A stretch of DNA of 37,513 bases from a virus. Within the stretch, counting starts at the first letter, position 1; every line of letters begins with the position of its first letter. The position numbers and the translations under genes are program-made. The notes beneath the pieces are model-generated. The model was given only the letters and a program-made list of their open reading frames with translations, was not told the origin of the DNA and made no database searches. Where the stretch lies: positions 1 through 37,513 of the IMG/VR virus record IMGVR_UViG_3300042295_000307; one strand, 5' to 3'. Positions 1 through 37,513 of this stretch are shown one piece after another.

Positions 1-160
1 CCTTTTCGTCGTAACGTGGTACGTCGGAGTAATGGTAATGCTTCGTCTGAGCCAGACGTACCGTGGGCACTTCTTGTCGCCGTGGTGGTCTTGTGTTTTG
101 TGTTAGTCATCGCCCTGCCCGTCATGGGCGTGATGTTCATGGACATGAACAACGCGCTGT
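1..160. repeat. Left copy of diverged terminal repeat
   Basis: These 160 bases align without gaps to 37354-37513, with 137 identities (about 86%). Most changes fall in third codon positions of the membrane-protein gene that both copies encode. The two ends are therefore the same locus in two variants, which argues that the molecule closes on itself. Confidence 0.9.
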
Positions 161-237
161 ACAAGGCCGCTGAAGAGACGCGCAAGATGAAAGAGCTGCG
201 GTTAAAAATCTTATTGGAAATGCGAGGTGAGGAATGA
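1..237 (+). CDS. Small membrane protein, 5' truncated by window edge
   Basis: The reading frame is open from base 1, so the true start lies before the window. In the homologous copy at the right end the gene starts with ATG at 37339, five codons before the point equivalent to base 1. The protein has a short basic N-terminus, one hydrophobic helix (about LLVAVVVLCFVLVIALPVMG, encoded near 73-132) and a charged helical C-terminus rich in Lys and Glu. It ends with an ATGA overlap into the holin gene, so it belongs to the lysis operon. A pinholin, an antiholin or a lysis-accessory membrane protein are all possible. I do not recognise the family and assign no specific function. Confidence 0.75.
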   Translation, partial: PFRRNVVRRSNGNASSEPDVPWALLVAVVVLCFVLVIALPVMGVMFMDMNNALYKAAEETRKMKELRLKILLEMRGEE

Positions 238-518
238 ACGACGCAAACGATTGGATGACAACCAAATGGCGCCCCATGATGGCGATCACGTACATGATTA
301 TCTGCCTGTGTGACTTCGTGCTGTTCCCCATCCTGTGGACGGTCGTGCAGTTTTGGGAAACCCAAGCAGCGAACGACGCCTTTCGTGAGTGGACGTCGTT
401 GACGCTTCAGTCCGGCGGGTTCATACATATCACTTTCATGGCCATCCTTGGCATCTCTGCTTGGACACGCGGGCAGGAGAAGATCGAATCCATCAAAGCA
501 GGCAAAGAAGATGCCTAG
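234..518 (+). CDS. Holin, multi-TM type
   Basis: This 94-residue protein has two clear hydrophobic segments, about residues 13-39 (MMAITYMIICLCDFVLFPIL) and 61-78. It begins with Trp-Arg-Pro near the first segment and ends in a charged tail after AWTRGQEK. This pattern is familiar from the GTA/3TM-type phage holin family. Holins permeabilise the inner membrane at a set time and let the endolysin reach the cell wall. Its start overlaps the preceding stop (ATGA), and its stop overlaps the Rz start by 8 bases, so translation is coupled along the lysis cassette. The holin call rests on size, topology, the WRP/RGQEK pattern and the position just before the spanins and muramidase. Confidence 0.75.
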   Translation: MNDANDWMTTKWRPMMAITYMIICLCDFVLFPILWTVVQFWETQAANDAFREWTSLTLQSGGFIHITFMAILGISAWTRGQEKIESIKAGKEDA

Positions 519-1011
519 CCCCTACGTGATCGTTGGCGCGCTGGTACTGGTTATCTGCTCGTACTTCTACGGGCACCACACCGGCGTTCAAGTCACTAAG
601 GCCGACTGGGAGGCGGAGAAAGCCGCAGCGGCCATTGAAGCCGGCAAAGTATTAGCAGCAGAGCAGGCCAAAGTAACGGAATATGAGCACCTGCTGGCAA
701 ACACGCAAAACCGAGTGGAGAAAGTCTATGTCGATAAAGTTAGAACTGTTGAAGTGGTGCGCGATAAGCTTATTGATACTGCTCGGACTGACGGGTTGTT
801 CATCGACGCCGCGTGTCCAGACCGTAGTAACCCCGTGCCCAGTGCTGCCCCCAGTCCCGGCAGCGATCATGGAGGAACGAAAGCCAGACTTTCAGGAGAG
901 GCTGCGGAAGCTCTTATCGCCATCGCCGCAGACGCCGACGAAATCACCCACCAATTAACCGCCTGTCAGGAGATATTGAGAAATGAAAGAGAACTTCGAC
1001 GAAGCCCTTAA
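511..1011 (+). CDS. i-spanin (Rz-like)
   Basis: The start is taken at ATG 511, inside the end of the holin gene, giving 166 residues beginning MPSPYVIVGALVLVICSYFY. One N-terminal membrane helix (about residues 5-21) acts as signal anchor. A long charged, Ala-rich periplasmic region follows (about 27-85) with coiled-coil character, as expected of Rz proteins. i-spanins bridge the periplasm to an outer-membrane lipoprotein partner and fuse the two membranes at the last step of lysis. The partner (728-958) is encoded entirely inside this gene in the +1 frame, the classic Rz/Rz1 nested arrangement. The 3' end overlaps the endolysin start by 29 bases. An upstream in-frame extension would only add sequence from within the holin gene. 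Confidence 0.85.
   Translation: MPSPYVIVGALVLVICSYFYGHHTGVQVTKADWEAEKAAAAIEAGKVLAAEQAKVTEYEHLLANTQNRVEKVYVDKVRTVEVVRDKLIDTARTDGLFIDAACPDRSNPVPSAAPSPGSDHGGTKARLSGEAAEALIAIAADADEITHQLTACQEILRNERELRRSP
728..958 (+). CDS. o-spanin lipoprotein (Rz1-like), nested in Rz
   Basis: This 76-residue protein lies wholly within the Rz gene in another frame. The ATG at 728 has a GGAG ribosome-binding site at 717-720, seven bases upstream. The N-terminal 24 residues form a lipoprotein signal peptide ending in the lipobox LTGC, so Cys24 would be lipidated and the protein anchored in the outer membrane. The mature part is short and Pro-rich (PCPVLPPVPA and PSPQTPTKSP), typical of Rz1. Together with the i-spanin it forms the complex that disrupts the outer membrane. 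The lipobox, Pro content, nesting and ribosome-binding site together make this a confident call, and it identifies the host as Gram-negative. Confidence 0.88.
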   Translation: MSIKLELLKWCAISLLILLGLTGCSSTPRVQTVVTPCPVLPPVPAAIMEERKPDFQERLRKLLSPSPQTPTKSPTN

Positions 1012-1495
1012 AGCCATCCTGAAGCACGAAGGCGGTTTTGTAAATCACAAACTTGACCCAGGCGGCATGACCAACCTGGGCGTCACCAAGAAAGTGTGGG
1101 AAGAATGGGTCGGCAAAGCTGTTGGCGAAAGCGAGATGCGCGCGTTGACCCCGGCTACAGTGGCACCGATGTACCGCAAGAAATACTGGGATGCGGTCAA
1201 GGCCGACGAGCTGCCAACGGGTCTGGACTATCTGATGTTCGACTTTGCGATCAATGCAGGGCCGGGGCGCGCGATCAAGACCATGCAGAAAGCGATCGGA
1301 ACGAATCCTGATGGCGCCATCGGCCCCAAGACCATGCAGGCGTTGAAAGACGCCGATCAGGCAGACTTGATTGCCAAGTTCAGCATGGAGAAGGAGTTGT
1401 TCTACAAGTCGCTCCCAACGTTCGCAACCTTCGGCAAAGGCTGGATGCGTCGGGTAGCAGAGGCGCAATCACATGCGGTGACGATGCTGGCGTAA
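983..1495 (+). CDS. Endolysin, GH108 N-acetylmuramidase
   Basis: This 170-residue protein cleaves the glycan backbone of peptidoglycan. The N-terminal part matches glycoside hydrolase family 108: FDEALKAILKHEGGFVNHKLDPGG, with the catalytic Glu expected at residue 16 in the H-E-G-G motif, then TNLGVTK and a YWDAV segment. The C-terminal part (about 95-170), containing AIGTNPDGAIGPKTMQAL, resembles the peptidoglycan-binding domain usually paired with GH108. There is no signal peptide, so it should depend on the upstream holin for release. It overlaps the Rz gene by 29 bases and is the last gene of the rightward lysis cassette. Its 3' end overlaps the oppositely oriented gene at 1469-1657 by 27 bases. 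Confidence 0.92.
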   Translation: MKENFDEALKAILKHEGGFVNHKLDPGGMTNLGVTKKVWEEWVGKAVGESEMRALTPATVAPMYRKKYWDAVKADELPTGLDYLMFDFAINAGPGRAIKTMQKAIGTNPDGAIGPKTMQALKDADQADLIAKFSMEKELFYKSLPTFATFGKGWMRRVAEAQSHAVTMLA

Positions 1496-1657
1496 CTGCC
1501 GGCAGACCTCACGGTCGCGCGTTGACATGTCAGGCGCAAACTCGGCCACACCGCACTCAGCCGGTGTTGGCCGGGGCTGATCTGGTACGAAGACCGCCAG
1601 AAAGCCCACGGTGGCCACCACGATGCCTGCGTAGTAGATGAGGACGAGCTCTCTCAT
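1469..1657 (-). CDS. Small membrane-anchored protein, unknown
   Basis: A 62-residue product starting MRELVLIYYAGIVVATVGFL, with one N-terminal hydrophobic segment (about residues 4-23) that could be an anchor or an uncleaved signal. A short polar tail with two Cys follows. The start codon overlaps the preceding stop as ATGA (1657-1654), so translation is coupled to the upstream gene; this is the main reason to believe the gene is real. It is the last gene of the leftward operon. Its 3' end runs 27 bases into the endolysin gene on the other strand, making a convergent overlap. I do not recognise the family. Confidence 0.6.
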   Translation of the reverse strand: MRELVLIYYAGIVVATVGFLAVFVPDQPRPTPAECGVAEFAPDMSTRDREVCRQLRQHRHRM

Positions 1658-1836
1658 ACGCTCAACAGCCGACCTAAGAACTTCACCATCGGCGACTCAT
1701 GGTAGGGCCGCGCGCCCAACATGATGTCCTGCACGAATCGCTCCTCGGGCGTTGCAGGTTTCTGATAGAACTGCGGCGTGTAGTGCGCGCCGATCTTGGG
1801 CGGCTCTTCCTTAATAAAGTATCCATCACGAAGCAT
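1654..1836 (-). CDS. Hypothetical small soluble protein
   Basis: The ATG at 1836 is chosen because a strong AGGAGGA ribosome-binding site lies just upstream of it on the minus strand. Longer in-frame starts lack this and would run deep into the neighbouring gene. The product is 60 residues, MLRDGYFIKEEPPKIG at the start, polar with several aromatic residues, without membrane helices or known motifs. The start overlaps the end of the zinc-ribbon gene by 11 bases and the stop overlaps the next start as ATGA. This dense packing is typical of a phage early operon. Function unknown. Confidence 0.6.
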   Translation of the reverse strand: MLRDGYFIKEEPPKIGAHYTPQFYQKPATPEERFVQDIMLGARPYHESPMVKFLGRLLSV

Positions 1837-2071
1837 CGTCTTTCCTCCTGTCTTCATTTGCGCGGCGGACGTCAACGCCTTTCTTTTTTATCAACGCCGC
1901 CTCGTCATTAGTATAAATCGATTTCCCCACCAAAACGTTACCCGCTATCCATACCTCGGCTGAGTAGGCATTGTTCTTGCATGAGTCACACTTGCGCTGG
2001 CGCCGGATGCCGCCTAGCTGCTGCGCGGTGTTTACGACATAGGTCTTGCTACCACAGTGCTGGCATTTCAC
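1826..2071 (-). CDS. Zinc-ribbon protein
   Basis: This 81-residue protein opens with MKCQHCGSKT and has a second Cys pair, KCDSC, at residues 28-31, giving C3-x2-C6 and C28-x2-C31. The spacing and the intervening Gly-Ile-Arg-Arg-Gln-Arg-Lys stretch resemble the zinc ribbon at the N-terminus of NrdR and of small phage transcription regulators, so nucleic-acid binding is a reasonable inference. The rest is polar and basic. The start overlaps the stop of the preceding gene (ATGA at 2071-2068). As part of the operon with a helicase and a VRR-NUC nuclease it could be a transcription or host-takeover factor. The metal-binding motif is seen; the regulatory role is inferred. Confidence 0.65.
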   Translation of the reverse strand: MKCQHCGSKTYVVNTAQQLGGIRRQRKCDSCKNNAYSAEVWIAGNVLVGKSIYTNDEAALIKKKGVDVRRANEDRRKDDAS

Positions 2072-2262
2072 GGTTTGATTGCCCCCGACATGATCTCGAT
2101 GCGCTCACGGGCGTCACGCAGCGCGCAGTACCGCTGGTGCAGGCGCTGTAAGTGAGAAGCGCGGCGCTCGGTCAGCTGCTCTTCGGTCAGCATGGCGAAC
2201 ACCTCGTCTTCGGTCAACGACGGCAGTTGGTCATTTAATCTTCGCCAGCTTATCTTTTTCAT
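2068..2262 (-). CDS. Hypothetical helical protein
   Basis: A 64-residue product starting MKKISWRRLNDQLPSLTEDE. It is charged and predicted helical, with a run of basic and acidic residues and no signal peptide, membrane helix or metal motif. The start lies 32 bases inside the preceding small gene, and the stop overlaps the start of the zinc-ribbon gene as ATGA, so it sits in the same translationally coupled chain. The sequence LTEDEVFAMLTEEQLTERR may be a small helix-turn-helix-like or coiled region, but I do not recognise a family and give no function. Confidence 0.55.
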   Translation of the reverse strand: MKKISWRRLNDQLPSLTEDEVFAMLTEEQLTERRASHLQRLHQRYCALRDARERIEIMSGAIKP

Positions 2263-2394
2263 CTTCTATCCTTTGTTCAATTTCGGCGACCTTCTCGACC
2301 GCCCGCTCAAATGCTCTGGCCATCTGGTTTAGTTCCTTCTGGCGTATGCGCTCTTCTGCCCGCGCGCCGGGCAGTTTAGCCTTCCAGTAGTCAA
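2231..2394 (-). CDS. Small coiled-coil protein, start uncertain
   Basis: The C-terminal part, MARAFERAVEKVAEIEQRIE and onward, is a strongly charged heptad-like helix that looks like genuine coiled-coil protein. The start is uncertain. A TTG at 2394 overlaps the stop of the upstream gene by four bases and would give 53 residues. The longer in-frame GTG start at 2452 yields a Trp/Arg-rich N-terminus that is just the upstream gene read in another frame, so I reject it. An internal ATG at the MARAFER position is also possible. The 3' end overlaps the next gene by 32 bases. Function unknown. Confidence 0.45.
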
Positions 2395-2537
2395 GTCTTC
2401 GCACGGCGTTCGGCCTCCATCTCGCGCAAGTCCATCGCCACGTCCGCCACACCGTGCCAATCGTTTCTGGCGATCATGACTTGCAGGTAGTCGATCAGAA
2501 TCTCGCGCTGGATTTCAGGGTCTTTAAAGTCCGTCAT
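2391..2537 (-). CDS. Hypothetical 48-residue protein
   Basis: A short gene in the leftward operon. On the minus strand the ATG at 2537 is preceded by a good AGGAGG ribosome-binding site, and the product begins MTDFKDPEIQREILIDYLQV and ends in a basic stretch. The start overlaps the upstream stop as ATGA (2537-2534), and the stop at 2393-2391 overlaps the likely TTG start of the next gene. The sequence is acidic and amphipathic, with no membrane segment. The ribosome-binding site, coupling and protein-like composition support it despite its length. Function unknown. Confidence 0.6.
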   Translation of the reverse strand: MTDFKDPEIQREILIDYLQVMIARNDWHGVADVAMDLREMEAERRAKT

Positions 2538-2809
2538 TTTGTTGCCTCCTTAGGTTTGTTGAATTTGGACATCGGGATAACTCGTTTGCCGCCGTCTAAC
2601 ATCTCAATATGCACAAAGCCTTGCGAGCCCACCCAGCAGCCGTAGTACGCGCGGTTTAGTCCGTCGATGTCAAACGCCATCTTCATGCCGTGGCACCAGC
2701 TGGGGTGGTCTTGCGTTAGCACCGTCTGCACATGCACATCATCGTAAGTCAGGTAGCCGGGCTCGGCGGCTAACGCGGGCGCTGCCAGTAGTAGTAACAG
2801 GTATCTCAT
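2534..2809 (-). CDS. Exported protein with signal peptide, unknown
   Basis: This 91-residue protein begins MRYLLLLLAAPALAAEPGYL, a short cleavable-looking signal peptide with an Ala-x-Ala site near residues 13-15. The mature part of about 76 residues carries two Cys (in HPSWCHG and YYGCWVG) that could form a disulfide, consistent with a periplasmic location. Start and stop overlap the neighbouring genes by four bases each (ATGA type), so it is produced with the helicase and small early proteins. A periplasmic early phage protein could act in superinfection exclusion or envelope protection, but that is only position-based inference. No family recognised. Confidence 0.65.
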   Translation of the reverse strand: MRYLLLLLAAPALAAEPGYLTYDDVHVQTVLTQDHPSWCHGMKMAFDIDGLNRAYYGCWVGSQGFVHIEMLDGGKRVIPMSKFNKPKEATK

Positions 2810-4143
2810 TTCAATGCCTCCATCGCTATGTCGGAAATTGCCCGCTTGTCGTGCAAGGCGGCGTAGATCTTTTCGTCAACTGTCTTGTCGGCGAGTAAGA
2901 TATACACCCAGACGTCGTGCAGCTGTCCGGAACGGTGCAGTCGTCCAACCGTTTGCTCGTACAGCTCCAAGCTCCACGGCAGCGACAGAAATACCATGTG
3001 GCATCCGCCGTGCTGTAGGTTAAGGCCATGCCCGGCTGATTTGGGATGTACAGCGAGGAGCTCGATTTGGCCGGCGTTCCATCGTTTGATGGCGTCGGGG
3101 TCGTCGAGGGTGGCAAGCTTCGGATAGCGGCGACGAAGTTCTGCCACTTCTTCCTGAAACTGGTAAACAAGAAGCGTATTCGCATGTTGATTCTCCTCCA
3201 GTAGTTCGTCTAACCTGTCAAACTTGTGCCCGCTAAACCACACCGCCGTCTTGCTGTTAATGAACTGACCCGGCACGGCGGACGCTGTTCTGCTGCTGTC
3301 GTACACAAACCCAGACGCCATCTGTTGCAACTTTGATGTAACGGCTGCAGCATTCGCCGCCAATATCTCAGCCGTTGGAAACTGCACCACAAAGTCCTTT
3401 TTCATCTTCTCGTACGGCGCGCGGTCGTCCAGCTGGCACCGCAGCTCAACGACGTGACACTCGGGCAGCTTGTCCTTGTATTCGCCAGGCTCCAGCACGT
3501 ACGTCGCGGGCTTGATGCGCTGCATGACCAACGGCAGGGCGCCGGGGCGTGGCAGCCACTCGCCAAAGTCGCGGTTCATGCAGACAAAGTATTGCTGCAA
3601 GAAGGCGCCTTTGGCGCGGCCCAGCAGTTTCTCATCCACGATCTTGCACTGGCCGAAGACGTCTTCAAGCCCGTTAGACGTGAACGATCCAGTCAGACCC
3701 CAGCGGATTTTGAACTGGTCAATCACCTTGTGTAGCGCCTTAAAACGCGTGCCTGACGGGTTCTTCAACTTAGTCAGCTCGTCGAACACCACGGCGTCGA
3801 ATCCTGCCGCACCGTAATTACATAGCCACTGCAAGTTGTCGTAATTGATGACGACTACATCGGCAACGCCTGACATGGCGCGTTCGCGCTGGTTAGGCGT
3901 GCCTACGGCTACAGCAACAGTCAACGCAGGCGCCCACTTCGGTTGCTCGATCGGCCACACGTCGGTGCAGACGCGCTTGGGCGCCAGAACAAGGAAACGA
4001 CGGGCGTGGCCATCGTTAATCATCGCCTGCATGGCGGTCAGCGTGATGGCCGTCTTGCCTGCGCCTACAGGCGCCAAGATCATTGCTCTGTCGCGCTCGT
4101 ATAAAAAGTCGGCGGCTTCATCTTGATACGGCCGAAGATCCAT
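2806..4143 (-). CDS. SNF2-type DEAD/DEAH-like helicase
   Basis: A 445-residue superfamily 2 helicase. Visible motifs, in order: RPYQDEA (Q-like region, residues 4-10); Walker A APVGAGKT (24-31); motif Ia near LVLAPKRV; motif II VVFDELTK with Asp121-Glu122; motif III LTGS (150-153); and in the C-terminal lobe SAGHGLNLQ, followed by motif VI QTVGRLHRSGQ (397-407). The pairing of DE-x-x with QxxGRxHRxGQ is typical of SNF2/Rad54-like phage helicases. Such proteins use ATP to translocate on double-stranded DNA and are common in phage replication/recombination modules. It lies downstream of the VRR-NUC nuclease, a frequent phage pairing. Its stop overlaps the next start by four bases. Confidence 0.9.
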   Translation of the reverse strand: MDLRPYQDEAADFLYERDRAMILAPVGAGKTAITLTAMQAMINDGHARRFLVLAPKRVCTDVWPIEQPKWAPALTVAVAVGTPNQRERAMSGVADVVVINYDNLQWLCNYGAAGFDAVVFDELTKLKNPSGTRFKALHKVIDQFKIRWGLTGSFTSNGLEDVFGQCKIVDEKLLGRAKGAFLQQYFVCMNRDFGEWLPRPGALPLVMQRIKPATYVLEPGEYKDKLPECHVVELRCQLDDRAPYEKMKKDFVVQFPTAEILAANAAAVTSKLQQMASGFVYDSSRTASAVPGQFINSKTAVWFSGHKFDRLDELLEENQHANTLLVYQFQEEVAELRRRYPKLATLDDPDAIKRWNAGQIELLAVHPKSAGHGLNLQHGGCHMVFLSLPWSLELYEQTVGRLHRSGQLHDVWVYILLADKTVDEKIYAALHDKRAISDIAMEALK

Positions 4144-4247
4144 CGTTTACCCCAAAAAGTGTCGTGTAATTTACGGTGTCGTTCTTTTTCACGTTCAACT
4201 GCGGCTTCTTCCCGCAGTCTTGTTAAGCGCATTGACTTAGCGCTCAT
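4080..4247 (-). CDS. Small basic protein overlapping helicase start
   Basis: This 55-residue frame starts with ATG at 4247, overlapping the VRR-NUC stop as ATGA, and ends 64 bases inside the helicase gene. The product begins MSAKSMRLTRLREEAAVERE and is very rich in Arg, Lys and Glu, suggesting a charged helix. It fills the otherwise empty stretch between nuclease and helicase, and the ATGA coupling is the same as elsewhere in this operon; these are the reasons to list it. The long overlap with the helicase, and a C-terminal part that reads like an out-of-frame helicase sequence, lower confidence. Function unknown. Confidence 0.42.
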   Translation of the reverse strand: MSAKSMRLTRLREEAAVEREKERHRKLHDTFWGKRWIFGRIKMKPPTFYTSATEQ

Positions 4248-4513
4248 TTGCTAACCCACTCATCCACCATCTCCTTTGACCATAAACAGGCGTAGTTTTG
4301 TTTCAACCGCAACACATCGTTGCGAAAATGTTTTTGTAGCTCAGACAGCCGACCTTTGGGTGCTTTCAACTCCACAAACCACGTTGATCCATCAGGCATA
4401 CAAGCTAAGCGGTCACTAACCCCGCGTTGTGTGACAGACTTGAACTTGTACGTCTTGCCACCGGCACGCTCGACTGTCCAAACAAAATAGTTTTCGATTT
4501 CTTTTTCAAGCAT
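4244..4513 (-). CDS. VRR-NUC domain nuclease
   Basis: An 89-residue protein from ATG 4513, MLEKEIENYFVWTVERAGGK at the start. It matches the VRR-NUC fold of the PD-(D/E)xK superfamily: RGVSDRLA with Asp34, WFVELKAPKG with Glu48 and Lys50, and a downstream Gln60 in LSELQ. Stand-alone VRR-NUC proteins in phages are thought to cut branched DNA such as Holliday junctions and often sit next to SNF2 helicases, as here. A longer TTG start at 4549 would cross the promoter region and is rejected. There is no convincing ribosome-binding site before 4513. The predicted minus-strand promoter would place the transcript start at or very near the ATG, so a leaderless message is possible. First gene of the leftward operon. 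Confidence 0.88.
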   Translation of the reverse strand: MLEKEIENYFVWTVERAGGKTYKFKSVTQRGVSDRLACMPDGSTWFVELKAPKGRLSELQKHFRNDVLRLKQNYACLWSKEMVDEWVSK

Positions 4514-4519
4514 GGCCGA

Positions 4520-4549
4520 AATATAACACCCTAAAAAAGTATTTGACAA
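4520..4549 (-). promoter_or_regulatory. Leftward sigma70-type promoter
   Basis: On the minus strand a TTGTCA -35 box (4549-4544) and a TATATT -10 box (4525-4520), each five of six to consensus, are separated by 18 bases. Transcription would begin near 4513, at the start of the VRR-NUC gene. Confidence 0.6.
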
Positions 4550-4564
4550 GGATTATTTTAGGGT
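4528..4564. promoter_or_regulatory. Dyad operator, ACCCTAAAA / TTTTAGGGT
   Basis: A perfect 9-bp inverted repeat has arms at 4528-4536 and 4556-4564. Its centre of symmetry is base 4546, exactly the middle of TTGACAA, which supplies the -35 boxes of both divergent promoters. Each arm lies in the spacer of one promoter. This geometry suits a dimeric regulator controlling both operons, but the protein is not identified. Confidence 0.55.
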
Positions 4565-4571
4565 CTACAGT
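4543..4571 (+). promoter_or_regulatory. Rightward sigma70-type promoter
   Basis: TTGACA (4543-4548, perfect -35) and TACAGT (4566-4571, four of six) are 17 bases apart. Initiation would fall near 4578, leaving a short leader with a GGAGG ribosome-binding site before the ATG at 4601. This would drive the replication operon. Confidence 0.68.
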
Positions 4572-4600
4572 CGAGGCTCAATCACAAAACGGAGGTAAGG

Positions 4601-5725
4601 ATGGATCACTCAAATGTTGTCGGCGGCTCAACCGCCAAGCGCGTCATCAACTGCCCAGCGTCAGTCAAGCTCGTTCAGCAGATGCCGCCCAAACCCTCGA
4701 GTGAGCACGCAGACCGTGGCACGCTGCTGCATAACGTCATCGCTGAACTCTTGGAGTTCGACAAGAAGCCAGAGCAGTGCATTGGCGCCCAGTACAAAGA
4801 TCAGACACTCACACAGGAGCTAATTGATGAGAAGATTATTCCCGCTCTCGAAGCACTCGACACCATCGACCCCGACAAGACGATGGAGTACATGGTCGAA
4901 ACCCGAGTTAGCTATGGCGATTTTCTGCCTAATGTCTTTGGTAGCACTGACCTACTTGGGCGTAAAAATAAACGCGCTTTCGTTCTCGATTGGAAGTTTG
5001 GCGATGGCGTATCTGTGGATGCTGAAAACAATCCTCAACTCATGTTTTACGCAGCCGCCGCGATGAGAACACCGGCAGCGCAGTGGATCTTTGAAGGCGC
5101 TGAAGAAATCGAGTGCATCATCGTGCAGCCCCCGATGGTACGCCGCTGGGTCACCACCCCCGCACGCATCAAAGAGTTCGAGCAAGAGCTGCTATATGCT
5201 GTGCGCTTGTCGAGCTGGCCAGAACCCCCCATGCAAGAGGGCGACCACTGCCGCTGGTGTGCAGCCAAGCCCATCTGCCCACGCATGACGGGAGCAACCG
5301 AGCGTGCATTGAAGGGCAAGCTGCTTGACATGCCAGTGCAGCAAATATCCGCCCGACTGCAACAGGCTGAGATGCTGCAAACCTACATTAACGATTTGCA
5401 AGCATTAGCGTTTCAGATGCTTGACAAAGGTATCGAAGTGCCAGGCTACAAGTTGGTTGCCAAGCAGGCGCGGCGCCAGTGGGTAGAGAAAGCCAAGATT
5501 GAAGCATGGGTAGACGCGAACAACATCAAAGACGCCTACGAGCCTGTGACAATTAAGTCGCCAGCACAGCTTGAGAAAGTCTTGAAAAAGGCTAAAATAG
5601 AATTTCCCGCTGACATGGTTGTATCTGTGTCGTCGGGCGATACGTTGGCTGCGGACTCCGATCCACGGCCAGCGGTGCTACAAATCGGGAAGCAGTTGAC
5701 TGCGGCCCTTTCTAAAATCCAATAG
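4601..5725 (+). CDS. DUF2800-type RecB/Cas4-like nuclease, probable Fe-S
   Basis: A 374-residue protein of the DUF2800 type, carrying the full set of RecB-family PD-(D/E)xK motifs: RGTLLH with His44, FGSTDLL with Asp117, VLDWKFG with Asp130 and Lys132, and QLMFY (Gln146, Tyr150). In addition Cys18 (INCPAS) and a C-terminal cluster CRWCAAKPIC (Cys217, Cys220, Cys226) match the four-Cys arrangement that holds a [4Fe-4S] cluster in Cas4 and AddB nucleases. It therefore probably is a DNA exonuclease working in replication or recombination. The GGAGG ribosome-binding site and the strong promoter just upstream make it the first gene of the rightward replication operon. The motifs are seen; the cluster is inferred from them. 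Confidence 0.85.
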   Translation: MDHSNVVGGSTAKRVINCPASVKLVQQMPPKPSSEHADRGTLLHNVIAELLEFDKKPEQCIGAQYKDQTLTQELIDEKIIPALEALDTIDPDKTMEYMVETRVSYGDFLPNVFGSTDLLGRKNKRAFVLDWKFGDGVSVDAENNPQLMFYAAAAMRTPAAQWIFEGAEEIECIIVQPPMVRRWVTTPARIKEFEQELLYAVRLSSWPEPPMQEGDHCRWCAAKPICPRMTGATERALKGKLLDMPVQQISARLQQAEMLQTYINDLQALAFQMLDKGIEVPGYKLVAKQARRQWVEKAKIEAWVDANNIKDAYEPVTIKSPAQLEKVLKKAKIEFPADMVVSVSSGDTLAADSDPRPAVLQIGKQLTAALSKIQ

Positions 5726-5735
5726 GAGTAAAGTA

Positions 5736-6380
5736 ATGTCTAATCTAGTCAATTTCAAAGGTGCAAACCTTCCAGCAGTAGCTTCCTTGACCACCGCTCT
5801 GCGCGCGATTGATACCGCCGCAGGCCCAGCAGGTTCTGTCATCATCAAGATGGACAAGACCGGTCACTGGGTGTTCGGCGCTGACCAAACCGAAGTTGAG
5901 GGTGACTCGACTTGGGCGGTCAATCCGTTCTCGTTCATCCACGGCTTCATCGCCTGGGGTGATGGCGAAGTGTTGGGTGAGAAGATGGTGTCGGTGTCTG
6001 AGCCGCTGCCAGAGATGGAAGCTGCACCACCCAACGCCAAGCGTGGTTGGGAAGCGCAGATCGGCATGTCGCTGAAGTGCCTGTCTGGCGAAGACAAGGG
6101 CATGGAAGCGCGCTACACCGTAACATCGGTGGGTGGTAAGAAGGCTGTTCAGGCGTTGGCAGTAGCGATTGCCGAGCAGGTCGAGAAGGATCAGAGCAAG
6201 CCCGTGCCTGTCGTGCATCTCAAAAAAGATCACTACACGCACAAGTCGTACGGCCGCATTTACACGCCGGTGTTTGAAGTCGTCGAGTTCGTCTCGATGG
6301 ACGGCGAGTCGGATGCGCCAGAAGCGGAGGCCGAAGCACCGGCTGAAGCGGCACCAGCAGGCCGTCGTCGTCGCGGCTAA
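5736..6380 (+). CDS. Unknown replication-module protein, possible ssDNA-binding
   Basis: A 214-residue protein with a GGAG ribosome-binding site. Residues 1-180 look like a compact globular domain with alternating hydrophobic and polar residues. From about residue 185 there is a low-complexity Glu/Ala linker (about 190-207) ending in a short basic RRRRG tail. I do not recognise the family with certainty. In many phages with a DUF2800 nuclease the next gene encodes a single-stranded DNA-binding protein (DUF2815 or similar), and the position between nuclease and polymerase fits. However, the basic rather than acidic C-terminal tip is unlike classic SSB tails. The SSB role is therefore inference from context only. 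Confidence 0.7.
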   Translation: MSNLVNFKGANLPAVASLTTALRAIDTAAGPAGSVIIKMDKTGHWVFGADQTEVEGDSTWAVNPFSFIHGFIAWGDGEVLGEKMVSVSEPLPEMEAAPPNAKRGWEAQIGMSLKCLSGEDKGMEARYTVTSVGGKKAVQALAVAIAEQVEKDQSKPVPVVHLKKDHYTHKSYGRIYTPVFEVVEFVSMDGESDAPEAEAEAPAEAAPAGRRRRG

Positions 6381-6443
6381 GTAGCACGGGGGAAAGCGGA
6401 TGCCGGGCAGTCAACGGACGCAGCGAGTACCCCACCTTTCAAT

Positions 6444-6514
6444 GGCACCGGTTACCTAAACATCAGGATCTTCCTTGGTCGGTTCGCCCTGATGCTGGCA
6501 GGGTAACCGGGGCC
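6444..6514 (+). other. Nested hairpin leader before DNA polymerase
   Basis: An outer stem pairs 6444-6456 with 6502-6514 (12 of 13 pairs, one A-G mismatch). Inside it, CATCAGG at 6461-6467 pairs perfectly with CCTGATG at 6488-6494, closing a 20-base loop. There is no T-run after it, so it is not a typical terminator. It ends 20 bases before a polymerase start codon that lacks a Shine-Dalgarno sequence. The rest of the 6381-6534 gap shows no gene. Confidence 0.7.
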
Positions 6515-6534
6515 ACCCTCTCAGAATAAAAATT

Positions 6535-8478
6535 ATGTCTATTCTCTGGCTCGACTTCGAGACGCGCAGCCGATGCGACCTGTCCTCTAAAGGGGTTTAC
6601 AACTATGCACAAGACGCAAGTACAGATGTACTGTGTATGTCCTACGCGTTTGACGACGATGAGGTTGTCACCTGGACTCCCGATCAGCCGTTTCCCGCGA
6701 TGGTTCGGAATCACACCGGACGCATCTACGCGCACAATGCCGCCTTCGAGCGCCTCATCTTTTGGTACGTCTTACAGTGTAACTTTCAACTCGAGCAGTT
6801 CTACTGCACCGCTACACAAGCGCGTGCTAACTGCTTACCTGGCAGCCTTGAAGACGTCGGACGCGCCATCAGCAGTGTCATGCGTAAGGATCATCGAGGT
6901 GGGCAGCTTATCCGAGCTTTATCGATACCAAGAGCAGATGGCACTTTCAATGATGACCCGGCGTTAATGGCCGAGATGATCCGCTACTGCGAGCAGGACG
7001 TCAGAACCATGCGCGCGGTCAGCCAAGCCATGCGGCCACTGTCAGACCAAGAGCTGGCCGACTACCACACCAACGAGCGCATCAACGACCGTGGCGTGTT
7101 GCTCGACCTGCCGTTGGCCAAGGCCGCTGTCGAGTACGCGTCCGTTGAGCTTGACGAGATCGAGACGCTAGTCGCTGAGTTGACCGAGGGTGAGATCAAG
7201 TCCGTGCGCAGCCCGCGCATGAAGCAGTGGGTCATGGATCGCGTCGGGCCGCAGGCGTTGAAGATGATGGAGGTCTACAAGGACGGTGACTTGAAGTATT
7301 CTATCGACAAGTCAGTGCGCGCTAATTTGTTAGTTTTTGCCGAGGAAAACCATGAAGAAATTCCGCCCCATGTTGCGGACGTCATTCAATGCGCGGATGA
7401 CCTCTGGGCGTCGTCGGTTGCGAAGTTCAGCCGCCTTGCAGGCTTGGCAGACGAAGACGATCACCGAGTACGAGGTGCTTTTGTCTTCGCTGGAGGCTCT
7501 GCCACCGGACGTGCTTCAAGCTATGGCGCGCAAGTTCACAACTTTACGCGCAAGTGCGCCGCAGAGCCAGATGACGTTAGGCACGCTATGGTCAGAGGCC
7601 ACAGCATCACCCCAAGATTTGGAAAACGCGTTACGGATGTTCTCCGGTCGATGCTCCGGCCCGCACTGATACCAGCGCCCGGCAAGCAGTTCGTCGTCGC
7701 CGACTGGTCAGCGGTCGAGGCACGTGTGACCGCATGGGCGTCCAATGACCCGCAGGCCGACGAGGTGCTACAGGTCTTCCGCGAGGGCCGCGACATCTAC
7801 AAGCGTGAGGCGGCTGGCATCTACCGTGTGGCCGAGGACGCGGTTGACAAAGACCAGCGCCAGATCGGCAAGGTCGCAATCCTCAGTTTAGGCTTCGGTG
7901 GTGCTGTTGGCGCCTTCTCTGCGATGGGTCGTGCGTACGGTGTGTATATGGAAGAGTCGGACTCGCGCCGCATTGTGGACGCATGGCGCCGCGCTAACGC
8001 ATGGGCGGTGCGTTACTGGGGCAAGCTTGAGGACGCCTACACACGGGCGCTACGCAACCCGAACCGGGAGTTTTCCGCTGGCCGGGTCGTGTACATGTAC
8101 GACGGCCAACACCTGTGGTACGCGCTACCGTCGGGTCGCGTTCTGTGCTACCCGTTCGCAAAATTCGAGGGTGACGAGATCACGTACGTCAAGGCCGCAT
8201 GGAAGCCAGCGGCTGATGCGACCGAATGGCCGCGTGCCCGCTTGTGGCGCGGTCTGGCTTGTGAGAACATAACGCAGGCAGTCGCCAACGATCTGCTACG
8301 GCACGCTTTACGCCAGCTCGATGATGTCGTGCTGCATGTGCATGATGAAATTGTGCTGGAGACCGCCGACCCTGATGCACCCAATACCCTGCAACAAGTG
8401 ATGTGTACCCCGCCCGACTGGGCGGCTGGACTGCCTTTGTCCGCTGAAGTAGAAACAATGACGCGTTACGGCAAATAA
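6535..8478 (+). CDS. Family A DNA polymerase with 3'-5' exonuclease
   Basis: This 647-residue replicative polymerase has a proofreading exonuclease domain: ExoI LDFET with Asp7 and Glu9, ExoII HNAAFER near 67-73, ExoIII YCEQD with Asp155. A family A polymerase domain follows: motif A VVADWSAVEARV with Asp390, motif B RQIGKVAILSLGFGG with Arg442 and Lys446, motif C HVHDEIVLE with His603-Asp604-Glu605. No 5'-3' exonuclease domain is present, as in T7-type phage polymerases. The nearest upstream in-frame stop is at 6490 and there is no alternative start between. The ATG at 6535 has no clear ribosome-binding site and follows the nested hairpin at 6444-6514, which may influence translation. A hairpin follows the stop. 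Confidence 0.95.
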   Translation: MSILWLDFETRSRCDLSSKGVYNYAQDASTDVLCMSYAFDDDEVVTWTPDQPFPAMVRNHTGRIYAHNAAFERLIFWYVLQCNFQLEQFYCTATQARANCLPGSLEDVGRAISSVMRKDHRGGQLIRALSIPRADGTFNDDPALMAEMIRYCEQDVRTMRAVSQAMRPLSDQELADYHTNERINDRGVLLDLPLAKAAVEYASVELDEIETLVAELTEGEIKSVRSPRMKQWVMDRVGPQALKMMEVYKDGDLKYSIDKSVRANLLVFAEENHEEIPPHVADVIQCADDLWASSVAKFSRLAGLADEDDHRVRGAFVFAGGSATGRASSYGAQVHNFTRKCAAEPDDVRHAMVRGHSITPRFGKRVTDVLRSMLRPALIPAPGKQFVVADWSAVEARVTAWASNDPQADEVLQVFREGRDIYKREAAGIYRVAEDAVDKDQRQIGKVAILSLGFGGAVGAFSAMGRAYGVYMEESDSRRIVDAWRRANAWAVRYWGKLEDAYTRALRNPNREFSAGRVVYMYDGQHLWYALPSGRVLCYPFAKFEGDEITYVKAAWKPAADATEWPRARLWRGLACENITQAVANDLLRHALRQLDDVVLHVHDEIVLETADPDAPNTLQQVMCTPPDWAAGLPLSAEVETMTRYGK

Positions 8479-8480
8479 AA

Positions 8481-8502
8481 AAGCCGCCTGGCAGGGCGGC
8501 TT
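8481..8502. terminator. Hairpin after DNA polymerase gene
   Basis: AAGCCGCC (8481-8488) pairs with GGCGGCTT (8495-8502) around a six-base loop. Downstream on the plus strand is only a weak T-tract (TTCTTC), so partial termination or RNA end protection is more likely than a full stop. The A-run upstream would give a better U-tract on the minus strand. Confidence 0.6.
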
Positions 8503-8522
8503 CTTCAACTACAAGGACTGCA

Positions 8523-10835
8523 ATGAATTTCCTCGAATTTTATACTAATCTCGCGCCCATTGGTGAGACTGCACTGGTCGTGCGTCAGAAACCCAAACTC
8601 AAAAGCGGTCAGATCCAGCTGCACCCCGATGGCGCGGTCATCTGTACGTGGCCGGCGTACCTGCCCGACTATCCGACCAAACCCGACTGGGCGATCTACG
8701 GTAACACCGCGTCATTCATCATCGACCGATTCAAGGATGGCCACGTATCGGCTGCGGCTGCCAATGCTACCCATGTGCTGGTGATGGTGTTGGATGACGT
8801 GGGCGATCCTGAGAAGGCGCCGAATGTCCCGCCGCTGCCGCCCACATGGATTATTGAGACGTCCGCTGGGTCGTTCCAGTGGGGTTACGCATTCTCCGAC
8901 CAACCTACCACGGGCGAATACGCCGCGGCTATTAAAGCAATCGCGGACGCCGGCTACACGGATCCGGGCGCTTGCAATGCGGTGCGTAACTTCCGCCTGC
9001 CCGGCTCCGTCAATATCAAGCCGGGGCGTGAGCTGTTCGTTGCCCAGCTGACCGAGTTCCACCCCGAGCGTGAGTACAGCCTGCCGGAGATATGTACGGC
9101 GCTAGGCGTCACCCCTGCCGAACCAGCGTCGCTGGGCGTGCGTCCTATCCGATTGTCGGACGATGGCGCCGACGATGTACTGGCGTGGCTGTCTGCGCAG
9201 GGCGTGCTGCTGTCAACCCCAAACCCTGCCGGCTGGGCTGGCGTCATCTGTCCCAACAAGGACGAGCACACCGATGGCAACCCCGAGGGGCGCTACAGCC
9301 CGTCAACGCGGTCGTACCGCTGCCTGCACTCGCACTGCGTGGACTTCGACTCGCACGCGTTCCTGAACTGGGTCGCTGCCAATGGTGGGCCGAAACACGC
9401 GCCTGGCTTGCGTGAGGAGCTGCTAGCGGCTGTCATGGATCAGACGCTATCCAAACTGCAACCGACCGAGGCGTTTCCTGACAAGGGCGCGGAAGTCATC
9501 GCCGAAGTCGAGAAAAAGCAGCTTGACCGGGTCGAAAAAGAGGGCTGGTATGAGCGTTTCGCGTACATTCAGAACGAAGATGCATTCTTTGACACGCTGG
9601 ATCGACGCGAGATTGACCGGCGTACTTTTAACGCGCTCTTTCGACACGTCACCTGTTATTCAATCCACCCGAGCAAGCAGAAACGCCGAATTGAGGCGTC
9701 GGTATGCTTTGACGAAAACCGACAGGCTAAGGGCGCGCTGACCGTTGCTGGCATCACCTACGCCGCCGGCGAGACGGTACTGGTGTCGCGTGAGGGGCAA
9801 GTGTACGGCAACCGATGGGTCAATCACCGGCCGCCGGCCACAACCGGCAACGCGCGCATCTGGCTCGACCATGTGGCGCGCATGATCCCCGACCCTGTTG
9901 AGCGTGAGCATGTGTTGGACGTCATGGCGCACAAGCTCCAGCACCCGAACCGCAAGATCAATCACGCCGTGCTGCATATCGGTCACCCAGGCTCCGGCAA
10001 GGACACCATGTGGCAGCCGTTCTTATGGGGCATCGGCGGCGAGGCGCTCTCAAACGTGTCAATCGTGCGTAACGAGGAAATTCAATCCCAATGGGGTTAT
10101 GCGTACGAGTCCGAGGTGATGGTGTTCGAAGAGCTGCGCCAGTCTGAAGCGAAGGATCGCCGCGCACTGGAAAACCATCTAAAACCCGTGATTGCAGCGC
10201 CGCCGGACTTCTTGCAGGTGAACCGCAAGGGGCTGCACCCGTATCAGGCGCTAAACCGCATCTTCGTTCTCGCATTCTCGAATGAGCGCGTGCCTATCTC
10301 ACTGGCAGGCGATGACCGCCGATGGTTTGTCACCTATTCGGAAGCGCCGAGGATGGCCGAGCGTGATGCCTGTGCCATCTGGGACTGGTACAAGGCTGGC
10401 GGCATGGCCGTGGCCGCTGGCTGGCTGTATCAGCGTGACGTGAGCCGGTTTAACCCAGGCGCTACTCCACCGCTGACCGAAGCAAAAATTATTATGATTG
10501 AGCAGGGCAGGTCGACCGCCGAATCGTACCTTGTCGAGATGATCGAGCGCCGCCTGGGTGAGTTTTCAGCGGGCGTAGTGGCCGCGCCTTTCTACTCGAT
10601 CTGCGACCGCTTACAAGGCGGCGCGCCGATGGGTACGCGGGTGGTACAGCAAGCGCTGTTACATGCGCTGAAGGAAGCCGGCTGGGTCGACATGGGGCGC
10701 CTGGCATCGCGTGAGCATGGCAGTAAAAAGCACATATTCTGCGCGCCAGAGCTAGCCGACACGGCGAGCAAGTCAGAATTGCGCCGCATGGTGGAGGAAA
10801 CACCGCCGCCGTCAGCGGTTAGGCTAGTCAAGTAA
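8523..10835 (+). CDS. Primase-helicase (AEP primase plus SF3/DUF5906-like ATPase)
   Basis: A 770-residue fusion. The N-terminal part looks like an archaeo-eukaryotic-type (RepB/Prim-Pol-like) primase: a hydrophobic strand ending in the Asp91-Asp92 pair (VMVLDDVG), followed by FRLPGSVNIK (Arg158 to Lys166). A Cys/His segment (C243...H249 and CLHSHC at 267-272) resembles the zinc-binding element of such proteins. The C-terminal part is a D5/DUF5906-type helicase with Walker A GHPGSGKDT (487-495) and Walker B VMVFEEL (532-538). It would synthesise primers and unwind DNA for the neighbouring polymerase. A ribosome-binding site AGGA lies upstream of the ATG. It is the last gene of the rightward replication operon. 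Confidence 0.87.
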   Translation: MNFLEFYTNLAPIGETALVVRQKPKLKSGQIQLHPDGAVICTWPAYLPDYPTKPDWAIYGNTASFIIDRFKDGHVSAAAANATHVLVMVLDDVGDPEKAPNVPPLPPTWIIETSAGSFQWGYAFSDQPTTGEYAAAIKAIADAGYTDPGACNAVRNFRLPGSVNIKPGRELFVAQLTEFHPEREYSLPEICTALGVTPAEPASLGVRPIRLSDDGADDVLAWLSAQGVLLSTPNPAGWAGVICPNKDEHTDGNPEGRYSPSTRSYRCLHSHCVDFDSHAFLNWVAANGGPKHAPGLREELLAAVMDQTLSKLQPTEAFPDKGAEVIAEVEKKQLDRVEKEGWYERFAYIQNEDAFFDTLDRREIDRRTFNALFRHVTCYSIHPSKQKRRIEASVCFDENRQAKGALTVAGITYAAGETVLVSREGQVYGNRWVNHRPPATTGNARIWLDHVARMIPDPVEREHVLDVMAHKLQHPNRKINHAVLHIGHPGSGKDTMWQPFLWGIGGEALSNVSIVRNEEIQSQWGYAYESEVMVFEELRQSEAKDRRALENHLKPVIAAPPDFLQVNRKGLHPYQALNRIFVLAFSNERVPISLAGDDRRWFVTYSEAPRMAERDACAIWDWYKAGGMAVAAGWLYQRDVSRFNPGATPPLTEAKIIMIEQGRSTAESYLVEMIERRLGEFSAGVVAAPFYSICDRLQGGAPMGTRVVQQALLHALKEAGWVDMGRLASREHGSKKHIFCAPELADTASKSELRRMVEETPPPSAVRLVK

Positions 10836-10861
10836 AAAAAAGCCCGGCACAAAGGCCGGGC
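10834..10861 (-). terminator. Terminator at convergent junction
   Basis: A perfect GCCCGGC / GCCGGGC stem (10842-10848 with 10855-10861) has a six-base loop and is flanked on the left by eight A residues. Read on the minus strand this is a GC stem followed by eight U, a strong intrinsic terminator for the leftward island. The stem can also halt the rightward replication operon, which ends at 10835. Confidence 0.85.
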
Positions 10862-10891
10862 GAACCGAAGGGCGCCGGGAGAGGCGGCGCG

Positions 10892-10951
10892 TCACAACCC
10901 TAGCACAATTGCGAGCATGGCCGCAAGAATTAATCCGATGAGAGCGAACAT
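10892..10951 (-). CDS. Tiny hydrophobic peptide (19 residues)
   Basis: On the minus strand an ATG at 10951 is preceded by GGAGG at a short but workable distance and opens a 19-codon frame, MFALIGLILAAMLAIVLGL. The product is entirely a membrane helix. The start lies inside the 3' end of the preceding gene, and the stop is about 30 bases before the terminator stem, so it would be the last cistron of the leftward island. Very small phage membrane peptides often modulate host membrane proteins, but no function can be assigned. The ribosome-binding site and the uniform hydrophobicity are the evidence; chance cannot be excluded at this length. Confidence 0.5.
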   Translation of the reverse strand: MFALIGLILAAMLAIVLGL

Positions 10952-11178
10952 GCGGCCTCCGCTTCAATGTCTTTAATGATAGGGTCTTTCAGCAGGTCGA
11001 TCACGTCAACGCCGCCGGCGTACGCGTGGATCAGCCATGCGCCGCCCGTCCAGCCGGCAGACCGATCAGCCGGTTCCCAGTCAACAAAGCAGAGCAATTC
11101 GGTGTCGCCGTGGGTGTACGTGTATGGCCAGAGGTGCGCCGGATACCAGGGCGCGGAGGTGTCAATTTGCGTCTTCAT
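10930..11178 (-). CDS. Hypothetical acidic protein
   Basis: An 82-residue product starting MKTQIDTSAPWYPAHLWPYT, with a GGAGGG ribosome-binding site upstream on the minus strand. It is acidic and rich in Trp, Tyr and Ala, with no signal peptide or clear membrane helix; the central AGWTGGAWLIHAYAGGVDVI segment could be a beta-rich core. The start overlaps the preceding gene by 17 bases. It belongs to the leftward accessory island of small genes. I do not recognise a family. Confidence 0.6.
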   Translation of the reverse strand: MKTQIDTSAPWYPAHLWPYTYTHGDTELLCFVDWEPADRSAGWTGGAWLIHAYAGGVDVIDLLKDPIIKDIEAEAACSLSSD

Positions 11179-11452
11179 TGGATAGTCCCTCCAGTAACGG
11201 GATTGACGGATCGTATAGCGCCGTGCCGGAGTAGTTCAAATTGTTATATTTCGTTTTCGTGAGCATGTTTAATGTCTCAAATTGGCGGACGTAATCGCCC
11301 GTTGACATCGTGCCGGCGTAATCTTTGGGGAATTTCCGAATATCTTTAGGTTTCTTTTGCTTATACGGTTTGCGCGCCGCTTTGGCTAGTTCGACCGGAT
11401 CGCGGTCAAATTTCACTTTATAGGTCGTTCCGTCAATATTTATCGTTTGCAT
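11162..11452 (-). CDS. Hypothetical basic protein
   Basis: A 96-residue protein opening MQTINIDGTTYKVKFDRDPV, a beta-hairpin-like start. A strongly basic stretch follows (about residues 26-45, KAARKPYKQKKPKDIRKFPK), then a polar C-terminus. The basic region suggests nucleic-acid contact, but no known motif is visible. It overlaps both neighbours by 17-20 bases within the leftward island. The ribosome-binding site is weak, so translation may depend on coupling to the upstream gene. Function unknown. Confidence 0.6.
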   Translation of the reverse strand: MQTINIDGTTYKVKFDRDPVELAKAARKPYKQKKPKDIRKFPKDYAGTMSTGDYVRQFETLNMLTKTKYNNLNYSGTALYDPSIPLLEGLSNEDAN

Positions 11453-11630
11453 TTTGTGCCCATTTCATAGCGTTAAAAATTAAACCGGCCAAATTATCCC
11501 GTTCCTGCCGTATCTCGCGCGCCGGCCAATCTTCGAACGGTTCCCACGGTGTTTCGCATTCGTCATCGCAATAAAAATGGCCGTCCGCCGCGCCGATTGC
11601 ATATCGTTTAAGCTCTTTATCTGTTTTCAT
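11433..11630 (-). CDS. Hypothetical acidic protein
   Basis: A 65-residue protein starting MKTDKELKRYAIGAADGHFY, with a GAGGG ribosome-binding site seven bases upstream. It is acidic (YCDDECETPWEPFEDW) and has two Cys close together, then a helical C-terminus. It starts two bases after the preceding stop and overlaps the next gene by 20 bases. The pattern DGHFYCDDE resembles small phage proteins of unknown role seen in accessory regions. No function assigned. Confidence 0.6.
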   Translation of the reverse strand: MKTDKELKRYAIGAADGHFYCDDECETPWEPFEDWPAREIRQERDNLAGLIFNAMKWAQNANDKY

Positions 11631-11632
11631 AA

Positions 11633-11866
11633 TTAAACCCTCTCAAATTGTTTGCGATCCTCGCGGATCAGGTTTGATGTCAATACCTTGGCCGATAAGC
11701 CCGGCCGATCCCATTCAATGGTCGCAATGTCCAGGCCATTAGATACCGGCGAGAGACTGATAATCCGCCCTTTTGCGTGCGGTATGTCGCCGGCCAGCTG
11801 GCCGGTTGATCTAAGCCAGGCGCGCGCATACTGCACGCGATCGCCGGTTTTAAATAGTGTCACCAT
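11633..11866 (-). CDS. Hypothetical small beta-barrel-like protein
   Basis: The ATG at 11866 is preferred because GGAG lies seven bases upstream. Longer in-frame starts would read the neighbouring gene in another frame. The 77-residue product, MVTLFKTGDRVQYARAWLRS at the start, has the FKTGDRVQY...KGRIISL...ATIEWDRPGL pattern of SH3/KOW-like small beta barrels. Such folds are often used to bind nucleic acid or protein in transcription and translation factors. It overlaps the upstream 52-residue gene by seven bases. The fold is inferred from the strand pattern only; no function assigned. Confidence 0.6.
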   Translation of the reverse strand: MVTLFKTGDRVQYARAWLRSTGQLAGDIPHAKGRIISLSPVSNGLDIATIEWDRPGLSAKVLTSNLIREDRKQFERV

Positions 11867-12018
11867 AGTGCTACTCCATGAGTGTCGATTGTCGGAACCT
11901 GGCGCGCCGGTACAGGCACGCGCCGTGTGATATACCGGCCATTGGCCGGCGGATAATCTAGCCACTGAATGACGGCGCCAAAGTCATCCAGCCGGCCATA
12001 CTGCAGGCGATAGCGCAT
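11860..12018 (-). CDS. Hypothetical 52-residue protein
   Basis: A short gene between the Gp88-like gene and the small beta-barrel gene. Its ATG at 12018 shares a base with the TAA of the upstream gene (TAATG), and its stop overlaps the next start by seven bases, so it is translationally coupled on both sides. The product begins MRYRLQYGRLDDFGAVIQWL and is basic and aromatic, without a membrane helix. The exact fit between neighbours and the coupling signals support a real gene. Family not recognised. Confidence 0.55.
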   Translation of the reverse strand: MRYRLQYGRLDDFGAVIQWLDYPPANGRYITRRVPVPARQVPTIDTHGVALW

Positions 12019-12770
12019 TAATAGTCGCGGCCTTTAATTTGAACGAAACCGCCGGTATCCCGTTTTGCTTTCCCTTTGGCATAGAGTGCCACTACCACGC
12101 CGGCCGGCTCAATATGGCGTACGTCAGTGTCATCGCCGTCAACGACCGGCCACCCGCGAAATTCGGTCGGTATATCGGCTTGCTTTTGGAACACTACGGC
12201 CGTCCGCTTGTTAGCTGGATTGATCAGGCCTTTGATTGATATCGGTTTTGGCGTGATAGCAGAGAATGAATAGGTTAAATCGTAATTTCCGGCCGTTTTG
12301 CCGGTTAGGTTCCGGCTTGGGTGTTTCGTATAGTCATAAAACTGTACGTCCGCGAACAGCTGGAATATCGTTTTGCCGTCGATCAGAATATTTTCAAACG
12401 GGATATCACTTGTGCCATTCGGCCGTACCAAAGGGATCAGCCCTAGTTTTTCCGCGCGTCGCGCATGTGACCATGCATCCGCGCACATGGATAGCATAAA
12501 CGCCCGTTGATTTTCTTTAAAAAATGCTGTCTTTTTAGCGCGCGCCAATTGTGTTTTATTAAACGCGCCACGGCCGGCTGATTTCAGGCATGGATCAAAA
12601 CATCCGGCCGATTGTGCGAAAGGACATAATTTTGCATCTGGTACCAGATAGCAGATAGCCGTCAAATACCCTATCTTTTCACCCTTGATTGTCTTTGCGG
12701 ACGATTCGCCTAAAATTGGCCGGTATTCCAGGCCTTCGCGTTTTAACTGTAATTTAAATGGGTTTTGCAT
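12018..12770 (-). CDS. Gp88-like Cys-rich protein, unknown function
   Basis: This 250-residue protein is the largest of the leftward island. It has a Cys cluster in the N-terminal third, with Cys40, Cys49, Cys57, Cys61 (LCPFAQSAGCFDPCLKSAGR) and Cys96. That resembles the metal- or cluster-binding Cys pattern of the phage 'gene product 88' family, whose role is unknown. The central part has an aromatic-rich stretch (FADVQFYDYTKHPSR), and the C-terminus is beta-rich. An AGGGA ribosome-binding site precedes the ATG. The gene stops in a TAATG junction with its neighbour. The Cys motif is seen; the family link is from memory and moderate; a redox or radical-type enzyme is possible but not shown. 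Confidence 0.65.
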   Translation of the reverse strand: MQNPFKLQLKREGLEYRPILGESSAKTIKGEKIGYLTAICYLVPDAKLCPFAQSAGCFDPCLKSAGRGAFNKTQLARAKKTAFFKENQRAFMLSMCADAWSHARRAEKLGLIPLVRPNGTSDIPFENILIDGKTIFQLFADVQFYDYTKHPSRNLTGKTAGNYDLTYSFSAITPKPISIKGLINPANKRTAVVFQKQADIPTEFRGWPVVDGDDTDVRHIEPAGVVVALYAKGKAKRDTGGFVQIKGRDY

Positions 12771-12789
12771 GGTCGGTTCCCTTAGTTAG

Positions 12790-12879
12790 TTAATAGGCAA
12801 GTAACATAAAAACAAATACAGCAAGCGCGGCGAATCCTAGAATCGCGGCGCATATTTCGGCGAGTGTTGGTTTTTCCAT
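12790..12879 (-). CDS. Tiny membrane protein (29 residues)
   Basis: A 29-residue frame on the minus strand beginning MEKPTLAEICAAILGFAALA and consisting of a short polar head and one long hydrophobic helix. An AGGGG ribosome-binding site lies about six bases before the ATG at 12879, and the leftward promoter (TATAAT at 12949-12944) is just upstream, so it would be the first cistron of the island. The next gene starts 19 bases after its stop. Good signals for such a short gene; function unknown. Confidence 0.58.
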   Translation of the reverse strand: MEKPTLAEICAAILGFAALAVFVFMLLAY

Positions 12880-12943
12880 CTTTTTCCCCTATCTGATTAA
12901 AAATTAAGCAGTTAGACTGCAAATAATTGTGTTGCTGAATACC

Positions 12944-12971
12944 ATTATAGTCACTCAATAAAAAAATGCAA
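12944..12971 (-). promoter_or_regulatory. Leftward promoter of accessory island
   Basis: On the minus strand a perfect TATAAT (12949-12944) lies 16 bases downstream of TTGCAT (12971-12966, weak -35). Transcription would start near 12937 and read the tiny membrane gene and the Gp88-like operon. Confidence 0.6.
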
Positions 12972-12988
12972 GGGATTATTTTGCATTT
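12964..12988. promoter_or_regulatory. Inverted repeat over -35 box
   Basis: AAATGCAA (12964-12971) and TTGCATTT (12981-12988) form a perfect 8-bp dyad with a nine-base centre. The left arm covers the -35 box of the leftward promoter, the expected place for a repressor or activator site. Confidence 0.45.
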
Positions 12989-13089
12989 ATTTTCGATGCC
13001 AATTTGTCGCCGCGTTGGTCAAGTTGTTGGCTATTTTTTAGGCATGAAATGCCAACGCGATAACCTAGTCTGGAAGCGGTTTTTAGCAT
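12976..13089 (-). CDS. Possible 37-residue protein, weak
   Basis: A minus-strand frame starting MLKTASRLGYRVGISCLKNS and ending LASKINAK. The composition looks like protein (basic, mixed polar and hydrophobic), and the frame stays open upstream of the ATG with equally protein-like codons. There is no ribosome-binding site, the frame lies upstream of the identified leftward promoter, and no other good promoter is seen, so the call is weak. It could instead be a decayed gene. Confidence 0.22.
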   Translation of the reverse strand: MLKTASRLGYRVGISCLKNSQQLDQRGDKLASKINAK

Positions 13090-13114
13090 TTTGTTGGTCA
13101 GATTGTCATTATTT

Positions 13115-13210
13115 TTATCTAAAGTTAAAGTTTTCGTTTTGTGTTATCAATATGGCAATAACTCCCCATATGGCAGCGCGTACAGGAATTGGCAGCGATT
13201 TTTTTTCCAT
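13115..13210 (-). CDS. Possible 31-residue membrane peptide, weak
   Basis: A minus-strand frame starting MEKKSLPIPVRAAIWGVIAI with one short hydrophobic helix and a polar end. It resembles in plan the 29-residue membrane protein at 12790-12879 (MEK start, single helix). No ribosome-binding site or clear promoter is present, so it may be chance or a decayed gene. Confidence 0.22.
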   Translation of the reverse strand: MEKKSLPIPVRAAIWGVIAILITQNENFNFR

Positions 13211-13234
13211 GACAACATAGCCAACATGACCTAC

Positions 13235-13266
13235 ATAACTTTTTAACAACAAAAAAGTTATCCACA
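13235..13266 (+). promoter_or_regulatory. DnaA box with adjoining 10-bp inverted repeat
   Basis: TTATCCACA at 13258-13266 is the consensus DnaA box. It overlaps the right arm of a perfect inverted repeat, ATAACTTTTT (13235-13244) and AAAAAGTTAT (13252-13261). This AT-rich dyad beside a DnaA site, just before the repeat array, is what an origin looks like. Binding by host DnaA is inferred. Confidence 0.55.
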
Positions 13267-13289
13267 GATTTGTTAGCATAATGCTACAT

Positions 13290-13425
13290 GTTAGTGACCA
13301 CTAACCTATCATGTTAGTGACCACTAACTTGCCAGGCTGGCAACTGTAAGTGAGTACTCACTAACCTAGTTAGTTAGTGCTTACTAACTTGTCAGCCTAG
13401 CAACTGTAAGTGAGTGCTCACTAAC
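13290..13425. repeat. Five palindromic repeats with 23/37-bp spacing
   Basis: Copies at 13290-13305 and 13313-13328 are GTTAGTGACCACTAAC, a perfect 7-bp dyad around two bases. Variants follow at 13350-13365 (GTGAGTACTCACTAAC), 13373-13388 (GTTAGTGCTTACTAAC) and 13410-13425 (GTGAGTGCTCACTAAC). Start-to-start distances are 23, 37, 23, 37, so the array is also a 60-bp tandem repeat with conserved spacer ends (CAACTGTAA). The longer spacer contains another dyad, TTGCCAG-G-CTGGCAA (13329-13343). Iterons for an initiator or paired operators for a repressor are the two readings. Confidence 0.85.
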
Positions 13426-13478
13426 CTGGGGGGTGGGGGCCTGCGGCAGGCCGGTCACGAAAACGGAGGTGTTACAAA

Positions 13479-13508
13479 CAATTTTTTTTATTTTTTAATT
13501 CAACTATT
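13479..13508. other. AT-rich tract beside repeat array
   Basis: A run almost wholly of A and T follows the repeats and G-tract. Its place next to the array fits a DNA-unwinding element, though AT tracts also occur in ordinary leaders. Confidence 0.35.
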
Positions 13509-13551
13509 TGTTGGTAGCCAACATGACCCACAAATGCGCTAATATGCAGAC

Positions 13552-13998
13552 ATGTTCAAATCGATACCATTCTCACCACGTAAAGTGGAAGCGACTGAGT
13601 CACGCCTCCAGGCGATCTATGACGCTGCTGCGTTGGGGCTCAAGGGCGACTCGCTCGCCTTGGCGGCGGGCATGTTGCCCACCGAGTTCAGGCAGTTGTG
13701 CGAGCTTGACCCAGCGGCGGACATGGCGGTACTAAAAGGACGCGCTGACTCCGAGATTGAGGCCTCTAGCCACCTAAGGGAAGCAGCACGCGCTGGCGAC
13801 AGCAAGGCGGCACTGGCTATTCTGCAACACACCCACGGCTGGACAGCCCGCCAAGAGATTAGTGTGGACATCACGAACAAAATCAGCATCACGCAGGCGC
13901 TGCAACAGGCGCAAGACCGCGTCTTAGACGGTCTGATAACCGAACAGAAACCGGAGTATCTGGAAAATGCCCCAGCCAAAGAACGCGCTCGCGCCTAA
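13552..13998 (+). CDS. Terminase small subunit (probable)
   Basis: A 148-residue protein starting MFKSIPFSPRKVEATESRLQ. The N-terminal half has a helix-turn-helix-like pattern (AIYDAAALGLKGDSLALAAGMLPTEFRQLCEL), and the middle has the DSKAALAILQHTHGW segment common in phage small terminases. It would recognise the packaging site and present DNA to the large subunit. It is the first late gene, just after the origin region, two genes before the large terminase. There is no strong ribosome-binding site before the ATG. Its 3' end overlaps the next gene by 32 bases. Confidence 0.8.
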   Translation: MFKSIPFSPRKVEATESRLQAIYDAAALGLKGDSLALAAGMLPTEFRQLCELDPAADMAVLKGRADSEIEASSHLREAARAGDSKAALAILQHTHGWTARQEISVDITNKISITQALQQAQDRVLDGLITEQKPEYLENAPAKERARA

Positions 13999-14428
13999 TG
14001 CCGAACCGCCGGTCAATATGCTAGACGCGCCGTCTCGCAGTTTCTTTGACCCGCGCACTTACGCGCAAATGTTCATGGATCCGTTTGACGTATCGACGGT
14101 AGCGTATAAAGAAGCTAACGCGCGGTACGACAAGAAAGGCATGATCGGCGGCAAAAACGACGCGTTCCGGCATCTGGTCGGCACGGCGTTACTGGCTCAA
14201 CGTCGCGGCGAACCGTACGCTAAGTTCATCACTAACCTGCATGAAACTGAAATACTGCCCGGCGGGTACGGCGCAAGAGGGCATTCAAAAGAGCAGGTCG
14301 ACATGGACTTGTACAACAATCAGATCGGGTTGGACATCGCGCGCAAAGCCAAAAACTATGATGATCTGATTCGGTTGGCGTCCGAGTACGTCAATACCAA
14401 CAAAACTAGAACTTTGGTACCCCGATAA
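13967..14428 (+). CDS. DUF6973-like protein between terminase genes
   Basis: A 153-residue protein. The central region, GGKNDAFRHLVGTALLAQ (about residues 61-78), then TNLHE and MDLYNNQIGLDIAR, matches the pattern of DUF6973 (NDAFRH..., HE..., MDLxNNxxG). The conserved Asp, Arg-His, His-Glu and Asn-Asn residues look like an active or metal site. The domain occurs in bacterial proteins, some suspected effectors, but its biochemistry is not known to me. It overlaps the small terminase by 32 bases and shares one base with the large terminase start (TAATG), so it is co-translated with the packaging motor. A role in packaging or as a cargo protein is possible but unproven. Confidence 0.65.
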   Translation: MPQPKNALAPNAEPPVNMLDAPSRSFFDPRTYAQMFMDPFDVSTVAYKEANARYDKKGMIGGKNDAFRHLVGTALLAQRRGEPYAKFITNLHETEILPGGYGARGHSKEQVDMDLYNNQIGLDIARKAKNYDDLIRLASEYVNTNKTRTLVPR

Positions 14429-15966
14429 TGGCGCAACAGCCGATCTATGACGCCGAGGGCGAGCAGCTCCTGATGACGCGCCTCTGGGCGCCGACCATCG
14501 CTGACGACCCCGAGGCGTTCGTGCTGTTTGCCTTCCCGTGGGGGCAGGCCAACACACCGCTGGCTAAGTTCAAAGGCCCGCGCACCTGGCAGCGCAAGAT
14601 ACTGCGCACGATTGCCACCCACATCCGAAACAACCGAGGTCAGATCGATATGGACGCGCTGAGAACAGCAGTCGCCTCCGGTCGAGGGATCGGTAAGTCC
14701 GCGCTTGTCTCATGGCTCGTCTTGTGGATGCTGACCACCCGCATCGGTTCCTCCGTGATCGTGTCAGCCAACTCGGAAGCCCAGCTCCGGTCGGTCACAT
14801 GGGGTGAGTTGACTAAGTGGCAGGCGATGGTGATTAACAGCCACTGGTGGGAGATCAGCGCAACCAAGCTGGTGCCCGCCAAGTGGCTAACCGAGTTGGT
14901 CGAGCGGGACTTAAAGAAGGGTACGCGGTACTGGGCAGCCGAGGGTAAGCTCTGGTCGGAAGAGAACCCCGACAGCTACGCCGGTGTCCACAACCATGAC
15001 GGCATGATGCTGATCTTCGACGAAGCCAGCGGTATTCCCGACGCCATCTGGTCGGTCGGTGCGGGCTTCTTCACCGAACCCATACTGGATAGGTACTGGT
15101 TTGCGTTCTCCAATCCGCGACGCAACCAAGGCTACTTCTACGAGTGCTTCCACGCCAAGCGTAACTTCTGGCAGACAGAAAACATCGACTCGCGCACGGT
15201 CGAGGATACGGACAAGCAGATATATGAGCAGATCATTGCGGAATATGGCGAGGATTCGCCGCAGGCTAGGGTTGAGGTCTACGGAGAGTTTCCATCAGCT
15301 GGCGAAGATCAGTTTATTGGTGCGAGTGCTGTCGACGACGCCGCCAATCGGCCAAAATACAAGGATGAGACGGCGCCAATTGTTGTCGGCGTTGACCCAG
15401 CTCGCGGCGGCGCGGACGCAACCGTCATCGTCGTGCGACAAGGACGGGATCTGATTGCGATCAAGCGGTACCACGGCGAGGACACCATGACGACCGTTGG
15501 ACGGGTGATCGACGCCATTGAGGAGTACCGGCCAGCACTAACGGTGATCGACGAGGGCGGTCTAGGCTATGGGGTACTTGACAGGCTAAAAGAACAGCGT
15601 TACAAGGTGCGTGGAGTGAACTTCGGATGGAAGTCAAGCAAGCCCGTGATGTGGGGCAACAAGCGTGCTGAGATGTGGGGCATGATGAAGGATTGGCTGA
15701 AGACTGCCAGCATCCCAAATGATAGGCAGCTAAAAGCCGACCTGACAGGCCCCATGAAGAAGCCCGACTCGTCGGGTACGATCTACTTGGAAGGCAAGAA
15801 AGAGATGAAGTCTCGCGGGCTGGCCTCACCGGACGCAGCGGACGCACTAGCGGTGACGTTCGCGTTCCCGGTAGCCAGCCGTGAGTCAAGTTTTGAGCGC
15901 GCCACACGGCGCAGTGATGGCTACACGCAGCGACCTGTCGCTGCAACAGGATGGATGGGGGCGTGA
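14428..15966 (+). CDS. Terminase large subunit
   Basis: A 512-residue packaging motor. The ATPase half has Walker A SGRGIGKSA (Gly85 to Ser91, Lys90) and Walker B MLIFDEASG (Asp198, Glu199). The nuclease half has the RNase H-like acidic residues in VVGVDPARGGADAT (Asp323), TVIDEGG (Asp375) and SPDAADALAV (Asp469, Asp472). It pumps DNA into the procapsid through the portal and cuts the concatemer. The start shares a base with the preceding stop, and the stop overlaps the next ATG (TGATG). Domain order and length are those of a full, intact terminase. Confidence 0.95.
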   Translation: MAQQPIYDAEGEQLLMTRLWAPTIADDPEAFVLFAFPWGQANTPLAKFKGPRTWQRKILRTIATHIRNNRGQIDMDALRTAVASGRGIGKSALVSWLVLWMLTTRIGSSVIVSANSEAQLRSVTWGELTKWQAMVINSHWWEISATKLVPAKWLTELVERDLKKGTRYWAAEGKLWSEENPDSYAGVHNHDGMMLIFDEASGIPDAIWSVGAGFFTEPILDRYWFAFSNPRRNQGYFYECFHAKRNFWQTENIDSRTVEDTDKQIYEQIIAEYGEDSPQARVEVYGEFPSAGEDQFIGASAVDDAANRPKYKDETAPIVVGVDPARGGADATVIVVRQGRDLIAIKRYHGEDTMTTVGRVIDAIEEYRPALTVIDEGGLGYGVLDRLKEQRYKVRGVNFGWKSSKPVMWGNKRAEMWGMMKDWLKTASIPNDRQLKADLTGPMKKPDSSGTIYLEGKKEMKSRGLASPDAADALAVTFAFPVASRESSFERATRRSDGYTQRPVAATGWMGA

Positions 15967-16223
15967 TGGCTAAGAAAGGCGTGTCACTGAGCGTCGGAAG
16001 AGGCGAGAAGTTGCCGGTCAGCAAGGGCGCGGGTCTAACAGCCAAGGGGCGGGAGAAGTACAACCGCGAGACAGGCAGCAACTTGAAGGCGCCTGCGCCC
16101 AGCCCGAAGACGAAAGCGGATGAAGGCAGAAAGAAGTCGTTCTGCGCCAGAATGGGTGCCGTTGCAGCGAACGCGAAAGACGGTGAACGCGCCAAAGCGG
16201 CGCTTAAACGATGGAAGTGCTAA
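15966..16223 (+). CDS. DUF6321-type basic protein
   Basis: The ATG at 15966, overlapping the terminase stop as TGATG, gives 85 residues starting MAKKGVSLSVGRGEKLPVSK. The sequence is very rich in Lys, Arg, Gly and Ala, with the signature GLTAKGREKYNRETGSNLKA followed by SFCARMGA and a C-terminal KRWKC. I recognise this as the phage DUF6321 type, usually found beside terminase and portal genes. Small basic proteins here are likely virion-associated or DNA-binding, but no role is established. A longer start at 15951 would only add residues inside the terminase gene. Confidence 0.8.
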   Translation: MAKKGVSLSVGRGEKLPVSKGAGLTAKGREKYNRETGSNLKAPAPSPKTKADEGRKKSFCARMGAVAANAKDGERAKAALKRWKC

Positions 16224-16225
16224 AA

Positions 16226-16381
16226 ATGGCCACTAAACCAGGACTGTACGCTGCAATTCACGCTAAACGCGAGCGCATTAAGGCCGGAAGCGGCGAAAAG
16301 ATGCGTAAAGTAGGCTCGCCAGGCGCACCAACGGCCAAAGATTTCAAGCAATCGGCTAAAACGGCCAAGAAAGGCAAATAG
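16226..16381 (+). CDS. Small basic conserved phage protein
   Basis: A 51-residue product, MATKPGLYAAIHAKRERIKA at the start, with KAGSGEKMRKVGSPGAPTAKDFKQSAKTAK. This GLYxxIxxKRxRIxxGSGEKMR pattern is familiar from many phage and prophage structural modules, where the small basic protein has no assigned function. It starts just after the previous stop; an in-frame ATG at 16211 is possible but would overlap more. The next gene begins at the base following its stop. Strongly basic composition suggests contact with DNA or the capsid interior. Confidence 0.75.
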   Translation: MATKPGLYAAIHAKRERIKAGSGEKMRKVGSPGAPTAKDFKQSAKTAKKGK

Positions 16382-16810
16382 ATGGCTAACACCAAACCCA
16401 TCGGCGTAGCGTACGAAGATCAGAACATTATTGGCGCTGACCGCGTTGAAGCGACTACTATTGCTGCTACAGGCACGATTGGCTATGCAACGGGGTCTTA
16501 TGCTACCGTAACCCAGCAAAACAACAAGACTACAGCGGTAACAATTAACACTCCATCAGGTGAGATTATTACAGCTAATGCTCAAATGGCGCCAAATGCC
16601 AATGCGGTGTTTGTAGTTAATTGCAGCGCGGTTAGCACCAAAGACGTAGTAATTATTAGTGTTGCATCAGGCGGCACTTTGGGCGCGTACAACGTATTTA
16701 TTGCTGCTGTTTCTAACGGATCGTTTACCGTAGAAATTAAAAACGTAACCAACAACGCGTACAGCGAAGCGATTAAATTAAACTACGCTATTCTCCACAC
16801 CGCAACGTGA
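16382..16810 (+). CDS. Virion decoration-type protein A
   Basis: A 142-residue Ala/Thr/Val-rich protein beginning MANTKPIGVAYEDQNIIGAD, followed by beta-strand-rich repeats (ATGTIGYATGSYATVTQQ, VVIISVASGGTLGAYNVFI). It looks like an all-beta phage surface or fibre-like protein. The first 12 residues resemble those of the protein at 22791-23075 (MPNTKAVGVAYSD), so the two seem to share an N-terminal docking element. It lies between terminase and portal. No enzymatic motif is seen; a capsid decoration or minor head role is inferred from composition and location. Confidence 0.7.
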   Translation: MANTKPIGVAYEDQNIIGADRVEATTIAATGTIGYATGSYATVTQQNNKTTAVTINTPSGEIITANAQMAPNANAVFVVNCSAVSTKDVVIISVASGGTLGAYNVFIAAVSNGSFTVEIKNVTNNAYSEAIKLNYAILHTAT

Positions 16811-16815
16811 GGTAA

Positions 16816-16965
16816 ATGATGCCGCTGATGAAATCAAAATCGGAAAAAGCATTCCGAGAAAACGTCAAAGCCGAGGTAAAATCGGGCAAACCGGTCAAAC
16901 AGGCCGTGGCCATCGCGTACGCAACCAAGCGCGCAGCGTCAACACCCGCAAAAAAGATGAAATAA
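16816..16965 (+). CDS. DUF6496-type small basic protein
   Basis: A 49-residue protein starting MMPLMKSKSEKAFRENVKAE, with KSGKPVKQAVAIAYATKRAA. This is the DUF6496 pattern (PLxKxKSxKxFxxNVxxExxxGKPxKQAxAIAY), common in phage head modules and of unknown role. Two ATG codons in tandem can serve as start, preceded by GAGG. The stop is followed immediately by the next ATG. A real gene by family pattern despite its length. Confidence 0.78.
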   Translation: MMPLMKSKSEKAFRENVKAEVKSGKPVKQAVAIAYATKRAASTPAKKMK

Positions 16966-17295
16966 ATGGATCTTTCGCCCGACGAACAGGCAGTTATCGA
17001 TTACCACAGGTCGAACCTGTACCAAGGTAAGGGGCTTCGCAACCCTGACGGGTCAACAACGACGTTCAAAGGGTCGGTTGTGGGCGCCGATGGCGGGCAC
17101 ATGATTTTGCCGACCTACTGGCACGGTCAAGTGCGAGATATCCCTCAAGCCATGCGTTTTGCCATAAAATCCGGCATTAAGTTTCCAATTTACCCAACAG
17201 TTAAAGAAGCATTGGCTGCTGAACAACGCCTGCACGGCATCATGGAGCAGGATTTGCGTGATTACGCCGCAAGACCACAACCGGCAATGAAATAA
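16966..17295 (+). CDS. Hypothetical head-region protein
   Basis: A 109-residue protein starting MDLSPDEQAVIDYHRSNLYQ. It has the pattern NPDGSTTTFKGSVVGADGGHMILPTYWHGQ in the middle and ends KEALAAEQRLHGIMEQDLRD. Similar sequences (a Gly-rich loop before a Pro-Thr-Tyr/Ile strand, then an AxxxEQxLHxxMxxD helix) occur in internal virion proteins and small head proteins of phages, so a virion-associated role is likely. It abuts both neighbours without gap. No catalytic motif recognised. Confidence 0.65.
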   Translation: MDLSPDEQAVIDYHRSNLYQGKGLRNPDGSTTTFKGSVVGADGGHMILPTYWHGQVRDIPQAMRFAIKSGIKFPIYPTVKEALAAEQRLHGIMEQDLRDYAARPQPAMK

Positions 17296-19587
17296 ATGGA
17301 CTATACCGGCATAAATAAGGCAGCAAAAGTCGCCGATATCGGTGGAAATCCGCCGTCTGACGACATAAAGAAAGACACGCAAGATGTGCTTGCGGTCATG
17401 CGAAAACGCCTGCAAATGGCGATTTCTGCCTTCTCTGAAAGCCGGGAAGACGAGCTAGATGACCTGCGCTTCTACGCAGGCTCACCAGACAACCACTGGC
17501 AATGGCCAGCTGATGTGTTGGCAACCCGTGGTGCGGTGCAAGGTCAGACGATCAATGCACGCCCGACGCTGACCATCAACAAGCTGCCGCAACACGTAAG
17601 ACAGGTCACCAATGACCAAAGACAAAACCGTCCGAGCGGCAAAGTTATACCCGCTGACGACAACGCCGACCCAGAAGTCGCCGAAATCTACAACGGCATG
17701 GTCAGGCACATCGAGTACATCTCGGATGCCGACGTTGCCTACGACACCGCCTGCGAAAACCAAGTTGCCTACGGCGAAGGCTACATCCGAATCCTGACCG
17801 AATATTGCGACGACGACACGTTCGATCAAGACATCAAGATCGCACGTATTCGCAACTCGTTCTCGGTCTACATGGATCCGACGATCCAAGACCCGTGCGG
17901 TGCGGATGCCAAATGGTGCTTCGTCACCGAAGACCTGCAGCGCGCTGAGTACGAGCGCATGTTCCCTGATGCAAGTCCTATCTCAACCCTGCAAGCGCAA
18001 GGCGTAGGCGACCAGTCGATCTCCGTTTGGATTAACCAGGATACGGTGAGGATTGCTGAGTATTACTACATCGAGTACGAACGCGCGACCCTGCACCTGT
18101 ACCCCGGCAATGTGACGGCTTTCGAGGGTTCGCCCGAGGCCAAGCAGATGAAACAGATGGGCATCAAGCCGATCCGCACCCGTGAGGTCAACGCCAAGCG
18201 GGTTAAGTGGTGCAAAACCAACGGTTACGAGATGCTTGAAGAGCAGCAGTGGGCAGGCAGGTTTATCCCCATCATCCGCGTTATCGGTAACGAGTTTGAA
18301 GTCGACGGTAAGCTGTACGTCTCAGGTCTGGTGCGTAACGCCAAGGATGCGCAGCGCATGTACAACTACTGGACGAGCCAAGAGGCTGAGATGCTGGCCT
18401 TGGCGCCCAAAGCGCCGTTCATTGGTTACGGTGGCCAGTTTGAAGGCTACGAGATGCAGTGGAAGACGGCCAACACGCAGAACTGGCCGTACCTTGAGGT
18501 TAATCCTGACGTAACAGACGGTGCAGGTGCTGTATTGCCGCTGCCACAACGTGCTGCGCCACCGTTACCGCAAACTGGCCTAATTCAGGCCAAGATGGGC
18601 GCGTCGGATGACATTAAATCGACCACCGGCCAGTACGACACTAGTCTTGGAGCAACATCGAATGAGCGTTCGGGCAAGGCGATTATGGCGCGCGAGCGTC
18701 AGTCTGACACTGGCACTTATCATTACGTGGACAATCTGGCACGCGCTGTTAGGCACGTAACGCGCCAGCTGGTTGACCTGATTCCTAAGATTTACGACAC
18801 CCAGCGTGTGGCCCGCATCATCGGCGTGGACGGCGAGACCGACATGGTCAAGCTGAACCCCATGCAGCCAGAACCTGTGCGTGAGATTCGGGATGCGAAC
18901 AATCCTGACATCGTCATTGACAAGATTTACAACCCCAACGTCGGTAAGTACGACGTGGTGGTCACCACCGGCCCGTCCTACCTCACCAAGCGTCAGGAAG
19001 CACTGGATGCGATGGGCATGATCTTGCAATCCAACCCGCAGCTCTGGCAAGTCGCCGGCGACCTGTTCATCAAGAACATGGACTGGCCTGGCGCCCAAGA
19101 GATGGCGGCTCGCTTTGCCAAGATCATCGACCCGAAGATCATGCAGGACAGCGACGACTCGCCCGAAATGCAGCAGGCCAAGCAACAGATGGAAGCAATG
19201 GCGCAGGAGTTGGATCAACTGCACCAGATGCTGCAAAACGTCGACAAGTCGATCGAAGTGCAGGACTTGGAGCGCAAGAATTTTGAGGCCGAGATCAAGG
19301 CGTACCAAGCCGAGACGCAACGCCTGTCCGCTGTGGCTGCCGGCATGAACCCCGAGCAAGTGCAAGAAGTCGTCATGCAAACCTTGCGCGACGTCATGAC
19401 CGCCGGCGACTTGGTCATGGAAGGCAACGGCATGGAAATGCCAGGCGAGATGCCAATGGACGCTCAAATGGGCGGAATGCCGCAGGAAATGCAGCAAATG
19501 CCGCCAGAAATGGGTATGATGCCGCCAAGTGGGGCTGAAATGCCGCCCGAAATGATGAACATGCCGCCGGAAGGAATGGGTCAATGA
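17296..19587 (+). CDS. Portal protein, P22 gp1-like
   Basis: A 763-residue head-tail connector of the P22 portal type. The N-terminal region (about 35-130), with SREDELDDLRFYAG, NARPTLTINKLPQHVRQVTNDQRQ and RPSGKVIP, is typical of this family. The middle contains the clip/stem region around VARIIGVDGETDMVKLN, and helical coiled sequence follows (about 620-690). The last 60 residues are a Met/Pro/Glu low-complexity tail. A dodecameric portal is the entry for terminase-driven DNA and nucleates procapsid assembly. It starts directly after the preceding stop and ends in an ATGA overlap. Length is close to the family's usual 700-plus residues. Confidence 0.92.
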   Translation: MDYTGINKAAKVADIGGNPPSDDIKKDTQDVLAVMRKRLQMAISAFSESREDELDDLRFYAGSPDNHWQWPADVLATRGAVQGQTINARPTLTINKLPQHVRQVTNDQRQNRPSGKVIPADDNADPEVAEIYNGMVRHIEYISDADVAYDTACENQVAYGEGYIRILTEYCDDDTFDQDIKIARIRNSFSVYMDPTIQDPCGADAKWCFVTEDLQRAEYERMFPDASPISTLQAQGVGDQSISVWINQDTVRIAEYYYIEYERATLHLYPGNVTAFEGSPEAKQMKQMGIKPIRTREVNAKRVKWCKTNGYEMLEEQQWAGRFIPIIRVIGNEFEVDGKLYVSGLVRNAKDAQRMYNYWTSQEAEMLALAPKAPFIGYGGQFEGYEMQWKTANTQNWPYLEVNPDVTDGAGAVLPLPQRAAPPLPQTGLIQAKMGASDDIKSTTGQYDTSLGATSNERSGKAIMARERQSDTGTYHYVDNLARAVRHVTRQLVDLIPKIYDTQRVARIIGVDGETDMVKLNPMQPEPVREIRDANNPDIVIDKIYNPNVGKYDVVVTTGPSYLTKRQEALDAMGMILQSNPQLWQVAGDLFIKNMDWPGAQEMAARFAKIIDPKIMQDSDDSPEMQQAKQQMEAMAQELDQLHQMLQNVDKSIEVQDLERKNFEAEIKAYQAETQRLSAVAAGMNPEQVQEVVMQTLRDVMTAGDLVMEGNGMEMPGEMPMDAQMGGMPQEMQQMPPEMGMMPPSGAEMPPEMMNMPPEGMGQ

Positions 19588-19946
19588 AAGCCGCAGATTT
19601 TGTAGGAATGCTGTTTTTGGCGCGAGATGTCACGCATTCGGTGCATCTGAACACCCGCAGCTATGCAAAACACAAGGCGCTGCAAAAGTTCTATGACGGT
19701 GTCATTGATCTGGCCGACAAGTTTGCTGAAGCCTATCAGGGTAAGTACGGTCTGATTGGCCCGATCTCGCTGCACTCCGCCAAAAAGACCACCAACGTGG
19801 TGGAGTTTTTGGAAGACCAGCTAGAAGAAATACATTCCGTGCGCTACAAGGTTGTCGATAAGGATTGCACCGCGATCCACAACATTATCGACGAAATTGA
19901 AGGGCTGTACATGTCAACGCTCTATAAACTGAAGTACCTTGCTTGA
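19584..19946 (+). CDS. DUF5856-type protein
   Basis: A 120-residue helical protein starting MKAADFVGMLFLARDVTHSV, with HLNTRSYAKHKALQKFYDGV and DKFAEAYQGKYGLIG, and later a DCTAIHNIIDEIEGL helix. I recognise the DUF5856 pattern, a phage family with a four-helix, ferritin/Dps-like look in which His and Glu residues could bind metal (HLNT, SYAKH, FYDG). Its role is unknown. It overlaps the portal stop (ATGA) and is therefore co-expressed with the head genes. Family call moderate, function open. Confidence 0.72.
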   Translation: MKAADFVGMLFLARDVTHSVHLNTRSYAKHKALQKFYDGVIDLADKFAEAYQGKYGLIGPISLHSAKKTTNVVEFLEDQLEEIHSVRYKVVDKDCTAIHNIIDEIEGLYMSTLYKLKYLA

Positions 19947-19954
19947 GGTAAAAC

Positions 19955-20221
19955 ATGGCAAATTACACCTACATCACGGCTTCGGCCAACATTAAACCAA
20001 TGGCTGGCAAGCTCAAGGGTATCTTTGTCAGTTCGGCCTCTAGCACGCCGACCATCACGGTTTACGATTCGCCTGCAGCAACCACAACCACCACTATCTT
20101 GGGTACGTTTACGCCAGTTGGCGCAACGTCGTACCTGCTGCCGCTTGACGGCGCGTACGCCAAGAACGGCATTTATGTGGCAATTAGCGGAACAGTTGCT
20201 GCAACAGTAATTTACGAGTAA
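19955..20221 (+). CDS. Small beta-rich virion protein
   Basis: An 88-residue protein with a GAGG ribosome-binding site, starting MANYTYITASANIKPMAGKL. It is rich in Thr, Ala, Ser and Val, with short alternating strands (GIFVSSASSTPTITVYDS, TYLLPLDGAYAKNGIYVAIS) and no charged clusters. That is typical of small phage decoration or head-stabilising proteins. It sits between portal-associated and scaffold genes. No family name can be assigned with confidence. Confidence 0.65.
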   Translation: MANYTYITASANIKPMAGKLKGIFVSSASSTPTITVYDSPAATTTTTILGTFTPVGATSYLLPLDGAYAKNGIYVAISGTVAATVIYE

Positions 20222-20238
20222 TCTTGCTGTAAACCGAA

Positions 20239-20255
20239 CTGACGCGGTACGTCAG
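20239..20255 (+). other. Hairpin before scaffold gene
   Basis: CTGACG (20239-20244) and CGTCAG (20250-20255) form a perfect stem with a CGGTA loop, 20 bases before the scaffold ATG. There is no T-run, so it could be an RNA-processing or translation element. Confidence 0.4.
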
Positions 20256-20275
20256 GGATTCATTAGGAATCGACA

Positions 20276-21061
20276 ATGTCTGAAGAGATGCAAAATCAGT
20301 TAGCGGATTCACCCGCGCCAGAACAGGCACCGACGGCAGAGCCTGTAGCTGTAGAAGCAAACGCGCCGGAGAATGAACAGCCAAACGAACAGCAGACCAA
20401 GACCTTCACACAAGAAGAGCTGGATGCAATCGTAGGCAAAAGGCTTGCAAGAGAGCAACGTAAGTGGGAACGCGAGCAGACTCGTAGGGCACAACCCGCA
20501 CCTACAGCTGCAGAGTTACCGCCGGTCGAAAATTTTGATTCTGTCGATGCCTACGCTGATGCACTAGCGGAACGCAAAGCAGAAGAATTGTTGGCTCGTC
20601 GGGAACTTGAGCGGCAACAGATGGATTTTCTTGATGCGTATCACGATCGAGAAGAGGACGCGCGGAGTAAGTATGACGACTTTGAACAAGTCGCCTACAA
20701 CCCCAAGCTGCCGATTTCGACTGCGATGGCTGAGACAATCCAAGCATCGGATATTGGCCCTGATATTGCGTATTACTTGGGTTCAAATCCGAAAGAAGCC
20801 GCCCGCATTGCCTCACTGAAATCGCCCATATTACAGGCCAAAGAGATTGGCAAGATTGAAGCCAAAATGGCTTCTGAGCCGATTTTAAGAAAAACGACAA
20901 GCGCACCACCACCCATCGCGCCTATATCAGGCAGAGGCTCTGGAGCGCCGTCTTATGATACGACTGACCCACGTTCTATCAAGAACATGACTACGTCAGA
21001 GTGGATTGAGGCGGATCGCCAGCGTCAGATGAAGAAGTGGGAAGCCCAACGTAACCGCTAA
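20276..21061 (+). CDS. Scaffolding protein
   Basis: A 261-residue protein directly before the coat gene. It has an acidic, Pro/Ala/Glu-rich N-terminus, a long charged helical core (TQEELDAIVGKRLAREQRKW, ALAERKAEELLARRELERQQ) and a basic C-terminal helix, TSEWIEADRQRQMKKWEAQR. This is the organisation of P22-type scaffolds, where the C-terminal basic helix-turn-helix binds coat protein and directs procapsid size. It would be released or degraded when DNA enters. Sequence identity to known scaffolds is not obvious, so the call rests on composition, the C-terminal helix and position. Confidence 0.82.
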   Translation: MSEEMQNQLADSPAPEQAPTAEPVAVEANAPENEQPNEQQTKTFTQEELDAIVGKRLAREQRKWEREQTRRAQPAPTAAELPPVENFDSVDAYADALAERKAEELLARRELERQQMDFLDAYHDREEDARSKYDDFEQVAYNPKLPISTAMAETIQASDIGPDIAYYLGSNPKEAARIASLKSPILQAKEIGKIEAKMASEPILRKTTSAPPPIAPISGRGSGAPSYDTTDPRSIKNMTTSEWIEADRQRQMKKWEAQRNR

Positions 21062-21082
21062 CTTTTTTAGGAACTAAATATC

Positions 21083-22285
21083 ATGGCAAACTCGATTCTT
21101 ACCATCGACATGATTACCCGTAAGGCTCTCGAAATCCTCGAGAACAACCTGGTACTCACTCGTAACGTTAACCGTCAATACGACGACTCTTTCGCCGTTG
21201 AAGGCGCAAAAATTGGTTCCACACTGCGTATCCGCCTGCCGGATCGCGCTCTGGTAACCGACGGTGCCGCCCTGCAAGTTCAGGACGACAACGAACAGTT
21301 CACCACCCTGACCGTGGCTTCGCAGAAGCACATCGGCGTGAACTTCACCTCCGCCGAACTCACCATGCAGTTGGATGACTTCGCAGAGCGTGTTCTGAAG
21401 CCTCGTATTTCGCAGCTGGCTTCCAGCATCGATGCTGACGTTGCTAACGCATACAAAAACGTGTTCAACTCGGTTGGTACGCCTGGCACCACACCTTCAA
21501 CTTCGCTCGTTCTGCTGCAAGCTCAGCAGAAGCTGAACGAAAACGCTGCTGTGATGTCACCACGCTACGCAACTGTTAACCCAGCTGCTAACGCTGGTCT
21601 GGTTGAAGGCATGAAAGGTCTGTTTAACCCAACCGACACTATCAGCCGCCAGTTCAAGAACGGCATGATGGGCACCGGCGTGCTGGGCTTCGACGAAGTC
21701 AACATGTCTCAGTCGATCAAGCAGCACACCAACGGCGATTGGGGCACCACCATCACTGTGACTTCGACTGTCACAACTGAAGGTCAGTCCACCCTGCCAA
21801 TCAGCTTTACGGGCTCGTCTAAGACATGGAATGTCGGCGACGTGTTTACTATCGCTGGCGTTAACGCTGTCAACCCACAGACCCGTGAGTCCACTGGTTC
21901 GCTGCAGCAGTTCACCGTGACTGCGGTTGCTACTGGATCTTCAACTGCTACCCTGTCGATTTCGCCCGCGCTGTATTCCGCCGGTCAAGCTCTGGCAACT
22001 GTGACTTCGCTGCCTGCATCCGGCGCTGCTGTCACTATGCTGGGTAACGCAACTGGTCAATACGCACAGAACCTCGTCTACCATAAAGATGCGATTACAT
22101 TCGCAACTGCTGACTTGCTGATGCCACAAGGCGTTGACATGGCTTCCCGCCAAGTCCACAACGGCATTTCGATGCGTATTGTTCGTCAGTACGACATCAA
22201 CAATGACCGTCTGCCTTGCCGTATCGACGTTCTGTACGGCTACAGCACAATTCGTCCACAAATGGCTTGCCGCGTCTGGGGCTAA
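21083..22285 (+). CDS. Major capsid protein, P22 coat-like
   Basis: This 400-residue protein has the opening pattern of P22 gp5-type coats: SILTIDMITRKALEILENNL, RNVNRQYDDSF, GSTLRIRLPDRALVT, then TTLTVASQKHIGVNFTSAELTMQLDDFAERVLKP. The HK97 fold is expected, with an inserted beta domain around residues 215-310 (Thr/Ser/Val-rich). It ends VLYGYSTIRPQMACRVWG, typical for the family. Codon choice is regular and GC-rich, as for a highly expressed gene. AGGA lies upstream of the ATG. A hairpin follows the stop and may adjust expression of downstream genes. P22 coat is 430 residues, so length fits. Confidence 0.93.
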   Translation: MANSILTIDMITRKALEILENNLVLTRNVNRQYDDSFAVEGAKIGSTLRIRLPDRALVTDGAALQVQDDNEQFTTLTVASQKHIGVNFTSAELTMQLDDFAERVLKPRISQLASSIDADVANAYKNVFNSVGTPGTTPSTSLVLLQAQQKLNENAAVMSPRYATVNPAANAGLVEGMKGLFNPTDTISRQFKNGMMGTGVLGFDEVNMSQSIKQHTNGDWGTTITVTSTVTTEGQSTLPISFTGSSKTWNVGDVFTIAGVNAVNPQTRESTGSLQQFTVTAVATGSSTATLSISPALYSAGQALATVTSLPASGAAVTMLGNATGQYAQNLVYHKDAITFATADLLMPQGVDMASRQVHNGISMRIVRQYDINNDRLPCRIDVLYGYSTIRPQMACRVWG

Positions 22286-22292
22286 GCACTGG

Positions 22293-22310
22293 TGGGGGTT
22301 TCGGCCCCCA
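22293..22310 (+). terminator. Hairpin after coat gene
   Basis: TGGGGG (22293-22298) pairs with CCCCCA (22305-22310) around TTTCGG. The T-run (CTTTTT) is about 10 bases further on, so termination is likely partial. Confidence 0.6.
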
Positions 22311-22341
22311 TTAACGACACTCTTTTTAAAGGAAATTTATC

Positions 22342-22749
22342 ATGGCTCTTCCTAATGGCGCTGGTGGATACCAGCTCGGCGATGGCAATCTGGGCGAGGC
22401 AATTCTTGGCGCTCAAGTTATCCCTACAACTCTGACCGGCGACACCACCCTGACCGGCGCTCAAGTAGCTGCTGGCCTAGTTGTGTGCAACAAAGGTAGC
22501 GACGCAACGCTGACCGTTACTCTTCCTACGGCTACTCTGCTGGACGCGGCTGTTCCTAGCGCTAAAGTAGGTTCGTCGTTTGAGTTGACAATCTGCAACA
22601 ACAACAATACCGGCTCGTCATCTACTGTTCCAGTTACCACTGGCACAGGCATTACGATCTTCGGTTCTGTTACTGTCCCACGTTTCGGCGCACACACTTA
22701 CATGTTTGTTCGCACTGGCGATGCTGCTTACTCAGCATTTCTGAAGTAA
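22342..22749 (+). CDS. Decoration-type virion protein B
   Basis: A 135-residue protein starting MALPNGAGGYQLGDGNLGEA. It is rich in Gly, Thr, Val and Ala, with strands such as LTGDTTLTGAQVAAGLVVCN and VPRFGAHTYMFVRTGDAAYS. It has the look of an all-beta capsid-decoration or head protein and directly follows the coat gene, the usual place of decoration proteins. An AAAGGA ribosome-binding site precedes the ATG. A strong hairpin with a TTCG loop follows. No family recognised beyond this. Confidence 0.7.
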   Translation: MALPNGAGGYQLGDGNLGEAILGAQVIPTTLTGDTTLTGAQVAAGLVVCNKGSDATLTVTLPTATLLDAAVPSAKVGSSFELTICNNNNTGSSSTVPVTTGTGITIFGSVTVPRFGAHTYMFVRTGDAAYSAFLK

Positions 22750-22754
22750 ATCTG

Positions 22755-22772
22755 CGGGGGCTTCGGCCCCCG
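22755..22772 (+). terminator. UUCG-loop hairpin
   Basis: CGGGGGC (22755-22761) pairs with GCCCCCG (22766-22772) across a TTCG loop, an exceptionally stable stem, followed by TTATTT. It lies between two decoration-type genes. Confidence 0.65.
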
Positions 22773-22790
22773 TTATTTAAAGGATAGATC

Positions 22791-23075
22791 ATGCCTAATA
22801 CCAAAGCTGTTGGTGTTGCGTATTCAGATCCAGAGTTTGATAGCGTATCGGTTACCGGCGCCATCACTGCACCTACCATTACTTCAACAGCTACTACTAG
22901 TGCTGTTGTTGCAAATGCTACCGCAGGCTTGTATTTTCTGACTACTGCAATTACTGCTAACACTACAACCACTTCAGCGCCTAAAGGCTCAATCGGTACA
23001 ACCAGCAACGCAACCGGCGCTGGCAAACTGTTTGTGTCTGATGGCTCTAAGTGGCAATTTGCTGTTGTTGCTTAA
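22791..23075 (+). CDS. Decoration-type virion protein C
   Basis: A 94-residue protein with N-terminus MPNTKAVGVAYSDPEFDSVS, close to the start of the protein at 16382-16810. The rest is Thr/Ala-rich (ITAPTITSTATTSAVVANAT) and ends GKLFVSDGSKWQFAVVA, a motif familiar from the C-terminal ends of phage fibre or decoration proteins. The shared N-terminus suggests a common docking peptide for two virion proteins. AAAGGA lies upstream of the ATG, and a hairpin follows the stop. Confidence 0.7.
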   Translation: MPNTKAVGVAYSDPEFDSVSVTGAITAPTITSTATTSAVVANATAGLYFLTTAITANTTTTSAPKGSIGTTSNATGAGKLFVSDGSKWQFAVVA

Positions 23076-23078
23076 AAA

Positions 23079-23098
23079 ATAGGGGCTTTGGCCCCTAT
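23079..23098 (+). terminator. Hairpin after third capsid-region gene
   Basis: ATAGGGGC (23079-23086) pairs with GCCCCTAT (23091-23098) around TTTG. It is the third stem of this type in 800 bases. The next gene starts eight bases later, so read-through must be frequent. Confidence 0.6.
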
Positions 23099-23105
23099 CT
23101 AAACT

Positions 23106-23306
23106 ATGACAATTTATTTACGACACGCTGTTCACGGCACCAAAATCGCCAATATGGATTTGGAGGCTGAATTTGATGAACAAAACGGTTGGGAACGGTA
23201 TAATCCCGACACGCCTTCGGCTCCCGAAGCAGCGGCGCCAGTCAACGAGCTGGAACCCAAACGTCGTCGTGGCCGTTCACCTGTAGAGGCTGCGGCACCA
23301 GAATAA
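23106..23306 (+). CDS. Small protein with basic C-terminus
   Basis: A 66-residue protein starting MTIYLRHAVHGTKIANMDLE. The N-terminal half (HPVHGTK-like start, then AEFDEQNGWERYNPDTP) is a pattern seen in small phage head-tail region proteins. The C-terminal half is a flexible Pro/Ala/Glu linker with a basic KRRRGRSP element resembling an AT-hook. This could bind packaged DNA, but that is inference. It sits between decoration and head-tail adaptor genes. Family name not known to me. Confidence 0.65.
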   Translation: MTIYLRHAVHGTKIANMDLEAEFDEQNGWERYNPDTPSAPEAAAPVNELEPKRRRGRSPVEAAAPE

Positions 23307-23315
23307 GGAGCAGAC

Positions 23316-24029
23316 ATGGCCACTACTGCTGGCGATCAAATTAACAGAGCCTTGCGGTTGTTGGGCGTGTTGGCCGAGGGTGAAACGCCTTCGGCTGCCG
23401 TATCACAAGACGGCCTGACCGCTTTGAATCAGATGATTGATTCATGGAACACCGAGCGTTTGGCTGTGTTCTGTACGGAAGACCAAATGTTTAACTGGCC
23501 TCCTGACGAAATTACCCGCACGCTGGGGCCTACCGGCGACTTTGTCGGCAATCGTCCCATTCTGATTGACGACTCAACGTATTTCCGCGACCCGCAGACC
23601 AATGTGTCTTACGGCATCAAGCTGATTAACCAGCAGCAGTACAACGGCATTGCGGTCAAGACCGTGACCAGCACTTACCCGCAGGTCATGTTTGTCAACA
23701 ATACGTTCCCCGACATCACCATGACCATCTACCCAAAGCCCACAAGGCTTTTGGAATGGCATTTTGTGTCGGTGCAACAGCTTACTACCCCTGCAAACTT
23801 GGCGACCAATTTGACTTTTCCGCCAGGCTATCTGCGGGCGTTTGTGTACAACTTGGCGATGGAATTTGCGCCGGAGTTTGGCGTTGAGCCGTCACCGCAA
23901 GTGCAACGCATTGCAATGACGTCCAAGCGTAACCTGAAGCGCATCAACAATCCTGACGATGTGATGTCTATGCCGTATTCGCTGGTTGCAACTCGTCAAC
24001 GTTTTAACATTTACGCAGGAAACTACTAA
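23316..24029 (+). CDS. Head-tail adaptor, P22 gp4-like
   Basis: A 237-residue protein starting MATTAGDQINRALRLLGVLA, with EGETPSAAVSQDGLTALNQM, then SWNTERLAVFC and FNWPPDEITRTLGPTGDF. This is the pattern of P22 gp4 (tail accessory factor), which binds under the portal ring and closes the channel after packaging. Its C-terminal part ends NNPDDVMSMPYSL..., typical of the family. A GGAG ribosome-binding site is present. P22 gp4 is 166 residues; this longer version is like those in many related phages. Confidence 0.87.
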   Translation: MATTAGDQINRALRLLGVLAEGETPSAAVSQDGLTALNQMIDSWNTERLAVFCTEDQMFNWPPDEITRTLGPTGDFVGNRPILIDDSTYFRDPQTNVSYGIKLINQQQYNGIAVKTVTSTYPQVMFVNNTFPDITMTIYPKPTRLLEWHFVSVQQLTTPANLATNLTFPPGYLRAFVYNLAMEFAPEFGVEPSPQVQRIAMTSKRNLKRINNPDDVMSMPYSLVATRQRFNIYAGNY

Positions 24030-24030
24030 C

Positions 24031-24684
24031 ATGGCCACTATTGCAATCTCAGCCCTTCCTGCAGCCACCGCTGCGGCTACAACCGACGTTTTGCCTATTG
24101 TCCAAGGGGGCACAACAAAACAAGTTACTAATGCTTTATTGTTTACCAATTCAACCTTGGTAACGCCCGCGCTTGGCACGCCCTCAAGTGGAACTTTGAC
24201 TAATTGCACAGGCTTACCTGTTGCAACTGGTGTAAGTGGTTTGGGAACAAGTGTGGCTACTTTTTTGGCAACACCAAGCAGCGCCAATTTACGAACGGCG
24301 TTAACGGATGAAACTGGTACAGGTTCTGCGGTATTTGCAACTAGCCCAACATTGGTAACCCCAGATATTGGTGTAGCTACCGGCACAAGCGTAACTTTAA
24401 GCGGCCTTAATGCAACTAACGCTGCCGCACCTACAATTGCAAGCGCCGCTACGATTGCGCCAACAAAGCAAATTACGTTTATATCGGGAACCACCGCAGT
24501 AGTAACTATTACTGCGCCGACTCCAATTTCTGCTGGCGGCGGAGCTATAACTCTAATCCCAACCGGCGCGTTTACTTGGACAACCGCCGGAAATATTGCT
24601 TTAGCAGGTACAGCAGTGGTTAGTAGGGCGCTAACAATGACCTACGACGTCACAACAGCCAAATGGTATCCAAGTTACGTTTGA
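24031..24684 (+). CDS. Fibre-like repetitive structural protein
   Basis: The ATG at 24031 follows the previous stop by one base and gives 217 residues starting MATIAISALPAATAAATTDV. The sequence is Thr/Ala/Gly-rich with repeated modules: NSTLVTPALGTPSSGTLTN and later SPTLVTPDIGVATGTSVTLS. Such TLVTPxLGxxxSGTLxN modules are common in phage tail fibres and spike stalks, where they trimerise into beta structure. The C-terminus ends in a GNIALAGTAVV...KWYPSYV segment. A trimeric fibre or tail-needle role is inferred. Codon use here turns AT-rich compared with the coat region. Confidence 0.72.
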   Translation: MATIAISALPAATAAATTDVLPIVQGGTTKQVTNALLFTNSTLVTPALGTPSSGTLTNCTGLPVATGVSGLGTSVATFLATPSSANLRTALTDETGTGSAVFATSPTLVTPDIGVATGTSVTLSGLNATNAAAPTIASAATIAPTKQITFISGTTAVVTITAPTPISAGGGAITLIPTGAFTWTTAGNIALAGTAVVSRALTMTYDVTTAKWYPSYV

Positions 24685-24685
24685 T

Positions 24686-26320
24686 ATGAAAACGCCCATT
24701 CTTGGCCAAACCTACGTGGCTCGCAGCGTCAACGCTGCGGATAGCCGCATGGTGAATTTGTACCCTGAAGTTACTCCCGCGCCAGAAGGCATGGAGCCTG
24801 CGTACCTGAACCGGGCGCCTGGGCTAAGTTACTTGGCAACCGTAGGTACAGGGCCAATTCGCGGGTTGTGGACGTTTAAAGGGTCTGGCTACGTTGTATC
24901 CGGTAATAGTTTATACAAACTAACCAATAGCTATACAACGACGCTTTTAGGGGGCGTTTCTGGTACTGGGCCGGTATCTATGGCAGATAATGGAGACCAA
25001 CTTTTTGTTGCTGCTAATGGCCCCAGTTACATTTATAACGCCACTACTAACGTATTTGCGCAAATTACCGACCCTGACTTCCCTGGTGCGGTGACTGTAG
25101 GGTTTTTGGACGGCTATTTTGTTTTTAACGAGCCTAATAGCCAAAAAGTTTGGGTAACCAGCCTGCTTGACGGCCTGTCCGTTGACCCACTTGATTTTGC
25201 CAGCGCCGAAGGTTCGCCCGACGGATTAATATCGCTTATAGTTGACCACCGCGAAGCGTGGTTGTTTGGCACCAATTCTGTAGAAGTATGGTACGACGCA
25301 GGCACTGCCGATTTCCCACTACAACGTATCCAAGGTGCTTTTAACGAAATTGGCTGCGCGGCACCTTATTCGGTAGCCAAACTAGACAACAGCGTGTTTT
25401 GGCTAGGCGCGGACGCGCGGGGGCGCGGCGTTGTTTATCGAGCTAACGGCTATACCGGTCAACGCATATCTACCCACGCTATTGAATGGCAGATTCAAGA
25501 ATACGGCAATTTATCTGACGCGATTGGCTACACTTATCAGCAAGACGGCCACAGCTTCTATGTGCTGATCTTCCCTACCGCTAACACGACTTGGGTCTAC
25601 GACGCCGCTACGCAGGCTTGGCACGAACGCGCAGGGTGGTCTAATGGGTCGTTTACTCGGCACCGTAGCAACTGCCAGATGGCCTTTAATAACGAAGTGA
25701 TTGTCGGCGACTTTGAGAACGGCAATATTTACGCGTTTGATCTGGACGTGTATGCGGATAACGGCCAGATCCAAAAATGGTTGCGGTCTTGGCGCGCGCT
25801 GCCTACAGGGCAAAACAATCTTAAACGTACCGCCCACCACACGTTGCAACTTGAGTGCGAATCGGGCGTTGGTTTAAATGCTTACCCTGCTTACGACAGC
25901 GAAAATATCGACACTGAAAACGGTTTAAATATTATAGCTGAATACGTGCAAACTTATTTAGCTACTGAATCACAAATTATACTAACTACTGAAGCAGGCG
26001 ATCAATTTGAACCTTTGGGGCAATACGATTTACCTGATATTGACATTAATGGGTATGGCTTAATTACTACTAGTTACCCGGCTGCGCCAGGCTATGATCC
26101 TCAAGTTATGCTGCGTTGGTCAGATGATGGCGGCCATACATGGTCAAACGAACATTGGTCTAGCATGGGCAAGATTGGCGAATACTATCGCCGGGTGTTC
26201 TGGCGTCGGTTGGGTATGACGTTAAAATTGCGCGACCGTGTGTACGAACTTTCCGGCACTGACCCGGTCAAGATCGCCATTATGGGCGCTGAGTTACAAC
26301 TTAGCGGCACTAATGCCTAG
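24686..26320 (+). CDS. DNA-stabilising tail hub, P22 gp10-like
   Basis: A 544-residue protein with the P22 gp10-type opening PILGQTYVARSVNAADSRMV, NLYPEV and LNRAPGLSYLATVGTGPIRG. It continues with beta-propeller-like repeats (VSMADNGDQLFVAANG, DGYFVFNEPNSQKVWVTSLL, HREAWLFGTNSVEVWYDAGT) and a C-terminal RWSDDGGHTWSNEHW segment. In P22, gp10 forms the tail hub below gp4 and keeps DNA inside the head. The order gp4-like then gp10-like supports this. It starts one base after the previous stop and overlaps the next gene by eight bases. Confidence 0.9.
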   Translation: MKTPILGQTYVARSVNAADSRMVNLYPEVTPAPEGMEPAYLNRAPGLSYLATVGTGPIRGLWTFKGSGYVVSGNSLYKLTNSYTTTLLGGVSGTGPVSMADNGDQLFVAANGPSYIYNATTNVFAQITDPDFPGAVTVGFLDGYFVFNEPNSQKVWVTSLLDGLSVDPLDFASAEGSPDGLISLIVDHREAWLFGTNSVEVWYDAGTADFPLQRIQGAFNEIGCAAPYSVAKLDNSVFWLGADARGRGVVYRANGYTGQRISTHAIEWQIQEYGNLSDAIGYTYQQDGHSFYVLIFPTANTTWVYDAATQAWHERAGWSNGSFTRHRSNCQMAFNNEVIVGDFENGNIYAFDLDVYADNGQIQKWLRSWRALPTGQNNLKRTAHHTLQLECESGVGLNAYPAYDSENIDTENGLNIIAEYVQTYLATESQIILTTEAGDQFEPLGQYDLPDIDINGYGLITTSYPAAPGYDPQVMLRWSDDGGHTWSNEHWSSMGKIGEYYRRVFWRRLGMTLKLRDRVYELSGTDPVKIAIMGAELQLSGTNA

Positions 26321-27662
26321 CCCGCTTAACATAACCAATATTACGCCCCCACGGGTGCCGTTAATTGACGAGCGCACGGGCTTAATCTCGCGTGAGTGGT
26401 ATCGGTTTTTTCTTAATCTGTTTAATCTGGCAGGAGGAGGCACTAACACCACGTCTTTGACCGATTTGCAGTTAGGGCCACCTGCGCCGCAACAGGAAGA
26501 CTTGGTTAACATCATTATTGATGTTGAGGCAACTAAAATTCAGCCGACTGAAGAGTCGGCCAACGAACAGATTGCTGAACTTGCCAAGCAAGTCGAAGCC
26601 TTATCGGTTTTGCCTTTGACTAGCTGGGTGTTGTCCGAGCTGGCTGAATTGCAATCTCAAATTGACGGGCTATCGGCCACGTCTGTTCCGCCTGCAGGCA
26701 CGTATGTGACGTCCGTTGGGGCTACCGCGCCTATTACTACAACAGGCGGCACCACGCCGACTATTGGCGTAACCGCAGCGGCGTTGACTGAAGTTGACGA
26801 TACAAACGTCACGCTGACTTTGGGTGGATCGCCCAGCACGGCGCTGCTTGCGGCTACTAGCCTGACGTTGGGTTGGACGGGTCAGTTAGCTGCTACGCGC
26901 GGCGGCACAGGGTTCGGCTCCTATGCAGTAGGCGATATTTTGTACGCTAACACAACTACTACACTGGCAAAATTACCTGATGTGGCAACTGGTAATGCGT
27001 TAATTTCTGGCGGTGTAGGTGTGGCTCCTGCATGGGGTAAGATTGGCCTTACCACGCATGTTTCTGGTACATTGCCGGTTACTAACGGTGGTACAGGAAC
27101 GGCCACGGCATTTACCGCTGGGTCAATTGTGTTTGCCGGCGCGTCGGGCGTTTACAGCCAGGATAACTCAAACTTTTTTTGGGACGCCGCAAACATTCGT
27201 TTAGGTCTAGACACCGCTACACCTGCGTGCACATTAGATGTTGCTGGCGGCATTCAAACTTCAAGAACCACAGTTACGTCGCCCGCCGCTACTGACGGAA
27301 ATATTTTTTCGGGGACTTATACGCCTACGCTGACTAACAGCACAAATGTTGCAGCCAGCACTACGTTTGAGGCTCAATATATGCGGGTAGGTAATGTAGT
27401 TACTGTTTCAGGTCAAGTTGCTATAGATGTAACAACAATAGCTACGGATTCTGTTTTACTAATGTCTTTACCTATTGCGTCTAATTTTACCGTAGCAAGA
27501 CAATGCGGCGGCACTGCTGCGTCTTCTACCGCAGGAACCTATGGTGTAGAAACTGTTGCAATTATGGGAAATGTAGCTAGCGACGCGGCTGAATTTAGAC
27601 TGCGGCCAACGTCTATAGCTAATTTAGACTATCGTTTTTCTTTTACTTATTTAGTAATCTAA
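26313..27662 (+). CDS. Tail fibre protein
   Basis: The start is taken at ATG 26313, overlapping the gp10-like stop, giving 449 residues beginning MPSPLNITNITPPRVPLIDE and RTGLISREWYRFFLNLFNLA, an N-terminal virion-attachment pattern. A short coiled helix (SANEQIAELAKQVEALS) follows, then Thr/Gly-rich stalk modules including LPVTNGGTGTATAFTAGSIV, and a C-terminal domain (about 350-449) that looks like an all-beta head. The NGGTG element is a hallmark of phage fibres. It probably forms a trimeric side fibre or the tail tip. Codon use is AT-leaning. Confidence 0.8.
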   Translation: MPSPLNITNITPPRVPLIDERTGLISREWYRFFLNLFNLAGGGTNTTSLTDLQLGPPAPQQEDLVNIIIDVEATKIQPTEESANEQIAELAKQVEALSVLPLTSWVLSELAELQSQIDGLSATSVPPAGTYVTSVGATAPITTTGGTTPTIGVTAAALTEVDDTNVTLTLGGSPSTALLAATSLTLGWTGQLAATRGGTGFGSYAVGDILYANTTTTLAKLPDVATGNALISGGVGVAPAWGKIGLTTHVSGTLPVTNGGTGTATAFTAGSIVFAGASGVYSQDNSNFFWDAANIRLGLDTATPACTLDVAGGIQTSRTTVTSPAATDGNIFSGTYTPTLTNSTNVAASTTFEAQYMRVGNVVTVSGQVAIDVTTIATDSVLLMSLPIASNFTVARQCGGTAASSTAGTYGVETVAIMGNVASDAAEFRLRPTSIANLDYRFSFTYLVI

Positions 27663-27824
27663 ATGGTTGAATCTATTACTTTTAACAGCCTAGAGTCAAA
27701 AATTATCGTTACGTTAATTGACGGGCAGACTGTAGAATATGCGCAAACGCATAAAGATCAATATTTGTTAGATTACCCTAGCCGAATTGCAGATGTGGCT
27801 GCAATGGGCTGGTTAAACACTTAA
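27663..27824 (+). CDS. Small hypothetical protein before tailspike
   Basis: A 53-residue product, MVESITFNSLESKIIVTLID at the start, followed by GQTVEYAQTHKDQYLLDYPS. The ATG follows the fibre stop directly, and the frame is bounded exactly by the two neighbouring genes. It is acidic, with mixed strand and helix character and no signal peptide. A small tail-assembly or chaperone role would fit its place between fibre and spike, but nothing in the sequence proves it. Confidence 0.6.
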   Translation: MVESITFNSLESKIIVTLIDGQTVEYAQTHKDQYLLDYPSRIADVAAMGWLNT

Positions 27825-27842
27825 TTCTATGTTGGAGCTGAT

Positions 27843-30410
27843 ATGACGGCATACCTTTCCCCAGCGCCAAAGCTGCAGTTTTTTTACGCAGATGGAACGC
27901 CTTTAGTTGGAGGGCTTTTATATTCTTACGCGGCGGGGACTACCACGCCTTTAGCAACGTACACTACGGCAGACGGCTCATCAGCTAACACAAACCCAAT
28001 TGTTTTAGATTCTCGCGGGGAAGCTAATGTTTGGTTAGGCAACGCTGACGCGTACAAACTCACACTAAAAACGCCTACGGGCGATACCATTTGGACTGTT
28101 GATAACATTTCGTCAGTTGAGCCGTTAATTGACGCTTTTAAAGTTCAACTCGCAGCTCCCAGCGGCGCGTCTTTAATTGGATTTATTGCAAATGGCGCGT
28201 CAAATCCAAGCGATGCCAGAACAGTTCAAACTAAATTAAGAGAAATTGTTAGCGTCAAAGATTTTGGCGCGACTGGCGACGGCGTAACCAATGACCGAGC
28301 AGATATTCAAGCAGCCATAGACCAAACTGCAGGTAATGCCCAGTTATATTTTCCTGCTGGAACATATCTAATAGATGAGGCATTACAGTGGAAATCTGGT
28401 TCTTATTTAGTTGGGTCGGGAATTGATTTAACTATTATTAAACTATCAAACAGTGCAGACATAAATAGTAATGTATTAGAGCCAGAAGATAAAAACGGCG
28501 GCACAGAAGGATGGGGCATTACACAAATGACCCTAGATGGTAATTACCAAAGATTTGGTAGTGGAAGTTTAGGCGATGATCGTCCAGGTGGAACTTGTTT
28601 GGCTACTATGAGCGCCAAGCAAGGGGTTATTACTCAAGTAAAAACAAAAAACGCTATTTTGCATGGTGTTGATGTTTGTAATGGCGGCGAAGTAGTTGCA
28701 GGACAACGATATTACGTTGCGCCTGCTAATCAAGCGCCAAATTATTACCCGACAAATGAATCTGAAAATATTTGGTTAGATGAAATTTACAGCGAAAACG
28801 CTGGCGACGACGCATTTACAGGGCATTACAGCAAAAATATTTTTATCGGTCGAGTATATTGCACAAGCACGGGGGGAAGGCATCCTGACCCCGAAGCGTC
28901 AAACTGCTTTGAGGTTGACGATGGTTGCCGACTTTGGAGAATTAACCAAATAACCAGCACCGGCGGAAATCGCGGTTTGGCCATAAAAGTTCACACCCCT
29001 GAACCGTCGCCAATCGACATTATGATCGGCACCCTTTTTGTCAGTGATTGCCGTCAAGGGCTATATATAGACGGACACGCCACGTCATTTGCTCAACGCA
29101 TTACTATTAATAGCGTAATAGTTACAGATCCAGTTCAGGTAAATCAATCTAGCGGTTCTGCTATTGATATACGCGCCATCGTAATTCAAAACGCAAAAAA
29201 CGTTACTATAAACGCAGTAATTGCGGAAGCAACTGGCAGTGAAAGTTTTGCTTTAGATTCGGGCATTTTAGTGTCTAGCAGCTCAACAGACGTTTCAATT
29301 GTTTCGTCGAACATAAAAAATTGGCCTTACAACAATACCGCGACAACAACTATTGGCGGCGTTGTTGTTTCATCAACTTGTAGCAGGGTTTCTTTTAACG
29401 AAATAAATCTTGTCGATTGCGGTTTTAGAGGTGTTGTTGATACCGGCTCGTCAAAAACATCGTATGGAAGTGTTTTTGCCGAGTTAACATCAGCAGTCAC
29501 CGGAAGTGTTGCAGTTAGATTTGTTCAAAGCCCAAAAACAAATCAGATAAATATTGGCCCAATCACAGAAGTTGGGTATGCGACGGCGACAAGTTATGAT
29601 GCCACTGATTCAACAACGATCCCAATAGCACATACCGTTTCTGGATGGTGGGTTGATGGTTTTATAACCGCAGGGCAACGAAATACACCCATAACCACAT
29701 ACCATCAATTTAATAACGACCCAGCTACAACAGCAAATACAGAGCCGACTGCATTCTTCACGGCGAATCAAACCGAAGCGTTAATGCAAGTTTTTGCTAG
29801 AGGAACCGGCGGTTCATTCGGGGCAAATGCCGCAGCAGCGGTTGTTAAAGTTGGGACGTCAGCCACCACGGGGCGGTCAATTAATGCGGGCGGCACCGTT
29901 AACGCAAGCGGCGCCGACTACGCGGAATACATGGTTAAACGTGATGATTGCGGAATTATCTTAAAAGGCCAAATTTGCGGTGTTGACGCAAATGGAATGC
30001 TAACTGATATGTTTGAGCTGGCGCATTCTTTTGTCATTAAATCAACAAGCCCCGCGTATGTCGGCGGCGATATTTGGGCGCAGCATCTTCAAAATCGCCC
30101 TGAAAAACCTTTAGGCAATGATGTGGCCGAAGAAGTTTTAAAAACATACGAAAAAAATCTTGCTGAGTTTGAGGCTGAACTAGAACTGGCAAGGCAAAAA
30201 GTTGATCGAATCGCGTTTTGTGGCCGAGTGCCGTGCCGTATAGAGGGTAGTTATAGCGTTGGGGATTATGTAATAGCGCAACCAACGACTTCGGGGCATA
30301 TCAAAGCAATTGCGGCGTCAAAAGTTGACTTTGAAAATTATGCTTTAGTTGTAGGTAAAATTTGGGGTCTTACGGACGACTCTCCGACAGTTGCGGTCAA
30401 AATCGTGTAA
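27843..30410 (+). CDS. Tailspike with pectate-lyase fold and self-cleaving C-terminus
   Basis: An 855-residue receptor-binding protein. Residues 1-95 (LSPAPKLQFFYADGTPLVGG, LYSYAAGTTTPLATY, VLDSRGEANVWL, YKLTLKTPTGDTIWTVDNI) are the common phage spike head-binding pattern. The segment near residue 138, VKDFGATGDGVTNDRADIQA, marks a pectate-lyase-like beta-helix that runs to about 560 and probably degrades a host polysaccharide. From about 680 on, NASGADYAEYM and RVPCRIEGSYSVGDYVIAQP match the Peptidase G2-type C-terminal chaperone, which helps trimerisation and then cuts itself off. The gene is markedly AT-rich in codon choice. The polysaccharide target cannot be read from sequence. Confidence 0.88.
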   Translation: MTAYLSPAPKLQFFYADGTPLVGGLLYSYAAGTTTPLATYTTADGSSANTNPIVLDSRGEANVWLGNADAYKLTLKTPTGDTIWTVDNISSVEPLIDAFKVQLAAPSGASLIGFIANGASNPSDARTVQTKLREIVSVKDFGATGDGVTNDRADIQAAIDQTAGNAQLYFPAGTYLIDEALQWKSGSYLVGSGIDLTIIKLSNSADINSNVLEPEDKNGGTEGWGITQMTLDGNYQRFGSGSLGDDRPGGTCLATMSAKQGVITQVKTKNAILHGVDVCNGGEVVAGQRYYVAPANQAPNYYPTNESENIWLDEIYSENAGDDAFTGHYSKNIFIGRVYCTSTGGRHPDPEASNCFEVDDGCRLWRINQITSTGGNRGLAIKVHTPEPSPIDIMIGTLFVSDCRQGLYIDGHATSFAQRITINSVIVTDPVQVNQSSGSAIDIRAIVIQNAKNVTINAVIAEATGSESFALDSGILVSSSSTDVSIVSSNIKNWPYNNTATTTIGGVVVSSTCSRVSFNEINLVDCGFRGVVDTGSSKTSYGSVFAELTSAVTGSVAVRFVQSPKTNQINIGPITEVGYATATSYDATDSTTIPIAHTVSGWWVDGFITAGQRNTPITTYHQFNNDPATTANTEPTAFFTANQTEALMQVFARGTGGSFGANAAAAVVKVGTSATTGRSINAGGTVNASGADYAEYMVKRDDCGIILKGQICGVDANGMLTDMFELAHSFVIKSTSPAYVGGDIWAQHLQNRPEKPLGNDVAEEVLKTYEKNLAEFEAELELARQKVDRIAFCGRVPCRIEGSYSVGDYVIAQPTTSGHIKAIAASKVDFENYALVVGKIWGLTDDSPTVAVKIV

Positions 30411-30485
30411 CTAAATAAGACAGCACAAATTGTTTTGTATGCCGCTATTAATTTAAGTTTTTAAACTATATGTTTAGGTGTAGCC

Positions 30486-30821
30486 ATGACAGTTACTGTT
30501 AAAGTTCTTATCCCCGCCAAGACAGCGGAAAATACCCAAACCACCCAGTACACTGCGACGGGTGTGACGGCCATTATCGACAAGTTTACAGCCACTAATT
30601 ACAGCGCAACCGCTGCTACCATTAGTGTTAACTTGGTAACTGGTGCTGATACGGCGGGTAACCAGAACTTGATTACCAAAACGAAAACATTGCAGCCGTC
30701 GGAAGTCTACACGTTTCCAGAAATTGTAGGTCAGGTCTTGGCACCGAGCGGTTTTATCTCTACTATCGCGGGAACTGCTAGTGCGATCAATATTCGGGCA
30801 TCTGGCCGCGAGGTAACGTAA
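30486..30821 (+). CDS. Small beta-rich virion protein
   Basis: A 111-residue protein with an AGGTG-type ribosome-binding site, starting MTVTVKVLIPAKTAENTQTT. It is Thr/Ala/Val-rich with strand pattern (TAIIDKFTATNYSATAATIS, VNLVTGADTAGNQNLITKTK) and ends NIRASGREVT. The start after a 75-base AT-rich gap makes it the first gene after the tailspike. The composition resembles virion decoration or tail-associated proteins. No enzymatic motif is visible. It leads into the cupin-SET gene three bases later, so the two are likely co-translated. Confidence 0.65.
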   Translation: MTVTVKVLIPAKTAENTQTTQYTATGVTAIIDKFTATNYSATAATISVNLVTGADTAGNQNLITKTKTLQPSEVYTFPEIVGQVLAPSGFISTIAGTASAINIRASGREVT

Positions 30822-30824
30822 AGT

Positions 30825-31694
30825 ATGAACGCAGTAGAGCTTTTTGACGCAGATAGCACGGCGGTAGTTACGCCAGAGCTGATGCGGCAAAAGGTTGTTG
30901 CACTGCAAGATGAACTGTTGCAGATGCCGCAGGCTGACATTGTAACAACTCACACGTTTTTGCCGGGTGTGTACGAACGAAAGATTACCGTGCCGCCGTG
31001 GACAGTGTTGACAGGCGCAGCGCACAAGACGGACTACCGCGTGCGGTTGGAAAAGGGCACGATTGCGGTAAACCGTGATACGGAAGTAGTTGTGTTGACG
31101 GCGCCATGTAAGTTTGACGCCAAGGCAGGTGAACAGCGCGCAGGCCGCGTGTTTGAAGATGAAGTTGTTTGGGTGGACGTGTACGACAACCCCGATGACT
31201 GCCAAGACATACCGACGTTAGAAGACAGGCTGTACGTTGTGCCGGAGTGTGGGTTAGGCGATACTCGACGTCAGTTAGCGATTGAATCGGCGCAAACGGA
31301 TTATCAGTTGTTTTTAGAGCAGTTGGGTATGGATCAGCCCACAATGGACGCAATAGTAACTATTGAAAGCGATCTAATTGATATGCCCGAAGGGCACGAT
31401 GTAGAATTAAAAACGTCGCCAGTGCATGGTACGGGCATGTTTGCAACGCGGTACTTTTTTGCCGGCGAAGTTATTTGCCCCGGTCGATTGGATGGTAAAC
31501 GTACTCCGGCAGGCCGGTTTATAAACCATTCGCCCGACCCTAACGTTATGCCGCACAAGTTTGGCGACGATCTATACGTAATTGCTTTAAAAGATGTGGG
31601 GGTTGGCGGGGAACTTTTAATAGATTACCGAGATGCCGTACACGCAAATTTTGGCTTTTACTTACCTAAGGAAACATCATGTCAGGATTTATAA
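30825..31694 (+). CDS. Cupin-like plus SET-domain protein
   Basis: A 289-residue fusion. Residues about 40-125 have a cupin-like jelly-roll pattern (FLPGVYERKITVPPWTVLTG, AAHKTDYRVRLEKGTIAVN, then APCKFDAKAGEQRAGRVF). Residues about 190-275 show SET signatures in order: VELKTSPVHGTGMFATR (HGTGMFA, 201-207), FFAGEVI, RFINHSPDPNVMP (NHSPDPN, 234-240), ALKDVGVGGELLIDY (GGELLIDY, 261-268). SET proteins transfer methyl groups from S-adenosylmethionine to lysine. NHSxxPN and the final Asp-Tyr are the cofactor and catalytic motifs. It sits between tailspike and ejection genes and overlaps the next gene by 16 bases. It could modify a virion or host protein; the substrate is unknown. Confidence 0.82.
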   Translation: MNAVELFDADSTAVVTPELMRQKVVALQDELLQMPQADIVTTHTFLPGVYERKITVPPWTVLTGAAHKTDYRVRLEKGTIAVNRDTEVVVLTAPCKFDAKAGEQRAGRVFEDEVVWVDVYDNPDDCQDIPTLEDRLYVVPECGLGDTRRQLAIESAQTDYQLFLEQLGMDQPTMDAIVTIESDLIDMPEGHDVELKTSPVHGTGMFATRYFFAGEVICPGRLDGKRTPAGRFINHSPDPNVMPHKFGDDLYVIALKDVGVGGELLIDYRDAVHANFGFYLPKETSCQDL

Positions 31695-32368
31695 CCGGTA
31701 GCGTAATTAGTGGCGGGGCATCTTACGCTGCCGCAAAAGCGCAACAACGTGCTACCGACCGCGCGACCGATGAGCAACGGCGTCAATTTAATCGTCAGAT
31801 TGAACTGCAAGAGCCGTTTCGTAAAGTAGGCGTCAATGCACTGCCTGAACTGGTAGCTGCGTCTAAATACACGCCGTTTGGTATGGATCAATTTCAAGCA
31901 GACCCTGGCTACGCGTTCCGATTGCAAGAGGGCATGAAGGCGCTTGATCGCAGTGCTGCGGCCAGAGGCGGCCTACTGTCTGGCGCTACGCTACGCGGCG
32001 CGCAACGCTACGGTCAAGACTTGGGTTCGCAAGAGTACACCAACGCGTTTAACCGCTATCAGATGGAACGCCAAGCGCGGCTAAACCCGCTGCAATCTTT
32101 GGCGGGCATGAGCCAGACCGCTGCCAACACAATGTCTAATCAAGCAGGTCAGTTTGGCGAAAGCATGGCGCAGAACGCCATGACGCAAGGTAACATTCGC
32201 GCGTCTGGTTACATGAACACCGCGAATGCGTTGACGGGCGGGTTAAATCAATACTTAAACCAACAGCAAAATCAACGGATGATGGATCGGTTCTTCCCGC
32301 AGCAGCCGTCAGGAGCTGCGCCACTAGGTATGCCGGGTAATCCGTTTCCTTATGACGTTACTTCTTAA
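31679..32368 (+). CDS. Internal virion/ejection protein (gp7-like position)
   Basis: A 229-residue protein starting MSGFITGSVISGGASYAAAK, with a Gly/Ala-rich membrane-active-looking N-terminus. A charged helix (QQRATDRATDEQRRQFNRQI) follows, and then the familiar DPGYAFRLQEGMKALDRSAAARGGLLSGATLRGAQRYGQDLGSQEY pattern of phage DNA-ejection proteins. Such proteins travel with the DNA and help form a conduit across the cell envelope. It overlaps the SET gene and precedes two larger ejection-type proteins. The C-terminus is Gln/Asn-rich with a Pro-rich end. Confidence 0.82.
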   Translation: MSGFITGSVISGGASYAAAKAQQRATDRATDEQRRQFNRQIELQEPFRKVGVNALPELVAASKYTPFGMDQFQADPGYAFRLQEGMKALDRSAAARGGLLSGATLRGAQRYGQDLGSQEYTNAFNRYQMERQARLNPLQSLAGMSQTAANTMSNQAGQFGESMAQNAMTQGNIRASGYMNTANALTGGLNQYLNQQQNQRMMDRFFPQQPSGAAPLGMPGNPFPYDVTS

Positions 32369-32377
32369 AGGTTAGCT

Positions 32378-34270
32378 ATGGCCGGTATTGATTACACCAT
32401 CCCAGGGCAAATTAAAGGCATTCAACTTGAATCGCCCATGAACGCTATGACGCAAGCGTTGCAGCTGCGCGGGTTGCAAGAAGCTTCGCAGATGAATGCG
32501 TTGAAGGCGCAAGAGTATCAGCAAGACGTAGTGGAAAAGAATGCGCTTGCTCAGATATACGCAAACCCAAAATTAAAGTACGGGTCAGAAGAGTTTTTTG
32601 CAGAAGTATCTAAACGCGCGCCTCGCTATTTTGAGAAGATTGCTACTGGCGAAGCACAACGACAAACAGCGCTTTCGACTCAACAACAACGCGAAGCTGC
32701 AACTGAAGAGGCTCGCCGAAAAACCCGGTTAGCTAACCGCGAGTTTGGGTACCGCAAGATCGCTGGCGCGCCTGACTATGGTCAGGCTGTCAGTATGATT
32801 GAACGAAGTGTTCGGGCTGGCGAGATTGATCGTGAAGAGGCAGACGACATGCTCTCGCGCTTAAACCCTGATGTTGACATGGGTCAATTTAGAACCCAAA
32901 CGCTGACGAACATGTTAGCGCCAGAAAAAGTATTTGAAGAACAACGCGCTGCAGAAAAATCTACCTTTGAGATTGATAAACTTAAAGCTGACAAGGCCGA
33001 ACGCAAACTTAAGTTTTACCAATCTGTTGTGCCCAACGTTGACACAATAGATGGTGTGTCTCAGCTTGTGGCAACAATGTATCAAGACCGAGACCTTGGG
33101 CCAGTTTTGTCGCAGATACGACCTTACGAAGACGCTGTTACAGCCAATCAAGATTCGTTTAATAAAGACCCTGAGAATTGGAAGTTAACGTCAAGCGGCG
33201 TTAATGCTAAAGACGTTATTGAAATGGCGCGCACTAAAAACAAACCTATATCCGTGTCGCCCGGCAGTCAGTTACTTGACCCAAATTCTCTTGAGGTCAT
33301 ATATACCGCACCAACTACTTCCAGAGAAAGCGAAAGCGATCTGGCGCGCTTGCAGCGCGAACGTGCGGCTATTGCAGCAGAAAATCCAGACGACCCTCGC
33401 TTGGCACAATACGATGCGCGTATTTCTAAGCTAGTCAGCCCGGCAGAACACTTGTCGGATTTGGCTCGCAAGCAAAGCGAACTTGAGGAACTTGAAGCTC
33501 AGTTGGTTAAAGACCCAAACAACGCCAAGCTTAAACAGCGCATTAAAGAGTACAAAGACGACATCCGCAAAGATACGCAGTGGAAGCCGTCAACGGTTGT
33601 TGTGCAGGCGCCGACCTTGTCCGTTCCCGCAATAGACATGGCAGCAGATCGTTTCTTGACAGACGGCACGTTGCCATCGGGCATTAGTAAATTTAACCGC
33701 GACGCTATCATGAATCGCGCGGCAGTAATTGCTAAAGAAAAGGGTATTAGCCCTGACCGCGTTTCGCAGTTAGAAACAGTTGCCAACAAACAAGCTTTGG
33801 GTCAACTGTCCAAGACTGAAACAATGGTCGGTTCGTTTGAAAAACTTTTTGTTAAAAATGCCGACCTAGCTTTATTGTTAGGTAAAAAAGTTGACAATAC
33901 AGGCGTTCCTTTATTGCAAAAATATATTAACGCGGGGTACCGCGCAAGCGGTAGCAGCCCAGATTTAAAAGCGCTTGACACCGCTATTGAAGCGGTTGCA
34001 TCTGAATACGCCAAAATTGTATCGGGCAGTATGGGAAATACAGCGGTTGCGCAAGGCGAAAAGAAAAGAATTCGTGAGTTAATAAATTCTCAGTTAACAC
34101 CGCAAGATTTAATTGCTGTGATTAACACAATGAAGATAGAAACCAAAAACCGCATGGAAGGGTTTAAGGAACAACGCGCTGAGCTATTAGGATCTATGCG
34201 CAGCTCTACAACCGCGCCCGCCGCAAAAAGCGATGTACGTTCTAAAGCTGATGCAATTTTAGGGAAATAA
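32378..34270 (+). CDS. Internal virion/ejection protein (second)
   Basis: A 630-residue, largely helical protein starting MAGIDYTIPGQIKGIQLESP, with PMNAMTQALQLRGLQEASQM typical of the N-termini of podovirus ejection proteins. The bulk is Gln/Ala/Glu-rich coiled sequence, with no transmembrane segment and no transglycosylase motif. In P22-like phages three such proteins (gp7, gp20, gp16) are ejected before the genome. The size and order here match gp20. An AGG ribosome-binding site precedes the ATG. No catalytic residues could be identified. Confidence 0.8.
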   Translation: MAGIDYTIPGQIKGIQLESPMNAMTQALQLRGLQEASQMNALKAQEYQQDVVEKNALAQIYANPKLKYGSEEFFAEVSKRAPRYFEKIATGEAQRQTALSTQQQREAATEEARRKTRLANREFGYRKIAGAPDYGQAVSMIERSVRAGEIDREEADDMLSRLNPDVDMGQFRTQTLTNMLAPEKVFEEQRAAEKSTFEIDKLKADKAERKLKFYQSVVPNVDTIDGVSQLVATMYQDRDLGPVLSQIRPYEDAVTANQDSFNKDPENWKLTSSGVNAKDVIEMARTKNKPISVSPGSQLLDPNSLEVIYTAPTTSRESESDLARLQRERAAIAAENPDDPRLAQYDARISKLVSPAEHLSDLARKQSELEELEAQLVKDPNNAKLKQRIKEYKDDIRKDTQWKPSTVVVQAPTLSVPAIDMAADRFLTDGTLPSGISKFNRDAIMNRAAVIAKEKGISPDRVSQLETVANKQALGQLSKTETMVGSFEKLFVKNADLALLLGKKVDNTGVPLLQKYINAGYRASGSSPDLKALDTAIEAVASEYAKIVSGSMGNTAVAQGEKKRIRELINSQLTPQDLIAVINTMKIETKNRMEGFKEQRAELLGSMRSSTTAPAAKSDVRSKADAILGK

Positions 34271-34272
34271 CT

Positions 34273-36426
34273 ATGGCAACAGCAGACGAATACGCAGCGT
34301 GGATTGTCAAAAACGAAGCCAAAAAAGGCACGCCAGAATTTGACACGGTTGCAGCTGCGTACAAAGAAGCGCAGGCGCAAGAGCAATCGTTGCCGCCTAT
34401 TACCGTTACGCCTGACACTATGACGGTCAGCGAAATACCTAAGCCTCGTAATTACAGTATGGGTGAAATACCAGGCGCCATGATACGCAACGCACCAAAA
34501 AGCGCTGTTGAATTTGGCGCGAATGTTGTCGCGCCATTTATTAGTCCTGTGCAGACGTTTATGGGTTTAGGAGATGTGCTGGGCGGCGTTATGGAGCCGG
34601 TTACGCCTGACTTTCTGTACAGCGACGAAGCGTTAAAAAACGCTAAGAATGCGCGTTCGGGCGTAGCTGATTTTTTTGTTAACCGTTACGGCGGCTATGA
34701 CAATTTAAAGCGCACAATGGCGGAAGACCCGGTCGGGTTTTTTGGCGATCTATCTACCGTGCTTACGGGCGGCGCGGCGAGTGCGGGCAAGTTAGGCGCT
34801 ACGTCAACCGCAAACGTATTATCTAAAACGGCTAGGTACACCAATCCTTTGACGCCTTTTGCTGCGGCGGGTAAGTACGCTTACGGCAAGGTAATACCCG
34901 AGTCGGAAAAAGTTGCCGCCGCTATGGTGCGTAAAGCATCTGGCGACGACTTAGAAAAAATTCGTGCGGTAATTAATAAAGACGAGTCAGGCTTGACTGT
35001 ACAAGAGTTGTTAGCTGACCTTGACCGTAACCAGATTCAATCGTTGGGTGAACTAGCGCGCACTAAAGACACTAAGAATTTTTATTCTAAGCTGGACAAA
35101 TATCGTGAGCAGACCCGTCAAGACACATTAAACAATCTGGCAGGCGGCGCAACTAATACAGAAATCCTAAACAATCTGGCCAAGTCTAAAGACGCGTTGA
35201 CAGACGTTACCACGCCAATGCGCGAAACCAACTTGGCTGCTGCCAACACCGGCAAGTTAAAGCAAACTTTAGAAACGCAAGCAACTACATTAGGTGAAGC
35301 TGCTGCCGGTAAAGTGGACGACGTGCGTCGATTTACGGCTGCGCGTCAACGACTAAACGCGGCTAAAACCCAAGCCGACCTATCACCAAACGTTAGCGCA
35401 GATAGGCTGAAGTTTACCGGTGAAATGGAAGATGCAGCTGAACGCGTGGCCACCAAAGCGGCAGATGATTCACTTAAATTTGGTGAAGGCGCCCGGTTTG
35501 CCCAAGCCCGCGCTGACAGTTTGGCAGCCCACGGCTTGAAGCCGCTAGATACTGACGGCGTCCTGCGTGACATCAGAGCCAAACTGAACGACCCCAAGAT
35601 CGGCGTGTCGGACGTTAACCGTAAGGTATTGACTGCAGTCGGCAAAAAGATTCAAGAGTGGACAGCCCGCAACGGCGGCGTGATTGACGTTGAAGCGCTT
35701 TACAGTATTCGTAAAGATACAGTCAATGAAGTCATTGATAGCTTGGGTAAAGACCCCAAAGCGTCTGCTAAATACGCAGCTCGTTTGTTAGGTGAAGTAC
35801 GTCCGCTGATTGACGACGCCATCATCAAAGCTGGCGGCACGGGCTGGAAAGACTACCTTGAGACTTTCTCTAGCGGCATGGATGTCATTAACCAGCGCAA
35901 AATGGCTCAAACAGCCCGTGACTTGTATAAGAAAAGCCCAGACGAGTTTATCGCGCTAGTGCGTGGCGAACGGCCTGATTTGGTCGAGCAGATTTTTGGC
36001 AATGGCCGCATTGATATTAAAGCTGAGATGGGCAGCAAGTTTAAAGCGCTTGACACCGTTGCAGGCGAACTAGAACGCGGGCAAAAAATAAAAGCCGCTT
36101 CCGAAAAAGGCGCAGCCAACCTAAAAGATATTGTTAAAGAATCCACGCCAAGCCTACGCATACCGTTTTTTGGTTTAAAAGCTACGGTTGGTAACGCTGT
36201 GTTGAAGGAGTTGTCCGGTAAAATTAACACCAAGACAATGGCGATTCTGGAAAAAGGTTTTGAGTCGGGCAAGAATTTTGAGGATATGCTAAACCAAGTG
36301 CCTTTTGGCGACCGGGGCAGGGTTTACAATGCGTTGCAGAAAGTTAACCGCGTAAACTTGACTGGCGCGGCAACGGTATCAAACGCTTTGGCACCGGAAA
36401 ACAGAAACAGAATGAGGGCACCATAA
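34273..36426 (+). CDS. Internal virion/ejection protein (third, largest)
   Basis: A 717-residue protein starting MATADEYAAWIVKNEAKKGT and PEFDTVAAAYKEAQAQ, a short N-terminal helical element common to large phage virion proteins. It continues with amphipathic stretches (APFISPVQTFMGLGDVLGGV, DFFVNRYGGYDNLKRTMAED, LSTVLTGGAASAGKLGATS) and long Ala/Lys/Glu helices to the C-terminus. It begins two bases after the previous stop and is the last of the three-gene ejection set, matching gp16 in position. No lytic transglycosylase or peptidase motif is visible. The hydrophobic amphipathic N-terminal third could insert in the host membrane. Confidence 0.8.
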   Translation: MATADEYAAWIVKNEAKKGTPEFDTVAAAYKEAQAQEQSLPPITVTPDTMTVSEIPKPRNYSMGEIPGAMIRNAPKSAVEFGANVVAPFISPVQTFMGLGDVLGGVMEPVTPDFLYSDEALKNAKNARSGVADFFVNRYGGYDNLKRTMAEDPVGFFGDLSTVLTGGAASAGKLGATSTANVLSKTARYTNPLTPFAAAGKYAYGKVIPESEKVAAAMVRKASGDDLEKIRAVINKDESGLTVQELLADLDRNQIQSLGELARTKDTKNFYSKLDKYREQTRQDTLNNLAGGATNTEILNNLAKSKDALTDVTTPMRETNLAAANTGKLKQTLETQATTLGEAAAGKVDDVRRFTAARQRLNAAKTQADLSPNVSADRLKFTGEMEDAAERVATKAADDSLKFGEGARFAQARADSLAAHGLKPLDTDGVLRDIRAKLNDPKIGVSDVNRKVLTAVGKKIQEWTARNGGVIDVEALYSIRKDTVNEVIDSLGKDPKASAKYAARLLGEVRPLIDDAIIKAGGTGWKDYLETFSSGMDVINQRKMAQTARDLYKKSPDEFIALVRGERPDLVEQIFGNGRIDIKAEMGSKFKALDTVAGELERGQKIKAASEKGAANLKDIVKESTPSLRIPFFGLKATVGNAVLKELSGKINTKTMAILEKGFESGKNFEDMLNQVPFGDRGRVYNALQKVNRVNLTGAATVSNALAPENRNRMRAP

Positions 36427-36522
36427 ATGGCTTCGCTAACCCCAACACCTAAGCAGCAGTTCTTCGACGCCAACGGCACAGACACCTTTGACGCTGGCTC
36501 AATTAACATCCTTTACGAGTGA
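36427..36522 (+). pseudogene. Truncated spike/fibre N-terminus remnant
   Basis: A 31-codon frame starting MASLTPTPKQQFFDANGTDT and stopping after INILYE. The first part is the same kind of sequence as the tailspike head-binding start at 27843 (LSPAPKLQFFYADGTPLVGG), but it breaks off where the spike continues with GGLLYSYAAG. It follows the previous stop directly. The likeliest reading is the stub left by loss of a second spike or fibre gene. A real short peptide cannot be excluded. Confidence 0.5.
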
Positions 36523-36525
36523 CGC

Positions 36526-36747
36526 ATGGACTCGCAGATCCTTTTTAATATCGCTGTAGCGATTGCCGGGTTCTTCGGCGGCTGGATACTGAACAACATC
36601 CACCGCTCGATTGACCGGCTGGACACGGACGTGCGTGCCTTGCCGCACGTCTACGTCACCCGTGAGGACTACCGTGACGACATGCGCGAAGTTAAAGAGA
36701 TGCTGGGTAAGATTTTTGACAAGCTAGAGGCCAAGCAAGACAAGTGA
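36526..36747 (+). CDS. Small membrane protein with coiled tail
   Basis: A 73-residue protein starting MDSQILFNIAVAIAGFFGGW, one N-terminal membrane helix (about residues 5-22), followed by a charged helix LDTDVRALPHVYVTREDYRD and a Lys/Glu tail. This layout (N-in or N-out single helix with a coiled cytoplasmic or periplasmic part) is common in podoviruses just before lysis genes. The name is not settled; it is sometimes annotated as holin-like. The preceding remnant ends three bases before it. A role in lysis control is inferred from place only. Confidence 0.72.
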   Translation: MDSQILFNIAVAIAGFFGGWILNNIHRSIDRLDTDVRALPHVYVTREDYRDDMREVKEMLGKIFDKLEAKQDK

Positions 36748-36748
36748 C

Positions 36749-37459
36749 GTGGATCCGCTAACGCTACTTGCGGCTGCTAACGCTGCGGTTGCGGCGGTCA
36801 AAAAAGGCTGTCAACTTTACAAGGACATCAAAGGCGCGGCGGGCGAAGTCAAGGGGGTGCTGGACGACTTGAAGTCCCAATTTGGGAAGATCCAAAACCC
36901 CACAAATGCTCAGAAAGTCCAGTACAACGAAGAGGTTGCCAGAGTACAGGAGATAGCCAAGGCTGACCCGAACGACGTATTTCTCCAGATTGGCAACGAT
37001 CTGGGTGCTTTGATGGATGCGTATGACGACATCGGCAAGGCATTCTTGGCGCAGGAGGCAGAAGCGACACAGGTGTACACCGGCAAGGATTCAATCGGCA
37101 AGCGCGCATTGAACCGCGTCATCATTAGAGCCAGGTTGGACGCTATGCTGGTTGAGTTGCGTGAGACGATGGTTTACAAAGCCCCGCCTGAGTTGGGTGA
37201 CCTGTGGGGCAAGTACGAAAAGATGTGGAAGCAAATCATTGTTGAGCAGGACGAAGCGCACAAGCGTGAGACGGTGAGGATACAGATAGAAGCGGCGCAA
37301 AGACGCAGGCTAGCCAGAAAGAGGAAAGAAGAAGCGGTATGGGTTGGAGCAATCCTTTTCGTCGTGGCGTGGTACGTCGGAGCCCTCCTCCTACTTCGAA
37401 TGAGCCAGACGTACCGTGGGCTCTACTCGTCGCCGTGGTGGTCTTGTGTTTTGTGCTAG
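36749..37459 (+). CDS. Unknown protein with C-terminal membrane helix
   Basis: A 236-residue protein with a GTG start at 36749, one base after the previous stop. The N-terminus, MDPLTLLAAANAAVAAVKKG and CQLYKDIKGAAGEVKGVLDD, is Ala-rich and helical, and the middle continues as charged helices. Near the C-terminus a hydrophobic helix (VWVGAILFVVAWYVGALLLL) is flanked by basic residues. The last 120 bases overlap the next gene in another frame, and the same double frame is preserved in the left-end copy at 1-106. This supports both frames as coding. Position between ejection and lysis genes suggests a late membrane-associated role. No family known to me. Confidence 0.78.
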   Translation: MDPLTLLAAANAAVAAVKKGCQLYKDIKGAAGEVKGVLDDLKSQFGKIQNPTNAQKVQYNEEVARVQEIAKADPNDVFLQIGNDLGALMDAYDDIGKAFLAQEAEATQVYTGKDSIGKRALNRVIIRARLDAMLVELRETMVYKAPPELGDLWGKYEKMWKQIIVEQDEAHKRETVRIQIEAAQRRRLARKRKEEAVWVGAILFVVAWYVGALLLLRMSQTYRGLYSSPWWSCVLC

Positions 37460-37513
37460 TCATTGCTCTGCCTGTGATGGGTGTGATGTACATGGACATG
37501 AACAACGCGCTGC
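37339..37513 (+). CDS. Small membrane protein, 3' truncated (right copy)
   Basis: The ATG at 37339 has GGAAAGAAG-type purine-rich sequence upstream. The frame starts MGWSNPFRRGVVRRSPPPTS and continues NEPDVPWALLVAVVVLCFVL..., identical in plan to the protein encoded at 1-237, and is cut off by the window edge. Of the codons compared, about ten differ silently and about seven change the residue, mostly in the Pro/Asn/Ser linker before the membrane helix. It overlaps the preceding gene by about 120 bases in another frame. In the closed genome this is the same gene as the one at the left edge. Confidence 0.85.
   Translation, partial: MGWSNPFRRGVVRRSPPPTSNEPDVPWALLVAVVVLCFVLVIALPVMGVMYMDMNNAL
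37354..37513. repeat. Right copy of diverged terminal repeat
   Basis: Gapless partner of bases 1-160 at about 86% identity. It marks where the genome closes on itself; the mismatches point to sequence variants in the population or assembly rather than to an exact terminal repeat. Confidence 0.9.

Follow-up and report, generated by a model that had tools for sequence, protein, structure and literature searches.

A SET domain carried as an optional in-frame cassette on a cupin-fold protein of the phage ejection module

We analyzed a 37,513-nucleotide stretch of viral DNA (hereafter the window) and confirmed that its open reading frame at 30825-31694 (plus strand, 289 aa, ATG start, TAA stop) is a real fusion of a cupin-fold domain and a SET domain. 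Comparison with close relatives showed that the SET module is an accessory cassette: otherwise near-identical phages have acquired or lost it with the reading frame intact. The optional in-frame cassette, its shortened SET-I region, and its linkage to the carrier domain are undescribed as far as the literature we searched shows. Given the persistent fusion and the repeated gain and loss, we favor a methyltransferase that is associated with the virion or its assembly and whose role faces the host or depends on conditions.

To our knowledge, there is hardly any precedent for protein lysine methylation as a weapon of phages or as a modification of their virions. This family provides a natural experiment, with near-identical phages that have and lack the enzyme, an invariant active site, and cultured relatives (P26218 and PH1). 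It also illustrates how phages can acquire an accessory function not through a separate gene but through a domain joined in frame to a conserved carrier, and it makes a testable object of the unexplained cupin protein of ejection modules.

Results

A cupin-fold and SET fusion gene between tail and ejection genes

The fusion protein belongs to the phrog_34170 family, which it matched over residues 19-273 in a full-length profile search (2.7e-36), and full-length homologues were found both in phages and in IMG/VR. Its SET signatures lie in the order given by a sequence-only reading of this DNA, namely HGTGMFA at residues 201-207, NHSPDPN at 234-240, and GGELLIDY at 261-268. The domain identities, the fusion, and the ejection-module position proposed in that reading all hold, but the fusion is not unique to this phage: it is present in Rhodoferax phage P26218 and Pseudoalteromonas phage PH1. 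Nor is the family new, since databases already contain the fusion as phrog_34170, as hypothetical proteins, and under one structure-based label (a relative named 'pbcV-1 histone H3-lys 27 methyltransferase structure'). The same reading knew of no established function for such a phage protein, and this seems to hold: the literature we searched contained no paper on phage SET proteins and no described function, and the SET domain goes unmentioned in the P26218 and PBR31 papers.

The gene does lie, as that reading had it, between a tailspike-like gene and ejection genes. Upstream are a P22 gp10-like head-closure gene (24686-26320) and the tailspike-like gene (27843-30410, plus strand), which carries PF12708, a pectate-lyase-type domain, and matches pre-neck appendage/tail PHROGs. 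The immediate downstream gene encodes a P22 gp7-type DNA-ejection protein (31679-32368, plus strand; phrog_598, 4.1e-44), phrog_598 being the family of P22 gp7 itself, while the match of this gene to PF25688 (P22_gp7, 1.9e-4) is below the Pfam cut-off. The fusion gene overlaps it by 16 nt (31679-31694, plus strand), an arrangement also kept in SET-less relatives that, judged from the sequence, would fit translational coupling. Two large genes (32378-34270 and 34273-36426) follow in place of the other ejection proteins.

In most relatives compared, a gp7-type ejection gene stands directly 3' of the cupin or cupin-SET gene. The cupin gene directly precedes the gp7-type gene in isolates with the fusion (P26218, PH1) and in cupin-only isolates (BA3, VPMS1), and in Variovorax phage VAC_51 the cupin has tail genes on one side and T7-like internal virion proteins on the other. 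This fixed position across the isolates and VAC_51 indicates that the cupin belongs to the regular gene set of podophage ejection modules.

Several other features of the window were observed. The C-terminal part of the tailspike-like protein (27843-30410) is common to another PHROG (phrog_34132), which suggests a mosaic spike. A small 111-aa protein encoded directly upstream of the fusion gene (30486-30821, plus strand) is 84-97% conserved where present, went undetected in roughly half the close relatives, and has a 132-aa relative in locus L173 (3.6e-38). Between the replication and packaging genes, 12018-12770 (minus strand) matches Pfam GP88 (gene product 88; 1.2e-32), and a DUF6973 protein (PF22322, 1.4e-16) is encoded at 13967-14428 (plus strand) immediately ahead of the gene for the large terminase, where an extra gene is unusual. 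Two small proteins at 16382-16810 and 22791-23075 (both plus strand) flank the portal-capsid block and have near-alike starts (MANTKPIGVAYEDQ and MPNTKAVGVAYSDP, respectively); they may be related.

A compact SET domain with invariant motifs

The SET identity of the C-terminal half, first proposed from its motifs, was borne out by profile and structure comparisons. The domain spans residues 187-276 (31383-31652, plus strand), and residues 229-268 scored 37.5 bits (E 3.3e-9) with Pfam PF00856, whose cut-off is 22.4. A 13-member family profile matched the PDB entries for the MLL1 SET domain (4e-11) and PBCV-1 vSET (2.8e-6), and a profile of the SET module only gave a stronger match to MLL1 (6e-14). 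Modeled alone with AlphaFold, the module reached a pLDDT of 90.9 and a pTM of 0.84, and Foldseek returned MLL1 (E 1e-6), SETD8, and vSET (TM-score 0.63 on vSET length). The C-terminal pseudoknot of the SET domain is only implied by the predicted structure.

Key residues of the motifs expected of a SET enzyme are invariant across 73 distinct SET-positive sequences, which represent the wider lineage of the window. The AdoMet-site GxG lies in S198-F206 (SPVHGTGMF, 31416-31442), where S198, G202, G204, and F206 are invariant; R231-N240 (RFINHSPDPN, 31515-31544) contributes R231, N234, H235, S236, and N240; and E263-R269 (ELLIDYR, 31611-31631), aligned to ELTYDYK of MLL1, contributes E263, R269, and Y268, the presumed catalytic tyrosine (all three motifs on the plus strand). 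R226, T227, and G230 are likewise invariant, and most of the invariant residues are also kept in far relatives and in stand-alone copies of the module. In front of the SET domain is a helical segment (residues 129-178; 31209-31358, plus strand), which from about residue 145 travels with the SET module. Its D159, followed by D183 and P188, is invariant, stand-alone SET copies included, and the segment is probably part of the SET module.

Between the first two motifs, spacing and the MLL1 alignment show a 24-residue stretch ending in KRTPAG (31443-31514, plus strand) that replaces the usual longer strand and SET-I region. The spacing from GxGxF to RxxN is exactly 24 residues in 34/34 family members, and at SET-I the profile alignment sets 46 residues of MLL1 against 11 phage-profile positions (about 35 more in MLL1). 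The phage domain thus has no SET-I insert of the usual length, a length that varies within PF00856 and hence is not decisive for family membership. In known SET enzymes, SET-I helps to bind the substrate and shapes the substrate groove. With this region shortened, substrate binding probably differs, and lysine methylation by the phage domain could be altered or lost.

The cupin-fold carrier

The cupin-like strand pattern noted earlier in the N-terminal half corresponds to a barrel in the AlphaFold model (residues 40-122; 30942-31190, plus strand), whose nearest PDB structures are cupins (Foldseek E ~2e-6) and which forms the carrier domain common to SET-less relatives (phrog_12032 and phrog_24280). 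A Pfam search of this half gave no match to cupins or to any other family. The full-protein model, built from 31 relatives, has a pLDDT of 87 and a pTM of 0.56; because this pTM is low, the model does not give the relative placement of the two lobes. Cupin metal-ligand motifs are not conserved (H67 in 26/39 sequences, E76 in 22/39, and no conserved second-motif His), and an active metal cupin enzyme is therefore unlikely.

Gain and loss of the SET module among near-identical phages

IMG/VR phages with a cupin 79-97% identical to that of the window either have the SET module or encode a protein that ends at 166-183 aa. The junctions are in frame: SET-positive and SET-less sequences agree to about residue 145 and again from the start of the ejection gene, with the overlap kept. 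For example, L016 (with SET) and L049 (without), from different metagenomes, are 94% identical in the spike and 94/100/94.5% identical in the ejection proteins. Since such near-identical SET-less relatives exist, the SET domain would not be needed to build the particle. On a cupin DNA tree of 95 rows, SET presence needs about 13 changes, gains and losses counted together, of which at least 9 are forced by well-supported branches. Cupin and SET distances are correlated (Mantel r 0.5/0.3), and the two halves therefore partly share a history. Where SET is present it is under purifying selection, with a median dN/dS of 0.09-0.10 for SET and ~0.06 for the cupin.

Three other accounts of this pattern were rejected. 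Relocation of SET elsewhere in the SET-less phages found no support in 12 contigs, mostly fragments and one of 37,030 bases, none of which held a SET match. A tie to the small upstream gene (30486-30821) failed, since its presence is independent of SET and relatives show no consistent link. A tie to one set of ejection proteins failed as well, as near-identical ejection proteins occur with and without SET (L016/L049).

Linkage to the carrier and stand-alone copies

We scanned viral contigs with a profile led by stand-alone SET copies and took the best 80 of at least 485 matches, which yielded 79 analyzable SET ORFs. Within this best-scoring set, SET was fused to the cupin in 79/79 ORFs, and the next gene was a recognized gp7-type gene in 58/79, another gene in 18/79, and the end of the locus in 3/79. 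A search with the L176 protein alone found no stand-alone viral SET copies.

Outside these viral contigs, the two domains can part. Paraburkholderia ferrariae encodes cupin and SET as separate adjacent genes with a 4-nt overlap, and apparent mobile elements of Betaproteobacteria carry stand-alone SET modules next to primase/helicase genes (L175:5875-6441 and L176:6001-6558). These two copies beside replication genes indicate that the SET module can be kept without the cupin. A second strong SET-module copy (L182), in a 316-aa open frame, lies on the same contig of the Paraburkholderia genome behind L170; the gene neighborhood of L170 was left out, as gene calling there was confused by minus-strand ORFs. 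A common bacterial SET protein as the direct source was rejected, since 0/299 other genomes of the order of the Betaproteobacterial SET carriers matched the SET module at 1e-15, and plasmid matches were weaker. The result at 1e-15 suggests that the module is a component of phages and mobile elements.

Discussion

What does the fusion protein do?

The best overall explanation, which we hold with roughly even confidence, is that the cupin holds a compact SET lysine methyltransferase at the ejection machinery, where it methylates proteins met there. The N-terminal part would be a conserved component of the ejection module that serves in the virion or in its assembly, as its fixed place next to the ejection genes suggests. 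The C-terminal part, whose motifs and predicted fold are those of SET enzymes, would be active as a lysine methyltransferase, held by the cupin at the ejection machinery either during assembly or in the virion. Its targets might be lysines of virion or ejection proteins, or of host proteins met after ejection, and the selected benefit would depend on host or conditions. Virion methylation and delivery of a host-modifying enzyme, the two roles put forward in the sequence-only reading, are thus both plausible. The persistence of the cupin fusion argues that the location of the enzyme matters, and its repeated gain and loss argues that SET lies outside the basic machine; as this turnover resembles that of an arms-race gene, we lean slightly toward a host-facing role. 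Against this explanation, the fusion to the carrier could reflect history instead of function, the substrate-binding aid SET-I is much shortened, two stand-alone SET copies sit beside replication genes of apparent mobile elements, and, among the best 80 of at least 485 matches, 18/79 next genes were not recognized as gp7-type.

A host-directed effector is a tentative alternative. Here the cupin-anchored SET protein would be packaged and ejected, or would act in the late-infected cell, and would methylate host proteins (e.g., blunting a defense, or altering a nucleoid or translation protein). Host-interaction traits typically come and go in this manner among phages that are otherwise near-identical, and both the purifying selection on SET where present and the stand-alone copies in apparent Betaproteobacterial mobile elements are consistent with such a role, whereas a search against PADLOC models gave no match, and the packaging and ejection of the protein are assumptions of this account.

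That the enzyme instead modifies only the virion seems to us somewhat doubtful. On this account SET would act late in infection on lysines of proteins made by the phage itself (ejection proteins, spike, or coat), and never on the host, so that ejection is tuned or the particle shielded. The late structural-module site beside the ejection genes and the linkage to the cupin carrier would suit this, but sister phages whose ejection and spike proteins are 94-100% identical lack SET and show no matching change; with proteins this similar in SET-less phages, the spike and ejection proteins evidently work without it.

The most specific version of the host-facing idea, in which a swappable, virion-associated SET effector is anchored by the cupin to the ejection apparatus, delivered into the host, and methylates a host protein there, we regard as rather unlikely in that full form. 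If true, it would be a phage-borne lysine methyltransferase effector, a domain cassette that short-tailed phages gain and lose in frame.

It is improbable that the SET fold has been retained solely for a binding or structural role and transfers no methyl group, making it a pseudo-enzyme or, in a tail protein, a structural C-terminal lobe. The shortened SET-I with its constant 24-residue spacing could be read in this way, and some SET proteins, MLL5 among them, are reported as inactive (PMC5094779). However, even very distant members keep the GxG, RxxN, and E...Y motifs unchanged, and a structural lobe would not need them.

Least probable is that the cupin is a tail adhesin or a sugar-active 'short tail fiber' with SET as a passenger on a receptor-binding module: databases do name the carrier's phage family "short tail fiber" or 'tail fiber adhesin', and an RmlC-like cupin of a Ralstonia phage is annotated as a short tail fiber without experimental validation (PMC8703784), but our literature search found no experiment behind the 'short tail fiber' name, the cupin is 79-97% conserved while neighboring tail genes differ strongly, unlike a receptor-binding protein, and its metal/active-site positions are not conserved.

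Comparison with known systems

The phage SET domain has the AdoMet-site and catalytic motifs and the predicted fold in common with PBCV-1 vSET, MLL1/KMT2A, and SETD8. It differs from them in its shortened SET-I, in the helical segment in front, and in its fusion to a carrier domain, and, in contrast to these enzymes, no histone substrate is expected for it. With regard to gene order, the cupin gene occupies the same slot as P22 gene 14, immediately ahead of the gp7-type ejection gene; this order suggested that the carrier and P22 gp14 (phrog_651) are homologous, which was rejected (hhalign probability 0.3%).

The proteins of phrog_12032 and phrog_24280 (Thalassomonas phage BA3 gp7, Vibrio phage VPMS1) have the same cupin-fold carrier in the same genomic place, without the SET domain. 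Among the closest known counterparts are also the phrog_34170 proteins (P26218 gp30, PH1 gp49, and relatives), which share the layout of cupin, helical segment, and SET, directly upstream of a gp7-type gene. These isolates' proteins are ~25-33% identical to the window protein and were deposited as hypothetical or 'tail fiber'-like; unlike them, the lineage of the window forms a separate, densely sampled branch in which the SET module is optional.
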